A stretch of DNA of 64,000 nt from positions 1 to 64,000 of the forward strand of contig JAFXUD010000059.1 in assembly GCA_017535315.1 (NCBI GenBank). Reading direction: 5' to 3'. Within the stretch, counting starts at the first letter, position 1, and each line of letters opens with the position of its first letter. The position numbers were made by a program, and so were the translations under genes. The stretch comes from Victivallales bacterium (GTDB lineage: Bacteria; Verrucomicrobiota; Lentisphaeria; Oligosphaerales; Oligosphaeraceae). Positions 1 to 64,000 of the stretch are shown piece by piece. The notes under the pieces are model-generated. The model had not been told where the DNA came from and did no database searches. It was given only the letters and a program-made list of their open reading frames with translations.

Positions 1-558
1 GAAAAGCTCCGCAGGGAACTGGGGCTTCAGGATAGCTTCCTCTTCTTCTTCAGCGGGCGCCCTGGTCGCTCCAAAGGGCTGCCAACGCTCTTGAAGGCTT
101 TTGCAGAGGTTGCCAAAGAGCATCCGCAGGCACGGCTACTGACACTGCTAAGCAACAACAAGGCTGTCGCCAAAGGCTACAACGAGGCACTGCAACTCAT
201 TACAGAACTGGGCATTCAGGAGAAGGTCCTCGTCCACGAGCCAGTCCCCTACGCCGAGCTTCCCCACTATGTGATGTGTGCGGACACCGTGGTTGTGCCC
301 TCCCTCTCCGAAGGGTTCGGCTTCGCGGCAGCAGAGGCGTGTGCATTGGAACGTCCCGTCATCGCCACCGACAACGCCTCACTCCCCGAAGTCGTGTCGG
401 GGAAGGTGCTTCTTGTGCCACCACGCGATGAAAAAGCACTAGCCGAGGCGATGTACAAGGCAATGAATGGCGAGTTCACAGACATCCCCCGTCGCGAGTT
501 CACCAACGAGGAGAACATCGCCGCACATATACGCCTTTACAATTCACTCCTGCTATAA
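1..558 (+). CDS. Glycosyltransferase family 1/GT4-type, C-terminal part (5' truncated)
   Basis: The reading frame is open from the first base of the window, so the start lies upstream. The visible 185 codons are the C-terminal Rossmann half of a GT-B fold glycosyltransferase. They begin with FSGRPGRSKGLPTLLKAF, the donor-side loop typical of GT4 enzymes. A V(L)VPSLSEGFGFAAAEACA segment follows, the EX7E-type nucleotide-sugar binding region, and then the usual ALERPVIATD and LPEV signature. The enzyme would transfer a sugar from a nucleotide donor in the cytoplasm during surface glycan assembly. The next gene starts 4 bases after the stop and encodes an O-antigen polymerase/ligase-like membrane protein, which supports a polysaccharide cluster extending upstream. 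The sugar specificity cannot be read. Confidence 0.88.
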   Translation, partial: EKLRRELGLQDSFLFFFSGRPGRSKGLPTLLKAFAEVAKEHPQARLLTLLSNNKAVAKGYNEALQLITELGIQEKVLVHEPVPYAELPHYVMCADTVVVPSLSEGFGFAAAEACALERPVIATDNASLPEVVSGKVLLVPPRDEKALAEAMYKAMNGEFTDIPRREFTNEENIAAHIRLYNSLLL

Positions 559-562
559 CCCC

Positions 563-1870
563 ATGCCAGAAACCACTCCATCCCATCACATAAAGACAGC
601 CGCCCTTTTGCTAGGGTCGCTGTATATTGCGCTTCAGGTATTTCCCGTGCCGCTGGGGGGGCGTGCATACCTGTGCGACCTGCTGCTGCCATTTATGGCG
701 ATGGTTATGCTTTGGCAGTATATGAAAGATGGCAAGTTGCTTTTATATAAGGAGATTTGTCATTCTAAGTTCCATTTCCCTTCTACACAAGGCTTCTTGC
801 TTCAATACTTGGTCTTTTCACTGGTCCTCACCCTTCTCCACATCGTTGGCAACGGTCTGCAAGCTGTCCACGAACTCTATGAGTGGGGGGTGTTTTGCTA
901 CATGGGCATCCTCTTCCTCTTTTTCAGCAGACTGAAGCTGGAAGCCAAGTACCTGGCTTTATGCGGGGCGGTGTTGGTAGGACTCATCCTGCTGGCGTTT
1001 GTTTTTGCGATGATTGCCCCATTCGCTCATTTTCCCACCTGGTTTTGCTTCACCTCGCCACAAATGGAAACCACGGCCATGTCGCTCTTGAGCCGACGTT
1101 TTGCGTTTTTGCAGGGCAATCCCAACCTGTTCGGTACCTTCTACCCCCTGCCCTTTGCCATGATGACACCCTTTGTCTTCACGCATGACTGGACGCAATA
1201 CCCGCTTCGCAAACGGCTTCTCCTGCTGCCGCTTACGGGTATCATTATGCTGCCACTGCTCTCCAGCGCCAGCAAGCACGGTCTTCTGACATTGGCCATC
1301 CTGCTCAGTTGGATGATACCTGTCTTCAAGCTGCCCCAAAAGCCTACGCTGGCAGTAAATCTTCTTGTCATTTTAGGGATTGCCGCTGTTTTTGAAATCA
1401 CGGTGCTCTTCGTCACCTTCCCCACCTCGTCGCACTTCCCCTACATCAACACGGACTGCGGCATGTACAGGCTCCACCAAGGAACATACGCACGGATGAT
1501 CAGCAATAGCCGCCTCTCAGGCATAATCATCGGGATAGGAGCCACAGAGGCCGAACAAGAGTACAAAAATCATGTTGATGTGGATAGTGTCAAAAAAACG
1601 CTGGAGCAATACAATGCCATGGCCAGCTACGAAAACTTCATCACCTTTATGGACCCCCACAACGAGTACCTGAACCAGCTGGTCCTCTTTGGACCACTCG
1701 CCTTGATACTCCTGCTGCTCTTCTGGCTCTCCCTTGCCAAGGAGTCGCCATATCCTGCAGTAGCCATGTGCTTTGTTGTTGCCCTTTTAACCTGCTGCCT
1801 ATGGGATGATTTGCTTTCAAAAAGGTGTATATGGGTGACAGGAGCCCTTCTTACTATCAAAACAAGATAG
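563..1870 (+). CDS. O-antigen ligase/polymerase (Wzy/WaaL-like) membrane protein
   Basis: This 435-residue, very hydrophobic protein has about ten predicted membrane segments. Near the C-terminus it carries DPHNEYLNQLVLFGPLALIL, the periplasmic H-N-x-Y motif followed by a membrane helix that is typical of the Wzy_C/WaaL superfamily. Such proteins polymerise O-antigen repeats or ligate them to lipid A core or another acceptor at the outer face of the inner membrane. I chose ATG 563 because it lies 4 bases after the stop of the preceding glycosyltransferase; an in-frame upstream start would overlap that gene by about 90 bases. The frame contains a large periplasmic loop (FPTSSHFPYINTDCGMYR region). 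Polymerase and ligase activity cannot be separated from sequence alone. Confidence 0.8.
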   Translation: MPETTPSHHIKTAALLLGSLYIALQVFPVPLGGRAYLCDLLLPFMAMVMLWQYMKDGKLLLYKEICHSKFHFPSTQGFLLQYLVFSLVLTLLHIVGNGLQAVHELYEWGVFCYMGILFLFFSRLKLEAKYLALCGAVLVGLILLAFVFAMIAPFAHFPTWFCFTSPQMETTAMSLLSRRFAFLQGNPNLFGTFYPLPFAMMTPFVFTHDWTQYPLRKRLLLLPLTGIIMLPLLSSASKHGLLTLAILLSWMIPVFKLPQKPTLAVNLLVILGIAAVFEITVLFVTFPTSSHFPYINTDCGMYRLHQGTYARMISNSRLSGIIIGIGATEAEQEYKNHVDVDSVKKTLEQYNAMASYENFITFMDPHNEYLNQLVLFGPLALILLLLFWLSLAKESPYPAVAMCFVVALLTCCLWDDLLSKRCIWVTGALLTIKTR

Positions 1871-2174
1871 TTTTTGTGGAGAGTTTTTTTGAGCCCTTAC
1901 GGACACTGCCGCTTGTGCACCAAGAGCCTTTGCTATCTCACAATAAAGAACGTAACTATTCAGAAGGGGAGCAAATAGTCACAGGTTGCCTGGTTTTCTG
2001 CGCCTTGCCGCTCCGCTTTGCTACGCGGCACGGCGCAAAGGGATTGGGGGATGGCCCGTGGGTTTCGCTCGCGCCAAAGGCGCTCGCTTCCCCCACGGCT
2101 AAATTCTTGTCGCCACTCCGCGGCTCTTTCTGCGCCTTGCCGCTCCGCGGCTTCCCCTTCTAGATAGTTACAAA
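1871..2174. other. Non-coding, GC-rich structured spacer
   Basis: About 300 bases lie between the convergent ends of the Wzy-like gene and the thioesterase, with no convincing gene. An open frame over 1825-2163 has no ribosome binding site, starts inside the preceding gene and translates to low-complexity repeats. The spacer holds a strong nested hairpin: CCGTGGG (2056-2062) pairs with CCCACGG (2092-2098), and inside it GCGCC (2071-2075) pairs with GGCGC (2079-2083). It could end transcription from both sides, but no T-run follows it. Confidence 0.5.
1995..2148 (+). repeat. 22-bp direct repeat pair in the spacer
   Basis: A 22-base sequence containing GCGCCTTGCCGCTCCGC occurs identically at 1995-2016 and 2127-2148. 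The second copy runs directly into another GCGG palindrome. The copies flank the nested hairpin at 2056-2098, so the unit is repeat-hairpin-repeat. Its origin is unknown. Confidence 0.7.
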
Positions 2175-2573
2175 CTAAAGTGCGGTCAATTTTGCCGTCA
2201 ACTCTTCATTGGGGCGCGTGGGGCGACCTGTTTTCAGGTTCATAAAGGCGTGAATGGTGTAGCCTTCAACGAGAAGTTCCTCGCCACGAAATACCTTGCA
2301 GTCAATCTGGAGGCGGATGCCGTGGTCCCATGAGCAGGTTGCAACGATTTTCAGCAGGTCGTCATACTTAGCAGGGCGATGGTAGTTTATCTTCGCTTCA
2401 ATAACGGGTAGCCCGATGCCAAGGGCCTCCATCTCCTTGTAGGTAAAGCCAATGGAGCGCATCAGCTCATTGCGTGAACGTTCGAAATAGACCAGGTAAT
2501 TCGCGTAATAGACGAAGCCCATCTGGTCGGTGTCCGCATATGGCACACGATATTCAACGGATGCAGTTATCAT
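2175..2573 (-). CDS. Acyl-CoA thioesterase, YbgC/FadM (4-hydroxybenzoyl-CoA thioesterase) family
   Basis: A 132-residue single hot-dog domain, the usual length for the family. The N-terminus reads VPYADTDQMGFVYYANYLVY, the YxDTDxxGxVYxxxYL signature whose second Asp (D16) is the catalytic residue in 4-hydroxybenzoyl-CoA thioesterases. FERSRNELMRSIGF follows as the conserved helix. It would hydrolyse acyl-CoA thioesters in the cytoplasm. In many Gram-negatives YbgC sits with Tol-Pal genes, but none are here. The start ATG overlaps the stop of the upstream metallo-hydrolase gene (ATGA at 2570-2573), so the two are translationally coupled. The substrate is not known. Confidence 0.88.
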   Translation of the reverse strand: MITASVEYRVPYADTDQMGFVYYANYLVYFERSRNELMRSIGFTYKEMEALGIGLPVIEAKINYHRPAKYDDLLKIVATCSWDHGIRLQIDCKVFRGEELLVEGYTIHAFMNLKTGRPTRPNEELTAKLTAL

Positions 2574-3352
2574 AACTCAAGCTCATAGTCGTCATAGGAG
2601 AACTCCACGGGATATGGAAGATGCGCGCACATATCAAGTGCCTTCTTCATGCCCTCTTCAGACTGCCAAAGGCCCCCCAGGTGGTAGAAGACCAAACAAC
2701 CCGTCCGCAGTTTCTCAAAGGTGGGTATCGCGTTCTCCAGAGGGTAGTGCGTCAGCTCGCAGAAGACGGCGTCGCAGTTCTGCGCAGCCTCCAGCGGAAA
2801 ATCCTCAAAGGAACGCTTCAGGTCACCTGTAAAGAGAACCTTCTTACCGTCAGCTTCAATCTTCAGCGCATAGCTCTGGCCGCCAAACTCCTTCAAATAC
2901 TCCATGTGTCCCGTCGGAATGGCCGTGACGGCAACGGTGCCATCATTGTAGAAAGCACCTTCCTTGAAGGCAAGCAACTTTGTGGCAATGTCCGCGTTGC
3001 CAGCTCTCATGACAAAGCGTCCACTGTGAATGGAACGCCGCCAGGCCTCCAGTCCCGCTATCATCTGCTCCTCGGGGAAATAAATGCGAAGGGAGAGGTC
3101 AGGGTAGTTCTTCCTGTATTTCTCCGCCTGCTCGCACAAAATCGGGACGCTTCCCACATGGTCAACATGAACATGGGTAATCCAGACAGCCGACAGCATT
3201 GCGGCGCAAAGCCCGTGCTGCACGAGGCGTGGATTGGCGCCTTCTCCCGCATCAACCAAATAGTACCTGCCCCCCTGTTCAAGAAGCACGGAGGTGCAAA
3301 AATGACCAGGAGTGGGATCTCCGTGGCTTGTTCCTAATGTTGTTATTTTCAT
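2570..3352 (-). CDS. MBL-fold metallo-hydrolase, RNase Z/phosphodiesterase-like
   Basis: A 260-residue metallo-beta-lactamase fold protein. The metal-binding HxHxDH motif is H60-V-H-V-D64-H65 (THVHVDHVG). Further ligand regions follow in order: GHMEYL (His), FTGDLKRSFEDF (Asp) and CELTHYPLE (His). The N-terminal MKITTLGTSHGDP matches the opening strand of RNase Z-like and cyclic-phosphodiesterase-like members. A cytoplasmic hydrolase acting on a phosphodiester or related substrate is likely, but the substrate is not resolved. It lacks the long exosite arm expected of a canonical tRNase Z, so I do not call it rnz. The gene overlaps the downstream thioesterase by four bases. Confidence 0.85.
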   Translation of the reverse strand: MKITTLGTSHGDPTPGHFCTSVLLEQGGRYYLVDAGEGANPRLVQHGLCAAMLSAVWITHVHVDHVGSVPILCEQAEKYRKNYPDLSLRIYFPEEQMIAGLEAWRRSIHSGRFVMRAGNADIATKLLAFKEGAFYNDGTVAVTAIPTGHMEYLKEFGGQSYALKIEADGKKVLFTGDLKRSFEDFPLEAAQNCDAVFCELTHYPLENAIPTFEKLRTGCLVFYHLGGLWQSEEGMKKALDMCAHLPYPVEFSYDDYELEL

Positions 3353-3543
3353 AGGTGGGAAAAGGTTTTTGCGGCACTAAAGCACCGTGCACAAAATAGG
3401 AGGGAACCGTTGGACGACGGACGCGGGACGCGGGACGACGGGCGAGCCACGCCAAGGCGCAACACGATGAACCTGTTCTGTGCCGCAGGCTAGAGCCTGC
3501 GAAAGAACAAGTGACAAGGAAAGCTCCTGCTTCCCCGTAACGA
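3353..3543. other. Spacer with GGACG repeats and a perfect palindrome
   Basis: This short gap lies between two minus-strand genes. Positions 3411-3441 are built from reiterated GGACGACGG and GCGGGAC units. At 3484-3501 CGCAGGCT and AGCCTGCG form an 8-bp perfect inverted repeat separated only by AG. No T-run follows on the minus strand, so a terminator is possible but weak. Confidence 0.45.
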
Positions 3544-4989
3544 CTACTGTTCGTCAGCCACGTACTTGAGCATTTCAGGGGACAAGGGTTTGACGGAAGT
3601 CACCGTCGCCTTCTTGCCATCAGGAAGGGTAATGGTCGCCCCTGCTTCATTTCCCATGAGGAGTTTTCCAAGCGGCGTATCAAAGGAGATAATGTTCTTC
3701 TCCGCCTCTCCATCCAGAAGGCCAAGGATCGTGAACTGCTGTTTCGTGCCATCCTCATACTGGAGTTCAAAGGTGCAGCCAGGAATAATGATCTTGTCGA
3801 TGCGCGTCTGGGAGAAATCCACGGCCTGAAGTCCAATCAGGCTCTCTTCCCATTCGCGACGGCGCTGTCCAAGGAAGCGCTGATGTTCTTTGGCAAACTT
3901 GAATTCGGAGTTTTCGCTCAAGTCCCCATGTGCACGCGCCACCTCAATGGCCTTGGAGTTTTCTGGTATTTCCACTTCAATCAAATGCTTTAGCTCAGCA
4001 ACACGCTTATTGTACCCACGCTTGGAGGTGATGCGTCCAACGCTGACACGGCGAGGACCATTGCCACGTTCCTCAATTTCCTTCTTGTATTCTGGGTGCA
4101 GGTTGTAAATCTTCACCAGCAGACTCTGGCGCTCATCAGGGTCTAAAAGGGCAAGACGCTTTGTGCAACGGATAAGCTCAAGCGAAGGAATACGCTCGCC
4201 ATAATCCATCAAGACCTCCTGAAACTCCTCACTGTCCAGCAAAAGCCTCTTTAGGTCACGCTGTGCCTTCAAGTAACTGCCCCTGGTGTCCTGACGCAGA
4301 ACCTTGAAAAGCTGATTGGCATCCGTCAAATACTTGGCACGCAAGTCTGCGACCGCCTCTTTGTCCTTGTTTTTCCACAGCCAGTACAACAGGTCAGCAG
4401 TCACGCGGTTCGCCTGGAATTCAAGCCGCACACTGTTCAGCATCAGATTCTTTTGACCGTTTTCCTGGAAAATCTTCTCAATATGTCCCCACAGACGATA
4501 CGGCAGCTTGAAAACCAGTTGTGCCAGATAGTCCGTTCCCTTTGAATCAAGGATAACCTTGAACCAATCCGCGACCTGTTTGCCAGGCAGCTTGTCCGAG
4601 ACATCAGCGCATCGTTCGAGTTTTTCCCAAACGACGAACTTGTCCGCCAGTTTTGCGGCGATGCCATTCATCCATTCCGTGTCTTTCACGGCTGAATGAA
4701 GGTAAGCGAGGGCCAGCGCCAGCTTTTCGGTCTGGTCGTCACGGGGAGCCGCTGCCAGGCAGATGTTTTCAACTGCAGTCTTTTGCTCGTCACCAATGTT
4801 GTCTATTGAAGAAGTTGTACGGAGATATTCAGCGAGACGGTCGGCCAATTGCTGAACCGAACGACTTTCATACCACTGCGGCGTAGTCTTCTCCACTCCA
4901 ACAGATGAACCCTTTGTGCCTTCAGAAACGTTTTCAATTTCGCCCATGACTTGTACCTTGTCTGTGATTCGAGATTCTTTTCCTGTCAT
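3544..4989 (-). CDS. greA: Transcription elongation factor GreA with long N-terminal extension
   Basis: 481 residues. Residues about 325-395 form the GreA coiled-coil finger, with the tip motif ARAHGDLSENSEFKFAKEHQ (GDLSENSE at 355-362); its acidic residues stimulate RNA polymerase transcript cleavage. The C-terminal 85 residues are the FKBP-like domain that docks on RNA polymerase (FDTPLGKLLMGNEAG). The first ~320 residues are helical and are absent from E. coli GreA (158 aa). From established knowledge, Chlamydiae and some other PVC bacteria carry similarly extended GreA proteins. The start is uncertain: ATG at 4989 gives 481 aa, but the in-frame ATG at 4947 has a better AAGG motif eight bases upstream and would give 467 aa. 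It appears to be transcribed alone. Confidence 0.88.
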   Translation of the reverse strand: MTGKESRITDKVQVMGEIENVSEGTKGSSVGVEKTTPQWYESRSVQQLADRLAEYLRTTSSIDNIGDEQKTAVENICLAAAPRDDQTEKLALALAYLHSAVKDTEWMNGIAAKLADKFVVWEKLERCADVSDKLPGKQVADWFKVILDSKGTDYLAQLVFKLPYRLWGHIEKIFQENGQKNLMLNSVRLEFQANRVTADLLYWLWKNKDKEAVADLRAKYLTDANQLFKVLRQDTRGSYLKAQRDLKRLLLDSEEFQEVLMDYGERIPSLELIRCTKRLALLDPDERQSLLVKIYNLHPEYKKEIEERGNGPRRVSVGRITSKRGYNKRVAELKHLIEVEIPENSKAIEVARAHGDLSENSEFKFAKEHQRFLGQRRREWEESLIGLQAVDFSQTRIDKIIIPGCTFELQYEDGTKQQFTILGLLDGEAEKNIISFDTPLGKLLMGNEAGATITLPDGKKATVTSVKPLSPEMLKYVADEQ

Positions 4990-5061
4990 GCAACAGCAAG
5001 AGTCTCATTTTTTATATTTAATGTATGGAAAAACAACGAGTTACACAGTGTCGCCTCTGCT

Positions 5062-5571
5062 TCAATTGTACAATTTGTAGTTTGTCTCAATATGCTCGAC
5101 GATCGCTGCGGCTTCAAACGGATTCCAAAGCGGGGCCACCTCCACGTATCCCTCATCCAGATGCGTTGCAGGAAGAAGACTATACCCAGCCAGAAAACCA
5201 TCGACAATAATCGCAATCTCACGTCCTTTGTTATAGAGGCAGGCCTCCTGAAGCATCCCCTGCGAATGCTCGTTGAAATAGAGGCGCAGACCGCATTTTC
5301 GCTTGTCCTTGGAGGGGACAACCTCCCCTTTACAAATATATGCGGAACTCAAAATCGGAAGGGTGCGCACATAGCGAGTAACGGTTTCGTCGGGAGTTTT
5401 TACCGCCATGACCAGACCACCTTGAATCTGCTCGGGCTTTGGGACGAATTGATGGAAGGTCAAAAAAAACACAGCACGCTTCTTCGAGTTGAACAGACTG
5501 CATGAGGCCGAGAGCAACAGCAGCGAAATCAACAGGGAAAAAAGACTGAACTGGTAAAGTCTGACTCGCAT
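5062..5571 (-). CDS. Hypothetical lipoprotein
   Basis: 169 residues with a type II signal peptide: MRVRLYQFSLFSLLISLLLL followed by the lipobox LSASC, giving a lipidated Cys at about position 24. The mature part is small and mixed alpha/beta, with no domain I recognise. It ends DEGYVEVAPLWNPFEAAAIV-ETNYKLYN. The gene starts immediately after the stop of the sigma-54 activator gene (5572), so the two are almost certainly co-transcribed. The lipoprotein could be a sensor partner or an output of the regulator; this is inference only. Confidence 0.72.
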   Translation of the reverse strand: MRVRLYQFSLFSLLISLLLLSASCSLFNSKKRAVFFLTFHQFVPKPEQIQGGLVMAVKTPDETVTRYVRTLPILSSAYICKGEVVPSKDKRKCGLRLYFNEHSQGMLQEACLYNKGREIAIIVDGFLAGYSLLPATHLDEGYVEVAPLWNPFEAAAIVEHIETNYKLYN

Positions 5572-6948
5572 CTATTCTCCATCGTATTTTCTATAAAACG
5601 TCGCCAGGCTGATGCCTAAGGAGCGGGATGCCGCCTCCTTGTCCCCTCCAAGATTCTCCAGAACCTGCCTCATATAGTTGCGTTCACACTGTCGAAGGTA
5701 GGCCTTGAGGGAAAGAGAGGTATCAATTTTAGGCTCCGTCGGAGCTTTTTGCGACACAGGTTCTTTTGCTGGCTGCTTGAACTCATCTGGAAGAGATTCA
5801 GCACCGATGAGATGCTCTCCCTCAGGTAGCATCGCCACTAGACGCAAAACCGCATTCTCCATCTGGCGGACATTTCCTGGCCAATCAAAGTTGACCAGAA
5901 GACGCATCGCCTCCGCCGTGAGCTTCGCATCACACTCCTTTTTGCGAAGAAAATAGTTCACCAGCAGCGGGATGTCCTCCCGACGTTCCCGCAAAGGGGG
6001 AACGGAAACAGGCAGGACACTCAGTCGGTGAAACAGGTCAAGACGGAACTTCCCGTCCTCAATACGCTGTTCCATGTTCTCATTCGTTGCGGCAATCACG
6101 CGGGTATTGACAGAGATGCTCTCCGTTCCTCCCACCTGTCGCACCAGATGATCTTCAAGCACTCGCAACAGCACCTGCTGGGTATTGATGGAAACGGACC
6201 CGATTTCATCCAAGAAAAGTGTCCCCCCGTCAGCAGCCTGAAAGAGTCCCTCCTTGTTGTGGAATGCTCCCGTAAAGGCCCCCTTGACATAACCAAACAA
6301 CTCGGATTCAAGCAATTGGTCGCTCAAAGCAGCACAATTGACAGCGATAAATGGGCGGCGTGCCCTGGAACTACACTCATGAATTGCCTTCGCCACCAAT
6401 TCCTTGCCTGTACCGCTCTCCCCACGAATCAGAACTGTCATATCCGTGGAGGCAATCTTCTGAATCTGCTCATACAGTTCCCCCATCCGTGGCGATTCAC
6501 CGATGAAATATCCCAGATGGAGTTCACTGGAAACCTTCGGCTGTTCCTCCTCTGAAGCAACCTCTTCCTTCTGTGCATTATTCTTGCACAAGGTGAGCCC
6601 CTCTTCAACGGCGCGAATCACCTCATCCGCGCGAAACGGCTTCATGACACTGACGAATGCCCCTGCCTCAAGAGCGGTAGCTGCGAGGGGTTGGGTCCCG
6701 TATGTAACCGTCACCGCCACTGGAATCGAATGGGAAACCGCAGTTCCCACCATGTCTTCCTTGTCACGGGAGCGCTGCCACATTCTTGCATCGCAAATCA
6801 AAAGGTTGCACTCTTCTTCTGACAATTGGCGCACAGCATCTGACACATCATCGCATATTTTGACACGATGCTCCAGACGCCTTAGGATGCCTTTGAGGAC
6901 CTCGGCAAGATTTCGGTCATCATCAGCTATCAGTATTTTCGCTTTCAC
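5572..6948 (-). CDS. NtrC-family sigma-54-dependent response regulator
   Basis: 458 residues in the classical three-domain order. The receiver domain (1-115) has the acidic pocket DDD (9-11), phospho-acceptor D53 (LLICDAR) and K103 (VMKPF). The AAA+ domain has Walker A GESGTGKE (177-184), the sigma-54 contact loop GAFTGA (223-228) and Walker B TLFLDEIG (243-250). The C-terminal Fis-type helix-turn-helix spans about 420-458 (KEAASRSLGISLATFYRKY). It would activate promoters read by sigma-54 RNA polymerase after phosphorylation. No histidine kinase is encoded nearby, so its partner kinase lies elsewhere. A good sigma-70-type promoter precedes it, and the lipoprotein gene follows with no gap. 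Target genes are unknown. Confidence 0.93.
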   Translation of the reverse strand: MKAKILIADDDRNLAEVLKGILRRLEHRVKICDDVSDAVRQLSEEECNLLICDARMWQRSRDKEDMVGTAVSHSIPVAVTVTYGTQPLAATALEAGAFVSVMKPFRADEVIRAVEEGLTLCKNNAQKEEVASEEEQPKVSSELHLGYFIGESPRMGELYEQIQKIASTDMTVLIRGESGTGKELVAKAIHECSSRARRPFIAVNCAALSDQLLESELFGYVKGAFTGAFHNKEGLFQAADGGTLFLDEIGSVSINTQQVLLRVLEDHLVRQVGGTESISVNTRVIAATNENMEQRIEDGKFRLDLFHRLSVLPVSVPPLRERREDIPLLVNYFLRKKECDAKLTAEAMRLLVNFDWPGNVRQMENAVLRLVAMLPEGEHLIGAESLPDEFKQPAKEPVSQKAPTEPKIDTSLSLKAYLRQCERNYMRQVLENLGGDKEAASRSLGISLATFYRKYDGE

Positions 6949-6984
6949 TAAAAAACTCTTGGCTTCATCCCAAATCTTTCAAAT

Positions 6985-7013
6985 AATATAATACAAATCT
7001 ACTTCATTGGCAA
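6985..7013 (-). promoter_or_regulatory. Candidate sigma-70 promoter for the NtrC-type regulator
   Basis: On the minus strand TTGCCA (7008-7013) is followed after 17 bases by TATATT (6985-6990). The -10 box ends 36 bases before the start codon at 6948. Confidence 0.6.
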
Positions 7014-7115
7014 CTTGTCATTCAAAAAAAACTCCTTTTTTCTTCATAGAGTATGGATGGAAAAACAGACAATGAAGTCCGTCATCTCATCTCGTTTTTT
7101 TTCCAGAACTCCCAT

Positions 7116-7144
7116 TTGCACGAGAGCAGATAATGGCTTATATT
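7116..7144 (+). promoter_or_regulatory. Candidate sigma-70 promoter for the phosphoribosyltransferase-like gene
   Basis: TTGCAC (7116-7121), a 17-base spacer and TATATT (7139-7144). The predicted transcript would start near 7151. This supports ATG 7189 as the start and argues against the upstream TTG at 7156. Confidence 0.6.
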
Positions 7145-7188
7145 AGCATTCCGAATTGAAACCATCCATCTATTCATTCGGAGAAGCC

Positions 7189-8163
7189 ATGTTAAGTTTG
7201 AGCTACACGACAGAGCTGGCAAGACTGTACAGAATTGAACATTCTGGAAACATCGAGCAATACATCGCCACCACTCCAGAAACACGAAGCATCTGCAATG
7301 ACCCCAATGTTGCGGGAGTAGAATATACGGACAAACTTCAGCGTGCGTGCGCATCCGTCCTCCAAGCCATTCCCCTGGAGGCAACAGAAGATTCCAGCGT
7401 GGTCGTCAACATCCTCCGCGGAGGCTTGAACTACGGCCTCCGCAATGCCTTGGCGGAGGCATACCACTGGAACCGCCACACCACCTGCTTCATCAGTGCG
7501 CAGCGTGCCCGCAACTCGCAGAACTCCGAAGACTGGCATATCACAGAAAACGCCTACCGCAAGGTCTATCTGCCCAGGCACTCATCCCTCTTCATCGGTG
7601 ATGTCGTCGCCACGGGCACCAGTCTCCGTTATGCCCTCAATGAGCTGATAGCCGCCGCAAAATACGCAAACTCCGAACTTCAGGACATCGTATTTTTCAC
7701 CATCGGCGGTGCCAATGCCGCAAAAATTCTGGAGGATGTCGATACAGAATGCCGCAGGAATTTTGCCAGTTACCGTCGTACCGTCCTGATTTTCTTTGAA
7801 GGATGCTTTGGGGTGCCAACACCAGAAAGCAAGCTCTCCATTCGTCTTACAGGTACGGACCTTATCCGTGAAGGTGCGGAAATGGCGCCTGAGTTCATCG
7901 AATCGCAGTATCTCAATCCCGCCTATCCCATTGAGCGCTGCACGATTTACGATGCAGGTTCTCGCGCCTTTTTCGTCCGCGAATATGCGCATGATGTCAT
8001 GAACTACTGGAAGCAGGTTTTGGATTTTGCAGAACGTGGCGTCACCTATTCCGCATACCTGCAGGAGCGCTTCTCCACGCTGGACGCATCCCGCTTCGGA
8101 GAGGTATCCCTGCGTGAGGTTGCCTTGAAACAGATTATCGCAATGACCAAGCTCATCAACTAA
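7189..8163 (+). CDS. Phosphoribosyltransferase-like protein (PRT type I fold)
   Basis: 324 residues from ATG 7189, which has GGAG seven bases upstream; an in-frame TTG at 7156 is less likely. The core looks like a type I phosphoribosyltransferase: VVVNILRGGLNYGLRNAL resembles the N-terminal PRPP-loop region of uracil/xanthine PRTs, and LFIGDVVATGTSLRYAL matches the PRPP-binding motif (hydrophobic stretch, acidic residue, then ATGTS). The protein is longer than a uracil phosphoribosyltransferase (about 210 aa), with extra N- and C-terminal parts of unknown role. A CodB-type permease gene follows after an intrinsic terminator, suggesting nucleobase salvage. The base used cannot be read, and a regulatory PRT-fold protein without catalysis is possible. 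Confidence 0.68.
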   Translation: MLSLSYTTELARLYRIEHSGNIEQYIATTPETRSICNDPNVAGVEYTDKLQRACASVLQAIPLEATEDSSVVVNILRGGLNYGLRNALAEAYHWNRHTTCFISAQRARNSQNSEDWHITENAYRKVYLPRHSSLFIGDVVATGTSLRYALNELIAAAKYANSELQDIVFFTIGGANAAKILEDVDTECRRNFASYRRTVLIFFEGCFGVPTPESKLSIRLTGTDLIREGAEMAPEFIESQYLNPAYPIERCTIYDAGSRAFFVREYAHDVMNYWKQVLDFAERGVTYSAYLQERFSTLDASRFGEVSLREVALKQIIAMTKLIN

Positions 8164-8176
8164 GCAATTTTCAAAT

Positions 8177-8207
8177 GGGGAGTTCCCGACGGGCTCCCCG
8201 ATTTTTT
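8177..8207 (+). terminator. Intrinsic terminator between the PRT-like gene and the permease
   Basis: GGGGAG (8177-8182) pairs with CTCCCC (8194-8199); CCCG and CGGG can extend the pairing inside the loop. A run of six T (8202-8207) follows. It lies 13 bases after the stop of the PRT-like gene and 30 bases before the permease start. Confidence 0.82.
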
Positions 8208-8237
8208 AGGTACTACAAAACCCAAACGGAGAAAAAG

Positions 8238-9554
8238 ATGTCAGAAGAACGCGATTATGAACAAAGTTTTGTGCCGCAGGAAAAAAGGCGTGGTTTTTGG
8301 GGGATGTTCGTGGTGATGCTTGGTTTCACCTTCTTCTCCTCCTCCATGTGGACAGGTGCCAACATCGGCGTCGGCTCCACCCTCTCCCAATTCTTCTGGG
8401 CGATGATGGCGGGCAATCTGATTCTGGGCATTTACACATCAATACTGGCCTACATGGCCTCCAAGACAGGGCTCTCTGTCCATCTGCTGGCGCGTCGTGC
8501 CTTCGGCAAATCGGGTTCCGCCCTTCCATCCGCCCTCTTGGCGATCACGCAGATTGGCTGGTTCGGTGTCGGCGTGGCGATGTTCGCATTCCCTGTGCTC
8601 CGCTACTGCGAGCAGAAGGGCTGCCACATCAACATCTGGCTTCTGGTCGTCATTGCAGGCATTCTGATGACCTCCTCCGCCTACTGGGGCATCAAGGCAC
8701 TGACCATTGTCTCCATCGTGGCGGTTCCCGCCATCGCCATTGGCGGCGGCTTCTCTGCAATCAAAGTCTTTGTGGACGACCCGAACGCCTGGGCGACGCT
8801 ACGTTCCTACATTCCAGCCGAGTCGAAGGCAATTCCCTTTGGCATGGCCGTCTCCATGACCATCGGCAATTTCATCTCAGGCGGCACCTGTACGCCTGAC
8901 TTCGTTCGCTTCGCCAAGAACACGAAGATAGCCGTCTCCACCACGGCTATCGCCTTCTTCATCGGCAACTCGCTGATGTTCATCTTCGGTGCCGTCGGCG
9001 CGATGTTCTTCAAAACAAATGACATCTCGGATGTCCTTGTCGCCCAAGGGCTTTTGATTCCTGGCATCATCGTGCTGGGACTGAACATCTGGACGACCAA
9101 CGACAACGCGCTCTATACCTCTGGCCTAGGCATTGCGAACATCACGGGCTTCCCGAAACGCTACATCGTATTGGTCAGTGGCCTCTTCGGCACAGTCTTC
9201 GCCATCACGCTCTACAACAACTTCTGCGGCTACCTGAGCTTGCTCAATAACTTCCTGCCCTCGATTGGCGCGATTCTGGCAGCCGACTTCTTCTTTGTCC
9301 GCAAGTGGTGGATCAAAGACGACTCCACGCCTGCCGCAGGTCTTCCCGCCATCTTCGCATGGCTGCTTGGCACGATGACCGCCATCTTCATCAAGAAGGG
9401 CTTCACCGCCATCAACGGCATGGCCATCGCCTTCTTCGCCTACCTGCTCCTTGTCAAAGTCTATCTTTTCCTCAACAAGTACTACCTCGTCCTGAAGTCC
9501 ATCAATGCCAACCTCAAAAAAATGAACTCCGCCGACACCAATGTCAAAAAATAG
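8238..9554 (+). CDS. NCS1-family nucleobase permease (cytosine permease CodB-like)
   Basis: 438 residues and about 12 membrane helices. The N-terminal FWGMFVVMLGFTFFSSSMWT and GANIGVGSTLSQFFWAMMAGN match the first two helices of NCS1 transporters, with the conserved start-of-helix glycine-rich break. SGGTCTPDFVRFAKN (helix 6 region) and LNIWTTNDNALYTSGLGIAN (helix 8, with the conserved N-D-N-x-L-Y) are typical of CodB and related purine/cytosine permeases. It would import a nucleobase or related ring compound with Na+ or H+. The start is ATG 8238 with GGAG six bases upstream; an earlier in-frame start would fall in the terminator hairpin. Substrate is inferred from family only. Confidence 0.9.
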   Translation: MSEERDYEQSFVPQEKRRGFWGMFVVMLGFTFFSSSMWTGANIGVGSTLSQFFWAMMAGNLILGIYTSILAYMASKTGLSVHLLARRAFGKSGSALPSALLAITQIGWFGVGVAMFAFPVLRYCEQKGCHINIWLLVVIAGILMTSSAYWGIKALTIVSIVAVPAIAIGGGFSAIKVFVDDPNAWATLRSYIPAESKAIPFGMAVSMTIGNFISGGTCTPDFVRFAKNTKIAVSTTAIAFFIGNSLMFIFGAVGAMFFKTNDISDVLVAQGLLIPGIIVLGLNIWTTNDNALYTSGLGIANITGFPKRYIVLVSGLFGTVFAITLYNNFCGYLSLLNNFLPSIGAILAADFFFVRKWWIKDDSTPAAGLPAIFAWLLGTMTAIFIKKGFTAINGMAIAFFAYLLLVKVYLFLNKYYLVLKSINANLKKMNSADTNVKK

Positions 9555-9622
9555 GAGAAATAATCGTTTCCCTGTTTTCTTTTTGGAAAATGCGATTACA
9601 TTAACAGGGTATCGTTGAAAAC

Positions 9623-9644
9623 GGAGCCAGATTAAACTGGCTCC
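9623..9644 (+). terminator. Hairpin after the permease gene
   Basis: GGAGCCAG (9623-9630) pairs perfectly with CTGGCTCC (9637-9644) across a 6-base loop. There is no T-run after it, so termination would be weak or factor-assisted, or the hairpin may protect the mRNA end. Confidence 0.45.
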
Positions 9645-9678
9645 CAACATCAGCACTTTTAACATAAGGAAACCACGA

Positions 9679-10737
9679 ATGGGCAAGAAAATCAGAATTG
9701 GTATCGTCGGCGCAGGAACCATCGGTTCCGTACACGCCGAAGCCTACAAGAAGGTCGCTGACGCGGAACTGGTCGGCCTTTGCGACATCCTTCCAGACAA
9801 ACTGAAGGAAAAAGCCGCCAAACACGGCGTCCCGAAAACCTACGCCACCCACCAGGAGATGCTGGCGGATCCCGAAATCGACGCCATCAGCGTCTGCGTC
9901 CCCAACTGCTCGCACGCCCCCATCGCCATCGACGCCCTCAACGCTGGCAAGCATGTCATGCTTGAGAAGCCCATGACGCTGAACGCCAACCTCGGGCGCG
10001 ATATTCTGAAGGCGCGTGATGCCTCTGGCAAAATCCTTCAGATGGGCATGGTCCGCCGCCAGTACCCTGAATCCCAGTTGATCCACAAGTACATCAACGA
10101 AGGCAAACTGGGCGACATCTACCAGATCAACATCAAGCTCATCCGTCGCCGCGGTATCCCTGGCCTGGGCGGTTGGTTCACCACGAAGGCAATGTCGGGC
10201 GGCGGCGCCCTCATCGACATCGCGGTCCACTTCCTCGACTTGGCCATGTGGTCGGCAAACCTCTGGAACCCAACCCGCGTCAGTGCCAAAACCTACTCCA
10301 AATTCGGTTCGCCGATGAAGTCCTACCACTACAACTCCATGTGGGCTGGCCCGCCGAACTACGATGGTACCTTCGACGTGGATGACTACGTGGCTGGCAT
10401 GGCACGCTTCGGCAAGGATGCCACGATGTCCTTCCAGGTTGCCTGGGCCTGCAACGCCAAGGAAGAGCAGACCATGGAAATCCTCGGCACCAAGGGCGGC
10501 ATCAAGTCTGGCGAAGGCGAACTTATCCTCCGCACCGAATTGGATGACAAGATCGTCGATATAAAGCCAATCTTCAACACGCAAAGCGACGGTTTCGCGA
10601 CCGAGCTGACCAAATTTGTCGCCGCCATCAACGGCGAGGGCGAAGTCCCCGCGACGGGCGAACAGGGCGTGATTGTGATGCAGCTTCTCGACGCCATCTA
10701 CAAGTCCAGCGAATTGGACCAGGAAGTCACCATCTAA
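9679..10737 (+). CDS. Gfo/Idh/MocA family oxidoreductase
   Basis: 352 residues. The N-terminal Rossmann fold opens with IRIGIVGAGTIGSVHAEAYK (GxGxxG-type NAD(P) motif). EKPMTLN near residue 95 is the conserved EKP motif that contacts the nicotinamide and carries the catalytic Lys. The central GGGALIDIAVHFLDLAMW has the D-x-x-x-H active-site element of the C-terminal domain. It would oxidise or reduce a sugar, inositol or sugar acid with NAD(P). AAGG precedes the start at a good distance. It is followed by its own intrinsic terminator, so it is transcribed without the next gene. The substrate is not predictable; the two other family members at 35637 and 36695 are clearly different proteins. 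Confidence 0.92.
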   Translation: MGKKIRIGIVGAGTIGSVHAEAYKKVADAELVGLCDILPDKLKEKAAKHGVPKTYATHQEMLADPEIDAISVCVPNCSHAPIAIDALNAGKHVMLEKPMTLNANLGRDILKARDASGKILQMGMVRRQYPESQLIHKYINEGKLGDIYQINIKLIRRRGIPGLGGWFTTKAMSGGGALIDIAVHFLDLAMWSANLWNPTRVSAKTYSKFGSPMKSYHYNSMWAGPPNYDGTFDVDDYVAGMARFGKDATMSFQVAWACNAKEEQTMEILGTKGGIKSGEGELILRTELDDKIVDIKPIFNTQSDGFATELTKFVAAINGEGEVPATGEQGVIVMQLLDAIYKSSELDQEVTI

Positions 10738-10765
10738 GTGCGTACTGACGTGCGCACATTTATCC

Positions 10766-10808
10766 AGGCTCTCCGTCGTGTTTTGACATGGCTGGGAGCC
10801 TGTTTTTT
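10766..10808 (+). terminator. Intrinsic terminator after the oxidoreductase gene
   Basis: AGGCTCTC (10766-10773) pairs with GGGAGCCT (10794-10801), one pair being G-T, followed by G and six T (10803-10808). Confidence 0.75.
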
Positions 10809-10850
10809 CCTGGTTCAGACAGTATGAGGTTAACAACAAGGAGGATACAA

Positions 10851-11810
10851 ATGAAGGCAGTGCTTATCAACAGTGACCGTAGTCTTCGCATAGGCGAGGT
10901 ACCCGAACCTGTGCGCGGCCCAAACGATGTTCTCATTGACATTCGCGCGGCAGGCGTAAACCGAGCAGATTTACTGCAGCGCGAAGGCAACTATCCTCCA
11001 CCTCCTGGATGGCCTGACTGGATGGGGCTTGAGGTCTCTGGTGTTGTCCTGGATGCTCCTGCTGAAGGCAGATGGAAAGTCGGGGACAAGGTGTGCGCAC
11101 TTCTGGGCGGAGGCGGCTATGCAGAACGCGTTGTTGTTCCCCAGGATATGGTCATCTCCATCCCTGAAGGTCTGGGTTTTGCAGACGCGGCAGCCCTGCC
11201 AGAGGTTTTTGCGACCGCCTTTCTGAATCTACGCTATGTGGCCGAGCTGAAGGCTGGCGAAACCCTGTTGATGCAGGCGGGAGCAAGCGGCCTTGGACTG
11301 GTTGTCATCCAGATGGCCAAGCTGTTTGGAGCCAAAGTGATGACGACAGTCGGCACCTTGGAGAAGGCTGACTTTGTCCGTAAACTGGGTGCCGATATCG
11401 TCATCAACCGCAACACGGATAAACTTGCGGTGGCAATGGCCAAAACTCCAGTCAATGTCGCCATTGACTGTGTTGGCGGCGATTTTCTCGGTGAATGCTT
11501 CGGTCTGATGGCCCGTGGTGGCCGCTGGGTGCTCATAGCAACCCTTGGCGGAACGGCAACAACCATTCCGCTTCGTGCTGTGCTTTCCAAAGGGCTACGC
11601 CTCATCGGCAGCACCTTGCGCAGCCGCACCAATGAGATGAAGGCAAAAATTCTCTCTGAGTTGGAGAAAGAAATCTGGCCTGCCATCACGGAAGGAAAAA
11701 TCCACCCCGTCATCCATGCGCGTTTCCCGCTCTCCGAGGCAGCCAAAGCACAGGATGTACTCTACCGCAAAGAAAACATCGGCAAGGTCATCCTTGAGAA
11801 GGATTTTTGA
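10851..11810 (+). CDS. Zinc-free NAD(P)H quinone oxidoreductase (PIG3/QOR-like MDR family)
   Basis: 319 residues from ATG 10851, preceded by a near-perfect AAGGAGG eight bases upstream. It belongs to the medium-chain dehydrogenase/reductase fold: AAGVNRADLLQREGNYPPPPGW is the quinone oxidoreductase N-terminal signature, and LMQAGASGLGLVVIQMAK is the NADPH-binding loop. The structural and catalytic zinc ligands of alcohol dehydrogenases are missing. The closest familiar type is human TP53I3/PIG3 and bacterial homologues, which reduce quinones with NADPH. The aldolase gene follows 9 bases after the stop, so they form an operon. The physiological role is uncertain. Confidence 0.9.
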   Translation: MKAVLINSDRSLRIGEVPEPVRGPNDVLIDIRAAGVNRADLLQREGNYPPPPGWPDWMGLEVSGVVLDAPAEGRWKVGDKVCALLGGGGYAERVVVPQDMVISIPEGLGFADAAALPEVFATAFLNLRYVAELKAGETLLMQAGASGLGLVVIQMAKLFGAKVMTTVGTLEKADFVRKLGADIVINRNTDKLAVAMAKTPVNVAIDCVGGDFLGECFGLMARGGRWVLIATLGGTATTIPLRAVLSKGLRLIGSTLRSRTNEMKAKILSELEKEIWPAITEGKIHPVIHARFPLSEAAKAQDVLYRKENIGKVILEKDF

Positions 11811-11819
11811 CACAGCACC

Positions 11820-12467
11820 ATGAAAACAGCCTTCAATGAACTTCTGACCAAATGTCCCATTGTTGCGATTCTGCGCGGCATCACAACAGCGGAGACACCT
11901 GCTGTCTGCGATGCCCTGTTCGAGAGCGGAATCCGTCTCCTTGAGATACCCCTGAACAGCCCTTCCCCATATGAGAGCATCGCAGCAGCTATCAAACACT
12001 GTGGAGAGCGACAGTTGGTCGGAGCGGGGACTGTTTTGACTCCAGATGAAGCCCGCAAGGTCAAGGAAGCTGGCGGCAAGTTCATCGTTTCGCCAAACAC
12101 CTCGCCAGAGACAATACGCGAAACGAAACGGCTCGGCATGGTCTCCATTCCTGGCTTCTTCACGGCAACAGAAGGTTTCAACGCCATTGCGGCAGGTGCC
12201 GACTATCTCAAACTCTTCCCTTCTGTGCTGGGACCTGGTTACATTAAGGATTTGAAAGCTGTCATCAAGACACCTATTCTGGCTGTCGGCGGCGTCAATG
12301 CCGCCAATGTTAAGGATTTTCTCAATGTGTGTGCTGGTGTCGGCATCGGAAGCGCCCTCTACAAGGCTGGCGACACACCCGAAAAAGTGGCGGAAAAAGC
12401 CAGGGAGTTTATCGCACTCATCAAGGAGGTAATTTCAAAACTCTCATCGAAATGCGCGTCGATATGA
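11820..12467 (+). CDS. 2-dehydro-3-deoxy-6-phosphogalactonate / KDPG aldolase
   Basis: 215 residues, class I aldolase of the Eda/DgoA family, a single TIM barrel. E42 (LLEIPLN) and the Schiff-base Lys K131 (ADYLKLFPS) are at the expected places, with R19-G20 in AILRGI. EIPLNSPSPYESI, GAGTVLTP and IVSPNTSPE resemble DgoA (KDPGal aldolase) more than enteric Eda, so 2-keto-3-deoxy-6-phosphogalactonate may be the better substrate. The products would be pyruvate and glyceraldehyde 3-phosphate. The final ~13 residues (EVISKLSSKCASI) are encoded by the left arm of a palindromic element (see 12425-12580), so the natural C-terminus may have been replaced. It is co-transcribed with the upstream quinone oxidoreductase. 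No matching kinase or dehydratase is adjacent. Confidence 0.88.
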   Translation: MKTAFNELLTKCPIVAILRGITTAETPAVCDALFESGIRLLEIPLNSPSPYESIAAAIKHCGERQLVGAGTVLTPDEARKVKEAGGKFIVSPNTSPETIRETKRLGMVSIPGFFTATEGFNAIAAGADYLKLFPSVLGPGYIKDLKAVIKTPILAVGGVNAANVKDFLNVCAGVGIGSALYKAGDTPEKVAEKAREFIALIKEVISKLSSKCASI

Positions 12468-12580
12468 ACACATCGGCGTCGGCAACGCCTCTCACCGCAC
12501 GAGTGTGCGGCCTCGAGCCGTTGCCTTAGCCACTGTGCCCATCTCTTAGCGCATTTCGCGCCAGTTTTGATATTACCTCC
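12425..12580. repeat. Nested palindromic element overlapping the aldolase 3' end
   Basis: GGAGGTAATTTCAAAACT (12425-12442) is matched, inverted and with one mismatch, at 12563-12580; a further CGAAATGCGC (12448-12457) is matched at 12549-12558. Inside, GGCAACG (12481-12487) pairs with CGTTGCC (12519-12525), and inside that CCGCAC (12495-12500) pairs with GTGCGG (12505-12510) around a GAGT loop. The ordered nesting suggests a small mobile palindromic element (MITE/REP-like) or a structured RNA. It covers the whole gap to the polymerase gene. Confidence 0.65.
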
Positions 12581-12612
12581 ACGGACTAAAATAATACAAT
12601 AGGGGGGTCATT

Positions 12613-14805
12613 ATGCTCAACCTCAATGACATTGTGCGCAACGATCTGGAACGCATTGTAGCCGTTGAACCAGAAAATGATGGAACGGCAACCCTTTTCA
12701 GACGAACAAACGAAGACAAAGTAGAGCGTTTGTCACTCCCCTTCAAGCCTTGGCTTCTGCTGGCAACGCCAACTCTGGCAGAACAGCTTTCTGGCTTGGA
12801 CGAACTGATCGCGCTCCCTGGAGACGGCATTTTTACCATCCGTGCAATCTTCCAAAACGCCAATGCCTATTACGAGGCCCTCAAGACATTGAAGAAGGTC
12901 ACGGGAAAGTCGCCCAGTGCCCCCAATGCCCCCTATCGGGTTTTCAGCGACCTTGCCCAGCAGTTCCTAAGCACCTATCCCGCAAGGCTCTTTGGAGGAA
13001 TGGCATTCGGCGAAATCAGGCGTATGCAACTGGACATCGAAACCCATGCCATCGGCGAAGAGCATTTCTCCGATCCGAAGCGTCCTGACGACGCCATCTT
13101 CCTTGTCTCCCTGAAGGATTCCACAGGCTGGGAAAAGTATATCGTCAGCGAGAACAACAATGAACTCCAACTGCTTCAGGAACTCATTGCCACCATCCAG
13201 GAACGCGACCCCGATGTCATTGAGGGACATAACATCTTCAACTTCGACCTAAACTACATCCTGACACGTTGCAAGATGCACAAGCTCCCATTCGCCATTG
13301 GGCGCGACGGTTCTCACCCCTCCCAACGGGAATCACGCTTTTCTGCAGGCGAAAAGATCATTCCCTTCACACGCTGCGATATCTACGGCAGACACGTCAT
13401 CGACACACTCCACCTCGTCAATCTTTACGACGTCAGCCATCGCGACATGGACAGCCACGGCTTGAAGGCCTCCGCAAAATACTTCAACGTCGCCTCGCCA
13501 GACCGTACTTACGTGGAGGGAAGCCAGATATCCGCCCTCTTCTTCAAAGATCCGCAGACCATCATCAAATATTGCATGGACGACGCCAGGGAAACGGACG
13601 CTATAAGCCGCATTCTCTCTCCCAGCTACTTCTACCAGACGCAGCTGGTGCCGCTAACCTACCAGAGTGTCATCACGCGTGGCAACGCGACGCGCATCGA
13701 CGCCCTGCTCTGCGCCGAATACCTGATGCGAAATGCTCCGCTCCCAGTCCCTGCCGCCCCCATTCCTCTGCAAGGCGCCCTGACCGCCAGCGATGAAGTC
13801 GGAGTATTCCACAATGTGTGGCATGTTGATGTGCGTAGCCTTTATCCATCCATCATCATCTCCAAGCAACTGACACCAGCCAGCGACAAAGAGGGCATAT
13901 TCCTTCGTCTGCTGACTGAACTGCGAAAGTTCCGACTTGCCGCCAAGGATGCCAGGAAAACAGCCCCACCAGAAAAGAAGGGGGAATACGACGCTCTCCA
14001 GAGCACTTTCAAAATCCTCATCAACTCCTTCTACGGCTATACGGCCTTCACCCAAGGAACCTTCAACGATTTCAACATGGCCTCCCTTATCACCGCCACA
14101 GGACGCGAAATCCTGTCGGGCATGCGCGATTTTCTTGTCAGCTCTGGCGCAACCGTCATTGAAATGGATACAGATGGCATCTATTTCACACCGTCTGCCA
14201 CCCAGCAGGACATGCAGGATATGGAGCAAAAGATTCAGGCGACGCTGCCTCCTGGCATTGAAATCGAATTGGATGCCTCTTACAAAGCGATGTTTGGATA
14301 CAAAAGCAAAAACTACGCACTGCTTCATAACGACGGCAAAATCACCATTGCAGGGGCAGCGCTTAAATCCAGAGGCGCGGAGCCTTACCAGAGACGCTTC
14401 ATCAGCCAGGCAATCACCCTGATGCTGAACGACAAGCTCTCAGAGGTGCGGCCCCTTTATGAAAAATATGTGGAAGACATTGAGAACCACAGACTTCCCA
14501 TATCAGACTTTGCGCAAAAGGAAAACCTCTCCACCTCTCCGCAGAACTATGCGGAAAAACTCAAAGAAGGCAAAACCAAGCGAAGCGCCGCATACGAGCT
14601 GGCACTAGCTTCGGGCAAGGAGTACAAAGTCGGCGATGCCGTGGAGTTCTATGTCACTGGCAACAAAAAGTCTGTTTCCGTGACGGACAACTCCTGTCTT
14701 CTGACAAACGCCCCCACTGATTCCCGCGATGAAAACCTCCCCTACTACATCTCAAAGCTTCAGCAGCTTTACAAAAAACTGACGGAATTTTCAACACTCT
14801 CCTGA
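12613..14805 (+). CDS. Family B DNA polymerase with 3'-5' exonuclease domain
   Basis: 730 residues. Exonuclease motifs: ExoI L-D141-I-E143 (LDIETH), ExoII VIEGHNIFNFDLNYI (203-217) and ExoIII Y320-CMD-D324. Polymerase motifs: A D406-VRSLYPS (406-413), B KILINSFYG (467-475) and C EMDTDG (517-522, with DTD at 519-521). All catalytic carboxylates are present, so the enzyme should be active. It is shorter than E. coli Pol II (783 aa). A Pol II-like role in translesion or repair synthesis is the obvious guess, but the neighbouring genes give no support. The start ATG lies after a GGGGG stretch (12602-12607). The right arm of the palindromic element lies just upstream and contains TTGATA, which could act as a -35 box. 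Confidence 0.92.
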   Translation: MLNLNDIVRNDLERIVAVEPENDGTATLFRRTNEDKVERLSLPFKPWLLLATPTLAEQLSGLDELIALPGDGIFTIRAIFQNANAYYEALKTLKKVTGKSPSAPNAPYRVFSDLAQQFLSTYPARLFGGMAFGEIRRMQLDIETHAIGEEHFSDPKRPDDAIFLVSLKDSTGWEKYIVSENNNELQLLQELIATIQERDPDVIEGHNIFNFDLNYILTRCKMHKLPFAIGRDGSHPSQRESRFSAGEKIIPFTRCDIYGRHVIDTLHLVNLYDVSHRDMDSHGLKASAKYFNVASPDRTYVEGSQISALFFKDPQTIIKYCMDDARETDAISRILSPSYFYQTQLVPLTYQSVITRGNATRIDALLCAEYLMRNAPLPVPAAPIPLQGALTASDEVGVFHNVWHVDVRSLYPSIIISKQLTPASDKEGIFLRLLTELRKFRLAAKDARKTAPPEKKGEYDALQSTFKILINSFYGYTAFTQGTFNDFNMASLITATGREILSGMRDFLVSSGATVIEMDTDGIYFTPSATQQDMQDMEQKIQATLPPGIEIELDASYKAMFGYKSKNYALLHNDGKITIAGAALKSRGAEPYQRRFISQAITLMLNDKLSEVRPLYEKYVEDIENHRLPISDFAQKENLSTSPQNYAEKLKEGKTKRSAAYELALASGKEYKVGDAVEFYVTGNKKSVSVTDNSCLLTNAPTDSRDENLPYYISKLQQLYKKLTEFSTLS

Positions 14806-14823
14806 AGACCGCTTCAGAGAATG

Positions 14824-15777
14824 TTATAGAGCACTCGTGATTTGTTCAAGGAAATCCCGCACGTACAAGTCAAGGTAGTTGTCGGCAATGGCCGATGCAT
14901 GGGGCAGCCGCCAGAGGTTCGGACATTTGACCAGCATGGACTGTGCGCTCAAGGGCTCTTCTGGAAACACATCAAGAAATGCGCCTGCAATTCTTCCAGC
15001 AGCAAGCGCGGAATAAAAAGACATCTGCTCAATGGCATTTCCACGCCCCACATTAATCACGTATGCACTGGGCTTCAACTGGTTGATGCAATGCCCGTTG
15101 AGAATCTGGTCCGTATCGGTGGTTCCAGGTAATGCCAGCACGACAAAATCCGCTGTTTTCAGATACTCAACCATTTCATCACTTCCAAACAGGCGATCGT
15201 TTTCGTCAAACCAGTCGGGGGCGGGCTTGGCGAGATTGCGTCTCATGCCGCTGATACGCACGCCAAAGGGCTTCAGCAGACGCCCTATCCAGCCGCCAAT
15301 GTGCCCAAGGCCAAGAATCACCACATGACTTCCCCGCAGGGGGCGCATCAGCCCCGCCAGTTCCTTTCGAGGCCAAGGCTCGCCCGCAAAGGTTGTCAGC
15401 GCAGGAGCAATGCCGCGTGCCAGGGCCAGTATCATGCCTACAACCGTCTCTCCGATGAGTTCCCCATGGAATTGCCCGTACATCAATGTCAAGCCAGGCG
15501 GTGGCACAATATGGAAATAGTCCCTGCCAGCCGCAGGGGTTGACAGCAATTTCAGCCTCGGAGCAAGGGGAAGCCAATCCTGCTGGAAACGCCATACCAT
15601 GCACGCATCTGCCTCTGCCAGCAAAGCCGTAAACTCCTCGTCGCTTTCACACATGCGCACAGTGCATGTGGGCATCGCAGCCTCAATCTGCTCCTTGTGG
15701 CGAGGCAGAAAGTTCCAGCAGGGAATCTCCGCATGACGGATATTCACGACGATATTGTTGATATTCTTCAATTCCAT
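14824..15777 (-). CDS. D-2-hydroxyacid dehydrogenase (glyoxylate/phosphoglycerate dehydrogenase-like)
   Basis: About 317 residues. The NAD-binding motif is GLGHIGGWIGRLLKPFGVRI. The substrate-domain signatures are VLALPGTTDTDQIL, INVGRGNAIE and LDVFPEEPLS, and the catalytic-base region is RLPHASAIADN (P-H), so the Arg, Glu and His triad of the family is present. It would reduce a 2-keto acid to a D-2-hydroxy acid with NAD(P)H. I prefer ATG 15777 (MELKNINNIV); an ATG at 15807 would add MFLKPFFDCN, but a TATATT box lies only about 10 bases before it, which would leave almost no leader. No clear Shine-Dalgarno is visible for either. It converges on the polymerase gene with 18 bases between stops. 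Confidence 0.85.
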   Translation of the reverse strand: MELKNINNIVVNIRHAEIPCWNFLPRHKEQIEAAMPTCTVRMCESDEEFTALLAEADACMVWRFQQDWLPLAPRLKLLSTPAAGRDYFHIVPPPGLTLMYGQFHGELIGETVVGMILALARGIAPALTTFAGEPWPRKELAGLMRPLRGSHVVILGLGHIGGWIGRLLKPFGVRISGMRRNLAKPAPDWFDENDRLFGSDEMVEYLKTADFVVLALPGTTDTDQILNGHCINQLKPSAYVINVGRGNAIEQMSFYSALAAGRIAGAFLDVFPEEPLSAQSMLVKCPNLWRLPHASAIADNYLDLYVRDFLEQITSAL

Positions 15778-15880
15778 ATTGCAATCAAAAAAAGGTTTCA
15801 AAAACATTACACATTAATATAGCGCATATTAGCCAAAAGTAAAAAACACCCATGCAAAAACGGTTTTGCAATAGCTTGGC

Positions 15881-15908
15881 TTGACAAGCGCTGAACCAAA
15901 GATATACT
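15881..15908 (+). promoter_or_regulatory. Candidate sigma-70 promoter for the DUF58 gene
   Basis: A perfect TTGACA (15881-15886), a 16-base spacer and TATACT (15903-15908). Transcription would start near 15915, leaving a 40-base leader to ATG 15955. Confidence 0.7.
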
Positions 15909-15954
15909 TTCAAATTGACACAAGTTTCCACCTCTAACCAGCTCAGCAACGTCC

Positions 15955-16806
15955 ATGAACACCCCCGCCATTTCCAAAGCCATCTCGCTTTCCAGCAGCC
16001 TAAAGATGGTTTCGCCAATTCATCTTTCTGGCTTCGAGGGAAAACGTCTTGGCAAACGGACGGGCAACGCCTTGGAGTTTGCCGAGTATCGCGACTACCA
16101 GCCAGGAGATGACATCAGGCGCCTGGACTGGGGTGTATTCGCACGAAAGGAACAACTTATGGTGCGGCAATTCAATGAAGAAGTTGACCCGCGTTGCGAC
16201 ATCATTCTGGATTGCTCGGCCTCCATGGTCGTTCCAGCGGAAAAGGCCGATTATGCCGTTGGTCTGGCTGCACTTTTGTCCCAGGCAGCCTCAAACGCGG
16301 GCTTTTCTTTCGCCCTCTGGTATGCAAATCAGACCTGGCGCAAAGAGGAGCAACCAGAACGTCCGCTTGAATGGTCCGACATCGCCTTCGATTCTCCTGC
16401 CAGCCCTGGAGAGACCATCTATTCCTTCTCGGGTAAAATGCATCAGCGCGGAATCAGGATTGTCATTTCCGACTTTTTGTGGCCCCATCCCCCTTCACGT
16501 TTTTTGAGGCGCATTTGTGATGGAGCACAGAAAAGCTGGTTGCTTCGCATGGACTTCCCTGTCCACCTCTCTCCGCAAAACCTGGGCATGGCCTCCATAA
16601 CGGATGCGGAGACAGGCGAAGCAAGGGAATGCGTGCTTGATGAGCAAATGATGAAACGATACAATCAACTCCGCAGCAACCACCTTGAGATGTGGAACCG
16701 CGAGGCGGCCCATGTTGGCGTGGATATTCTTGACCTCCCGTTAGATGCCCTCACCAAAGACCTCGCTACAACTCTTCTCATTCAAAACAATCTACTCACT
16801 ATCTGA
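15955..16806 (+). CDS. DUF58 domain protein (vWA-like)
   Basis: 283 residues. The DUF58 signature is clear: GNALEFAEYRDYQPGDDIRR followed by LDWGVFARKEQLMVRQF, then the vWA-like metal-site motif DIILDCSASM (D-x-S-x-S variant). DUF58 proteins normally work with a MoxR-type AAA+ ATPase and vWA membrane proteins, but none of these partners is encoded next to it here, so it stands alone behind its own promoter. It has no signal peptide and is cytoplasmic. The biological function of the family is poorly known; chaperone-like or metal-insertion roles are proposed. No ribosome binding site is visible upstream of the ATG. Confidence 0.9.
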   Translation: MNTPAISKAISLSSSLKMVSPIHLSGFEGKRLGKRTGNALEFAEYRDYQPGDDIRRLDWGVFARKEQLMVRQFNEEVDPRCDIILDCSASMVVPAEKADYAVGLAALLSQAASNAGFSFALWYANQTWRKEEQPERPLEWSDIAFDSPASPGETIYSFSGKMHQRGIRIVISDFLWPHPPSRFLRRICDGAQKSWLLRMDFPVHLSPQNLGMASITDAETGEARECVLDEQMMKRYNQLRSNHLEMWNREAAHVGVDILDLPLDALTKDLATTLLIQNNLLTI

Positions 16807-16878
16807 TTGAGATATTTGCAAATGGATTAGGATATTTGCAAAAAAAACACCATTTTCAAAAAAATTTGCCCATTCCGC

Positions 16879-16908
16879 TTGTTATTTATTGGTTTGAGAT
16901 TGTATATT
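16879..16908 (+). promoter_or_regulatory. Candidate promoter for the TIGR04073-type gene
   Basis: TTGTTA (16879-16884), an 18-base spacer and TATATT (16903-16908) in an AT-rich gap. This would give a leader of about 130 bases before ATG 17044. Confidence 0.5.
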
Positions 16909-17043
16909 ACTGGAAAGTCTCTTTTTGTATTAAAAAACAAGAAAATATAAAACAACAATCGCCACCTCTTTGGATTCATTTGAATCCATCCCCATGAATT
17001 GAATCCAAGAGGCGCTGGCTTTCACCAAGGAGCATTGATTGAA

Positions 17044-17913
17044 ATGAAAAACAACTGGAAACAGCTTCTGCGCATGATGGTTCTCATTGCAACACTCGCG
17101 TGCACTGCCCTTTACGCGCAACAGGCAGCAGAAGAAGATGACGATGATGTCCTAGACCTCAATAAAATCGTCGTCAAAGGCGAGTTATACATCTGGAACC
17201 GCGTTTCCGATGTACTGGACCTGTTCAGGCTTGGAATCGGCGCGGGTGGCAGTGTCGGCGTTGATGCCTGCATAACCAAATACATGAACCTTGGCGCCAT
17301 GTACAACAAGGAACACGGCGTTGACTTCCCGCACTTCATCCCACCTTTCTGGCTGGCACACTACTATCAGCAAAAGCCGATCTTCAACATCCACGACGGG
17401 GATTACCAAACTTATGCAATCGGTCCCTTCCGCAAAGAAGAATTCTACCCAACCGACGCTAACGTGACCTTCACACACAATCCATGGGAAATCCGCCTGG
17501 AAGTCGCCATTCTTCTCCACGTCTATGCGGAAATTGACCTGGCGGAAATATTCGACTTTATTGCAGGCTTTGTCTGTTTCGACCCATCGGGAGACGACCA
17601 GGAGATTGATCCGTCCGCACGCAGAAAGCCCGTTGACCAGTTGGGACGCGGTGTCTGCAACATCTGCTTTGGCCTTCTGGAAATCCCCATCAATGTCCTT
17701 CGCGTCACCGAAGAGGAAGGCGATATGCCTGGAATCTCCAAGGGCGTTGCCCTCGGTGTCTGGCGAGGTCTTATCCGCGAAGTTGTTGGTGTCGTCGAAC
17801 TTGTGACCTTCCCCTTTGGCTGGACTCCCATCATCGAGCCAGAATATGTCATCCAGAAAACCAAAAGCAGCTACTGGACTGTCAGACGTCCCTCCTTCCA
17901 TAAACGTTATTGA
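17044..17913 (+). CDS. TIGR04073-type exosortase-associated secreted protein
   Basis: 289 residues with a signal peptide (MKNNWKQLLRMMVLIATLAC, cleaved near YAQQA) followed by an acidic stretch EEDDDD. The C-terminal ~90 residues match the TIGR04073 pattern: LGRGVCNICFGLLEIPINVL, then GISKGVALGVWRGLIREVVG, then VELVTFPFGW and PIIEPEYV. This family is found in PVC bacteria with exosortase/PEP-CTERM systems, but no exosortase gene lies in this window. The N-terminal half (VLDLNKIVVKGELYIWNRVS) is not familiar. AAGGAG lies ten bases upstream of ATG 17044. The gene has its own candidate promoter and a strong terminator, so it is transcribed alone. A cell-envelope function is likely but unproven. 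Confidence 0.75.
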   Translation: MKNNWKQLLRMMVLIATLACTALYAQQAAEEDDDDVLDLNKIVVKGELYIWNRVSDVLDLFRLGIGAGGSVGVDACITKYMNLGAMYNKEHGVDFPHFIPPFWLAHYYQQKPIFNIHDGDYQTYAIGPFRKEEFYPTDANVTFTHNPWEIRLEVAILLHVYAEIDLAEIFDFIAGFVCFDPSGDDQEIDPSARRKPVDQLGRGVCNICFGLLEIPINVLRVTEEEGDMPGISKGVALGVWRGLIREVVGVVELVTFPFGWTPIIEPEYVIQKTKSSYWTVRRPSFHKRY

Positions 17914-17979
17914 TTTCGAAAACGGCATCAGGGAACTGGTCAGAAGCCATTCTTGAACGTTCTCATCTTTCTGCCCTTC

Positions 17980-18024
17980 TTGCCCCGTGCCTTTTCGCTA
18001 AAGACGCGGGGCAATTCTTTTTTC
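17980..18024 (+). terminator. Intrinsic terminator after the TIGR04073-type gene
   Basis: TTGCCCCG (17980-17987) pairs perfectly with CGGGGCAA (18007-18014), followed by TTCTTTTTT (18015-18023). Confidence 0.85.
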
Positions 18025-18055
18025 TCCCCAAGCAACCTATCCACAAAAGAACTCT

Positions 18056-19123
18056 ATGCAAACATACATTGATTTACTTCGTGACCTGATGGCGTGTCGC
18101 TCGGTGACCCGCGATGTCCAGGCAGTCAACAAAGCCCAGGCCAAAATGAGGGCTTTTCTTGAAAGCAATGGCATTACATGCACCGTGGAAAACATCGACG
18201 GCCGCGATGTCGTCTATGCCACGACAGGTTCGGGGAAGGTCGCCGATGTCCTTCTCAATGCACATCTTGATGTCGTGCCACCTAATTGTCCAGAAGACCA
18301 TATTCTGAAAATAGAAGGCTCAAAACTTATAGGACGGGGAACCGACGACTGCCTTGGCTCGGCCATCAGCATCGCCAAAATCCTCATCGACCTAAAAGGC
18401 AAAGCGGATGTCTCCGCCTTTTTTTCCGCTGATGAGGAGACGGGTGGCCTGACCACGAGAGGCATGGTTGAACGCGGATACTCGGCACGTAAAATCGCGA
18501 TCATCGTCGATGCTGGAGCCTTCTCGGTCTCCATCGCCCAAAAAGGAATCCTTATCCTCCGCCTAAAAGCCACTGGCGTCGGCGGGCACTCCTCGGTTCC
18601 CTGGGCAAAGGACAATCCCATCGACAAACTCGTTGATGGCTATCTGCGTTTCCGCAACGCCTGGCCTTGGCATCCCAGTGCCGAGGACCAATGGCATAAC
18701 TCCATGACCCCATGCATTATTACTGGAGGATTCGCCGAAAACCAGATCCCTGACACCGCAGAAATGGTCATCAATATCCGCTATACTGAGGATGCTGATG
18801 AACAGACCATCATAAATCTGGCAAAAGAGACCACAGGCCTCGAAATCCTTGAAGCCAGGAGTTGCAAACCCATGTACTCCGATGAATCATCCCCGATGAT
18901 TCGCAGCCTCAAAGATGCCATTCAAACTGCTTTCCCTGACAAGCAGGTCACCTTTAGGCGCATGAACGGCGCCACGGATGCCCGCCACATGCGCTCCTTG
19001 GGCATTCCCGTCGCTATGATCGGCATCAACGGCGGCGGAGCCCATGCCGCCAATGAATGGCTCGATTTGGAAAATGCCAAGCAGTACATCCAGCTCCTTG
19101 AAGACTATATTTTGAAGCTTTGA
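18056..19123 (+). CDS. M20-family metallopeptidase (ArgE/DapE/CPG2-like)
   Basis: 355 residues. The metal-site motifs are in order: LLNAHLDVVP (His, Asp), GRGTDDCLGSAIS (bridging Asp, with D-D instead of the common D-x-K-G) and SADEETGG (catalytic Glu, metal Glu). GVGGHSSVPWAKDNP matches the dimerisation domain GHS motif, and the C-terminal AHAANEWLDLE carries the last His ligand. The enzyme hydrolyses an N-acyl amino acid, dipeptide or similar amide in the cytoplasm; which one cannot be told. The start ATG has no obvious Shine-Dalgarno. It stands alone between the terminator at 17980-18024 and the next secreted protein. Confidence 0.87.
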   Translation: MQTYIDLLRDLMACRSVTRDVQAVNKAQAKMRAFLESNGITCTVENIDGRDVVYATTGSGKVADVLLNAHLDVVPPNCPEDHILKIEGSKLIGRGTDDCLGSAISIAKILIDLKGKADVSAFFSADEETGGLTTRGMVERGYSARKIAIIVDAGAFSVSIAQKGILILRLKATGVGGHSSVPWAKDNPIDKLVDGYLRFRNAWPWHPSAEDQWHNSMTPCIITGGFAENQIPDTAEMVINIRYTEDADEQTIINLAKETTGLEILEARSCKPMYSDESSPMIRSLKDAIQTAFPDKQVTFRRMNGATDARHMRSLGIPVAMIGINGGGAHAANEWLDLENAKQYIQLLEDYILKL

Positions 19124-19238
19124 CTTGAGATGTGGGAATGTGGACGTGGGACGACGGACATAGGATACTCCGTCCTACGCCCAATGTGGTAAATAACCCT
19201 AAGCCTCTAAAACGCATAATTACCTTATTACCTTCACG

Positions 19239-19883
19239 ATGAAAATTCTGCCTCTATTCGGTTTGCTTTTTGTTCTGGGTGTATATGCCCAGGAGGTAAA
19301 CCATGACTCACCTGTCCCCCCGACGGTGCAGGAAGAGGCAACTGTACCCAAATCAGACAATGCCCAATCGCTCCAAAAAACAATCCTGAATGCCGTGCTA
19401 GAACAGAATCCAGGGATGAACGGGGACGAATTGCTGGACTTCTGTAACGAATATACCCCTGATCTACTGGATGAATGGAAACGCCTTTGCGCAGAACAGC
19501 CAGAAAAAGCCCAAAACTATCTGGAACTTTTGACAAAGCGTTTCCTCAAGGCACTTTCACTCCGCGAAAAAGACACCTCTGAATATGAGCGCTTTGTCAA
19601 TCAATTAAAAAACGAAACGCAAATACGAACGTTGAGCAGAAGAATCCAATTGCTGGACATCGAAGATGAAAACACCCTGGATGAACGTAGACAACTTAAA
19701 ATCCAGTTAGTCGCCCTGATGGAAAAAGCCTTTGACGAAGCCCAACTCCAACAGCAGATTGAAATCAACCGCCTGGAAAACGAGGTTAGAAATCTGCGCA
19801 ACCTCGCAGAGGAGCGGGCTGCCAACAAACAATTCATCCTCCGCCAGCGCTTCCTCCTCCTAACTGGAGAAGAATGGCCATAA
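19239..19883 (+). CDS. Hypothetical secreted protein with C-terminal coiled coil
   Basis: 214 residues. A short signal peptide (MKILPLFGLLFVLGVYA, cleavage before QEV) is followed by a Pro/Thr-rich linker, then a helical region. The last ~100 residues (RRIQLLDIEDENTLDERRQL onward, then QQIEINRLENEVRNLRNLAE) have heptad spacing typical of a coiled coil. No domain is recognised. The gap before it (19124-19238) contains GACGGA/TCCGTC (19153-19158 and 19169-19174), a short inverted repeat. The protein is probably periplasmic. Its position before the small basic protein gene is not informative. Confidence 0.65.
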   Translation: MKILPLFGLLFVLGVYAQEVNHDSPVPPTVQEEATVPKSDNAQSLQKTILNAVLEQNPGMNGDELLDFCNEYTPDLLDEWKRLCAEQPEKAQNYLELLTKRFLKALSLREKDTSEYERFVNQLKNETQIRTLSRRIQLLDIEDENTLDERRQLKIQLVALMEKAFDEAQLQQQIEINRLENEVRNLRNLAEERAANKQFILRQRFLLLTGEEWP

Positions 19884-20009
19884 CATCCAACGTTTTTTTG
19901 CCTTTCAAGTGGAAAATGGGCTGGCCATATTTGAAAAACGATGGTTTTGGCTTACATTATATGATATTCAATTGTTTTGTTTAAACTTAATGATATAAGG
20001 AGATTGAAA

Positions 20010-20165
20010 ATGTCCGTTCATCCCAGCCTGAAGACTCAGGGTGCCGTTGCTGAAAAGCGCAATGTTCTGAAACGTCATGAGCGCATTGACGTTCTGAAGA
20101 AAGAAGGCCGTTACAAAGACGGAGACAGAGCCTGGGGTCTGCCCAAGACCAAACCGCAGGATTGA
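20010..20165 (+). CDS. Small basic protein, TIGR04137 type (PVC marker)
   Basis: 51 residues from ATG 20010 (MSVHPSLKTQGAV...), preceded by AAGGAG eight bases upstream. The protein is very basic, with the pattern RNVLKRHERIDVLKKEGRY and then KDGDRAWGLPKTKP, which I recognise as the conserved small basic protein found across Chlamydiae, Verrucomicrobia, Lentisphaerae and Planctomycetes. Its length and the C-terminal GLPKTKP are typical. The function is unknown; ribosome association has been suggested from its charge. It has its own intrinsic terminator, as expected for an abundant single-gene transcript. An upstream in-frame start (19977) is rejected because the Shine-Dalgarno points to 20010. 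Confidence 0.87.
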   Translation: MSVHPSLKTQGAVAEKRNVLKRHERIDVLKKEGRYKDGDRAWGLPKTKPQD

Positions 20166-20200
20166 TCCTGTTTTTGCCGTAAAAAAACGAACCCCTGATG

Positions 20201-20239
20201 CCGCATTTCTTCTGATTTATTGAAGGATGCGGTTTTTTT
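20201..20239 (+). terminator. Intrinsic terminator after the small basic protein gene
   Basis: CCGCAT (20201-20206) pairs with ATGCGG (20227-20232), extended by TCTTC/GAAG pairing, followed by seven T (20233-20239). Confidence 0.8.
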
Positions 20240-20258
20240 GTTTCATGGAGGTAGAATC

Positions 20259-21143
20259 ATGACCCAGGAAAGCATAGAAGTCGTTGCCATTGACACTCCG
20301 AATGCGGATGTTCCAGTGTTAGAAGAGGCACTTTGCGCCTTGGAGCTGAATCCTTCGTCATTCAGTAATCTGGAAACTGGCATGGCCACGACCTTCCTTA
20401 TTGCCGAAAACAAGGTAGAAGCAGAAAAACTGGCCGTCTCCACGACTGAGTATCTTCGAAGTTGGAGGGAAATGTTCTCGGCGGAGCCGAAGCTCTCCAC
20501 AAAGACCATGCGACAGGAAGACTGGGCAAACTCCTGGAAAAAGCATTTTCACACCTTCCGCGCATCTGAAAGACTGGTTGTCAAGCCTAGTTGGGAAGAA
20601 TATACGCCAGACCACGGGGATATCGTCATCCCCATTGACCCAGGCATGTGCTTCGGCACAGGCTATCATGGCACAACTATGGCCTGTCTTCAATATCTTG
20701 ACAAACTACAGGCAAAGCATGGAACTCTCTCATTCATCGATGCAGGGACAGGCTCAGGCATCCTTTCCATCGGTGCACGCCTGCTAGGGTACTCTCCCAT
20801 CCATGCCTTCGACAACGACCCGCAGTGCATTCCAACCGCCCTCGAGAACCTGAAGTTGGCTGGGTTCACGGATGTGGAAGTGACCTGCGCGCCGCTTGGA
20901 GAATACATCCCCGAAAAGCCTGCCGATGTCGTTGCCGCCAACATCCTGTGCTGTGTGCTTATAGAGCAAGTTAAGGATGTCATCGCCTTGGTCCGTCCAG
21001 GCGGCTATCTCATTCTTTCAGGCATCCTGACCGAACAATACCCAGAACTACGGAATACATTCACGGCAAATGCCTGCGTTGAACTCGAAAACGTCACCAT
21101 CAAGGAATGGACCAGCGGTCTCTTCAAGGTGCAACTACAATAA
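20259..21143 (+). CDS. prmA: Ribosomal protein L11 methyltransferase
   Basis: 294 residues from ATG 20259, with GGAGG seven bases upstream. The PrmA signatures are present: IDPGMCFGTGYHGTTMACLQ (family motif DPGxAFGTGxHxTT), the SAM-binding FIDAGTGSGILSIGARLLG (motif I), AFDNDPQCIPTALENL (acidic loop) and VVAANILCCVLI (ANI motif). The N-terminal ~100 residues are the L11-recognition domain. It would trimethylate lysines and the N-terminus of ribosomal protein L11. It is not in an obvious operon. An earlier in-frame start would sit inside the terminator of the previous gene. Confidence 0.93.
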   Translation: MTQESIEVVAIDTPNADVPVLEEALCALELNPSSFSNLETGMATTFLIAENKVEAEKLAVSTTEYLRSWREMFSAEPKLSTKTMRQEDWANSWKKHFHTFRASERLVVKPSWEEYTPDHGDIVIPIDPGMCFGTGYHGTTMACLQYLDKLQAKHGTLSFIDAGTGSGILSIGARLLGYSPIHAFDNDPQCIPTALENLKLAGFTDVEVTCAPLGEYIPEKPADVVAANILCCVLIEQVKDVIALVRPGGYLILSGILTEQYPELRNTFTANACVELENVTIKEWTSGLFKVQLQ

Positions 21144-21193
21144 TTGCAAACAATGGGACAGAGTCAGAATTTTACTCTTTCTCATTTGGCTTT

Positions 21194-21223
21194 TTGAAAA
21201 AACATGCCATATTAACATATAAG
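21194..21223 (+). promoter_or_regulatory. Candidate promoter for the small lipoprotein gene
   Basis: TTGAAA (21194-21199), an 18-base spacer and TATAAG (21218-21223), 37 bases before the start codon at 21260. Confidence 0.55.
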
Positions 21224-21259
21224 CGTTTTTATGACTATTAAATAAAGGGAATCCTGAAA

Positions 21260-21664
21260 ATGAAAAAAACACTCTCGTTGATCGTGATGATGTCGTGCAC
21301 ACTCCTCTTCTGCTCCTGCAAGAGCACGGCACAAAAGCAGCCTGCAGGTGCTAGCCAGGAAAGATATTTTCTCGGTACATACAGCGCGGTCTTCCCATGC
21401 AGTCTCCGTATGATGGACAAGGCAGTGCGGGAAACTTGCGCAAAATCGAGGCTCATTGAGGTCAACCGAAGCAATAGCATCACCACCTGCTCATACCTCT
21501 ACAAGGATGTCAACAACATCCCTCTGCGCATCAACCTTGAGGAATGCAAGGATGGTACTGTAAAAATCAAGATGAAAATCGGTTCCATGGGCGACAAGGA
21601 ATCCTGCCAGCTCATTCTCATTGAGTTGGACAACAATCTCCGCACTCAGGGGGCGCAGTTCTGA
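21260..21664 (+). CDS. Small lipoprotein, DUF3568-like
   Basis: 134 residues with a lipoprotein signal peptide: MKKTLSLIVMMSCTLLFCSC, lipobox LLFCSC, lipidated Cys near residue 20. The mature part (YFLGTYSAVFPCSLRMMDKA, then IPLRINLEECKDGTVKIKMK, IGSMGDKESCQLILIELDNN) resembles DUF3568 proteins, which keep an aromatic start, a beta-sheet core and a final GDExxS helix. That match is by eye and is moderate. It has a candidate promoter and a double-hairpin terminator, so it is probably monocistronic. It is likely anchored in the outer or inner membrane; its function is unknown. Confidence 0.65.
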   Translation: MKKTLSLIVMMSCTLLFCSCKSTAQKQPAGASQERYFLGTYSAVFPCSLRMMDKAVRETCAKSRLIEVNRSNSITTCSYLYKDVNNIPLRINLEECKDGTVKIKMKIGSMGDKESCQLILIELDNNLRTQGAQF

Positions 21665-21670
21665 CGCACT

Positions 21671-21724
21671 GACAGGTCTCAACCTGTCTCTAGACGCAAG
21701 GCCGCTTGGGTCTTGCGTTTTTTG
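21671..21724 (+). terminator. Double-hairpin terminator after the lipoprotein gene
   Basis: The first hairpin is GACAGGT (21671-21677) with ACCTGTC (21682-21688). The second is ACGCAAG (21694-21700) with CTTGCGT (21712-21718), which runs straight into a T-run (21718-21723). Confidence 0.83.
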
Positions 21725-21776
21725 TTTTTCAACTCCGATTTGCCTTATTCCAAATTGATTCAAGGAGATTTCACGC

Positions 21777-22607
21777 ATGAAGATATCCGTCATGACCTTC
21801 CCCTTCCACAATCTTTTTGCAGCTGACGACAAGAACATAGTCGATTTCCTGCAAAAAATCCAAGCGGCTGGAGCCACTGGCATTGAGACGATGTTCGGCT
21901 GGGAGACAAAAGCCCCTGCCTCTTGGAAATGCCTCTGTGACACTGCAAAATCCCTTGGCATCCAGCAGGCCTGCTATGACGTAGGCATCAACCTCATCTA
22001 CACTAGCAGAGAGGAATACTCTGACATCTCCGCACGCGCCAAGAATCAAATCGTCTTCTGCCGCGAAACTTTGGACTGCGGTGTCGCCATGTTCTACAAT
22101 TCAAGACCCCCTGAAGGCATGCCCTACCCAGAAGGACGCAAAATCTTCGGCGAAATGATGAATGAGCTCTCCGAATATGCAGCCTCCTACAACGTCAAAA
22201 TCTGCACGGAGGACTTCGACCCCAAACCCGATTTTGTCTGCTCTGCTGACACTTGTCTGGAAGCTCTTTCCTATGCGCCCAACGCAGGACTGGCCTTCGA
22301 CACAGGCAACTTCCTCATCGCCGATGACAATCCAAAGGATATCTACCCGCGCGTAAAGGACCGTATCTTCCATGTCCATGTGAAAGAGAAAAAAGAGGTT
22401 GCCCCCGATGCCGTGGAAAAACCGCAGAAATCGCTGGCAGGCAAATGCTACGTCTCCGCACCATTCGGTGAAGGAAATGCCAACATCGCCGACTGCGTGG
22501 CCATGCTAAAGACGGATGGCTACCAAGGCTGGCTCTCCGTCGAATCCTTCCTCGGCCCAGAGGACGCTATTCGCGGCACCGCCTTTCTCGCTAAACTATC
22601 CAAATAA
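21777..22607 (+). CDS. Sugar phosphate isomerase/epimerase (xylose isomerase-like TIM barrel)
   Basis: 276 residues of the AP endonuclease family 2/xylose isomerase-like TIM barrel. The metal-ligand regions can be seen: ATGIETMFGW (Glu at strand 2), CTEDFDPK (Glu at strand 5), AFDTGNFLIADDNPKD (Asp at strand 6), FHVHVKEKK (His at strand 7) and GWLSVESFLGPEDA (Glu at strand 8). It probably interconverts a keto-sugar or inositol intermediate, as such proteins often accompany Gfo/Idh/MocA oxidoreductases; none is adjacent here. AAGGAG lies ten bases upstream. The reaction cannot be specified. Confidence 0.85.
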   Translation: MKISVMTFPFHNLFAADDKNIVDFLQKIQAAGATGIETMFGWETKAPASWKCLCDTAKSLGIQQACYDVGINLIYTSREEYSDISARAKNQIVFCRETLDCGVAMFYNSRPPEGMPYPEGRKIFGEMMNELSEYAASYNVKICTEDFDPKPDFVCSADTCLEALSYAPNAGLAFDTGNFLIADDNPKDIYPRVKDRIFHVHVKEKKEVAPDAVEKPQKSLAGKCYVSAPFGEGNANIADCVAMLKTDGYQGWLSVESFLGPEDAIRGTAFLAKLSK

Positions 22608-22827
22608 TCAGAGGGGCTGCACCTGTCCGGTGCGCCACGCTTTAGCGCGGTGAAATTCCTGATGCCAAACCGCGGCGCACCGAACAAGCCACATGCAACA
22701 AAGGGGGCGGAGGGCTTGTCCCCGTCTTTTTCCGCCAGCACGAGTGAATTAAGAGGCGTTGCAAAGACATTGTTGAGTTGGCATAATTTTTTTCGACGAC
22801 GAGACGTCGTCGTTACACCCTACGTCG
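22608..22827. other. Structured non-coding gap: nested hairpin plus a dispersed hairpin repeat
   Basis: CGGTGCGCC (22628-22636) pairs with GGCGCACCG (22674-22682), with CGCGGT (22646-22651) and ACCGCG (22669-22674) inside. This may end transcription of the isomerase gene. Further on, CGACGAC (22794-22800) and GTCGTCG (22806-22812) form the hairpin repeat shared with 59.8 kb. No gene is supported. Confidence 0.6.
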
Positions 22828-22837
22828 TTACACCCTA
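22794..22837. repeat. Hairpin repeat copy and 15-bp tandem repeat
   Basis: The hairpin CGACGAC-GAGAC-GTCGTCG (22794-22812) is followed by TTACACC. The 15-mer CGTCGTTACACCCTA is present twice in tandem (22808-22822 and 22823-22837); the second copy enters the 3' end of the exonuclease gene. A related copy lies at 59804-59829. Confidence 0.7.
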
Positions 22838-23403
22838 CTCAGCAGTTCCACGCTCCACTCTCCCCAATTGGTAGTGCAAAGGTGCTCCAGAAGACAGGCA
22901 CAGCCAACGGCGTCATAGAAGGCGTCGTGAGGGGCTAGACCATGGCATATCTCATCCACCCGTTGCTTCAGGGACAATGTCTCCAGCAAGTCGGAGAGGG
23001 CATAGCTTTCGAGTTTGTAGGTCAGACGCGCGATGCGCAAGGTGTCAATCCAAGGGCCGAACTCATGCATGGGGAAGGCCTGCCGCAGCATTTTGCGTTC
23101 CGTCGGGACATTATGCGCCACTAGAACAGCACCCTCCAGCCAAGTACTTACTTCTGGCCACTCCTGCACCAGCGAGTTGCACTGAGCTAGTTCCTCGCGC
23201 ATCTCCGCCCAGCGTCCAGGCGTATAAGGGCTGAAATGATAGTCGGCGGGAACTCGGAGATAGCGAGAAAACCCCTCTTCCGACACGACCTTTCCCTTTC
23301 GCATCCTCACCATGCCTATCTGCCAGGGGAGGTTTTGCTGCCCCTTGACCTGCCCTGTTGTCTCAAAATCCAGGGCTACAACTTTTGCATCCTCCAGACG
23401 CAT
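22828..23403 (-). CDS. DEDDh 3'-5' exonuclease domain protein (DnaQ-like)
   Basis: 191 residues. ExoI is VVALDFETTG (D-x-E), ExoII is the region around LVAHNVPTERKMLR (HN-x-x-x-E/D), and ExoIIIe is H-DAFYDAVGCACLLEHL (H-x4-D), all the catalytic residues of a DnaQ/epsilon-type exonuclease. It is shorter than E. coli DnaQ (243 aa) and lacks an obvious polymerase-binding tail. It is the last gene of a minus-strand run (flavin reductase stop at 23407), so it may be expressed with that operon although unrelated by function. Its last bases overlap the repeat region at 22808-22837. Confidence 0.86.
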   Translation of the reverse strand: MRLEDAKVVALDFETTGQVKGQQNLPWQIGMVRMRKGKVVSEEGFSRYLRVPADYHFSPYTPGRWAEMREELAQCNSLVQEWPEVSTWLEGAVLVAHNVPTERKMLRQAFPMHEFGPWIDTLRIARLTYKLESYALSDLLETLSLKQRVDEICHGLAPHDAFYDAVGCACLLEHLCTTNWGEWSVELLSRV

Positions 23404-23406
23404 CCG

Positions 23407-24060
23407 TTATTTCCGCTTCACCGAGAAACCGAAAAAACCAAGACGACGCCCCAGAACAAAATACTCGCCATGGGCGTAGGCAAGCAAGTCTGCATGCTCC
23501 AGACGAAACTTTCCTTTCTTATCCAGCAATTCCTCTGAAACCTGCACGGAGACGACTTCCGCAAGGAAAAGCACATGGCTCCCCAGCTTATGGGTGCTTT
23601 TCACACGGCATTCAATATTGACGGGAGACTCCGCAATGCCTGGGGCTGAAACGACATTCGACTTCAGCTTTGTCAATCCCGTCATGGCAAACTTATCGAC
23701 ATCGCGACCCGACTTTACGCCGCACATGTCCGTTGCCTTCGCCAAGTCGGCTGTCGTCACATTGACGACAAACTCACGGGTTTTGCTGATGATTTCATAA
23801 GAAAAGCGCTCAGGACGAATGGAGACCGATAGCATCGGCGGATCGGAGCAGACGGTACCCGCCCAAGCCAGCGTGATGATGTTTGGCTCATACCCATCCT
23901 TGCCACCACAGCTTACCATCACGGCAGGCACAGGAGCCAGCATCGTCCCTGGCTTCCAAGTACGCTTCGCTATTTCCTGCGCACTTTGAAGTGACGCTCG
24001 GTCAGGACGGACCTTAGGGGAGCCATGTTTTTTACCAGATGCAATCCGCATATCTATCAC
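23407..24060 (-). CDS. Flavin reductase family protein
   Basis: 217 residues, split-barrel FMN-binding fold. PVPAVMVSCGGKDGYEPNII followed by TLAWAGTVCSDPPMLSVSIR is the classical opening of DIM6/NTAB-type flavin reductase-like proteins, and FVVNVTTADLAKATDMCGV continues the FMN-binding region. It would bind FMN and reduce it, or act as a flavoprotein of unknown substrate. GTG is the start codon, overlapping the stop of the upstream gene as GTGA (24057-24060); an in-frame ATG three codons later is possible. The first 30 residues are basic and not typical. Confidence 0.86.
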   Translation of the reverse strand: MIDMRIASGKKHGSPKVRPDRASLQSAQEIAKRTWKPGTMLAPVPAVMVSCGGKDGYEPNIITLAWAGTVCSDPPMLSVSIRPERFSYEIISKTREFVVNVTTADLAKATDMCGVKSGRDVDKFAMTGLTKLKSNVVSAPGIAESPVNIECRVKSTHKLGSHVLFLAEVVSVQVSEELLDKKGKFRLEHADLLAYAHGEYFVLGRRLGFFGFSVKRK

Positions 24061-25112
24061 TTAAGTATGATTTCACAAATCCAAAGGATATCGCCTCTTC
24101 CCGTGGGACCGCCCCCCTTGGGCTGCCAAAAGCGGAAGCTGCGCCCCGTGGCGGGAGCCTTTAAAGTAAAGGAAGTCGTCAAGGTGTCCTTCTGTCCCGC
24201 GTCGGGCGTTCCAGCAAGTTTCACCCATTTATCGCCTTGAAGCATCTGAAGCTCCACTTTTTTTGAGCTGTTTTCGAGGCGTGGCCAGAAGATGTAGCCT
24301 TCCTTCACAGTAACGTCCTTTTTGAAATCCATCCTCACCCAATGCTCCGTGGGTATCTCAGCGGAAGCCCATGTGACATCTCCGCCAGCAGAGCTTCCTG
24401 GCAACTTCAGCACGCCATCGTTGAGTGGTGCCAGAGAGTTGTAGCCGTCGTAGCAGGAATCTACGGTAATCTTGGCAAGACCATTCTGTGGGTTCAGGAG
24501 GGTGTTCTTGTCCGCATACCTGAAATGAAGCGTCACCTCGGTCGTGTTAGCCTCTGGGGCACTGTCAACCACACGGATTTTCACAGCGTGGTTTCCCATG
24601 ATCTTCTGCTCCATCGTCAGCTTCCCATCGGCCTTGTTTCCATCAAGAGCAAACTCAATAGGTGCATCATCCAACAGGAAAACCGTTTGCTTAGCATCAA
24701 TCAAATTATCAACATCCACTGCGCTCCAGCCGATGGTATTCACCACGACATCATCAGGCACCGAAACAACGTTCTTCTCAACTTTCATAGGTTTGCCGTT
24801 TACAAGAAGACTCTTGAGTTCTGGTGCCTTCCTGTCATTGATGTTCCAATCCTTCGCAGGATTCACCAGCAGAAGCAGTTCCTTTCCGTCTGCGGGGGGC
24901 TGAAGAGTCATCGAAAGTCCCTTGTCCGTCGCGGTGAATGGCACGGGCACCCATGCGCAATCCAAGCCAGCAGGCTTGCTGACAATCGTCGCCCCCGCCT
25001 CGCCAGGTATTGTCAGCGTAGTCTGCGACGTCGCATACAGCCTGATGACATCAGCCCCTACAAACAGCGGCAAAACAGCCAGAACGGTAGCCAGTTTCTT
25101 CATCGTTTTCAT
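24057..25112 (-). CDS. Hypothetical secreted protein with C-terminal discoidin-like domain
   Basis: 351 residues with a signal peptide (MKTMKKLATVLAVLPLFVGA, cleavage before DVIRL). The C-terminal ~130 residues (KITVDSCYDGYNSLAPLNDG then WASAEIPTEHWVRMDFKKDV and YIFWPRLENSSKKVELQM) have the pattern of a galactose-binding/F5-8 type C domain, used to bind carbohydrates. The N-terminal part has beta-rich repeats and no recognised family. It lies directly downstream of the DUF4091 protein gene (75-base gap) and overlaps the flavin reductase. A secreted sugar-binding accessory to the DUF4091 protein is a fair guess, not shown. Confidence 0.62.
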   Translation of the reverse strand: MKTMKKLATVLAVLPLFVGADVIRLYATSQTTLTIPGEAGATIVSKPAGLDCAWVPVPFTATDKGLSMTLQPPADGKELLLLVNPAKDWNINDRKAPELKSLLVNGKPMKVEKNVVSVPDDVVVNTIGWSAVDVDNLIDAKQTVFLLDDAPIEFALDGNKADGKLTMEQKIMGNHAVKIRVVDSAPEANTTEVTLHFRYADKNTLLNPQNGLAKITVDSCYDGYNSLAPLNDGVLKLPGSSAGGDVTWASAEIPTEHWVRMDFKKDVTVKEGYIFWPRLENSSKKVELQMLQGDKWVKLAGTPDAGQKDTLTTSFTLKAPATGRSFRFWQPKGGGPTGRGDILWICEIILK

Positions 25113-25187
25113 CTTTAGTTAATCCAATGTTGTTCTGAGAATCATTCATCCGTTGTAGCCTAGAAAATCTAGTACTACCATGAAGCA

Positions 25188-26819
25188 CTAGGCCCTCGAC
25201 AACAACTGCTTGCGTGCCTTGCGGAGCCAAGCAGCGTCCTTCGGGAACTCCTTGAAACTAACGAGACGCTTGAACAGTGCCGAGCCACGGTCGATTTTGA
25301 GTGTCTGAAGGAGCTGGTAGTCCTGAAGGGATTCGCTGAAGACCTCCCAGCGAATGGAATCGACGGGCTTCCCATCAGTCCCTGGGTAAACCATGCAGGT
25401 GTCACCATATGCCCAGCCTGGCCAGCGGTAACCGTCCTGCGTCTCATAGACGTCTATCAGCTCGCGTGTCTGCGAACGGAACCAGTAGTTGAATCCCCAG
25501 TGCAGGAAGCCCTTGAAAGGCCAGCGGTAGAAGAGGAAGCCGTGCATGGCGATTTTCGCTAGAGGCGTATCAAGCAGCCTGTTCAGGAAGGGACCGCGCG
25601 GACCACAGCAGTAGTAGCACCAACTGGTAATGCCCTCTTTCGCGTATTCGCAGGCAATACGGATACTTGGCACGGGCATGTCCGTCAGATGCGAACGCCC
25701 GTATTCTATTTCCGAGAGGGCGTCCATCGTTTTCATCCAAGGAGCGACCTCCAGCAGGAGATTACGCGCCGCAACATAGTTCGCGCGGTGCTCCTCGCCA
25801 TGCGGCTCGTCAGAAACATGGAAGAATGATTTGTCCAAGATATCGTGCTTTTCCAAGAAGGCGTGGAGCTCCTTGCAGTACTGTTTCAGGAACTTGCGGT
25901 AGATATTCGAACAAGCACCTGTTTCGACGGGCCACAGTAGTTTTTCGCCCTCGCCCTGCCCTTCATAGATGCGGATGGCGTTCTTGACACCCCACTGCGT
26001 GAAGGGGTGAACCCACTCGAAATGGGTAATGCCCTCCGACTTCGCCAGTTCAATCCAGCGATTCACATCTGCCCAGTCAAGCGACCACTTCTCCGCACCG
26101 AGCTTTTTGACTTTGATAAGCTGCGTCGGGCGCTTAACGCCGTCCAGCGGAGGTGTAAAAGCTGGCACATAGATGGTGTCAAGGCCGTGCTTCGCGTAGT
26201 CCCGCACATAGTTGGTGGCAATCTCCCAGAAGCGCTCCTCGAAGGGGGCGAGACGGTACCACTCCAGCAGGGAATCCGCATAGAACCAGTGCGTGATGTT
26301 GAAATCCTTACGGGGCTTCAGCTTAACATCATGCACAATCACTCGCGCATTCATCGCGATGGGACTGCCGTCTTTGGGAAGCAGACGCACCGACACCTTG
26401 TACGTACCCTTTGTGGTCTTCGCTCCAGGCGCCACTGTGACCCAGTAGGTGTGCGTCTCGCCGCTGGGCACGATGGTCATCAAATCATCAAATAGCGCAT
26501 CGGGAACATAGCCAGGAATGGCGCCGCCATTTTCGATGTCCAACTCCAATGAACCGTCCATATAGGCGTTGCGATGCCGCACGGGGACGTGGCCGACGCG
26601 GCGTATCCTGGCACTCCAGCCAGCAGGGGCCTCAACCTCCGCGTTGAACTCAATGGGGTTCATCCCGTCCGACAAACGGAAGGCAGCCTGAAAGCTGAAC
26701 ACCTCGTTGCGGGCGACATCCAGCTCCAAAGGCTTGTACTTTCGGGGGGCGCTTGTCAAAAACACACGCTCCGTCTTATAGACCAGCCAGTGATTAACGT
26801 TCAATTTGTTTGCAGCCAT
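25188..26819 (-). CDS. DUF4091-family glycoside hydrolase-like protein
   Basis: 543 residues from ATG 26819; AAGGA is eight bases upstream, while an ATG at 26828 would put that motif against the start. The C-terminus carries the DUF4091 signature: GWAYGDTCMVYPG followed by GKPVDSIRWEVFSESLQDYQ. The middle is a TIM-barrel-like region with FFHVSDEPHGEEHRANYVAA (D-E-P-H), a motif likely to contain a catalytic acid. The N-terminal ~140 residues are a beta-sandwich. There is no signal peptide, so it may act in the cytoplasm or be exported another way. Family members are thought to be glycosidases, but activity is unproven. It sits between the kinase gene and the secreted protein gene in one run. 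Confidence 0.82.
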   Translation of the reverse strand: MAANKLNVNHWLVYKTERVFLTSAPRKYKPLELDVARNEVFSFQAAFRLSDGMNPIEFNAEVEAPAGWSARIRRVGHVPVRHRNAYMDGSLELDIENGGAIPGYVPDALFDDLMTIVPSGETHTYWVTVAPGAKTTKGTYKVSVRLLPKDGSPIAMNARVIVHDVKLKPRKDFNITHWFYADSLLEWYRLAPFEERFWEIATNYVRDYAKHGLDTIYVPAFTPPLDGVKRPTQLIKVKKLGAEKWSLDWADVNRWIELAKSEGITHFEWVHPFTQWGVKNAIRIYEGQGEGEKLLWPVETGACSNIYRKFLKQYCKELHAFLEKHDILDKSFFHVSDEPHGEEHRANYVAARNLLLEVAPWMKTMDALSEIEYGRSHLTDMPVPSIRIACEYAKEGITSWCYYCCGPRGPFLNRLLDTPLAKIAMHGFLFYRWPFKGFLHWGFNYWFRSQTRELIDVYETQDGYRWPGWAYGDTCMVYPGTDGKPVDSIRWEVFSESLQDYQLLQTLKIDRGSALFKRLVSFKEFPKDAAWLRKARKQLLSRA

Positions 26820-26841
26820 TGATACCATCCTTGTTAAACTA

Positions 26842-27636
26842 TCACCAACTCAACAAATCCAAAAGAGCCTCCATATCGGGCAGGCGGTTTTCAGGTCTTT
26901 TTGCCAACCCCCTTACAATCACCTCGTTCCAGCTTTCAGGCATGGAGGGATTCGATTCGATGGGCGCAGGGGCCTCCACGTTTTCGCTTGCCTGGCGCTT
27001 CAGCGTCGATTTCAACGTGCTTCCCGTGAAAGGCATCTTGTTCGTGAACATTTGATAGGCCATCACGCAGAAGGAAAAGACATCCGATGCCTTGTAGGAT
27101 ACCTTCCTGCGGAACTGCTCTGGCGCCATGTAGGCAGGAGTCCCCATTTGGGGACGTGGTCCATGGTCATCCGCCTCGCGCGCCAAATCAAAGTCCGTCA
27201 GCTTTACTTTGGGAACCCCTCGAAACTGGCAAAGGAAGTTCTCTGGTTTCACATCCAGATGCATATACCCTGATCTATGGACATGAGCCAGCCCCATCGC
27301 ACACGCCTTCAGTACACGTTCACGATTCTGTATCAGCATGGGATTCCGCGAGTTGAAGGCTATCTTCAAATTGTCCCCAGGGAGATACTCTATAACCTCG
27401 TAGGGACACAGGAAGTCATACCCCCACCCCAACGACCCAATCATGTACTCATTCGGAGTCAAGGCGGCTCGAATCTTCACACCGCGCTTGAAGTTGAGAT
27501 GTTCACGGATGCGAAACACCTTCGTGGCATGGAGTTTGCGTAGCAACGCCTGCTGCCCGCTTGGAAGTGTCACCAGCGTCAGTTCAGCCAACCCGCCCTG
27601 CGCAAACGGGCTTATGCGCGTCAACTGCATCATCAC
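26842..27636 (-). CDS. Serine/threonine protein kinase with DFD motif
   Basis: 264 residues, a lone kinase domain with no membrane segment or sensor. The catalytic loop is HLDVKPENF (D128, K130, N133). The magnesium motif is DFD (148-150) where most kinases have DFG. The activation segment MGTPAYMAPEQF (APE at 171-173) and helix F DVFSFCVMAY are intact. The ATP-anchoring Lys is probably K34 (ALLRKL), and the glycine-rich loop is poor (FAQGGLAELT). Start codons GTG ATG ATG follow directly on the stop of the aconitase gene, so coupling to aconitase is tight. Targets are unknown; phosphorylation of aconitase or a neighbour is speculative. Confidence 0.9.
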   Translation of the reverse strand: MMMQLTRISPFAQGGLAELTLVTLPSGQQALLRKLHATKVFRIREHLNFKRGVKIRAALTPNEYMIGSLGWGYDFLCPYEVIEYLPGDNLKIAFNSRNPMLIQNRERVLKACAMGLAHVHRSGYMHLDVKPENFLCQFRGVPKVKLTDFDLAREADDHGPRPQMGTPAYMAPEQFRRKVSYKASDVFSFCVMAYQMFTNKMPFTGSTLKSTLKRQASENVEAPAPIESNPSMPESWNEVIVRGLAKRPENRLPDMEALLDLLSW

Positions 27637-29580
27637 TCAATCCAAACGCAAGCGCCCACCTTTCAAAATCAGTGCGCAATCCTCAGCCGAAAGCGAGTGC
27701 TTCAGCGACACCTTTCGAATGCTTCCATCTGGCAGGAAGAAGCTGGCGGCCACTTCCGCCCCCTCCTTGAGTTGCTTCGAGACTCTTTCAATGAGAATTC
27801 GCGTACCAGGCACAATCGCCTCCAAATCAGCCTCATCCTTGAAGAGCAGCGGCAGAATGCCGAAATTGACCAGGTTCGCGCTGATGATGCGCTCGATGCT
27901 TCGCGCGATGATGAGCCGCACCCCTAGGTACATCGGGCAGATTGCCGCGTGCTCGCGGGAAGAGCCCTGACCAAAGCTCAGGCCGCCAACCACGGCCCCC
28001 GTGATACCCTTCGCCTTCAACGCCTCTGCGCGTTCCGCAAAGGTAGGCTCGCCATCCTTGTTGAAGCACTCGAAGACAAAGCGCGAGTAGCGCGGTATGT
28101 TGCTGCGGTACTTGAGATAAGCCCCTGCAGGCATGATGTGGTCGGTCGTGATCTTGTCCCCAACCTTCAGCAGCACCTCTGCCTCCAGATGCTCTGGGAG
28201 CGGCGTGCATTCAGGGGGCGCACCAATGGTCTCCAGGCGAATGATTTCCCCTGACGTCTCGGGGGGAGGAATAATCATGCCGTCATCCACAGCAAACTCG
28301 GAGGGCATCTCCCACTTGGGGCAAGGAATCCCAAGCGTCCGCGGATCCGTCAAAACGCCCATCAGAGCCGTCGCAACGGCTGTTTCAGGGCTGACAAGGT
28401 AGCACTGATCGTTCTTCGTACCAGTGCGGTTCAAAAAGTTGCGGTTGAAGGTGCGGACGCTCACCGTCCCGCTGGCAGGGCTGAACCCCTGCCCGATGCA
28501 GGGACCGCAAGCGGACTCCAATATGCGGCAACCAGCACCGACCATGGATGCCAGCGAGCCATCCTGACTCAGCATCTTCAGCACTTGGCGACTACCAGGC
28601 GCAATACCCAGCGACAGCTTCTCGGAGACATGCCGTCCATCCAGCACCTTCGCCACCAGCCGCATATCCTTCAGGGAACTATTCGTGCAGGAACCAATCA
28701 GCACCTGTGACACCGCCATCCCCGCTATCTCAGAAACGGGCTTCACATTCCCTGGATTCGAGGGGCAAGCCGCCATCGGCACCAGTTTTCCAAGGTCAAG
28801 CTCGATGACGCGGAAGTACTCTGCACCCTCATCAGCCGCCAGCGGCTGCCAGGCGCTCCCGCGCCCTTCCGCCTCCAGAAATGCCTTTGTTGCGTTGTCT
28901 GACGGGAACAGCGAAGTCGTCACACCCAATTCCGCCCCCATGTTCGTGATGGTCGCACGCTCTGGCACGCTCAGACTTTCGACGCCAGGCCCGAAATACT
29001 CCACGCTCGTGCCCACATTTCCTTGACTGCCCAGGATGGAAAGCACCGTGAGAATCACGTCCTTCGCGGACACCCACTCGTTCAAGCTGCCCGTCAGGCG
29101 AATGCCAACCACCCTCGGGCAGGTCAGCTTAAACGGCACGCCCGCCATTGCCATCGCGACGTCAAGCCCGCCCGCACCCATGGCGACCATGCCAATGCCG
29201 CCGCCAGTCGGCGTATGCGAGTCCGACCCGAGCAGGGTCTTACCTGGCACACCGAAACGCTCCAGATGCACCTGATGGCAGATTCCATTGCCTGGACGCG
29301 AGAAATAGACGCCTTTCGCCGCACAGACGCTTTGCAAATAAATGTGGTCGTTGGGATTCTCAGGCCCAATCTGCAAGGTATTATGGTCGATATACTGCAC
29401 GGAGAGCTCTGTCTTAACACGCTCCACACCCATCGCCTCCAGCTCCAAAAACGCCATTGTCCCCGTGGCATCCTGGCAGAGCGTCTGGTCAATGCGTATC
29501 TTGATTTCACTGCCTGGCTTCAGTTCGCCCTCCACCAGATGGGCACTCAATATCTTCTCGGTCAATGTCTTAGCAGGCAT
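27637..29580 (-). CDS. Aconitate hydratase
   Basis: 647 residues, shorter than E. coli AcnA/AcnB and similar in length to the single-chain aconitase/isopropylmalate-isomerase-like group of bacteria. The three 4Fe-4S ligand Cys lie in GSCTNSSLKDM and SACGPCIGQGF. The substrate-binding loops LLGSDSHTPTGGGIGM and the C-terminal swivel domain (GLSFGQGSSREHAAICPMYL with the catalytic Ser-Arg) are intact. It would interconvert citrate and isocitrate. GGAG sits nine bases upstream of the ATG. The following kinase gene starts right after its stop. A homoaconitase or 3-isopropylmalate role cannot be ruled out without a tree. Confidence 0.93.
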   Translation of the reverse strand: MPAKTLTEKILSAHLVEGELKPGSEIKIRIDQTLCQDATGTMAFLELEAMGVERVKTELSVQYIDHNTLQIGPENPNDHIYLQSVCAAKGVYFSRPGNGICHQVHLERFGVPGKTLLGSDSHTPTGGGIGMVAMGAGGLDVAMAMAGVPFKLTCPRVVGIRLTGSLNEWVSAKDVILTVLSILGSQGNVGTSVEYFGPGVESLSVPERATITNMGAELGVTTSLFPSDNATKAFLEAEGRGSAWQPLAADEGAEYFRVIELDLGKLVPMAACPSNPGNVKPVSEIAGMAVSQVLIGSCTNSSLKDMRLVAKVLDGRHVSEKLSLGIAPGSRQVLKMLSQDGSLASMVGAGCRILESACGPCIGQGFSPASGTVSVRTFNRNFLNRTGTKNDQCYLVSPETAVATALMGVLTDPRTLGIPCPKWEMPSEFAVDDGMIIPPPETSGEIIRLETIGAPPECTPLPEHLEAEVLLKVGDKITTDHIMPAGAYLKYRSNIPRYSRFVFECFNKDGEPTFAERAEALKAKGITGAVVGGLSFGQGSSREHAAICPMYLGVRLIIARSIERIISANLVNFGILPLLFKDEADLEAIVPGTRILIERVSKQLKEGAEVAASFFLPDGSIRKVSLKHSLSAEDCALILKGGRLRLD

Positions 29581-29592
29581 TCTATTATCTCC

Positions 29593-29640
29593 TAGTAGGG
29601 GTTAGGGGTTATGAGGTTAGGGGTTAGGGGCAAAGATTAG
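29593..29640. repeat. TTAGGGG-rich short repeat upstream of aconitase
   Basis: GTTAGGGG recurs several times between 29600 and 29630 (telomere-like units), ending in CAAAGATTAG. It lies between the aconitase start and the stop of mrp at 29724. Confidence 0.55.
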
Positions 29641-29723
29641 GAAAGAAATCCGGGCTAGAAGCTAGGGAACAGTAGTTAAGGGGAGTACGCAGTCAACAAT
29701 CAACGCTTACTACCCCCTAATCC

Positions 29724-30581
29724 CTACCCCCTTGTAGCAGTCATGACCGCCTCCACGACGGGCCAGAAGGCCTTGACCGCGGGCGATTCAGAGGCTTCGT
29801 CCATAAATGGCTTCCCTTCGTCCCCTGATACGCCGATGGTGGGGTCGATTGGGATGCGTCCAAGGAAGGGCACGCCAGCCGCCTCGGCCAGCTTCTGCCC
29901 GCCCCCTTGGTTAAATATGTAGGTGACTTCGCCGCAATGGGGGCAGACAAAGCCGCTCATGTTCTCAATGACACCGATGATGGGCAGCTTCAACTGCTCG
30001 CAGAAGTTCAGGGACTTGCGCACATCGGCGGCAGCAACCTCCTGCGGGGTCGTCACCAACACCGCTTCGATATCTCCTTGAAGGGTCTGGCAGACCCCCA
30101 GCGGCTCATCGCCTGTTCCAGGCGGGCAATCCACCACAAGGTAGTCCAATTCGCCCCACGCAACATCCTTCAGGAAATTCTTGATGACCCCATATTTCAT
30201 CGGTCCACGCCAAATCACGGCGCTGTCGCTGTCAGGCAGGAAGAAGTTCACGGAGATGACCTTCACCGCGCCCTTCTCCACGGGCAGGATACTGTCCTCT
30301 ACCTGATAGACGCTCTCGCCGTTCAGCCCCAGCATCGTGGGGATGCTTGGTCCGTGGAAATCGACATCCAGCAGACCGACTTTAGCGCCCTTCCCCGCCA
30401 GCCCGAAGGCCAGATTCACGGCCACCGTGCTCTTGCCCACGCCGCCCTTGCCAGACAATACCACTATCTTGTGCTTGATGCCCGCCATCACGGTGGCCAA
30501 CTTGCGTTCATCCTCACACTCCTGCGCATGAGAATGGCAATGTGCGCAGTCGTGATTGCAATTTTCGTGTTCTTCGCTCAC
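29724..30581 (-). CDS. mrp: Mrp/NBP35 family iron-sulfur cluster carrier ATPase
   Basis: 285 residues. It has the deviant Walker A of the MinD/Mrp group, VVLSGKGGVGKSTVAVNLA. The C-terminal part has FVCPHCG (CPHC), the Cys pair that binds a bridging 4Fe-4S cluster. The N-terminus, before the ATPase domain, is His/Cys-rich (CNHDCAHCHSHAQEC), an NBP35-like extra cluster or metal site that classical short Mrp proteins lack. It would load Fe-S clusters onto apo-enzymes such as aconitase, whose gene is directly downstream, making a functional pairing plausible. The start is GTG 30581, with AGGG eight bases upstream. Confidence 0.92.
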   Translation of the reverse strand: MSEEHENCNHDCAHCHSHAQECEDERKLATVMAGIKHKIVVLSGKGGVGKSTVAVNLAFGLAGKGAKVGLLDVDFHGPSIPTMLGLNGESVYQVEDSILPVEKGAVKVISVNFFLPDSDSAVIWRGPMKYGVIKNFLKDVAWGELDYLVVDCPPGTGDEPLGVCQTLQGDIEAVLVTTPQEVAAADVRKSLNFCEQLKLPIIGVIENMSGFVCPHCGEVTYIFNQGGGQKLAEAAGVPFLGRIPIDPTIGVSGDEGKPFMDEASESPAVKAFWPVVEAVMTATRG

Positions 30582-30804
30582 AATAATGACCCTTACCTAA
30601 AAACTATCCAAGAAGACCAAAACCCTAGAGGACATAGAAGACCTAGAAAACTTAAACCTAGAAAACCGACCTTAACCAGACCTAAGTCTCTTAGACCTTA
30701 TGAAAATATAAGCTCATTTAGAGAAAACGCAAATGAAAGAGGCACTTTAGTGTCGAGAATGCACAATCAAAGCAAATCTCTACTCAATTGTAAATTGCAA
30801 ATTG
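30582..30804. other. Non-coding gap with short repeats
   Basis: ACCTAGAAAAC is repeated at 30641-30651 and 30656-30666 with a 15-base period, and related ACCTA units run over about 30630-30690. At 30785-30812 AATTGTAAATTGC/AAATTGCTAATTC form another reiterated AT-rich stretch. No gene is supported. Confidence 0.45.
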
Positions 30805-32040
30805 CTAATTCTGCATAATGTACTTGAGCCAGAAGAACTCCGAATCCGCCCATTGACCATATCCTTCGCGCGTGGGATGAAGCGCGTTGGTGACGGTGTT
30901 CACCTGGATTGTGCTTCCCTCGTAGGCGGGTACGAGCTGCTGCGGATAGTTGCGTACGCAGTCAAAGTTCACGTATGCAGGAACCAGTTCATAGCCCAGC
31001 TCTAAGGCATTCTCCTCATAGCACCTGTGGAGCAGATATGCATTCCGCAGCCAGCGCCGTTTGCTTTGACTGGTGCCGTAGTTCTTGCCGAAGGCATCCT
31101 GGCTGACCGATCCCGTCGGTATCAACTGGACTCCCAGCTTGACATCTGGGACAACACGCCGAATATCCTCCATCATCCGCTTCATATACGGAACAATCCT
31201 GTTCTCGAGGTGCCGTTTGACATCCTCGTCGCTCTTAAGCAGGAACAGCCCGTTGACGCCAAGCTCGAACAGCACGGCATCTGGCTTGCGCCCGCCGCAA
31301 ACCTTGTCAAGATACTGGGCAAAGTCAAACGTGAACTCATCCCCTTTCTTGAACAGGAAGGGCGACGGGACGTCGGTTGGACGCGCTGGATGCAGACCGT
31401 CATTCGCCAGATTGTTTGTCTTGGTCTTCTCGAAGAAGGTCGTCCAGGTCCAGCCGCCGTATGCTTCGTTTGCAGGCCCGCCAGGCTGCACGGCACCATA
31501 GCCAGGCGCATGGGAGCCGAGCATCGTCAGCTTCGGGTTGCCAGGCGCCTGGAAACGCTGCCAAAGTGCCTCCCCGTGTCCAGCGGCTGCCATACAGCTG
31601 GCGCCTATCTCCAGAAGCACCAGTTCCCTGCCTTCACCCGCGTTCGCAGGCACAACGACAAGCGTGGTCTCTGCCTCCGCGATTATCCCATCGTCGTTCC
31701 AGACGCTCACCACTATCTTGTGCTCGCCGACCTGCTCCGCCGTCGGTATGCAGTGCCAGCGCTCCGCATCCGTTCGTCCTAGATTCGTATTTACTTCAAA
31801 GGCAAGCATATCTGGATTGATAACGGTGACCAGATTCCTGAAATAGATATTGATTTCGTGTTCGACCACCGCATAAATCTTCTCGGGCAACATGAACCCA
31901 ATGCTTTCTCCTTTTCCAGACACGCTCACACTCTCATTTGCGTTCATTTGCATCTCCTTGCCTTGTTCCCCCGCCGCTGTTGCCATACAAACGGCAATGG
32001 TCACAACTATAGTGACAAATCGTTTCAAGATTATCATCAA
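30805..32040 (-). CDS. SGNH/GDSL hydrolase family protein (secreted)
   Basis: 411 residues. A signal peptide (KRFVTIVVTIAVCMATAAG) precedes a beta-sandwich N-terminal region of about 110 residues, followed by an SGNH domain. Block I is LLEIGASCMAA, where the usual GDS is GAS (the Ser kept, the Asp lost). Block III is FELGVNGLF (G-x-N), and block V is ALHPTREGYGQW (the His with HP...GY). It would cleave ester bonds on a glycan or lipid in the periplasm or outside. Substrate is unknown. The start codon ATG 32040 gives MMIILKRF. It lies between mrp and the divergent purE promoter. Confidence 0.83.
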   Translation of the reverse strand: MMIILKRFVTIVVTIAVCMATAAGEQGKEMQMNANESVSVSGKGESIGFMLPEKIYAVVEHEINIYFRNLVTVINPDMLAFEVNTNLGRTDAERWHCIPTAEQVGEHKIVVSVWNDDGIIAEAETTLVVVPANAGEGRELVLLEIGASCMAAAGHGEALWQRFQAPGNPKLTMLGSHAPGYGAVQPGGPANEAYGGWTWTTFFEKTKTNNLANDGLHPARPTDVPSPFLFKKGDEFTFDFAQYLDKVCGGRKPDAVLFELGVNGLFLLKSDEDVKRHLENRIVPYMKRMMEDIRRVVPDVKLGVQLIPTGSVSQDAFGKNYGTSQSKRRWLRNAYLLHRCYEENALELGYELVPAYVNFDCVRNYPQQLVPAYEGSTIQVNTVTNALHPTREGYGQWADSEFFWLKYIMQN

Positions 32041-32161
32041 TTAAGCCTTGTTTTTTGCTCAAACTCACCTCAAAACTCAATTTTAGCAAAATATAAGGCT
32101 TTTTTTGCGTTATATCAAGCTAAAATCAAGTTTTTTTGACAGTTTTAGCAGATTATAGAGG

Positions 32162-32190
32162 TTGACTTCTATATATTTTCGGTTCATAAT
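32162..32190 (+). promoter_or_regulatory. Candidate sigma-70 promoter of purE
   Basis: TTGACT (32162-32167), a 17-base spacer and CATAAT (32185-32190). The transcript would begin near 32197, leaving a 93-base leader. Confidence 0.65.
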
Positions 32191-32232
32191 AATCGCACTT
32201 TGAAAAAAGCTCATTTCTCTCTTGCAGATGGG

Positions 32233-32270
32233 GGTTTCGCATATATATTGTTGTGAAACTTATCGAAACC
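32233..32270 (+). promoter_or_regulatory. Possible mutually exclusive hairpins in the purE leader
   Basis: GGTTTCG (32233-32239) can pair with CGAAACC (32264-32270), or its GTTTC with GAAAC (32254-32258). The second arm lies just before the Shine-Dalgarno AGGAG (32278-32282). The sequence does not match the purine riboswitch consensus. Confidence 0.35.
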
Positions 32271-32289
32271 AACCATAGGAGATAATATC

Positions 32290-32784
32290 ATGAGCGCAAA
32301 AGTCGGTTTACTAATGGGCAGCAATTCGGATTTGCCGAAGATTCAGAGTTGCATAGACACGTTGAAGAACCTGGGGATAGAATGCGAAGTGCGGGTAATG
32401 TCCGCACACAGGACACCTGACCTGGTGGCCGAGTACGCCGCCAATGCCGCCAGTCGTGGCATTAAGGTACTGATTTCCGCAGCTGGCGGTGCCGCCCACC
32501 TGGCGGGAGCCGTCGCGGCCCGTACCCTGTTGCCAGTCATTGGCATCCCAGTGGAAGGCGGTGCGTTGAATGGGCTTGACGCTTTGCTGGCAACCGTCCA
32601 GATGCCTGGCGGCATCCCCGTTGCGACCGTCGGCATCGGCAGTGGCGGTGCTACCAATGCGGGCCTCCTCGCTGCACAAATCATCGCCACAAGCGATACG
32701 GATGTGCTAACCAAGCTCCAGGCGGACAGGGAGAAGCGCCGCCAGAAAGTACTTGCTGCCGATGCGGAACTTCAGGGAAAATGA
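32290..32784 (+). CDS. purE: 5-(carboxyamino)imidazole ribonucleotide mutase (PurE class I)
   Basis: 164 residues. The N-terminal GLLMGSNSDLPKIQSCIDTL and VRVMSAHRTPDLV (SAHR motif binding the ribonucleotide phosphate) are typical of class I PurE. AAGGAAHLAGAVAARTLLPV and GIPVEGGALNGLDALLATVQ and MPGGIPVATVGIG complete the fold. It converts N5-CAIR to CAIR in purine synthesis and needs PurK, which is not in the window. AGGAG is positioned at the start. Its last codons overlap the next gene (ATGA at 32781-32784). Confidence 0.95.
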   Translation: MSAKVGLLMGSNSDLPKIQSCIDTLKNLGIECEVRVMSAHRTPDLVAEYAANAASRGIKVLISAAGGAAHLAGAVAARTLLPVIGIPVEGGALNGLDALLATVQMPGGIPVATVGIGSGGATNAGLLAAQIIATSDTDVLTKLQADREKRRQKVLAADAELQGK

Positions 32785-33560
32785 AGCGGAAAACCGTCAT
32801 TTTCGCCCTGCTGTTCGGTGTATTCGCGGCCTTTGGCGACAATGCGTCCAATGCGGCAGAAACACCACAGCCTACCGTTCCTCCCGCAACGCAACCTGCG
32901 TCCAAAGCCACGGCAAAGGATGCGGCGGAGGAGCTGCTGAAGGCCGTTGAACAGACAGGTCTTCTGGAGCCAATCTCTCCAGAACATGCACAGGAGTTTC
33001 AGGATTTTCTCCTGAAACTCCTGAATGTGCCCGCAATGCTGGAGAAGGAGACCGCGTTCCCGAAAGCGCCAACAGTATGCATGATTCAAGGAACGCACGT
33101 TGCAACCTTCGTTATTCCGCAGTTTGACGACGACATGGCACTTGAACTCAAGAAGCTGGCCGAACTTGTCGATAAGGAAAAGCCTATCGCCCTGCTTCTG
33201 AATCTCTGCAAAAGCTGCGGTGATTCTACTGAATCAGCTGCGCAGCTCCTGGAGTTCTGCTCCACAGAAACCACTCCTATCGCCGTACTCTTCGACAAGG
33301 AGACCAAGGGCGTGGCGGAAACCACGCTCCAGGAGCTCGTCCAACGCAAATGTCTCACCTTCGGCGAACCATCAGCAGGCCTTCCTGGTCCACGCAAAGC
33401 CATCTCTCTGTCCAATGACGCTACACTCAAATACTACGCTACCAAGGCACAGCCCATCAAGCCACAGATTGACCTGACAAAGACCGCAGACCACGCCAAA
33501 TGGCCCCGCACGGCGGCAGACCATCTCACCTTCAGGCATATCCAAAAGAAAGCCAAATGA
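32781..33560 (+). CDS. Secreted protein with degenerate S41/tail-specific-protease-like fold
   Basis: 259 residues. A signal peptide (MKRKTVIFALLFGVFAAFG) is followed by a Pro/Ala-rich linker. The segment PIALLLNLCKSCGDSTESAA, LLEFCSTETTPIAVLFDKET and VQRKCLTFGEPSAGLPGPRK parallels the core of S41 peptidases (DLR-GGxxxxA, then TASxAE, then VGxxTxG). The catalytic Ser position is absent (ETKGVAETTLQ replaces the TASAAE-type loop), so a protease activity is unlikely. That relation is an eye reading and needs a profile search. It overlaps purE at its start and the MEMO-type gene at its end (ATGA, 33557-33560), so it is fixed in the operon. Confidence 0.6.
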   Translation: MKRKTVIFALLFGVFAAFGDNASNAAETPQPTVPPATQPASKATAKDAAEELLKAVEQTGLLEPISPEHAQEFQDFLLKLLNVPAMLEKETAFPKAPTVCMIQGTHVATFVIPQFDDDMALELKKLAELVDKEKPIALLLNLCKSCGDSTESAAQLLEFCSTETTPIAVLFDKETKGVAETTLQELVQRKCLTFGEPSAGLPGPRKAISLSNDATLKYYATKAQPIKPQIDLTKTADHAKWPRTAADHLTFRHIQKKAK

Positions 33561-34411
33561 ACATACGCAGACCATACGCGGCTGGGAGTTTCTATCCAGG
33601 CACAGAAGAAGCACTCAAACAGACCGTCCAGTCCTATCTGAACGGAGCGGAGCTTCCGCAAGACCTCCCAGAGGGTGAACTCCTCGCCCTGATGGCGCCG
33701 CATGCAGGCTTCCTCTATTCCGCAGCCGTCGCCGCCCCTGCCTACAAACTCCTGCCACGCTCCGACTGCGACACCATCGTCATCATCGGGCACGACTTCG
33801 GCCCGCAGGCGGGCGACATCATCGCCGTCATGGACGACCACGACGCCTTTGACACCCCCCTCGGCCCCGTACCAGTCGATACGGAGATGGTTCACGCCCT
33901 GGAAGCGCTTGACAACCGCTTCATCGTCCACAACCGCATCCACTCTCAAGAGCACAGCGTGGAGATTCACCTCCCCTTCATCAAGACGCTGAAACCCAAT
34001 GTGAAAATAGTTCCGATGTTTTTCGGGGACGCAACCCCATCCAACTGCCGAGACCTTGCCACCGCACTCAAAAAGGTGGCCGCTGACCGCAGTCTTCTCA
34101 TTTTCGCCAGCACCGACCTATCCCATTACCCGCCTTACCACGTGGCAAAGGAACTGGACAAAGATACGACCGCCCTCATTGAAGCCATGGATTTGCCTGG
34201 CCTTTGCGCACGCCAGAAGGGCAAAGGCGTCCATATCAGGGTCGATACCCCCATCTGCTCCGCAGGGGGTGTTGGCACCGCCATCGCCTGGTGCGAGTTC
34301 TTTGGTCCATGCAGGGCCAGAATCCTCCATCACGCCAATTCGGGCGATGTTCCAGGCACCGACCATAGCCGCGTCGTCGGCTATGCATCCGCAGCCTTCT
34401 TTAGGAAATAA
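33557..34411 (+). CDS. amrB: AmmeMemoRadiSam system protein B (MEMO1 family)
   Basis: 284 residues from ATG 33557, overlapping the stop of the previous gene. The MEMO1 family motifs are present: RRPYAAGSFYPG (N-terminus), LMAPHAGFLYSAAVAAPAY, IIGHDFGP, EHSVEIHLPF and STDLSHYPPY, with several conserved His/Asp that resemble the active site of extradiol dioxygenase-like class III proteins. AmrB forms a conserved set with AmrA and a radical SAM protein whose joint reaction is unknown. The next gene, AmrA, starts 3 bases later. Confidence 0.93.
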   Translation: MNIRRPYAAGSFYPGTEEALKQTVQSYLNGAELPQDLPEGELLALMAPHAGFLYSAAVAAPAYKLLPRSDCDTIVIIGHDFGPQAGDIIAVMDDHDAFDTPLGPVPVDTEMVHALEALDNRFIVHNRIHSQEHSVEIHLPFIKTLKPNVKIVPMFFGDATPSNCRDLATALKKVAADRSLLIFASTDLSHYPPYHVAKELDKDTTALIEAMDLPGLCARQKGKGVHIRVDTPICSAGGVGTAIAWCEFFGPCRARILHHANSGDVPGTDHSRVVGYASAAFFRK

Positions 34412-34413
34412 CC

Positions 34414-34977
34414 ATGTCAGAAACAGATTTTTTCATCTCAAAAGAGACGCAAACCGAACTGCTGAAGCTGGCACGAAATCGCATCATATGCGAAACGTCT
34501 GGTCAGTCATGGAGCTATGCGCCCCCCGCAAACCTGCCAGAACTCCAACTGGAGCTGCCCGCGTTCGTGACGCTGACGAAAGACGGGCACCTCCGCGGCT
34601 GCATTGGCTACATTCAGCCGATGGGCCCAGTCTGGCGCGCCGTCGAGGAGATGGCCTACTCTGCCGCATTCGGCGATCCTCGCTTCCCCAAAGTCACTGC
34701 CGAGGAAGTTCCAAAGCTCCACATTGAAATCTCCCTCCTCTCGCCCATGGCACCCATCACGCCCGACGCCATCACCCCCTTCAAGCACGGCGTCCTCGTG
34801 CGCCGCGGACACCGCTCAGGACTCTTCCTCCCACAGGTTTGGGAACAACTGCCCGACAAACAGCAGTTCATGAGTTACCTCTGCATTGAAAAGGCAGGCC
34901 TTGAGGCAGATGCCTGGCTCGCCCCAGATACGCAACTCCTTGCCTTCACCGTCTTCCCATTCGAAGTACACACCTAA
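34414..34977 (+). CDS. amrA: AmmeMemoRadiSam system protein A (AMMECR1 family)
   Basis: 187 residues. The AMMECR1 domain is clear: [20 protein letters not shown] (the LRGCIG hexapeptide), then [20 protein letters not shown] and [16 protein letters not shown]. The C-terminal [20 protein letters not shown] also matches. It follows AmrB with a 2-base gap. The third member of the system, the radical SAM protein, is not encoded in this window, and the next gene is a prepilin-like protein. The function of the set is unknown. Confidence 0.94.
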
Positions 34978-34985
34978 AAAACACC

Positions 34986-35618
34986 ATGAAAAAGCCATTC
35001 ACCCTGATAGAACTGCTGGTCGTCATCGGCATTATCGCCATCCTGGCCGCTATGCTAATGCCTGCCCTCGCCAAGGCACGTGAGAAGGCCGACCAGACCG
35101 ACTGCATCAACAACCAGAAGCAGCTCAGCATGGCATTCGTCATCTATGGCACCGACCACAAAGATTGGTTCCCCAGCTACACGGATGGAACAGGTGGCGT
35201 CAAAAAGGAGGGCGGCTGGGTCTATTACGACGGCTTCCCCTGCCCAACCAAAGGCAATTTCGATGTCACACGCGGCATTCTCTATCCCTACACCAAGAGC
35301 AAGCAGGTCTATATCTGCCGCAGCGACCACACGGGGTCCAAAGTATCCTACGGCGTGAACTCCGACACCAAGGATTCCAAATTCTCACAGGTTGACAATC
35401 CTGTCGATACGCCCCTCCTTCTCGAAGAGGGTTCCACGAAAAAGACCACTAACGACGGCTTCTTCAACATCGACTACACCCCCAAGGATTATATCGTGAA
35501 CAGGCACCAAAAGGGGAGCGTCTATAGCTTCTGTGACGGACACGTCTCCTGGGAGCGCTGGTCCGACAAGGACGTTTGGGCCAAATGCGACTTCGCAGAA
35601 CCGATCACCAATTTTTAA
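34986..35618 (+). CDS. Prepilin-like protein with H-X9-DG C-terminal motif
   Basis: 210 residues. The N-terminus [20 protein letters not shown] is a type IV prepilin leader with the glycine/phenylalanine-type cleavage site before FTLIELLVV, followed by the helix [20 protein letters not shown]. Near the C-terminus [17 protein letters not shown] has the H-X9-DG spacing typical of pseudopilin-like proteins of Lentisphaerae, Verrucomicrobia and Planctomycetes. The function of this family is unknown; many copies per genome with no pilus genes nearby suggest a surface or secreted role. It lies between amrA (8-base gap) and a Gfo/Idh/MocA gene, with no own Shine-Dalgarno visible. Confidence 0.9.
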
Positions 35619-35636
35619 CAATAGGAGTTTAGTACC

Positions 35637-36659
35637 ATGAAAAACGGAAAATACGGATGCGCCGTCTGGGGCTGCGGCTGGGTTGCCAGTGGCCACATCA
35701 ACGCCTACCTTAAACACCCCGACTGCCAAGTCGTCGCCATCGGTTCGCGCCGAATGGAAAGCATTCGCGCCAAGCAGGCCGAATTCGGGCTTGACTGCCG
35801 CGCCTACACTGACTTCAGCCAGATTCTCAACGACGACGAAATTGACATTGTCTCCATTTGCACTCCGAACTGCCAACATGCGCAGGAGGCGATGCTGGCA
35901 GCCGCCGCAGGCAAGCATGTTTTCATTGAAAAACCTATTGCCATCGAGGAGCAGGACATCCCCAAGATGGTCGCTGCTATTGAGGCAACCAAAGTCCACA
36001 CTCTCGTCGCATTCATCCTCCGCTTCAATCCCCTTGTCAACCTGCAGCGAAAGCTGATTGCCGATGGTGAGTTAGGCAACATCTTCATGACCAACGTCGA
36101 TTATTGGTTCGGACGCGAGCGCAAGGGCTGGATGAAGCACAAAGAACAAACAGGCGGTGCTTTCATCCTCGCTGGCTGCCACTCCGTCGATATGGCACGT
36201 TACATCATTGGCTCGGACATCGAGCGCGTCTCCGCGCAGTCCGCCATGGTCGGCAACTACTACGAGTATCCGCCCGTGGAGACGGCGCAGGTCCGCTTCA
36301 CCAATGGCGCGCTCGGCGTCTTCACCTGCTCGCTGGTCGGCACCAACCCCTACACAGCCAATATCAGCATCCTCGGCGAAAAGGGCACCATCGTCAATGA
36401 CCGCTTCTACCTCAAGCGCTTCCAGGGGCAGGCCGACTTCTTCACGCTGGACACGGGCATGAAGAAATCGGGTGATGTCTATGACCATCCCTTCCCCGCC
36501 ATGGTCGCACACTTCGTCGAGTGCATCAAGGAGGACAAGGAATCCCCCAACAACCTGCGCAGTGCCGTCAACGCCCACCTCACCACGCTTGCCATCCGCA
36601 AAAGTGCTGAGGCCGACGGCAAGCCCGTCTTCATCAAAGGGATGGAGCTGTCGTTCTAA
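35637..36659 (+). CDS. Gfo/Idh/MocA family oxidoreductase
   Basis: 340 residues. The Rossmann motif is GCAVWGCGWVASGHINAYLK and the conserved EKP motif is FIEKPIAIEEQD. GGAFILAGCHSVDMARYIIG carries the catalytic D-x-x-x-H-like region (H-S-V-D-M). AGGAG precedes the start at a good distance. The next gene, also Gfo/Idh/MocA, follows 35 bases later and differs strongly in sequence, so the pair may form a complex or act on successive substrates. The sugar is unknown. It follows the prepilin-like gene with an 18-base gap. Confidence 0.92.
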   Translation: MKNGKYGCAVWGCGWVASGHINAYLKHPDCQVVAIGSRRMESIRAKQAEFGLDCRAYTDFSQILNDDEIDIVSICTPNCQHAQEAMLAAAAGKHVFIEKPIAIEEQDIPKMVAAIEATKVHTLVAFILRFNPLVNLQRKLIADGELGNIFMTNVDYWFGRERKGWMKHKEQTGGAFILAGCHSVDMARYIIGSDIERVSAQSAMVGNYYEYPPVETAQVRFTNGALGVFTCSLVGTNPYTANISILGEKGTIVNDRFYLKRFQGQADFFTLDTGMKKSGDVYDHPFPAMVAHFVECIKEDKESPNNLRSAVNAHLTTLAIRKSAEADGKPVFIKGMELSF

Positions 36660-36694
36660 TCATTTTCCACAAAAAGACTTACAAGGAGCACATT

Positions 36695-37672
36695 ATGTTG
36701 AATGTCGGCATCATCGGAATGGGGCGCATGGGCAAATCCCATGCGGGATTCTTCACCACTTGCGCGGAGACACGCCTGGTCGGTTTCTACGACCCCAGTG
36801 CAACAGCTGTCCAGGAGGGCATGGACAAGTTCAATGTCCCCGCTTTCGCATCGGCGGACGAACTCATCAACAGCCCTGACGTGGAAGCCATCGTCATCGC
36901 CTCCCCCACCTACTGCCACGCAGCCGACGTCATCAAGGTGATGAAGACAGGCAAGCACCTCTTCTGCGAAAAGCCCCTCTGCCGTAACTGGGAAGAAGCG
37001 GATGCCATCAAGCAAGCTGCAGAACGCTCTGCCACCAAATTGCAGATAGGCTTCGTTCGTCGCTTCTCGCCAGCACAACAGCTGTTGGTGAAGCTGGTCA
37101 AAGAGGGTGCACTGGGTGCCCCGCGCTTCTGCCACATCGACCTCTTCACAGGCAAATTCAGGCGGATGCCAGGCGACTGGTTCGCCAACTACACCCTCTG
37201 CGGCGGGGTAGTCCTGGACATGCTCTCACACCACCTCGACTTACTCTCATGGTGCTTCGGCGCACCCGACAGCCTCTATGCGCAGGGCTTTCTTGAAGAC
37301 CCCAGACTCCCCGAGCCCGTTGATTACAGCTCCGCAACCATTACCTTCGCGAACGGCGTCATCTGCAACATCGCCTCTGGCTGGAACCGCTTCGGCAGAA
37401 GCGCGAACTTCATGGAAATCTATGGTGACAAGGGCTATGCGTCATACAACTGGGGCAAGAACACCGTCACCTTCATGCCCAAGGACGGCGAGACTCAAGA
37501 GCTGGAAGCACCTGCAGTCGATAACCCCTACTATGAAGGCTTCAGGCATTGGCTCAAAGCCATCCAGGAAAACCGCCAGCCTGACGTTACTCTCGACGAT
37601 GCCTTCAACGCCCTTGACTTGGCCCTGGGAATACTGCGCTCATCCGAAGAAAACACCGTCATTGAGTTTTGA
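36695..37672 (+). CDS. Gfo/Idh/MocA family oxidoreductase
   Basis: 325 residues. NVGIIGMGRMGKSHAGFFTT is the NAD(P) motif and FCEKPLCRNWEEADA the EKP motif. GGVVLDMLSHHLDLLSWCFG is the active-site element with the catalytic His. LQIGFVRRFSPAQQLL resembles inositol 2-dehydrogenase-like members, so an inositol or sugar substrate fits, but I would not call iolG. AAGGAG is present eight bases upstream. The gene is last in the purE-amr-Gfo run; after it no terminator on the plus strand was seen (the hairpin at 37720-37769 serves the opposite strand). Confidence 0.92.
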   Translation: MLNVGIIGMGRMGKSHAGFFTTCAETRLVGFYDPSATAVQEGMDKFNVPAFASADELINSPDVEAIVIASPTYCHAADVIKVMKTGKHLFCEKPLCRNWEEADAIKQAAERSATKLQIGFVRRFSPAQQLLVKLVKEGALGAPRFCHIDLFTGKFRRMPGDWFANYTLCGGVVLDMLSHHLDLLSWCFGAPDSLYAQGFLEDPRLPEPVDYSSATITFANGVICNIASGWNRFGRSANFMEIYGDKGYASYNWGKNTVTFMPKDGETQELEAPAVDNPYYEGFRHWLKAIQENRQPDVTLDDAFNALDLALGILRSSEENTVIEF

Positions 37673-37719
37673 ATAACTCTCTGTTTTCCTCAAGGGTCTA
37701 GGAAGTGTAGAAAGACAAC

Positions 37720-37769
37720 AAAAAAGCCGTGGGTAAGCAAAGCCGCATAGCGACAGGCGTAACCCACGG
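37720..37769 (-). terminator. Intrinsic terminator of the minus-strand prepilin-like gene
   Basis: On the minus strand CCGTGGGT (37762-37769) pairs with ACCCACGG (37727-37734), followed by C and a run of T (37720-37725). It lies 106 bases after the stop of the 37875-38570 gene. Confidence 0.78.
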
Positions 37770-37874
37770 TCCAAGCCTCCAGAGGTTTTCACCCCCAGTA
37801 GGGCGACAAAAAACAGCCGCCCCTGTACAGTTTCCGAAAGTTTGAAAATTACCCCTATATTGAGGAGAAGAACG

Positions 37875-38570
37875 TTAGTCGTTATTTCCCTCGTAATCGG
37901 GGGACCAAAACTTGCTCTTGGTGCCACCGTTATAGCCTGGATATGGCGGAATAGCAAGACGCTTGTAGGGACCAACATGGCCGTCAAGATAGGTGATATT
38001 CAGATTTTCACCGTGGCGGATGTTCTGTTCGCCCTTCATCTCCAGATTGGTGATGCTGTACTGCCCCCAAGCAGTTAGGCAGTTGTCGCTGTTCAGAATG
38101 TAGGAGTCCAGACTCGTCGATTCGCCGAACATGCAGCAGTTGGAGGGCTGCTTGAAGATAGAGGTGTTCTTGCTGCTCACATAGTTGTTAAGTCCCCAGT
38201 CCATCTGGCCACTGTAGGAGCCTTTCCAGACATAGGTGTTGGAGGGACAGTCATACATCTTGATGTCGCCGATATAGGGATAGATGAGCGTCGGCCACAG
38301 GATGGAATTGTCATTGGCTGTGCTACCGTTAGGCAGCGTATATTTGAACTTGGTGCCGTCTGGATGGTTCATCATGCCAGAAAGACAATTGTAGTCGTCC
38401 GTGTACATCGCATATGAAAGGCCGCCCTGTTTCATGTTGCTCGTGCAGGAGATGGCCCTCGCCTTTTCGCGCGCCTTCGCCAGCGCTGGTAACAGCATTG
38501 CCGCCAGAATCGCAATGATTGCAATGACAACCAACAATTCAATCAGAGTAAAACGCAAAAGTTTCAACAT
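37875..38570 (-). CDS. Prepilin-like protein with H-X9-DG C-terminal motif
   Basis: 231 residues. The N-terminal [20 protein letters not shown] and [20 protein letters not shown] form the prepilin leader and hydrophobic helix. The C-terminal [16 protein letters not shown] has an exact H-X9-[22 protein letters not shown] is the typical second element. GGAG lies about nine bases upstream, and a promoter (38615-38642) and intrinsic terminator (37720-37769) frame it, so it is a single-gene transcript. It lies next to the class II aldolase operon but is separated by 165 bases and its own promoter. Confidence 0.9.
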
Positions 38571-38614
38571 ATTTTTTCTCCTTTTTTGTTGAATTGAAAG
38601 TTCTTAACTTTTTC

Positions 38615-38642
38615 ATTTTACCATACTTTTCAGAAATAGCAA
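38615..38642 (-). promoter_or_regulatory. Candidate promoter of the minus-strand prepilin-like gene
   Basis: On the minus strand TTGCTA (38637-38642), a 16-base spacer and TAAAAT (38615-38620), 45 bases before the start at 38570. Confidence 0.55.
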
Positions 38643-38734
38643 ACAGATTGAATATAAAAACGTTTTGTCCTCATTCCAGACCTTCCTGTCATTGGATTCC
38701 GAAAATGAGTTTTTCGCAGTGGTTGTCCTATTCC

Positions 38735-39616
38735 CTAATACTTTCCAGTTGAGCCGAAAAGATGCATCTTTTCGCGCATTCTTTCGCGCATGGCGGCATC
38801 GGGTTCGGCGCAGGCCACAGCAAACCAGCAGGTCATCTGGCCACGCTTGTTGAGGAAGTCGCGCATGGTCGTGTTCCAGGCGGCAGTCAGCTCCGAGTAG
38901 ATGTTGACCTTGGCGATGCCCTCGGCAATGGCCTCCTGAAGCTGGTCGGCAGGGGTGCCGCTTCCACCATGAAGCACCAGGGGCACGTCGGTCACTTGGC
39001 GCAGTTTTTTCAAGCGTGGAATATCCAGCTTCGGCGCGGAGATATAGACGCCATGGGTGGTACCAATGGAGACCGCCAGCGCATCCACATGCGTCTCCTC
39101 GATGAAGCGCACCACGGAATCAGGCTCGGTCAGCACCGTGTTGGCATCTTTGAGCATGCCGTTTTCGCTGCCCCCGTCTGCAGCCCCAGTTATACCGCTG
39201 GCGACATGGCCGAGTTCGGCCTCCACGCCGATACCACGGTCATGCACCATGCGAACGACCTCTGCGCAAAGTGAGGAGTTTTCGGCGAACTCCTTGGCAG
39301 AGGCGTCTAGCATGACGCTTTGGTAGCCAATGTCGGCGCATTTCGTGCAGGTTGCAATGTCGAGCGCATGGTCGAGATGTAGGCAGACTGGCACGCTAAC
39401 CTGCTTAGCGGCATAGAAGGCACTGTTGAACCAGTAGCCGAGAGAAGCACCGTCAATGTCAAGCGGAAGCGAAGCCAGTATGATGGGCGACCCCATCTCC
39501 TGGGCGACCTCGACCGCGCTACGCATCATGGTTGTGTTGGAAACATCAAACATTGGAACTGCATAGTGGCGCTTCTGCGCGTCGGCAAGCATTTCCTGAA
39601 AACTGACAATTGCCAT
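38735..39616 (-). CDS. Class II fructose-bisphosphate/tagatose-bisphosphate-type aldolase
   Basis: 293 residues. Zinc ligands and catalytic motifs of class II aldolases are in order: CLHLDHALDI (His of strand 3, catalytic Asp D-H), VEAELGHVA (Glu), IGTTHGVYISAPKLDI (His), and LHGGSGTPADQL (His and phosphate-binding loop). KVNIYSELTAAW closes the barrel. GVYISA and the tagatose-type spacing suggest a GatY/KbaY-like enzyme rather than glycolytic Fba, cleaving a ketose phosphate to DHAP and an aldehyde. The gene is third in the isomerase-kinase-aldolase operon (3-base gap from the kinase stop), which supports a substrate that the isomerase and kinase prepare. Confidence 0.9.
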   Translation of the reverse strand: MAIVSFQEMLADAQKRHYAVPMFDVSNTTMMRSAVEVAQEMGSPIILASLPLDIDGASLGYWFNSAFYAAKQVSVPVCLHLDHALDIATCTKCADIGYQSVMLDASAKEFAENSSLCAEVVRMVHDRGIGVEAELGHVASGITGAADGGSENGMLKDANTVLTEPDSVVRFIEETHVDALAVSIGTTHGVYISAPKLDIPRLKKLRQVTDVPLVLHGGSGTPADQLQEAIAEGIAKVNIYSELTAAWNTTMRDFLNKRGQMTCWFAVACAEPDAAMRERMREKMHLFGSTGKY

Positions 39617-39619
39617 CTG

Positions 39620-41074
39620 TTAAAAACTCCTTATATGATTGGAAAACTTTTTCCACATTATGAAGCGCTCAGCATATTGCGCGACGCGTTCGGGCACAGG
39701 GGTGATCTCGCTGATTATCTCTGGAATGGGGATTTCAACGTCATCCAAAGCCAAAGCTGCTAGCGAAGCGGCCCCTCGGCAGCCCGCTTCCTTCACGCCG
39801 ATAAGTAAAATCGGCATGTTGAGGATGTCGGCATGCAACTGGACAACCTCTCGTGAGCGGAAGCCGCCCCCTGTAGCAATGAGCTGGTTCAGTACGATGT
39901 TGTTCTGCTTGAGCAGCTCCGCATTAAGCTTCATCTCCATTGCCACGCCCTCCAGAAGGGCTTTCAGGACGGTCCCCCTGCTTGTATCGAAGCGCCAGCC
40001 GTAGAGACAACCAGGCGTCTTGTCATCGAAATAGGGCGTTCCCGATGCGGTGAAATACGGGATGGTCAGAAGGTCGGTCGGCCCATCTGGCATGTCGGCA
40101 AACATCTGCGCATAGTCCAAATTGGGGTCGCGTACGATTTCGCGGATGAAATACTCCACAAGGTTGCTGCCCGTCAACGAATAGGCCACGGATGCATAGG
40201 TACCTGGTCGCGCAAAGTCGTAGGTGCAGAGATTGGAGGCCGCCAGCTCATCGCTGAGCACGGGACCAGAAAGGATGGGAACCATGCACTCGACGCTTCC
40301 AGCCGCGTACATCGCGCAACCAGGACGACGAGCGCCGCATCCGTATGCACCAATCACTTGGTCGTGGCCGCCTGTCACCCAACGCACGTTTGCATCAACA
40401 CCGAGTTCTATTGCCACATCGGGGCGTAGCGTGCTGCTGACCGTCCCAGATGGCAGAGGTTTCGCCAGCTGCTCGACGGTGATACCGCATGCCTCCAGTA
40501 GTTCGGGAACCCATCGATGATTGATGACATCAAAGAGCATCGTGCGTCCTGCCAGCGGGTAGCCCATTACGGGAATCCCCGTCAGGCGATAGGCCAGGAG
40601 ATCCTCGAAGCAGAGAAAGAAACGCGAGCGGTTGAAGATACCAGGCTGGTTTTCACGTAGCCATAGTAGTTTGGCGATGGAGAACATGGCGGAAGCGGTA
40701 TGCCCTGTCTGTCGATAGAGGGTCTCCACGCCGTATTTTGCCGTAAAGGCACGGATGTTTTCCGAGGCACGCGTGTCCCCCGAAATCATCGCGGGTGCAA
40801 GGATGTTCCCGTTTGCATCCAAAGGCGAGAAGGCCTCGCCCTGCGACGAACACGCTATCGCCTGCACGGGGTCGATAGCGCGCACCTTTTGTGCACAGGC
40901 AGCAATTACCTTGAAGGCACCTGCCATCACCTCATTGCCGTCGAGTTCCATCCAGCCGTGCTGGGGCTGCGTGTAGCGATAGGGCGACGAGGCCTCGGCA
41001 AGCAGCTTCCCTGCAGCGTCGAACACAGCCGCCTTCACCTGGCTGGAACCTATGTCGATTCCAAGATAGCTCAT
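39620..41074 (-). CDS. FGGY-family carbohydrate kinase
   Basis: 484 residues of the FGGY fold. The N-terminal phosphate-1 motif is LGIDIGSSQVKAAVFDAAGK. WVTGGHDQVIGAYGCGAR is the family signature region (G-x-D, catalytic base), and QLIATGGGFRSREVVQLHAD is the adenosine motif. Length fits xylulokinase, L-fuculokinase or rhamnulokinase. It would phosphorylate the ketose made by the upstream isomerase, at position 1 if the aldolase is GatY-like. The start ATG overlaps the isomerase stop (ATGA at 41071-41074). The sugar cannot be told without a tree. Confidence 0.9.
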   Translation of the reverse strand: MSYLGIDIGSSQVKAAVFDAAGKLLAEASSPYRYTQPQHGWMELDGNEVMAGAFKVIAACAQKVRAIDPVQAIACSSQGEAFSPLDANGNILAPAMISGDTRASENIRAFTAKYGVETLYRQTGHTASAMFSIAKLLWLRENQPGIFNRSRFFLCFEDLLAYRLTGIPVMGYPLAGRTMLFDVINHRWVPELLEACGITVEQLAKPLPSGTVSSTLRPDVAIELGVDANVRWVTGGHDQVIGAYGCGARRPGCAMYAAGSVECMVPILSGPVLSDELAASNLCTYDFARPGTYASVAYSLTGSNLVEYFIREIVRDPNLDYAQMFADMPDGPTDLLTIPYFTASGTPYFDDKTPGCLYGWRFDTSRGTVLKALLEGVAMEMKLNAELLKQNNIVLNQLIATGGGFRSREVVQLHADILNMPILLIGVKEAGCRGAASLAALALDDVEIPIPEIISEITPVPERVAQYAERFIMWKKFSNHIRSF

Positions 41075-42468
41075 ATTTCCGTCTTTTCGTAGCCAAGATA
41101 ACGGATAAGAGCCTCGTCAAGCGCGCGCTGCCAATGGCCAGGCGTCACGCTGACATGATGTCGGTAGCCGCCGTAGCCGATGGCGGTCAGTTTTCTCTGC
41201 AGATTATCGACGTGCGCCGCGCCGCCGCAGCCAAAATAGCCTTCGCCAAGTGGACGCTCGTCAAATGCGCCTTCGCCTGAATAAAAGCAGATTTTGCCGT
41301 CCTTTGTAGTGAGGCTTGAGAAAGTGAAATCCATTGGACGGATGAAGCCGACATGGCAGCCATAGCCGCACCCCGCGCCGAGCGCCTTCGCAAACATGGG
41401 ATGGTCAATCACGCGCCCTTGATTACGCATCAGGCTACGGGCAGTCGAGCCACAATGGAAGAGGATGCAACTTTCGGGGTCGCCTGGGTAGTTGTTGTTC
41501 CAATCCAGACAGGCAGGGGCCTCTCCAGAGGCGGCGTGCAGCGCCAGCATGGCGATGGCATTGCAGATGTCCAGTTCGCAGGCGGCGGGGATGCCACGGT
41601 CGTTCAGTTCACCGAGAATCACGCAAGGCGACAACTTGAGTGTCTCCTGCAAGTCGTTCCAGCAACGCAATCCGATGGCGGAGAGTTCCTTTTCCGCAAT
41701 CAGTTGGTCAATAGCCACCGAAACCTTGGCTAACTCAAGCAACTTTGCAGCAGGCACGGCGGAAAAATCAGAGTAGCCGTTGAAACGCGCCACCTTGGCG
41801 GTTACTTCGGGGGCGTCGTTGCGTAGCTTCTCCACGCGCACCAACAGGTCGGAGTTGTCGAAAGTCTCGGTCGTGATTCCGTATTTCTGCAGGGCAACTT
41901 CGTCGAAGCGAATGGTTTTGAAGAGGGTTGGACGCGCACCAATTGCACCAATGCGGCAGTTGCGCAGGGTCTTGACGATGCGGCATACGGCGGCAAACTC
42001 CTTCATCTGGGCTGCGAACTCTGCATCGCATGGGCTCAAGGTGTGCGGAGGCCATGCCGTGAAAGGAATCCCAAACTGGGTGAAAACATCCATGATGGAG
42101 AACTTACCGCAGAAGGCGTCACGACGGTGCAAAAAATCCATTTTGTCAAGTTCATCAGGATATGCAAGGATGTAAATCGGCACATGCGCGTTCTTCAGGG
42201 CCTCAGAAGCACCGTTTTCATCACCGAAATTGGGAAGGACAAGAATTACGCCATCGTATTTACCCTCGTTCTTTTTTAGGAACTCCGCATAGACACGCCC
42301 CTCTGCAGCGGTCTCAACGGCCCCGAAGCGCGTCGCCGAAGGATCCAATGCAATAGTGTCAATGCCGATCTTGTGAAGGGCGCTCTCCGTCTCTTCGCGC
42401 GCCGCAGCAATGAGAGTTTCGGGGAAAAAACCACGATTACCGAAATACAGTGCAAATGTTGTCTTCAT
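41071..42468 (-). CDS. L-fucose/L-arabinose isomerase-like protein
   Basis: 465 residues in the fucose isomerase superfamily, shorter than FucI (about 590 aa) and closer to the L-arabinose isomerase-like group. GDENGASEALKNAHVPIYIL and AYPDELDKMDFLHRRDAFCG resemble the first domain. In the catalytic domain the Mn ligands may be the acidic residues in AIGLRCWNDLQETL, ACELDICNAIAMLAL (E and D), and the His in HVSVTPGHWQRAL. Inference: an aldose to ketose isomerase that starts the operon isomerase-kinase-aldolase. A sigma-70-like promoter (TTGATT-17-TATATT) lies at 42505-42533, and AGGAG is seven bases upstream of the start. Confidence 0.85.
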   Translation of the reverse strand: MKTTFALYFGNRGFFPETLIAAAREETESALHKIGIDTIALDPSATRFGAVETAAEGRVYAEFLKKNEGKYDGVILVLPNFGDENGASEALKNAHVPIYILAYPDELDKMDFLHRRDAFCGKFSIMDVFTQFGIPFTAWPPHTLSPCDAEFAAQMKEFAAVCRIVKTLRNCRIGAIGARPTLFKTIRFDEVALQKYGITTETFDNSDLLVRVEKLRNDAPEVTAKVARFNGYSDFSAVPAAKLLELAKVSVAIDQLIAEKELSAIGLRCWNDLQETLKLSPCVILGELNDRGIPAACELDICNAIAMLALHAASGEAPACLDWNNNYPGDPESCILFHCGSTARSLMRNQGRVIDHPMFAKALGAGCGYGCHVGFIRPMDFTFSSLTTKDGKICFYSGEGAFDERPLGEGYFGCGGAAHVDNLQRKLTAIGYGGYRHHVSVTPGHWQRALDEALIRYLGYEKTEI

Positions 42469-42504
42469 GTTTTGTCTCCTGATGCTTGATTAAAACAATA
42501 TATA

Positions 42505-42533
42505 AATATACTATTTCGTTAGGTGTAAATCAA
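42505..42533 (-). promoter_or_regulatory. Candidate promoter of the isomerase-kinase-aldolase operon
   Basis: On the minus strand TTGATT (42528-42533), exactly 17 bases, then TATATT (42505-42510); the start codon is 37 bases after the -10 box. It lies just after the terminator of the preceding SDR gene, so the three genes form a separate unit. Confidence 0.7.
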
Positions 42534-42555
42534 GCGTACAAGGCATTTGCATTAA

Positions 42556-42598
42556 AGGGGCTGTTGCTTCCTCTTAGTGAGGTTTTGCAACAGCCCCT
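42556..42598 (-). terminator. Strong 12-bp hairpin after the SDR gene
   Basis: AGGGGCTGTTGC (42556-42567) pairs perfectly with GCAACAGCCCCT (42587-42598), with a CCTC/GAGG pair inside the loop. On the minus strand TTTAATG follows, so the T-run is weak. It separates the SDR gene from the sugar operon promoter. Confidence 0.7.
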
Positions 42599-42608
42599 AG
42601 CTCTCTAT

Positions 42609-43346
42609 TCACATATCGGCAAAGCGTGGGCCGAGAATGCGCCCGCCATCAATGGTGTAGTCGGCTCCTGTTATGAAGCTCGAATCATCATCGGCGAGGA
42701 AGGTGATGAGGCGCGCCATCTCGTCGCGTCCGCCTGTGCGTCCGACCCATGTTCCTTGGCAGGGGCGTGGAGCACCGTCATCGCCCGTGACCATGCCAGG
42801 TGAAACACAATTGACGGTGATGTTCTTCTTTGCATACTCCATCGCCAGAGTCTTGGTGAAGATTATGACACCTGCTTTTGCGGCTGAATAGGCGGAGAAG
42901 CCAGGCAGTCCCACTTCGCCTGCAATCGACCCCAGGTTGATGATGCGACCATAGCCGTTCTGGACCATGGCCCTGATGAAGGCATGGGTTACGCGAAATG
43001 TTCCATTCAGGTTGAGGTCGATGACCTGCAACCAATGCTCCTCGGTGATCTCTGCAAATGGCATACGCGGCCACCGCCCCGCATTGTTGACGAGGATATC
43101 CACTTTGCCGAAATCACGCAGGATTCGCCGTGAGACATCTGCCACGCTGGCTGAATCACAGATATCCATTCCGTAGCCGCGGATGGTTCCCTTACCTGCC
43201 ATCGTGGCAACCGCCTCGTCGGCCTTTTCCTGCGTGATGTCCGCCAGTGCCACCGCAACGCCATTCTCCAGTAGTCTTCGGCAAGTGGCGCGCCCAATGC
43301 CGCCTGCTCCGCCTGTAACCACTGCCACTCGTTTGTCAAAACCCAT
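42609..43346 (-). CDS. SDR-family oxidoreductase (FabG-like)
   Basis: 245 residues from ATG 43346, where GGAGG lies five bases upstream (an ATG at 43358 overlaps that site). The cofactor motif is VTGGAGGIGRA, followed by VNNAG and the catalytic S-Y-K triad (NLGSIAG, YSAAK). TVNCVSPGMVTGD and TGADYTIDGG are typical of classical SDR proteins. The Asp in VALADITQE (acidic residue after strand 2) favours NAD. It would oxidise a sugar alcohol, sugar acid or hydroxyacid; the substrate is not known. It follows the murB stop by 72 bases and is closed by the hairpin at 42556-42598. Confidence 0.92.
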   Translation of the reverse strand: MGFDKRVAVVTGGAGGIGRATCRRLLENGVAVALADITQEKADEAVATMAGKGTIRGYGMDICDSASVADVSRRILRDFGKVDILVNNAGRWPRMPFAEITEEHWLQVIDLNLNGTFRVTHAFIRAMVQNGYGRIINLGSIAGEVGLPGFSAYSAAKAGVIIFTKTLAMEYAKKNITVNCVSPGMVTGDDGAPRPCQGTWVGRTGGRDEMARLITFLADDDSSFITGADYTIDGGRILGPRFADM

Positions 43347-43417
43347 GTTAACCTCCATAAGAAATTATCTGTTTATACACGATATCTTCCAAGGCAATTT
43401 GAATTACCTCCTGCAAA

Positions 43418-44287
43418 TCAGCAAACCCTCCATTCAAGTTGGAGTTGGATGCCGAACTTGTCATTCACCATCTTCTTCATACGGGTGGCAAGCGCCAGGC
43501 AATCCTCTGCTTTTCCTGGTAGTCCAGAGAGGTTGACAATCCAGTTGGCGTGCTGTTGGCTGACGGAAAAGACACCACATTCCATGCCTTTGCACCCTGA
43601 CTCCTCCAGTAGTTTCCCCGCAGGTGCGGAATCTGGGTTGCGGAAGACGGAGCCGCAGGAGCGACCTTTCGGGGTGACACGCCGTCTCCGTTCCAGTTCT
43701 GTTTCAATAGCCTTCCGTTCGATGGCGGCAGTGCAGGGGGACAGTTTCAAGACGGCGGATGTGATGCAGACCGTTGGCGGGACGGGGGAACGTCTGTAAC
43801 CCCAGCCGCCTTCTCCTGTATGCCATTGCCACATTGCCCCGCTGACGAGGTCGATGCCGTTAATTTCCACTGTGAAGTCGGAGATGGAGGAGCCATTTGC
43901 GCCTGCGTTCATGGCGAGTGCTCCACCGATGGTGGTTGGAATTCCAGAAAGCGCAGCCATTCCCCCATGGCCTGTCCTCGCCACAGTGCAGATAAAGGCG
44001 GGCAGAAAGACACCACTTTCCAAAAGGAAGAGGTCATTATCAAGAAGTGATATTTTGTCCAGACCAGTTGTTTTCACGCCGACAAGATCTGGATAGTCTG
44101 TGTCACTTCCAATAAGGTTGGTTCCGTTGCCCAAGGGAATAAGGCGTGTGCCGAGATGAACATAATGTTGGAGGGCCTCCGTGAGGTCAGCCGCCGTTTT
44201 GGGGCGGATAATGGGAACGTTTCCCATCCCAGCGCGAATGGAGCTGACGGTGTGCCATGGGACAATTTGCTCTTCGGGCAGACTCAT
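43418..44287 (-). CDS. murB: UDP-N-acetylenolpyruvoylglucosamine reductase
   Basis: 289 residues. FAD-binding motifs are IPLGNGTNLIGSD (48-62) and GIPTTIGGALAMNAGANG (115-132). The active-site Ser is S213 in CGSVFRNP, with the Arg nearby, and Y164-R165 in GYRRSPVPP. Its start overlaps the murA stop (ATGA at 44284-44287). It reduces the enolpyruvyl group to UDP-MurNAc, the second step after MurA, so the pair encodes the first committed steps of peptidoglycan synthesis. The length fits the shorter type II MurB. Confidence 0.95.
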   Translation of the reverse strand: MSLPEEQIVPWHTVSSIRAGMGNVPIIRPKTAADLTEALQHYVHLGTRLIPLGNGTNLIGSDTDYPDLVGVKTTGLDKISLLDNDLFLLESGVFLPAFICTVARTGHGGMAALSGIPTTIGGALAMNAGANGSSISDFTVEINGIDLVSGAMWQWHTGEGGWGYRRSPVPPTVCITSAVLKLSPCTAAIERKAIETELERRRRVTPKGRSCGSVFRNPDSAPAGKLLEESGCKGMECGVFSVSQQHANWIVNLSGLPGKAEDCLALATRMKKMVNDKFGIQLQLEWRVC

Positions 44288-45567
44288 TCCGCCTCCTCGA
44301 AGACTTGGACACCAAGGCGACAGAGGTTCTCAGGCAACCTTTGGTAGCCGCGATAGACCATTTCAATATTGTGGATGGTTGATGTGCCAGAGGCGCAGCA
44401 AGCGGCGATGACAATGGCCATTCCTGCACGGATATCAGGACTGGTCAATTCTGCACCATGCAGCCTGGCGGGGCCAGAAATGATGACGCGATGCGGATCG
44501 CAGACAATTGCGCTGGCGCCCATACCAACCAGTTTGTCAATGAAATAAAGGCGGCTTTCAAACATCTTCTCGAAGAAAAGCACAGTTCCTTCCGCCTGGG
44601 TTGCCATGGCAATCATACAGCTCATCATATCGCTTGGAAACTGTGGCCATGGACCATCAGAGATGACGGGAATGGCATTGTTCATATCTGGACGGATATG
44701 AAGGTGTCCTGGAGCACTCATTTGAATTTTGCCAGGACGGAGAAGAAATTGGCAGTTGAACCGTTCGAAAACACGGCGCACCATCCAGTAGTTATGCGGA
44801 AAGATGTTGCCTGCGATGGTGATAGTGCCACCAGTTGCGGCGCAAAGTGCCATGTAACTGGCCACCTCCACATAATCGCTTTCAATGATCTGGGTACAAC
44901 CTTGTAGCGAAGGGCTGCCGTGGATGGTGATGGTGTTGGTGCCTGCCCCTTCAATGGTGGCGCCCATTTTGTTCAGCATATCAGCCAGTTGCTGAACGTG
45001 GGGTTCGCAGGCCGCGTTCAGGATGACGGTCTGGCCTGGCAGAAAGGCGGCTGTTGACAAAATGTGTTCGGTTGCGGTGACGCTGGCTTCGTCTAAAAAC
45101 AGTTCGGTCGAGGTAAAGGAGCCTTTCTTAAAGAGAAACCCTCCATTTCTGGACTCGATGCTGATGCCAAGTTTGTTGAGACCGTAGAAATGCGTATCGA
45201 AACGGCGGCGTCCAATCATGTCACCGCCAGGATAGCCCAGTTCGGCATGGCCAAAGCGGGCCGTGAGTGGACCTGCAAAAAGCAGGGAGGTGCGGATGGA
45301 ATGGCAGAGCTTCTCAGGAATGCGTGTCTCGGAAAGAGTCGCGCAGTTGATGCGTACCTGTCCAGACTCAAACTCGGCTTTGCCTCCCAGTTCGCGGAGG
45401 ATGGCAAGCATATTGTGTACATCCACGATGTCTGGGACGTTGTCAAGCACAACCTCCTCGGTGGTCAAGGCAGCGGCGGCTATGGCGGGCAACACTGCGT
45501 TCTTGTTGCCGCCAGGCGTGATTTCGCCGCTGATTTTCGCAGGACCACAGATAGTCAGAACCGTCAT
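44284..45567 (-). CDS. murA: UDP-N-acetylglucosamine 1-carboxyvinyltransferase with Asp at the fosfomycin-target position
   Basis: 427 residues, normal MurA length. GGNKNAVLPAIAAAAL is the N-terminal PEP/UDP-GlcNAc region. The active-site loop reads GYPGGDMIG where E. coli has LPGGCAIG, so residue 116 is Asp (codon 45220-45222, GAC) instead of Cys115. From known biology, Asp at this position keeps activity and gives intrinsic fosfomycin resistance, as in Chlamydia and mycobacteria. TSPDIRAGMAIVIAACCASG (substrate-binding Asp and Arg) is conserved. The gene starts 6 bases after the stop of the sialate O-acetylesterase gene and overlaps murB. Confidence 0.95.
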   Translation of the reverse strand: MTVLTICGPAKISGEITPGGNKNAVLPAIAAAALTTEEVVLDNVPDIVDVHNMLAILRELGGKAEFESGQVRINCATLSETRIPEKLCHSIRTSLLFAGPLTARFGHAELGYPGGDMIGRRRFDTHFYGLNKLGISIESRNGGFLFKKGSFTSTELFLDEASVTATEHILSTAAFLPGQTVILNAACEPHVQQLADMLNKMGATIEGAGTNTITIHGSPSLQGCTQIIESDYVEVASYMALCAATGGTITIAGNIFPHNYWMVRRVFERFNCQFLLRPGKIQMSAPGHLHIRPDMNNAIPVISDGPWPQFPSDMMSCMIAMATQAEGTVLFFEKMFESRLYFIDKLVGMGASAIVCDPHRVIISGPARLHGAELTSPDIRAGMAIVIAACCASGTSTIHNIEMVYRGYQRLPENLCRLGVQVFEEAE

Positions 45568-45573
45568 GCTGGT

Positions 45574-47547
45574 TTATTTGCTGAAAGGAGCGGCGGGGAA
45601 GCCAGCCTTGTTGTAGAGGTTGCAGGTAGGGTTGCTCTGGTAGGCGTAGCGCACGCTGACGGGCGCAGGTACCTTGTCCGACCAGACGACGACGGTTTCG
45701 CCGTCAATCTTGGCATCTGCCCAATACCATTTGCCGTCCTGCCCCGCGAGCGCGAAGCCCTCCAGCTCGCTGGCGGGACTGTTGCGGACCAGAGGAGCCG
45801 TTTGGCCTTTGCTCTTTTTGACGAAATAGGTTTCGGGCAGGGAGCGTGCCTCCAGGCCGCCTTCCACGAAGTCGAAGGCTATTCGCAACTTGTCGCCTTC
45901 GATGCTCTTGCTCTTGAAGACAGGCCCCGAATAGGGGATGTTCTTGCCGTATGTCTTGGCAAGTGCGACAGCGGCAAGACGCTTGGAGGGGGTTATCTTG
46001 TCGATGGGGTGGATGTCGCCTGATTCACCGCAGTCGATGAGGATGGCCTGACCTGTCTTGGGCATTGCGAGGGCACCCTCCTGACCGAGACGGATGTCCG
46101 CCCAGCCTTGGTGGTTGGGGTCGTTGTCCTTTGCCAGGTAGTTTGCCAACTGGCAATAGTAGAACGGGAAGTCGCTCTCAAAGTCGCGACGCCACTCTTT
46201 GATGAGTCCCTGGATAGCGGTCGGATACTGTGTCGGGCGACTCGCGTTGGAGCAACCTTGGTACCAGACGCAACCCGAGAGGCGGTAAGGTTTCAGCGGG
46301 TTGATGAGGGCGTTGTAGATGATTTCGGGAATCTTGTTTTCATCGGGGCGGAGCCCAGGGCGCTTTGGACGCGCTGCCAGTTGTTCGTCTGTGAGTTTGA
46401 TGGGGATGACAGTGGACTCATAGCCGCGGTTGAGTGGAATCTCGCCAGGCAGGTTATAGAGCAGGCGGGAGGTTGCGAAGCCATCATAGAGGCACCAGTA
46501 GCGGATGGAGAGTTCATGCTCGCCAGCGGCAATGTCACCAGGCTTGAATTGGATGGAAGCAATGGAAGAGCCCTTGATTTCACCTTCTGGCGTGGAATGC
46601 GCTATCTCCTTGCCATCCAGGAAGAAGGCGACATTGGCACCATGCTGGTAGAAGTTCAGGCGTCCGCCGTTTTTGGTAAAGCTTTCGGGGAGGGTGATTT
46701 TTTTGCGGAACCAGACGATGGCGGGGCCGTATTTGTTCCAGCTGTAGATGGCCTGATTGTCCTTCCATTGCGCATTGGCAGGGGGCGCATTGTCAGTGGG
46801 AGCCTCCAGGTTGCAGCTCTTGAGCCAGGCTTTGAATTGCTCCAAGTATGCTTTTACGTTGCCGTCATAGGCGATGAAGTTGTTGTAGGTTTTGTCGCTC
46901 CACTCGACGAGCGCGTCGTTTCCCTTCAGAAAATCGCGTGTCACCCAGCCTTCGACGGCGCTGCCGCCCCAGGCATTGTTGATGAGCCCCATGGGGCATC
47001 CCAGTTCTGCCTGCACGTATTTGCCAAAGAGGTAGCCGACGGCTGTGAAACTGCCCACATTGTCAGGCGCGACAATGCGCCACGAACCAGCCACATCTTC
47101 CTCTGGCTTCACCGATGCGTGGATGCGCAGTTGGAAGAGGCGGATTTTGGGATTGGCGCTTTCCTCGATGAGCTGCTTGGCACGCTCTTCGCTGCGCAGT
47201 TGGAAACCCATGTTGGACTGTCCTGAGCAGAGCCACACCTCGCCGACCAGAACATCCTGAACTGTGATGGTGTTCTTGCCTTTGATGACTAGCTCGAAGG
47301 GGCCTTCGCCGACCTTGCTCAGGTCCAGATTGACGCGCCATTTGCCGTCAGCCCCCGCTATGGCATTGCCTTTCTGACCCGCGATGGAGACGGTGACCGC
47401 TTCGCCTGCGTCAGCCTTGCCGAACACAGGCGTCTTTTCGGACTTCGCCAGCACGGCGTGGTCCGTGAAAAGCCCCGATACCGAAACATCTGCCACTGCC
47501 GCAAGGGACAACGACGCCAATGCTACACTCAATAGTTTTTTCAACAT
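45574..47547 (-). CDS. Sialate O-acetylesterase family protein (secreted)
   Basis: 657 residues. A signal peptide (MLKKLLSVALASLSLAAVAD) leads into an Ig-like beta-domain (VSGLFTDHAVLAKSEKTPVF). The SGNH-like hydrolase domain starts with GEVWLCSGQSNMGFQLRS, where the Ser is the nucleophile of the sialate-O-acetylesterase group. The domain is interrupted by a galactose-binding-like insert (IVWFRKKITLPESF to YWCLYDGFATSRLL), which is common in the family. Ends with DIHPIDKITPSKRLA-VALAK (catalytic D-x-x-H). It removes O-acetyl groups from sialic acid or other acetylated glycans outside the cell. It has a strong promoter (47608-47636). The murA gene directly downstream may be co-transcribed. Confidence 0.9.
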   Translation of the reverse strand: MLKKLLSVALASLSLAAVADVSVSGLFTDHAVLAKSEKTPVFGKADAGEAVTVSIAGQKGNAIAGADGKWRVNLDLSKVGEGPFELVIKGKNTITVQDVLVGEVWLCSGQSNMGFQLRSEERAKQLIEESANPKIRLFQLRIHASVKPEEDVAGSWRIVAPDNVGSFTAVGYLFGKYVQAELGCPMGLINNAWGGSAVEGWVTRDFLKGNDALVEWSDKTYNNFIAYDGNVKAYLEQFKAWLKSCNLEAPTDNAPPANAQWKDNQAIYSWNKYGPAIVWFRKKITLPESFTKNGGRLNFYQHGANVAFFLDGKEIAHSTPEGEIKGSSIASIQFKPGDIAAGEHELSIRYWCLYDGFATSRLLYNLPGEIPLNRGYESTVIPIKLTDEQLAARPKRPGLRPDENKIPEIIYNALINPLKPYRLSGCVWYQGCSNASRPTQYPTAIQGLIKEWRRDFESDFPFYYCQLANYLAKDNDPNHQGWADIRLGQEGALAMPKTGQAILIDCGESGDIHPIDKITPSKRLAAVALAKTYGKNIPYSGPVFKSKSIEGDKLRIAFDFVEGGLEARSLPETYFVKKSKGQTAPLVRNSPASELEGFALAGQDGKWYWADAKIDGETVVVWSDKVPAPVSVRYAYQSNPTCNLYNKAGFPAAPFSK

Positions 47548-47607
47548 GTTCGCTCCTGATGGTTTGGGTAATTATGCTCTAGCTTTGCAGACTTTGGTCA
47601 TGTAGCA

Positions 47608-47636
47608 AATGTAATCTACGTTTCCTGTCTTGTCAA
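47608..47636 (-). promoter_or_regulatory. Candidate promoter of the esterase-murA-murB run
   Basis: On the minus strand TTGACA (47631-47636), 17 bases, then TACATT (47608-47613); the -10 box ends 60 bases before the start at 47547. Confidence 0.72.
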
Positions 47637-47679
47637 GTCATATTAACCTTTTGTGGGGAAAAACACTATTTTTTCTAAA

Positions 47680-47738
47680 TCTGCGAAAAAAAACGCAGAC
47701 ATAAAAGCAAATCTGCGGAAAAAAAAAATCCGCAGATT
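47680..47738. repeat. Two related hairpins with poly-A loops
   Basis: TCTGCG (47680-47685) pairs with CGCAGA (47694-47699) across eight A. Directly after, AATCTGCGGA (47710-47719) pairs with TCCGCAGATT (47729-47738) across nine A. Both share CTGCG and lie between two divergent promoters. On the opposite strand the loops are poly-T. Confidence 0.7.
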
Positions 47739-47794
47739 ATGGATGTAGTGTTAGTGGGTACTGGGGCGAAGGATAAAGAAGAATCTGCTGATTG

Positions 47795-47824
47795 TTTGCA
47801 AATGCTTTTGCGATTATGTATATT
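47795..47824 (+). promoter_or_regulatory. Candidate promoter of the RpiB-like gene
   Basis: TTTGCA (47795-47800), an 18-base spacer, TATATT (47819-47824), and a 69-base leader to the start at 47894. Confidence 0.55.
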
Positions 47825-47893
47825 ATCTCTAAAAGTATTTCAACAAAGACAACGCTATTGAACACTTTTTGTATCACCGCCAAAGAGTCAAAG

Positions 47894-48469
47894 ATGAAGA
47901 CAATCAAAGAGAAGCAACTGCTGATGGGAGCCGACTGGGCGGGTTTTCCGCTGAAGGAGGCCGTGAGACAACATTTGGTGAAAAAGGGCTGGACAATCAC
48001 AGACGTGGGCGTGACTGCGTTGGGAGACCAGCGCGAGAACACCGACCTTATGTTCCACCGCATTGGACTGCGGGTGGGCTCACTCATTGCGGAAGGCGAG
48101 TTTGAGCGTGCACTGGTCTTCTGTGGCACGGGCATGGGCATCCATATTGCCGCTTCCAAGTGTCCGCATGTGCATGCAGGGGTTGTCGAGAGCGTCCCTG
48201 CGGCGTTGCGCGCCATAACTGGCAACGGCGTGAATGTCCTGGCCATGGGTGCCTTTTATGTCGCTCCGCAGATGGGTTGTGACATTGCGGACGCCTATCT
48301 CGGTGCTTCGCTTGGTTCAGGCTACGAGTGGTGGAAGAACTTCTACGAGTTCCATAAGCTGGCCATTGACGAGCTGGAGGCGTTTGATTATGCCGCCTAC
48401 AAGGCCAATGGCTTTAAGCTCAAACACCTCGGCGAAGTACCGCTGGAACTGGAGACTAAACCCGAATAA
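47894..48469 (+). CDS. RpiB/LacA/LacB-family sugar-phosphate isomerase
   Basis: 191 residues from ATG 47894; longer upstream in-frame starts would fall inside the promoter region. The RpiB active-site Cys is C77 in VFCGTGMGIHIAAS. MGADWAGFPLKEAVRQHL matches the N-terminal region, but the conserved DHAGF is DWAGF. GNGVNVLAMGAF replaces the usual HNDANVLALGAR-type segment. These changes suggest a substrate different from ribose 5-phosphate. It would isomerise an aldose/ketose phosphate in the cytoplasm. The alpha/beta hydrolase gene follows after 46 bases. Confidence 0.83.
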   Translation: MKTIKEKQLLMGADWAGFPLKEAVRQHLVKKGWTITDVGVTALGDQRENTDLMFHRIGLRVGSLIAEGEFERALVFCGTGMGIHIAASKCPHVHAGVVESVPAALRAITGNGVNVLAMGAFYVAPQMGCDIADAYLGASLGSGYEWWKNFYEFHKLAIDELEAFDYAAYKANGFKLKHLGEVPLELETKPE

Positions 48470-48515
48470 TAGGTTGCGCGACAATGCCGCGCACTCTGGA
48501 CGAAGGAAGAACAAG

Positions 48516-49688
48516 ATGGACTGCAAGAAAATACTGGCAGGCGTGGCCATCGGTGCCGCAGCGGTCGCGACTGAATCAGAAGGCTTTGCGTTTGAGCGCG
48601 AAGAGCCTGAAAAGTACTGGAACATCCAGGAGCTCTATAAAGCCCCAATCTACCGCGACAGCGGCTTTGAGGACAGCAAGGCCGAGGGTATGAGGGACAT
48701 TATGGTCTCTGGCTACGGCCCGAAGGGCACCAAGGCGGAGTTCTTTGCATACGTTTCGTTGCCCACGACACCAAAGCCAGCAGATGGCTACCCTGGCATT
48801 GTGCTGGTCCATGGCGGTGGCGGCACCGCCTTTCCGCAGCATGTTAAACGTTGGGTAGGCTATGGCTTTGCGGTCATTGCCCTCGATTGGTACAACAAAC
48901 GTCCAATACCTCTGAACGATACTGCACCAGAGTCCAAAAGCGTTCGGCGCGTCGATTTGGTTGGCGGCGAGCGAAACGATTTTGTCGCGAACGTCGCCAA
49001 TATGGTACTTTGCAATTCTCTGCTGCGAAGCTTGCCAGAGGTGAATCCAGACAAAATCGTCTTTGTCGGTCTCTCGTGGGGGAGCTGGTATGGCGCGATA
49101 GTCGCAGCCGTTGACAGCCGTCTCAAGGGTGTTGTGGAGATTTACTGCGGAGATCTGCGCGAGGACAAAAACACCCTGGTCAACGGTCGTTTCCTGCACG
49201 CAGCCAAGGTACCGATGTACTGGGTGGCCTCCACACACGACCAGAACGTCACGCTTGAAAGCCTGCGTGCCGCCTTCAACGAGTGCCCGACGATTGTAAC
49301 CAAGTCCCTTGTCATTGAACTGCCTCACTCGCATATCGGCTTCACCTTCGACAGTTGCCCGCGGATGGCAAGACATTTCATGGACCCAAACAAGGTGCCG
49401 TCGCTGCCCGTGCTTGGCAAGCCGTCTGTCAAAGACAGCGTTGTTAGCGCGGAAATCAAATCACTTGGACTTGGTCTTGGCAAGGCTCTCCTTTGCTATT
49501 CCTGCTCTCCCAAGACGGAAAAACGTCATCTTTGGAAGTGGGAGACACTACCTGCCGAGATCAATGGCAGCACGATAAGCGCCAAAATTCCCGAGGGTGT
49601 CACACAGTGCTATCTTTCCATCTACGAAGAGGCATGCGGTGCTTACAATGATCTCTGTGGAACAACTGAAGTTGTTGATTTCGAGTGA
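48516..49688 (+). CDS. Alpha/beta hydrolase (dienelactone hydrolase/acetyl-xylan-esterase-like), secreted
   Basis: 390 residues from ATG 48516; AAGGAAG is eight bases upstream. A short hydrophobic N-terminus (MDCKKILAGVAIGAAAVATE) may be a weak signal peptide. The oxyanion region is VLVHGGGGTAFPQH, the nucleophile elbow is VFVGLSWGSWYG (G-L-S-W-G), the acid is in STHDQNVT, and the His is in LPHSHIGFTF. This order fits prolyl oligopeptidase/dienelactone-type hydrolases such as acetyl xylan esterase. It ends with a beta-sandwich (ISAKIPEGVTQCYLSIYEEA). Substrate is unknown. It lies between the RpiB-like gene and an FAD oxidoreductase gene. Confidence 0.82.
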   Translation: MDCKKILAGVAIGAAAVATESEGFAFEREEPEKYWNIQELYKAPIYRDSGFEDSKAEGMRDIMVSGYGPKGTKAEFFAYVSLPTTPKPADGYPGIVLVHGGGGTAFPQHVKRWVGYGFAVIALDWYNKRPIPLNDTAPESKSVRRVDLVGGERNDFVANVANMVLCNSLLRSLPEVNPDKIVFVGLSWGSWYGAIVAAVDSRLKGVVEIYCGDLREDKNTLVNGRFLHAAKVPMYWVASTHDQNVTLESLRAAFNECPTIVTKSLVIELPHSHIGFTFDSCPRMARHFMDPNKVPSLPVLGKPSVKDSVVSAEIKSLGLGLGKALLCYSCSPKTEKRHLWKWETLPAEINGSTISAKIPEGVTQCYLSIYEEACGAYNDLCGTTEVVDFE

Positions 49689-49751
49689 AATTACCTCAAA
49701 TGAACAGGCACTTGTTGACCGCAGGTGCTTGTAGAGCAATAAAGAGTTCGT

Positions 49752-51035
49752 ATGAAGAGTATTCAAGAGACTTTTACAACACCAATCGTCGGTGAATATG
49801 ACGTGCTGGTTGCTGGAGCAGGACCTGCGGGTGTGGCGGCGGCTGTGAGCGCGGGGCGACTTGGCGTGAAAGTCTGTCTTGTGGAGCAGTCGGGCATTGT
49901 AGGAGGTGTGGCGACTTCAGGAATGATGAGCCATTGGACTGGTAACACGCGAGGCGGCATTTACGAAGAAATACTGGACCGTTCCCAAGAGCCAGACAAG
50001 CCGCAGATGCGGCGCTTCATCAACACGGAAAGGCTTGAAAATGTCCTGCTGGATATGCTGGATGAGGCGCACGTCGAACTGCGCCTCTATTCCTTCGTGG
50101 CCTCCCCGTTGATGGAAGCAGGAGCAGTGGCAGGACTCATCATCGAAAGTAAGGCTGGCCGCCAGGGACTTTCCGCAAAAGTGGTGGTGGATGCCACGGG
50201 AGACGGCGACGTTGCCGTCCGCGCAGGCGCCGCCTATACTCTTGGGCGCGAAGGCGACGGCGCCATGCAGCCGATGACCTTGATGTTTCGGCTAGGCGGT
50301 GTGGATACTTCACGTGCGATTCTTCCAGGCTCGTTCGAGACGACTGTTAAGGTGCCAGACGGAGAGATACAGGCGCTGGCCCGCGCTGAGCTCCCTCCGC
50401 CAGCTGGTCATGTTCTCCTCTATCCATCGCTTCTGCCTGGCGTTGTTACTGTGAATATGACGAATTGCACGGGCGTGGATGGCACGGAGGCGCAGGACCT
50501 GACTCGGGCAACTGTCCTGTGCCGTCGCCAACTGGATGCGATTGTCGCGTTCCTCCGTCGCCATGCTCCTGGTTACGAACATTGTTATTTGCTGACCTCC
50601 GCTGCGCAGATCGGCGTTCGCGAGACCCGCCATTTCAAAGGGGTTTACACTCTCACAGGCGAGGACATCCTCGCCGCGCGAGTCTTCCCCGACTGGGTGG
50701 TGACAAAAGCGCACTTCAATTTCGACATCCACAATGTCAAGGGCGCTGGTTTGGATGCGAATGGCTGCCAACACGGCTTTCCCCAGGCACGTGGCTACAC
50801 CATCCCGTACGGTTGTCTTGTTCCTGAAAAACTGGATGGCCTCCTGCTGGCGGGACGCTGCATCTCAGGCACCCATCAGGCACATTCGAACTTCCGCGTC
50901 ATGCCCATCTGCGCGAACATAGGACAGGCCGCTGGCATCGCCGCCGCACTATCAGCCCAGAAGGGCGTGCTTCCGCGCGACCTTCCCGTTTCCGAGATTC
51001 AGACTGAACTGCATAAGTGCGGCATAGAACCATGA
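49752..51035 (+). CDS. FAD-dependent oxidoreductase (PF12831 type)
   Basis: 427 residues. The FAD-binding N-terminus is VGEYDVLVAGAGPAGVAAAV and is followed by LGVKVCLVEQSGIVGGVATS and the GMMSHWTGN segment, typical of the FAD_oxidored family. AKVVVDATGDGDVAVRAGA is the second FAD motif (ATGDGD), and LLAGRCISGTHQAHSNFRVM is the C-terminal GR-motif region. It would oxidise or reduce a sugar, sugar acid or another organic substrate. There is no signal peptide, so it is cytoplasmic. It lies immediately upstream of a giant glycosidase-like gene with a 36-base gap, so an operon is probable. Confidence 0.9.
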   Translation: MKSIQETFTTPIVGEYDVLVAGAGPAGVAAAVSAGRLGVKVCLVEQSGIVGGVATSGMMSHWTGNTRGGIYEEILDRSQEPDKPQMRRFINTERLENVLLDMLDEAHVELRLYSFVASPLMEAGAVAGLIIESKAGRQGLSAKVVVDATGDGDVAVRAGAAYTLGREGDGAMQPMTLMFRLGGVDTSRAILPGSFETTVKVPDGEIQALARAELPPPAGHVLLYPSLLPGVVTVNMTNCTGVDGTEAQDLTRATVLCRRQLDAIVAFLRRHAPGYEHCYLLTSAAQIGVRETRHFKGVYTLTGEDILAARVFPDWVVTKAHFNFDIHNVKGAGLDANGCQHGFPQARGYTIPYGCLVPEKLDGLLLAGRCISGTHQAHSNFRVMPICANIGQAAGIAAALSAQKGVLPRDLPVSEIQTELHKCGIEP

Positions 51036-51071
51036 CGAAACAGCTTTCTTGACGAGATAGTTATAGGAAAA

Positions 51072-54000
51072 ATGATGATGGTTAAGTGGTTGTGGACTTT
51101 GCTGGCAGCGTGGTGCTGTGTTTCTATAGCAGGGGAGTATCCTGTCGCGTTGGTATCGGACCCGCCGCCTGCCATAGATGGAAGCGCGGAACGCCTCACG
51201 CGCCTGCCGAACTTCCAGATGGTGCGGGGGGAGAAGCACATCCTGTATGGACCAGGTAATTGGACTGGGGATGCGGACCTTTCGGCGGAGATGGTGGTAG
51301 GCTATGACAAACTTCATCTCTATGTTGGGGCAAAGGTACATGATGATGTGCATCGGCAGAGTTATTTTGGACGCGACTTGTGGAAGGGTGACCACCTGAT
51401 GCTTGTGGTTGACTATCCACGGCAGAAGGGACTTGAGAACGATCTCTCGAAGGTCATGCGTATTGGATTGTCGCCAGGGGACTTCCAGAAAAGCAAGCCT
51501 GAAGCATGTGCCTGGAGTCCTGTGGGGCTTGATGTTTCGTCTGTGCGTGTCGCGGCGCTGAAAACATCGGACGGCTACACGCTGGAGGCGGCAATCCCCT
51601 GGTCGGTGTTGAAGATGAAACCAGAGCCAGGAACGGAGTTTGGCCTGGATTTGCTGGCAGGGGATTCGGACGGCGAGGAGCAGGATACGCTGCTAACTCT
51701 TGGAGGCATCATAAAGCCACATCGTCCGCATGACCCTGCTCGCCTGATGACGGCAGTGCTGGCGGATGCAAATGGATGTATTGACCCGTCATTACGGAAG
51801 AACAACGAACTCTTTGAGATAGCATCGTCGGTGATGGTGTCCTATCAGGGGAGCCAGCGAATTAATATTCCAGATGCGTTGCTGCCTAAGCTGAAGGAAC
51901 TGGTGGTATTCGGACGTATTGAATCCAAAAGCACAGCCGGAGCCACCTATATGATGCAGTTGAAGTTGAATGGTCACTTGCTGGGGCTCAAGGAGGTGCG
52001 CAATCGCGATGAAAAACTCTACTTCCGCCACTACATCCTGACGCCAGTAAACCGAAACGGCCTCTGGTACACGGCATATTCGCCTGATTTCGACCCGAAG
52101 AAGAATGAACCCTTCCGATCTGGAGGCGTGACTATCAATCCATACGAGTTTCGCTTTGATGTAAAGGGATTGCTGAAGCCTTCAGGGAATGTGCTGGAAA
52201 TCGTGCATGCCCATGAACTGCCGCGTCCTGCGCCGTTGATGGTGCGCATCTGCGGTTCCGAGGTATTGAGTTCGAAACTGGCTGAGACACATGTTTGGAA
52301 ACCGAGTCCGACAGGCGAGCTGCCAGTCATCGTGCCGACACTTCCCCTTGCACATTCGCTTTACGAGGCGGAGTTGGCTCCAGGAGGAGCGGTTGTGGTT
52401 CGCGGCAACGGACGGAAAGATGTGGTCGAGAGCCGCTATTCGACGCGGACACCAAGTTGGGCAGCACTTGCGACATTACATTCCAACGATGAATGGCACG
52501 ATGCTAAGAGTACGAATAAGGCTTTTACCGCGCGAACAACGGAGTTCGCGCTGGAACGGCGCATTGAGTGTGATGCGGAGCACATTCGTGTCATCGACAA
52601 GGTGACCAATTTGACACAGGAACTATTGCCGTTGATGTACTGTCATTCATGGAAGACAATGCAGTCAGGCGAGGTGCGTTTAGGAGGGTATGCGGTCACG
52701 GCGGCGCAGTCGCGTGTGCAGAGCGGCGAACATCCCGTTGCTGCGTTGCTGGCCGGAAACGTCAGTGGAGCATTGGTGGCGGAGGATGATTGGAGTCGTG
52801 CTCAAGGCGAACTCTTCCGCATGGACAGTCTTCTGGGGTTGGAGAACAAACGACTGGTGTTGACGCCAGGTCGCACGTTGGAACTGGAGTTCTCATTTTA
52901 CCCCTTGGAGAAGGGAGAATACTTCCTCTGCCTGAACCGTATTCGACGCCACTGGAACGTGAATTTCACAATTCAAAAAGGCGGGGCCAATGTGCCAGCT
53001 CGGTATTTGTCGAAACTCACTGATACGCAACTGAAAAGCTATCTCGATGGAAAGAGCGTGGGGTATGCCATGGACAATGTACCCGTCATTGACAAGCTGG
53101 TGACACATGGTACGCGGTTCCGGGAGGTGGATATGGAGCCTTCGCGCGTATTTGCCCAGCGCATCGCGCGGATTGCGCCTGATGTCAAGAGCTCGCTCTA
53201 TTTCCATAGTTTTATCGCCAATGGCTCGCATGACGCTGAGGAGTTCCAGGCAGACGCGATGCAGACGGCAGCTGGTGCGCCCTGCGACTACGGTGGGGGG
53301 AACTATCCGCTTTTTCTCCCAACGGCAGGCAGCGCCTTTGCAAAAAGGCAGGATGAACTGCTGGAGGAGCGCTTCGCCTTGGGGGTGACAGGGATTTTCT
53401 GGGACGAACTTGCCTACTCGATGTACAAATACGACTATAATCCTGCCCATTGGGACGGCTGTTCCGCACTGATTGATCCGAATACCCATCAGATCGCACG
53501 CAAGATAACCAATGTGACGCTGGCGACCTTGGAATGGCGCTTTGCCACAGCAAAGAATATCCTGAAACGCGGCTATCTGATTGGCAATGGAGCGCCACAG
53601 ACGCGCACCTTTACGCAGTTGCATTTCCCACGTTTTGTCGAGACGGGTTCCATCACCAACTTGGTGCTTTCACAACTCTACACCCCAATTGCGCTTGGGG
53701 ACCACCTTTCTGAGCGAAACGAATACGACTGCTACCGCAGCATGGTAAAGGGGCTCGACTACGGTGCTGTTTATTACTGGTACGACTGCCGAATTCGCCC
53801 GACGCACCCCACCTTAACCGCCTACATGTATCCACTGACTCCAATTGAGCTGGGACATGGCTATATTATCGCGAAGGAGCGCATCTTAACCAACCGTAGC
53901 GGCCTTTTCTCCTGGGGCAACCACGATATATTCGAAGCGCATGTGTTCGACCGCGAGGGAATCGAGGTGACGTGGCAGGTAAAGGCTGTCGAGCGGGATG

Positions 54001-54077
54001 GCATCACCTATGCCGAAGTGCGAATCCCTGAAGGGTACAGCGTGGCCCTGGTACGGCAGAATGCTTTAGCCCCTTAG
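51072..54077 (+). CDS. Large secreted protein: CBM9-like domain plus unassigned glycosidase-like barrel
   Basis: 1001 residues with a signal peptide (VKWLWTLLAAWCCVSIAGEY). Residues about 25-235 look like a CBM9/DOMON-type carbohydrate-binding domain (AIDGSAERLTRLPNF, LHLYVGAKVHDDVHR, GYTLEAAIPWSVLKMKPEPG). A beta-rich middle region follows. The last ~370 residues look like a TIM-barrel: DKLVTHGTRFREVDMEP, then GVTGIFWDELAYSMYKY with W777-D778-E779 as possible catalytic acids, and YGAVYYWYDCRIRPTHP. I do not recognise the glycoside hydrolase family. AGGAA precedes the ATG. It is probably co-transcribed with the FAD oxidoreductase. Confidence 0.72.
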   Translation: MMMVKWLWTLLAAWCCVSIAGEYPVALVSDPPPAIDGSAERLTRLPNFQMVRGEKHILYGPGNWTGDADLSAEMVVGYDKLHLYVGAKVHDDVHRQSYFGRDLWKGDHLMLVVDYPRQKGLENDLSKVMRIGLSPGDFQKSKPEACAWSPVGLDVSSVRVAALKTSDGYTLEAAIPWSVLKMKPEPGTEFGLDLLAGDSDGEEQDTLLTLGGIIKPHRPHDPARLMTAVLADANGCIDPSLRKNNELFEIASSVMVSYQGSQRINIPDALLPKLKELVVFGRIESKSTAGATYMMQLKLNGHLLGLKEVRNRDEKLYFRHYILTPVNRNGLWYTAYSPDFDPKKNEPFRSGGVTINPYEFRFDVKGLLKPSGNVLEIVHAHELPRPAPLMVRICGSEVLSSKLAETHVWKPSPTGELPVIVPTLPLAHSLYEAELAPGGAVVVRGNGRKDVVESRYSTRTPSWAALATLHSNDEWHDAKSTNKAFTARTTEFALERRIECDAEHIRVIDKVTNLTQELLPLMYCHSWKTMQSGEVRLGGYAVTAAQSRVQSGEHPVAALLAGNVSGALVAEDDWSRAQGELFRMDSLLGLENKRLVLTPGRTLELEFSFYPLEKGEYFLCLNRIRRHWNVNFTIQKGGANVPARYLSKLTDTQLKSYLDGKSVGYAMDNVPVIDKLVTHGTRFREVDMEPSRVFAQRIARIAPDVKSSLYFHSFIANGSHDAEEFQADAMQTAAGAPCDYGGGNYPLFLPTAGSAFAKRQDELLEERFALGVTGIFWDELAYSMYKYDYNPAHWDGCSALIDPNTHQIARKITNVTLATLEWRFATAKNILKRGYLIGNGAPQTRTFTQLHFPRFVETGSITNLVLSQLYTPIALGDHLSERNEYDCYRSMVKGLDYGAVYYWYDCRIRPTHPTLTAYMYPLTPIELGHGYIIAKERILTNRSGLFSWGNHDIFEAHVFDREGIEVTWQVKAVERDGITYAEVRIPEGYSVALVRQNALAP

Positions 54078-54107
54078 GGTGGAATTGGAAAAAAACAACA
54101 TTTCAAC

Positions 54108-54135
54108 TTGTTTTTGATGGTATTATGAGTATAAT
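54108..54135 (+). promoter_or_regulatory. Candidate promoter of the prepilin-like gene at 54313
   Basis: TTGTTT (54108-54113), a 16-base spacer and a perfect TATAAT (54130-54135). The transcript would have an unusually long leader of about 170 bases. Confidence 0.55.
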
Positions 54136-54163
54136 AACCATATTAGAATTAGAGATTTGTTTT

Positions 54164-54251
54164 TATAGAGCTGAAGTTCTATAACCTAAAACCTGGCTAA
54201 ATGATTCACTAAATCGCTGATTTTTTGCATCAGTTCCGAATCTTTTTCGGA
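54164..54251 (+). promoter_or_regulatory. Three successive hairpins in the leader of the prepilin-like gene
   Basis: TATAGA/TCTATA (54164-54169, 54178-54183); CTGAT/ATCAG (54217-54221, 54229-54233); TCCGAA/TTCGGA (54235-54240, 54246-54251). The last two are adjacent. A structured 5' UTR is possible; no known riboswitch was recognised. Confidence 0.4.
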
Positions 54252-54312
54252 CCTGAAGCGAATAATTGCGTTTGAGCATCATTATTCCATCCCAAAACAC
54301 GGACAAAGAACG

Positions 54313-55089
54313 ATGAAAAAGCGTAGTTTTACCTTGATTGAACTTCTGGTTGTGATTGCTATTATCGCCATTCTGGCGGCAATGCTGCTGCCCGCGCTGA
54401 GCAAGGCACGGGACAAGGCTCGCACCATCTCCTGCGTCAACAAGGAGAAGCAGGTTGCGTTGGCCTCCATCATGTATGCCAACGACAACGGCGACTGCTG
54501 GGCACCCTCCAGGTGCTACGAGACAGAAGGGGGCGACACGGCGTTCAACGTCTATTTCACGCGCCTGCTCATTCGCAACAAGCTGATTGAGGGGGGAATG
54601 TTTGTTTGCGACATGGCCGAAGCAAGGGCCAATGAGCAGACCTGGTCAGCCAACACGGTGAAAAACTGGAAAGGGAAGGCCAACGAGGAAGGCTGGACTG
54701 GCGGCAACGGCGGCTCCAAGGGCGGCGACCCCTACGCCTATCCGGGCTACGGCATGAGCGGCTTCGTGCGTGCGGACGTTTCCGACAGCAATTACACGAC
54801 GGCTGTTGCGAAGTTCAAGAACGCCAGCAACAAGGTTCTTCTGGCCGAGGGCTGGAACAATGACAACCGCACGCTGGTTACCCCGCCCCGCTTCATCGGC
54901 GCCGCATTGCTTCATGTCAACAGCAATGGCAATGCCGGCCAGGGCTTCGTCTATCCTCTTCACAACCAGGAGAGGGCGGTGAATGTTGCGTTTATGGACG
55001 GTCACTGCGAGACGGTGGCCGTGCCTGGCTCGTCATCCGCCGCCGTCTATTCGGTCTTCACAAAGAAATTCTGGTGGTTGAACGAGTAG
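54313..55089 (+). CDS. Prepilin-like protein (H-X11-DG variant)
   Basis: 258 residues. [20 protein letters not shown] and [20 protein letters not shown] form the prepilin leader and helix. Near the C-terminus [15 protein letters not shown] has 11 residues between His and DG, against 9 in the two other copies in this window (34986 and 37875). [18 protein letters not shown] is the typical second element. It lies between two very large secreted proteins and has its own candidate promoter and long leader. A 30-bp hairpin follows it. Function is unknown. Confidence 0.89.
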
Positions 55090-55125
55090 GACGCAATCCT
55101 CATCGTAGCAATTGCATTGTTTTGA

Positions 55126-55190
55126 AACCGCAAAACACACAGAGGCGTCCAGCCAAGATCTGGCTGGACGCCTCTGTGTGTTTTGCGGTT
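55126..55190. repeat. Perfect 30-bp inverted repeat (65-nt hairpin)
   Basis: Positions 55126-55155 are exactly the reverse complement of 55161-55190; the loop is AGATC (55156-55160). The arms begin AACCGCAAAACACACAGAGG. No mismatch was found in 30 pairs. No T-run follows the right arm. It lies 37 bases after the prepilin-like gene stop and may act as a terminator, an mRNA stabiliser or something else. Confidence 0.95.
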
Positions 55191-55195
55191 AATAG

Positions 55196-55231
55196 TTTCA
55201 TCTTATATAGAACTTTCATCTTATATAGAAC
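55196..55231 (+). repeat. 18-bp tandem repeat upstream of the giant glycosidase-like gene
   Basis: TTTCATCTTATATAGAAC occurs at 55196-55213 and again at 55214-55231 without a gap. Each copy holds a TATATA-type box, so it could carry duplicated promoter or operator sites. Confidence 0.85.
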
Positions 55232-55265
55232 AAAGTTAAAAGAAAAATAGCAGGGAGTCAAACGA

Positions 55266-58200
55266 ATGTTGAGAAAGATGCTTGCAATTCTGGCGGTTAG
55301 CAGCATTTGGCTAATGGCGGAACCCGTCAAGGTGTGGAATGCCGACAACGGGTTCGTGGGGGTGAAGGCAGGGAAAAACGCCGAGGCGGTCGTGGCGGAC
55401 GGTCTCCTGAAGGCGAATCTCCTTGCGCGGGACCCTCAGCTGCAGTTTGACGCCGTCAAGCTGGATGCCATGAAGTGCAATGTCTTCACCTACAAGTACC
55501 GTGCAAATGGCGTCGGCGTCGAGGAAGGTCAGCTCTACTATGCGCACGATGGCGAAGGCTTCTCGCAGCAACGTTTCTGGAGGATTCCCACGATGAAGAA
55601 CGACAACGAGTGGCACACCGTCACTTTGACGGGACGAAACCTTGTCGATGCCTCCACCTGGTTCACGGAGGCCCCCATCACCAAGCTGCGCTTTGACCCG
55701 ACGGACACGGCGGGCGGAAGCGTGGAGTTCGCGGAAATAGGCTTCCACTTCGACCCAAAGGCGGTCACCAAGTCGATGCTGTTGCCGCCCCTGCCGAAGG
55801 TAGAGCCGAAGCTGGACGCGCCTGTCTGGCCAGAGCGGAAGGCGTTTTTTAACGAACCGCCCGCCGCTTCCACGCAGGTGCCGAAGGCCTATTTCCGTGG
55901 GAAGATGCTTGTCTCGCCAGAGGACAAGCTGGGGCGCGGGCAGTACACCACTTTCTACATGCGGTGCCAGGTTAATCTGAAGGCGGCGCCAGTTGAGGCG
56001 TGGCTCCAGTTCACGGGCGACGACTATGCGCAGGCGTACCTCAATGGGACGCATGTCGCCACGATGAACAACTGGCGCCTGCTCCGCGTCGTGGATGTGA
56101 AAAAACACCTGCGTGCAGGGGCAAATGCGCTGGGCTACCGCTATACGAACACAGGAGATGTCGGCGGCGTCATTGGCGAGCTTTTCGTGCGCTACGCGGA
56201 CGGGAGCTTCGAGCGCTTCAACTCGGATGACAGCTTTCTCACGCACGAAAAGGAGGAGGCTGGCTGGTGTACGCCTGGCTTCAAGGCCAGCGGTTGGCAG
56301 AAGTCCATTCTGAAGGAGGGGGCACCGACGCCGCCTTGGCGGACCGTCTGGCCGTATCGCGACTTCGAGAACGGGCAGACTGTGGTGAAATCCAGCGTCG
56401 TGCCAACGGATATGCAGGCGGGAGAGACCATTCACGTTCAGCTCACTTTCAAGGGGAAGATGCCGACGCTCCCTTTCAAGGCCAGCGCGAATCTACGCAA
56501 AGGGGAAAAAATCCTCTGGGATGAGGCAATTGAGCTTAATGCGGACAACACGAAGGCCAACGGCGACGGCACCTGGTCCATCGACATCCGCTATGAGACG
56601 CCGATGTACATCTCCTCCACCGAGTGCGATTTCAGCCTCGAATCGCCGCATCTGACCATGAGCGACGGCACATACCCAGCGTTTCCAGTCAAGATAACCC
56701 AGCTGAAGAGCATCCCTGGCTATGAACGGCCGCCCGTGTTCAAGGTGGGCAACGTGGCGGGCACGCCCGTCTTCACGAAAAACGGAAAGCCTGAATATTT
56801 TGTCTGGTGCGGTGTGCAGCGCGAGAAGCGGGTGGACAAGCTGCCCATCCATAGCGCCTATCCCGTGAATCTGGTGACGGTCTATCTGAACGACAGCAAC
56901 GTCTGGACGAAGCTGGACGAAATCAACTTCAGCGAATACGACCGCCAGGCGGAGGCCTACCGCCGCAACAATCCGAACGCCTACTTTGTCTTCAACATCA
57001 TGTGCTATCCGCCCATGGAGTGGGCGAAGAAATACCCTGACGAGATGTGCCTCGATTCCAAGGGGGAGGTCAACAAGGACGGACGCTGCAACTACTCCTT
57101 CACCTCCAAGCAGGCGCTGAAGGATTTGGACGATTTTGTCACGAAGGTCATTACCTACTTGGAGCAGAGCCCCTATGCGAACCGCATCGCTGGCTACCGT
57201 ATCTGCGGCGGCCATACGCTCGAATGGCTGGGGTGGGACCCCAAACCTGGGCTGACCGTCGATTTCTCCCCCGCTGCGCAGAAGGCCTTCACGGAGTACA
57301 TGCACGCGCATCATCCCGAGATTCAGGACACCTCCATCCCCACGCTTGAGGAGCGCAGCGAACTGGATGGCGAGGATATCCTTTGGGAGCCGAAAAAGCA
57401 CCGCCGCGCCATCGCCTACACGAACTTCTACTCAGAGGCGATTGTCGATATGATGGTGGCGTTGTGCCGTCGCGCGAAGTCCATTGCGGGCGAGAACAAG
57501 CTGGTGGGCACCTACTACGGCTACACGATGACCTTGGCCGCCCATGGCAGCGCACATATGCGCGCGCACTACCTCCTGCGCAAGGTGCTGGATGCGAAGT
57601 GCATGGACTTTCTCATCTCGCCGCACCCCTATCGTCTTCGCAACATCGGTGACATCATGGGCGACATGAAGCCCTTTGCGACGATGGCGATGAACGGTAT
57701 CGTCCCCGTTATCGAGGAGGATTCGCGCACCTTCAACGGCCCATCTGGGATGGGCTACTACCAGATGATCAACGAGGAGACCACGCTGGACGTGGTCCGC
57801 AGGAACATCGGCTTCATTATGTGCCGCAACAACCAGCCCTACTTCTACGCCCTTTCGCAGGGGACGGAGTTCGACTTTCCGCAGATGGCGAAGGACTTCG
57901 CCGTGGTGCAGGCGGCGGGGCAGCACTGCCTTGAAAAGGGTGTGCGCCGCAACGCGAAGGTGGCGCTGGTGGTCAGCGAAGAGGCCATCAGGTCGATGCC
58001 CATGCTCAACCGCTGGGTCGCCTCTGGCGAATTGAGCCAGACCTACGAGATGGACGGCAAGCCCGTGGTGAAGCCCCGCTTCAACTCCGTCTTCACTGGC
58101 GAATCCTTCGACGAGAACTACATCCGCTTCGCCCGCAGCGGCGCCGCCATCGATTATGTGTTGGCAGAGGATTTGGCGAAATACGCTGGCGACTACAAAC

Positions 58201-59462
58201 TCTATGTTTTCGCTAACTGCTTCAACTATGACCAGGCCCTGCTGGATGCGGTTGAGAAACTGCGCCAGCGCGACTGCACCCTACTTTGGGTCTATGCCCC
58301 TGGCTTCGCCTTCAACGACGCCTGTGGCGTGGAGAGCATGAAAAAGCTGACGGGCTTCACCTTTGCGCAGGAGGACAAGCCCATCGTGCCTGAAGTCACG
58401 CTGGCGGACGGTCGTGCCATGGGCAACCGCACCCACCGCGTCGCCCCCATGTTCCATGTGGTTGACAAGGAGGTGGAGGTGCTGGGGCGCTACAAGGACG
58501 GAAAAGTCGGCCTTGCCTCGAAGAAGACAGGCCAGGCGACCTCCATTTTCTGTGGTGTCTGGCAGTTCGACGTGCCCTTCCTCCAGGCGACAGCCGCCAA
58601 GGCGGGCGCGCATATCTACACGACCACCTCCGACCCCGTGGAGGCGAATGACGCACTGTTCATGCTCCACGCCCGCTTTCCTGGGCAGAAGACCGTGAAG
58701 CTGCCGAGAAAGTGCGACGTCATCGACCTCTTCGAGAAGAAGCTTGTCGCCAAGTATGTCGATGTCTTCACCTTCGACGCCAACCTCCACGACACCCACC
58801 TCTTCTACTACGGCGACGACGCCGAGGAACTGCTGAAGAAGCTGCAGAATACTCCCCAGCAGGGAGCCCTGAACCGCGAAATCGAATACCAGAAAGTCAT
58901 GACACGCCAGCTCGGCAAGTACCTGAAGGAGAAGTTTGCTGGCAAGAAGGCCATCATCATAGACCCCTTTTCCAAGGAAGACACACCTGCTTTTGTTGGC
59001 CTCACTGAAGGTATTGACGGTGCCCTCGCCATTGTTGACACCGTCTCCCCAGAATCTCCAATGCCGAAGGAGAATGCCCCCGAAATGAAAATGATGGCCC
59101 CAATGGAAACCTGGTACACCAAGAGAGTTCTTGAGAATCTGCTGAAGGGCAAGGATGCCGACCTTGTCATCACCCTCATCGGCCTCCCCATTGGCGTTGT
59201 CTGCTCTGGCAATGGATTCAATGTCCCCTGCCTGAAGGGCAAGAAGGTCGTCTTCGCAGGTGGTAGCATCTATGAGCACAGACGCGCCTTCCAGAATGGC
59301 TGCATTGTCGCCGCCGTTACCTACAAGCCCAATGCCGAATACGATGAGAAGCCCTTTCCGAAGGACGAGCAGGCCGCCTTTGACAAGCGCTTCCTTCTAA
59401 TCACCTCCGAAAACTTCAAGGAAGTCATGCGTCAATACCCCGTCGATGTCTTCCAGCATTAA
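55266..59462 (+). CDS. Giant secreted glycosidase-like protein with extra C-terminal domain
   Basis: 1398 residues; signal peptide MLRKMLAILAVSSIWLMA then EPVK. Residues ~25-165 are a beta-sandwich. About 200-340 is a galactose-binding-like domain (LQFTGDDYAQAYLNGTHVAT, YRYTNTGDVGGVIGELFVRY). From about 500 a clan GH-A-type barrel (similar in layout to GH42 beta-galactosidases) has GGHTLEWLGW with E653 and IVPVIEEDSRT with E817/E818. Both sites are conserved in the paralogue at 59940 (E610, E773), with spacing 164 and 163. The last ~200 residues, from about 1195, have no counterpart in the paralogue and are not recognised. GGGAG lies eight bases upstream. The family and substrate are unassigned. 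Confidence 0.78.
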   Translation: MLRKMLAILAVSSIWLMAEPVKVWNADNGFVGVKAGKNAEAVVADGLLKANLLARDPQLQFDAVKLDAMKCNVFTYKYRANGVGVEEGQLYYAHDGEGFSQQRFWRIPTMKNDNEWHTVTLTGRNLVDASTWFTEAPITKLRFDPTDTAGGSVEFAEIGFHFDPKAVTKSMLLPPLPKVEPKLDAPVWPERKAFFNEPPAASTQVPKAYFRGKMLVSPEDKLGRGQYTTFYMRCQVNLKAAPVEAWLQFTGDDYAQAYLNGTHVATMNNWRLLRVVDVKKHLRAGANALGYRYTNTGDVGGVIGELFVRYADGSFERFNSDDSFLTHEKEEAGWCTPGFKASGWQKSILKEGAPTPPWRTVWPYRDFENGQTVVKSSVVPTDMQAGETIHVQLTFKGKMPTLPFKASANLRKGEKILWDEAIELNADNTKANGDGTWSIDIRYETPMYISSTECDFSLESPHLTMSDGTYPAFPVKITQLKSIPGYERPPVFKVGNVAGTPVFTKNGKPEYFVWCGVQREKRVDKLPIHSAYPVNLVTVYLNDSNVWTKLDEINFSEYDRQAEAYRRNNPNAYFVFNIMCYPPMEWAKKYPDEMCLDSKGEVNKDGRCNYSFTSKQALKDLDDFVTKVITYLEQSPYANRIAGYRICGGHTLEWLGWDPKPGLTVDFSPAAQKAFTEYMHAHHPEIQDTSIPTLEERSELDGEDILWEPKKHRRAIAYTNFYSEAIVDMMVALCRRAKSIAGENKLVGTYYGYTMTLAAHGSAHMRAHYLLRKVLDAKCMDFLISPHPYRLRNIGDIMGDMKPFATMAMNGIVPVIEEDSRTFNGPSGMGYYQMINEETTLDVVRRNIGFIMCRNNQPYFYALSQGTEFDFPQMAKDFAVVQAAGQHCLEKGVRRNAKVALVVSEEAIRSMPMLNRWVASGELSQTYEMDGKPVVKPRFNSVFTGESFDENYIRFARSGAAIDYVLAEDLAKYAGDYKLYVFANCFNYDQALLDAVEKLRQRDCTLLWVYAPGFAFNDACGVESMKKLTGFTFAQEDKPIVPEVTLADGRAMGNRTHRVAPMFHVVDKEVEVLGRYKDGKVGLASKKTGQATSIFCGVWQFDVPFLQATAAKAGAHIYTTTSDPVEANDALFMLHARFPGQKTVKLPRKCDVIDLFEKKLVAKYVDVFTFDANLHDTHLFYYGDDAEELLKKLQNTPQQGALNREIEYQKVMTRQLGKYLKEKFAGKKAIIIDPFSKEDTPAFVGLTEGIDGALAIVDTVSPESPMPKENAPEMKMMAPMETWYTKRVLENLLKGKDADLVITLIGLPIGVVCSGNGFNVPCLKGKKVVFAGGSIYEHRRAFQNGCIVAAVTYKPNAEYDEKPFPKDEQAAFDKRFLLITSENFKEVMRQYPVDVFQH

Positions 59463-59610
59463 GTTACTAGTCTTATGGGGCAATAGCAGGATGTGCTTGG
59501 GTGGAATGCGTGTTTGGGGGTGCGGCAGAGTTGTGCTTTGTGCCAGCGGTGGTAACGACGGCGTTTGCCGTCGGAAAACCACGGCACACTCCAGAGTTCA
59601 TGCTTTGCGC

Positions 59611-59761
59611 CAGATAGGGTGTGGCGACGGCGTCCTCGCCGTCGGAGAACCGCGCACAAGTAGCAGGCTGTGCAATGCCACCGATAGGGTGTGGCGATGG
59701 CGTCCTCGCCGTCGGAGAACCGCGCACAAGTAGCAGGCTGTGCAATGCCACACCCTATCTG
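59611..59761. repeat. 70-bp tandem duplication bounded by 15-bp inverted repeats
   Basis: Units 59613-59682 and 59683-59752 match except for a C to T change in the left hairpin arm. CAGATAGGGTGTGGC (59611-59625) at the left end is the perfect reverse complement of GCCACACCCTATCTG (59747-59761) at the right end. The whole 151-bp block is therefore terminally inverted, like a MITE. Confidence 0.8.
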
Positions 59762-59803
59762 TCGCGTTTCAATGTCGCTGGCGGGCGCGTGAGGCGCGTT
59801 TTA

Positions 59804-59829
59804 CGACGGCGGGACGCCGTCGCCACACC
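59804..59829. repeat. Hairpin repeat copy related to 22794-22819
   Basis: CGACGGC (59804-59810), loop GGGAC (59811-59815), GCCGTCG (59816-59822), then CCACACC. Aligned with 22794-22819, 21 of 26 positions agree and all five differences are transitions. The change at stem position 6 (G to A) is matched by C to T at its partner. Confidence 0.75.
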
Positions 59830-59865
59830 GTATCTGTCGCGTTGCAGAAAATGTCGGGCGGGTGT

Positions 59866-59893
59866 TTGCAAATGGGGTGGTTGGAGTTAGATT
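59866..59893 (+). promoter_or_regulatory. Candidate promoter of the second giant gene
   Basis: TTGCAA (59866-59871), 16 bases, TAGATT (59888-59893), then a 46-base leader to ATG 59940. The boxes are imperfect. Confidence 0.4.
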
Positions 59894-59939
59894 AAGTAGC
59901 GTAAAAGAATACCCCAAAATAGCATAGTGGAGCGATTAT

Positions 59940-62900
59940 ATGAAAAAACTGTTTTTTGCGTTGTTTTTGATGGCATTTGCGTTGTATGCGCTGGATGTTG
60001 ACCTGAGCAAGTTCGGGGCTGTGCGTGGATGCAACGCGGTGTTTGAGGATGGGGTGCTGGTTATCACGGACATCAAGCGCGATCACTCCGTCACGTATGA
60101 AAAACTGGACATCGACCCGCTGAAATACAACGTGGCGAAAGTGGTCTATTGCGCTGAGGGCTTTGAGAATATTTCCAACGGAGAGCTTTTCTACGCTCCC
60201 AAGGGCAAGGGGTTTGAAAACCAACTACAGTGGCAGGTCGGGGGGCTTCGCGCGGATGGCAAATGGCGCGAAACTGAGCTGCTGCTCTCAACCTCCGTGG
60301 CCAGGGAGGGGTGGGAGTCCTGCGGTAAAATTACCAAGTTGCGGCTGGACATGACCAATTCAGAAGGGAAGTGTATCAAGGTTCGCTCGCTGACCTTCTC
60401 CAAGGAGGAAGTGCGCCAAGGTGCACAGACGTGGTACTGGTCGGTCGAGGGGGAGCCGCCCAAGATGACGAAGCCCTATTTCCAGGGGCTGATGGTGCGC
60501 AACCAGGAGGAGAACGACAAGCCCGAAGACGGCAAGAACTACCCTGTGCGCCGTAGCTTCACCGTGAAGAACGATGTGCAGGAGGCCTTCCTGCAGTTCA
60601 TGGGGGATGACGCCGCGGTCGCATACGTCAATGGTGTCAAGGTTGCCTCGAACATCAACTGGAAGGTGCCGACGGTTGTGGAGGTGACGGACAAGCTCGT
60701 CAAAGGCGAGAACATGCTTGCCTTTACCTACCGCAATGCCATCTCGTATGGCGGCGTGCTCTGCGAGCTCTATGTGCGCTTCACCAACGGGGAATCCATG
60801 CGCGTCAATTCGGATAAGCTTTTCCAGTGGGGGGCGGCGATGGACGATGGTTGGAACAAGGTCGGCGCTTCCAACAACGGCTGGGCTCCCGTGGTGACGA
60901 TGCCAGCTGCTCCTTGCGCCCCATGGACGACTGTCCTCCCATACGTCAACTACGACAACCCCGCCGAGCTTCTGTCAATCTTCACGGACAAGCCAGAGTA
61001 TGGACCAGGCGAAATCTGCCGCGCCACCTTGCAGTTGCGCGGGCGGATGCCCTTGAAGGCGCCGCTTTTTGACATTGTCCTCCACAACGAGACGAACCGC
61101 TACGAGTACAAGGAGCTGACAGGCGTCAAGCAGATGCTGGAGGCCGAGGGCGGCGCCAGCTGGCAGTATGAGCTGGCGTTCGAGATGCCTATCTATGCGC
61201 CGAGCGGTGACTACATGGTTGATTTCAGCACGCAGGAGTTCATGGTGAAAGGGGAAGGCGGCAAGGCGAAAATCCGCTACAACCAGAAGTCGCTGCCCGC
61301 AGAACGCACAGTGGCTGAGGTGCGACAGCAGGGGCCGAACGCCGTGATTCACGTCAATGGCAAGCCATTTTACTCCATCGGCAGCAATGGCGACCGCCTC
61401 AAGGAGCTCTACGCCAATACCATAAGCGTCTCAGGACATACCGTTTTCTGGACAGGAATTGACGAGTACACCTTTGCAGAGGTTGACAGCGAGGTCGAGA
61501 GGGTGCTGGCGGGCAAGCCCAATGCCTATCTCTTGATGGGGATGGAGCTCTACCCACCCGCCGACTGGGCGAAGAAGTACCCCGACGATATGTGTACAAA
61601 CTACGAAGGGGGACGCGGTTATTACTACCGCACGATGTACTCTAACAGCTCCAAGCGGGCGCGGGAGGATATGCAGAAGACCATCCGCATCTTCATCGAA
61701 CACTGCGAAAACAGTGCCTACCGCGACCGCATCATCGGCTACCGCCTGCACGGAGGCACCACCATTGAGTGGCTTGGATGGGGGCATTTCCACAAGAGTG
61801 AGCGTTATGACTACTCGCCTGTCGCAAAGGAGTCATTCAAGAAATTTACGGCGAAATACTACCCTTATCTGAGGGGCGAGTTGCCGACACCCGAACAGAC
61901 TTTGGCCTTTGATGGCAATCTGCTGCTGGACAGCAAAAAAGACGCCCTACGCATTGCCCACAACGACTTCATCTCCTTCGAGGAAGCGGACTTGCTGGCG
62001 GCCCTCGCGCAGACAGCGAAGGAGGCCGCGCATGGGCGCAAGCTCATCGGTGCCTACTATGGCTACACCTGTTTCCTGCCCATCCTTACCCAGATACCCG
62101 AGACCGCCCACCTCTGCCTGAAGAAACTGATGGAGACGAAGACGCTGGATTTCCTGATGTCCCCGCACGACTATAACAGCCGTTGGATTGGCGAGACCAG
62201 CGCGGACATGAAGCCTATCACCACGATGGAGCAGAACGGCATCGTGCCGATTCTGGAAAACGACTCGCGTACCAATGGCTATGCGAAGAAGTATAATCCC
62301 AAGGAGCGCTACCCAGGCGACTACGGGCAGGCCATCAATCCGTGGCATCTGCTTCAACTCAACAAGCGTGACATCGGTATCGCGGTGGTGCGCCGCCAGC
62401 CCTTTATGATTGCTCCCTACCTTTGGAACAGGGATTTCCAGGCGAATGAAATCTCGGTGCCGAGCCGAGCCGCCGCCGTGGCGGGCCAGTGGACTGTTGA
62501 GCATGATGTGAAGCGCCGCGCGGAAATCGCCATCGTAGTCAGCGAGAACAGCTTCAAGTACATGCCGTACATTCGCAATGGAGCTTTCTATAAAAAGCGT
62601 TCTTTCATGTTCGATGTTTTCACTGGGCAGGTGAGGAAGCGCAGAATCTCTGGCCTGATGTTCACGGGGGCTCTGGTGACGCGCCTTTGCCAAGATACCT
62701 CCTACCTGGGTGCACCCGCCGATTTAATCTTGGCGGAGGACCTGAAGGACCACATTGGCAACTACAAGATGTGGATTTTCGCCAACTGTTTCGCCGTTGA
62801 TGAGGCCTTCGTCAAGGCAGTCCGCACCATTCAGAATACGGATGCTACGCTGCTCTGGCTCTATGCCCCAGGCTACTTCCAGAACGGGACGGATGGCGTG

Positions 62901-63422
62901 GAAAACATGAAGGCGTTGACGGGTTTTACCTACCGTCGTGTGGAGGGCAAGCGCATTCCCACAATGGAATGGGGCGTGAAGGTGGCTGGCGAGCCTGGCG
63001 ATTCAATGTGCCCATCGTTCGAGGTCGTGCCCACTGAAAACGACGAGGTACGCGGCGCCTACGAGGACAACGGCGCCCCCTGCCTCGTGCAGCGGAAGAT
63101 CGGTCGTTCCCGCAACATCTACTGCGGCATTAATGCACCTGGCAACGAGGTCATCAAGCAGCTGGCCTCCGAGGCGGGCATCCGCTTCTACACGGATGAC
63201 AACGACGCCTTTGACTGCAACGATGCCTTCTTCACCCTTCATGCCTGCGAAACAGGCAAGAAGACCATCCGCTTCCCGAAAGCCTGCGATGTCGTGGATG
63301 TCTATAACCGCAAGGTCGTGGCGCGCAATGTGGATACGTTTACCTTCGAGGCCCCAATCTTCACGTCGCATCTCTTCTACTACGGGGAGAAGGCTGACGA
63401 GCTGCTTAAGCTACTGAAGTAA
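59940..63422 (+). CDS. Giant secreted glycosidase-like protein, paralogue of 55266
   Basis: 1160 residues; signal peptide MKKLFFALFLMAFALYA, then LDVDLSKFG. It follows the same layout as the 55266 protein: N-terminal beta-sandwich, galactose-binding-like domain (FLQFMGDDAAVAYVNGVKVA, AFTYRNAISYGGVLCELYVR), then the barrel with GGTTIEWLGWGHFHKSERYD (E610) and IVPILENDSRTNGYAKKY (E773). It ends at YYGEKADELLKLLK, the point where the paralogue continues for 200 residues. Sequence identity is moderate, so the duplication is old. GGAG is eight bases upstream. The tcdA gene follows 12 bases after the stop. Confidence 0.78.
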   Translation: MKKLFFALFLMAFALYALDVDLSKFGAVRGCNAVFEDGVLVITDIKRDHSVTYEKLDIDPLKYNVAKVVYCAEGFENISNGELFYAPKGKGFENQLQWQVGGLRADGKWRETELLLSTSVAREGWESCGKITKLRLDMTNSEGKCIKVRSLTFSKEEVRQGAQTWYWSVEGEPPKMTKPYFQGLMVRNQEENDKPEDGKNYPVRRSFTVKNDVQEAFLQFMGDDAAVAYVNGVKVASNINWKVPTVVEVTDKLVKGENMLAFTYRNAISYGGVLCELYVRFTNGESMRVNSDKLFQWGAAMDDGWNKVGASNNGWAPVVTMPAAPCAPWTTVLPYVNYDNPAELLSIFTDKPEYGPGEICRATLQLRGRMPLKAPLFDIVLHNETNRYEYKELTGVKQMLEAEGGASWQYELAFEMPIYAPSGDYMVDFSTQEFMVKGEGGKAKIRYNQKSLPAERTVAEVRQQGPNAVIHVNGKPFYSIGSNGDRLKELYANTISVSGHTVFWTGIDEYTFAEVDSEVERVLAGKPNAYLLMGMELYPPADWAKKYPDDMCTNYEGGRGYYYRTMYSNSSKRAREDMQKTIRIFIEHCENSAYRDRIIGYRLHGGTTIEWLGWGHFHKSERYDYSPVAKESFKKFTAKYYPYLRGELPTPEQTLAFDGNLLLDSKKDALRIAHNDFISFEEADLLAALAQTAKEAAHGRKLIGAYYGYTCFLPILTQIPETAHLCLKKLMETKTLDFLMSPHDYNSRWIGETSADMKPITTMEQNGIVPILENDSRTNGYAKKYNPKERYPGDYGQAINPWHLLQLNKRDIGIAVVRRQPFMIAPYLWNRDFQANEISVPSRAAAVAGQWTVEHDVKRRAEIAIVVSENSFKYMPYIRNGAFYKKRSFMFDVFTGQVRKRRISGLMFTGALVTRLCQDTSYLGAPADLILAEDLKDHIGNYKMWIFANCFAVDEAFVKAVRTIQNTDATLLWLYAPGYFQNGTDGVENMKALTGFTYRRVEGKRIPTMEWGVKVAGEPGDSMCPSFEVVPTENDEVRGAYEDNGAPCLVQRKIGRSRNIYCGINAPGNEVIKQLASEAGIRFYTDDNDAFDCNDAFFTLHACETGKKTIRFPKACDVVDVYNRKVVARNVDTFTFEAPIFTSHLFYYGEKADELLKLLK

Positions 63423-63434
63423 TGCTTGCTTAAT

Positions 63435-64000
63435 ATGGACGATGCACACCCCATAGCAGAAGCCTTCAGCCGTCTGGCACTGCTGGTCGGCGAGGAGGGC
63501 TGCAGGCGCCTGAAGGGGGCCAGTGTCTTCGTCTGCGGTACGGGTGGCGTTGGCTCCTGGGCGGTGGAGACGTTGCTGCGTTCAGGCATCGGTAATCTAG
63601 TGATGATGGATGCCGACATCGTGAAGCCCAGCAACATCAACCGCCAATTGTGCGCGTTGCACAGCACGCTGGGGCGTCCCAAGGTGGAGGTGCTGGCGGA
63701 GCGTATGCGCGATATATCTCCAGAAGCCTCCATTACGCCTCTGACGAAGCATCTTGCACCAGAGGAGTGTCGTCCCCTCCTTGAAAATCATCATTTCGAC
63801 TGCGTCATCGATGCCATTGACGAACGCCCAACCAAACTGGCCTTGCTGGAGGCGTGCTACCAGATGAAGCTGCCTGTCATCTCCTCCATGGGAGCCGCGA
63901 ATAAAATCGACCCGTCGCAGGTGCGTGTTGCCGATATCGGCGAAACATACGGCTGCCCATTGGCACGCCTGATTCGTAAAAGTCTGCACAAAAAGGGGAT
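63435..64000 (+). CDS. tcdA: tRNA threonylcarbamoyladenosine dehydratase (3' truncated)
   Basis: The first 188 codons of a ThiF/E1-like protein run off the right edge of the window. AFSRLALLVGEEGCRRLKGA, VFVCGTGGVGSWAVETLLRS (ATP-binding GxGGVGS), DIVKPSNINRQLCALHSTLG (NINRQ), VIDAIDERPTKLAL and VADIGETYGCPLARLIRKSL match the TcdA/CsdL signature. The enzyme cyclises t6A37 in tRNA with ATP. ATG 63435 is 12 bases after the giant gene stop; no clear Shine-Dalgarno is visible. Without the 3' part the Cys-rich tail cannot be checked. Confidence 0.88.
   Translation, partial: MDDAHPIAEAFSRLALLVGEEGCRRLKGASVFVCGTGGVGSWAVETLLRSGIGNLVMMDADIVKPSNINRQLCALHSTLGRPKVEVLAERMRDISPEASITPLTKHLAPEECRPLLENHHFDCVIDAIDERPTKLALLEACYQMKLPVISSMGAANKIDPSQVRVADIGETYGCPLARLIRKSLHKKG

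Follow-up and report, generated by a model that had tools for sequence, protein, structure and literature searches.

What a perfect inverted repeat of 30 bp does between two genes of a bacterial genome, and how it came to be there, is the question raised by one site in the window, i.e. the whole stretch of 64,000 nucleotides from a Victivallales bacterium analysed here. An earlier note, made from the sequence alone, had set the repeat apart from intrinsic terminators by its length and by the lack of a T-run after it, and proposed recent origin or strong selection as a replication or transfer structure, a mobile palindrome, an RNase III substrate or an mRNA stabiliser. We examined the repeat itself, the hairpins of its genome (G000) and the corresponding gene ends in relatives, all available as fragmented drafts, two of which (G001 and G002) are congeners.

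Structure and setting of the hairpin

The repeat is exactly as described: the arms at 55126-55155 and 55161-55190, each of 30 nt, are complementary at 100%, and the full sequence reads AACCGCAAAACACACAGAGGCGTCCAGCCA-AGATC-TGGCTGGACGCCTCTGTGTGTTTTGCGGTT (Table 1). RNA folding, which the earlier note had proposed as a check, gave -60.8 kcal/mol for the 65-mer alone on either strand (z = -15.5), a value equalled by 0 of 200 shuffles, and -65.7 kcal/mol (z = -12) with its flanks. The 12 T of the 3' arm are concentrated in GTGTGTTTT, directly past the 15-bp core, and this U-rich stretch inside the stem is broken by G. No T-run stands directly past the 30-bp stem, as the earlier note had rightly said; AATAGTTTCA is found there instead, and a terminator scan had no entry for the site. 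With the core counted as the stem, however, the next 9 nt hold 6 T and form an imperfect tract. The contrast with terminators was drawn too sharply: the core together with GUGUGUUUU resembles a terminator with a paired U-rich tail, as known from bidirectional terminators. A search of the window against Rfam 15 gave nothing above the gathering score.

Table 1. Features at and around the perfect hairpin (window coordinates)
Feature	Position	Strand	Basis
Upstream gene, prepilin-type N-terminal methylation motif protein, 258 aa	54313..55089	+	PF07963 (N_methyl) match
Perfect 30-bp inverted repeat with 5-nt loop AGATC	55126..55190		sequence, RNA folding
5' arm, A-rich outside (CAAAACACAC), 12 A and 1 T	55126..55155	+	sequence, arm base counts
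GC-rich core hairpin, 15 bp, -30.9 kcal/mol alone	55141..55175	+	RNA folding
3' arm, U-rich outside, 12 T and 1 A	55161..55190	+	sequence, arm base counts
GTGTGTTTT, U-rich, directly 3' of the core; candidate imperfect, paired U-tract	55176..55184	+	sequence
Two exact copies of the 18-nt AT-rich unit TTTCATCTTATATAGAAC, directly past the hairpin	55196..55231	+	repeat search
AGGGAG, putative ribosome-binding site ahead of the giant gene	55252..55257	+	sequence
Downstream (giant) gene, 1398 aa, signal-like N-terminus, large paralogous family, weak GH2-N2-like match	55266..59462	+	ORF, homology, profile search

The neighbours named earlier, a prepilin-like gene and a giant gene for a secreted protein, were confirmed as a PF07963 gene and a gene with a signal-like N-terminus. 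The prepilin stop lies 36 nt before the hairpin and the giant-gene ATG 75 nt after it; the two genes are codirectional and 176 nt apart. The AT-rich copies at 55196..55231 are a possible promoter region of the giant gene.

The giant gene has many paralogs in its own and in related genomes. One of them (59940-63422) is adjacent to it, and the sole domain match of the pair, to GH2-N2, is weak and below the Pfam cut-off. The C-terminal 200 residues of the giant protein make up a module of their own, which stands alone in many relatives. Between the two giant genes, at 59613-59771, a 70-bp unit (GATAGGGTGTGGCGACGGCG...) occurs twice at 98% identity and is followed by an inverted partial copy, and sequence related to this array is found past another gene end in G001 (L123).

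Long perfect hairpins in the genome

The survey covered 1.1 Mb of the 4.9-Mb genome (22%), taken in stretches, in which a simple codon-usage script called 766 genes. Perfect hairpins with a stem of at least 13 bp and a loop of 3-12 nt number 37 in this sample, the one at 55126 being the longest, and about two-thirds of them, this one included, are single-copy in the sample; some belong to repeat families, namely the GAGGTAATTTCAAAACTAGCGC palindrome, heptad-based palindromes and the GGGACGGGAGGGACG family. After local shuffling of the same sample perfect stems never exceeded 11 bp, which excludes a chance origin of the 30-bp stem.

Hairpins of this genome prefer the ends of genes. A strong hairpin lies within 90 nt past 17.5% of stops, compared with 4.1% upstream of starts and 0% in shuffles, and in about 45% of those past stops the 7 nt that come next include 4 T or more; only a minority of the gene 3'-ends in the genome carry such hairpins. 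Of the convergent gaps 12.5% contain a perfect stem of at least 12 bp, of the codirectional ones 7.6% and of the divergent ones 3.0%, a trend that fits a role at 3'-ends (convergent versus divergent, p = 0.066). Prepilin genes are followed by a perfect hairpin of at least 10 bp in 10 of 72 cases, against 37 of 694 for other genes (p = 0.009).

Since the 3' arm of a perfect palindrome is identical on both strands, an excess of T over A in this arm points to U-rich tails whichever strand is read. In the single-copy gene-end hairpins of at least 13 bp, the 3' arms hold 111 T against 54 A, and 15 hairpins have more T than A and 4 the reverse (p = 0.019, in a small sample), while the baseline counts in downstream sequence are T = 8604 and A = 8921. 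The bias was not seen in hairpins of 10-12 bp.

Four relatives of the same family, each sampled over 80 kb, had no perfect stem as long as 15 bp, and the excess of long hairpins is therefore lineage-specific. The genome G008 has many long perfect stems, mostly from repeat families; its L081 and other stretches are full of two palindromic families, GCCTCTTTGGCCCCAGTCGGC... and GCGAGGGGGCGAGGAAGGG..., which are unlike those of the window's genome. That the many palindromes result from the lack of a hairpin nuclease, SbcCD, was considered and rejected, SbcD being present in G000 and nearly all relatives. SbcD of G000 has a 389-aa frame to itself; the SbcD match lies inside open frames of about 1550-1590 aa, perhaps an SbcD-SbcC fusion, at G001:C125:7856, G004:C23:95446, G007:C3:9998, G012:C294:1987 and G014:C94:78. 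In the literature we found nothing specific on hairpins of Lentisphaerota.

Replacement of hairpins at orthologous gene ends

The gene end at C9:18659 has a 26-bp hairpin in G000, an unrelated one of 25 bp in G001 and one of 9 bp in G002, each no more than 20 nt from the stop; the hairpin of G001 has an A-tract and a T-tract like a bidirectional terminator (AAAAAGGGGCTGTTGCAAAAC..GTTTTGCAACAGCCCCTTTTT). Similarly, where G000 has a 16-bp hairpin at C88:152431, that of G001 is long, unrelated in sequence and has perfect arms of 18 bp. In a wider test of orthologs, a related hairpin is kept at one gene end (C3:65888) and the others have none or an unrelated one, even though the coding sequences are 73-94% identical. 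We therefore firmly conclude that hairpins at gene ends turn over fast within the genus. Whether the position outlasts the sequence is less definite: with strong hairpins defined by a score threshold of 24 plus reading of individual cases, and with both sets pooled, the relative has a strong hairpin at 10 of 18 hairpin-bearing ends and at 2 of 10 control ends, a difference that is not significant. We regard positional conservation as suggestive, because control ends in G001 also gain hairpins.

At the locus itself, G001 matches the window at 93% as far as 54986, a position within the prepilin gene beyond which the two diverge, and synteny breaks after that gene; past the prepilin stop of G001 lies a GNAT-like reading frame and no hairpin, and its copy of the giant gene begins mid-gene at a contig end. 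The prepilin genes of G000 (54313-55089) and G001 (L093:6820-7580) are nearly identical at their 5'-ends and diverge strongly toward the C-terminus. Many prepilin paralogs, moreover, have the first 130-180 nt in common at about 80% identity, which suggests that the N-terminal part undergoes conversion or that the C-terminal part is a variable module.

A probable 3'-end hairpin of the prepilin transcript

On sequence grounds, we consider it fairly probable that the palindrome at 55126 is an RNA hairpin forming the 3'-end of the prepilin transcript, presumably by termination. It is probably an oversized, bidirectional putative terminator or 3'-end hairpin that insulates the prepilin gene from the giant gene. 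A role in RNA at the transcript end, which the earlier note had already considered, is supported by the position and by the U-rich 3' arms. What stands shortly past the stop is a stable GC-rich hairpin, and its arms have the A-rich 5' and U-rich 3' composition of bidirectional terminators, as do the long single-copy hairpins in general. In E. coli, most inverted repeats directly past stop codons belong to intrinsic terminators (PMC6060812). The missing T-run past the stem keeps us from classing the hairpin with canonical intrinsic terminators; the likeness is one of working, not of membership.

The events might run as follows. RNA polymerase leaving the prepilin gene would transcribe the stable GC-rich core (AGAGGCGUCCAGCCA/UGGCUGGACGCCUCU) and then the U-rich GUGUGUUUU, and folding of the core over the weak U-rich hybrid would pause or release the polymerase. 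The A-rich 5' arm would then close the full 30-bp stem, which could block 3' exonucleases. By its symmetry the palindrome should work on either strand, and the giant gene would be read from a promoter of its own within the AT-rich 75 nt past the hairpin.

The same position could serve a post-transcriptional function, as the earlier note had also proposed, if the prepilin and giant genes formed one operon: transcription would read through, and the hairpin would be cut by RNase III or block exonucleases, so that the prepilin mRNA outlives the part downstream. The codirectional genes, their short gap and the absence of a T-run past the stem speak for this, and a perfect stem of 30 bp is long enough for RNase III. 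However, hairpins of the same class also lie between convergent genes, so the operon explanation fails for those members; the model does not require the U-rich bias of the 3' arms; and the AT-rich repeats past the hairpin may provide the giant gene with a promoter of its own. The bias toward gene ends, the U-rich 3' arms and the hairpins in convergent gaps favour termination or protection over an operon-internal stabiliser, which we consider unlikely here.

Origin of the palindrome

A search of the entire 4.9-Mb genome with the 65-mer found no match but the site itself, and in 40 relatives the sequence is absent, with weak matches of 17-28 nt at most; it is therefore outside any repeat family. 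This result bears on the suggestion that the hairpin is a single copy of a mobile palindromic element, REP- or MITE-like, inserted past the prepilin gene. Palindromic repeat families are indeed present in the genome, e.g. that of GGTAATTTCAAAACTAGCGC with 123 sites, as are Y1_Tnp transposases, but the sequence at 55126 is unlike these families, the multiple related copies of a REP/REPIN or MITE were not found in the genome and the 40 relatives, and the flanks TGTTTTGA and AATAGTTT, inspected by eye, have no adjacent direct repeat of the kind left by MITE-type target-site duplication. The sequence does not resemble an integron attC site either: in such a site the hairpin is imperfect, has extrahelical bases and ends in GTTRRRY / RYYYAAC, whereas this stem is perfect, has no bulges and shows GTTAATA at its right end. 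The mobile palindrome of the earlier note thus finds no support for this copy, and we hold it improbable.

Several dispersed palindromes were observed in their own right. The half-site GGTAATTTCAAAACTAGCGC of the GAGGTAATTTCAAAACTAGCGC palindrome, present 123 times in G000, occurs 42 and 19 times in two congeners, and a control with the reversed pattern gave 0. This family is REP-like and often directly past stop codons (e.g. G000:C7:137895-137951, C11:8472-8524 and C78:51525-51572), with a decayed copy in the window at 12448-12577; the genome has three Y1_Tnp matches, two of which were checked and have no copy of the family in their flanks. A second dispersed family, on GGGACGGGAGGGACGGGAGCGACAGCAAAAT, forms very long imperfect hairpins with stems up to 56 bp at G000:C7:88192-88285, C9:96021-96107, L108:13430-13553, L008:6269-6374 and about 30 more places. 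In addition, a terminator-like double-hairpin cassette, GCGCGC.. followed by CGCCCCTCC[T/A]GCTAG..CTAGC[A/T]GGAGGGGCGTGCATTTT, lies behind different genes in G000 and G001 (L061:8726-8830, L123:970-1070) with compensating stem changes, and may be a copied terminator module.

A function at the DNA level, i.e. a cruciform, a replication or transfer site, or the binding site of a dimeric protein, was suggested earlier and would suit a perfect symmetry, which allows both a cruciform and symmetric binding. Sequences of the class, however, differ between places and between orthologous positions, therefore there is no shared recognition sequence, and their bias is toward gene ends rather than origins or mobility genes; for a replication or transfer structure in particular, no mobilisation context was seen, and such functions appear very improbable. 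Hardly credible is an assembly or library artefact such as a fold-back chimera: the source is a draft assembly of 96 contigs and fold-back artefacts do yield perfect inverted repeats, but both flanks diverge at once and run into intact genes, and many unrelated hairpins share the positional bias in this and related genomes; the many unrelated copies that the earlier note regarded as a sign of such artefacts were not found in the genome and 40 relatives, nor was a broken palindrome seen in the assembled sequence.

The recent origin proposed earlier agrees with these data, the 65-mer being unique among its own genome and 40 relatives and comparable hairpins at orthologous 3'-ends being swapped between congeners. 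Perfect stems are reported to be both produced and mended by template switching in replication (PMC8794818). The perfection of the stem may accordingly be that of a young sequence made or repaired in one such event, and template switching perhaps keeps it perfect. A broader conjecture, to which we give little weight, is that the genus caps the 3'-ends of its genes with very long, near-perfect hairpins which arise anew time and again by template switching, differ between species to the point of being unrelated at one and the same gene end, and act as bidirectional terminators without a T-run past the stem, the present one being an extreme and freshly made example.

Comparison with known systems

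If the hairpin ends transcripts, intrinsic-like 3'-ends are possible with stems of twice the usual size and with the U-rich part inside. Criteria based on TransTermHP limit the stem-loop to 59 nt (PMC12207403), so default annotation would miss this hairpin of 65 nt and others like it. Rapid replacement within one genus would also allow a direct study, through comparison of strains, of whether terminators arise by template switching or by mutation in small steps.

The closest likeness is to bidirectional intrinsic (Rho-independent) terminators with A-tract/U-tract pairing (PMC12207403), which share the GC-rich hairpin directly past the stop, A-rich on the 5' side and U-rich on the 3' side. The stem at 55126, however, is about twice as long as usual, has no T-run past it, and carries its U-rich part inside the perfect stem, interrupted by G. 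Strong hairpins near the stop and longer than average are also known as the terminator hairpins of Streptomyces, with medians of 32-35 nt (PMC12207403), and as hairpin clusters proposed as terminators (PMC8355165); in contrast to both, the present case is one single perfect 30-bp stem with a U-rich 3' arm. REP/REPIN palindromes are likewise extragenic and near gene ends, but form multi-copy families (PMC12306157), unlike this single copy. Template-switching hairpins (PMC8794818) are similar in being perfect and lineage-specific; at 55126 such an event is a proposal. Among these systems, the hairpin at 55126 stands as the longest flawless one found in the 1.1 Mb sampled from the genome of a gut Victivallales bacterium, a genome which is unusually rich in fast-changing hairpins.
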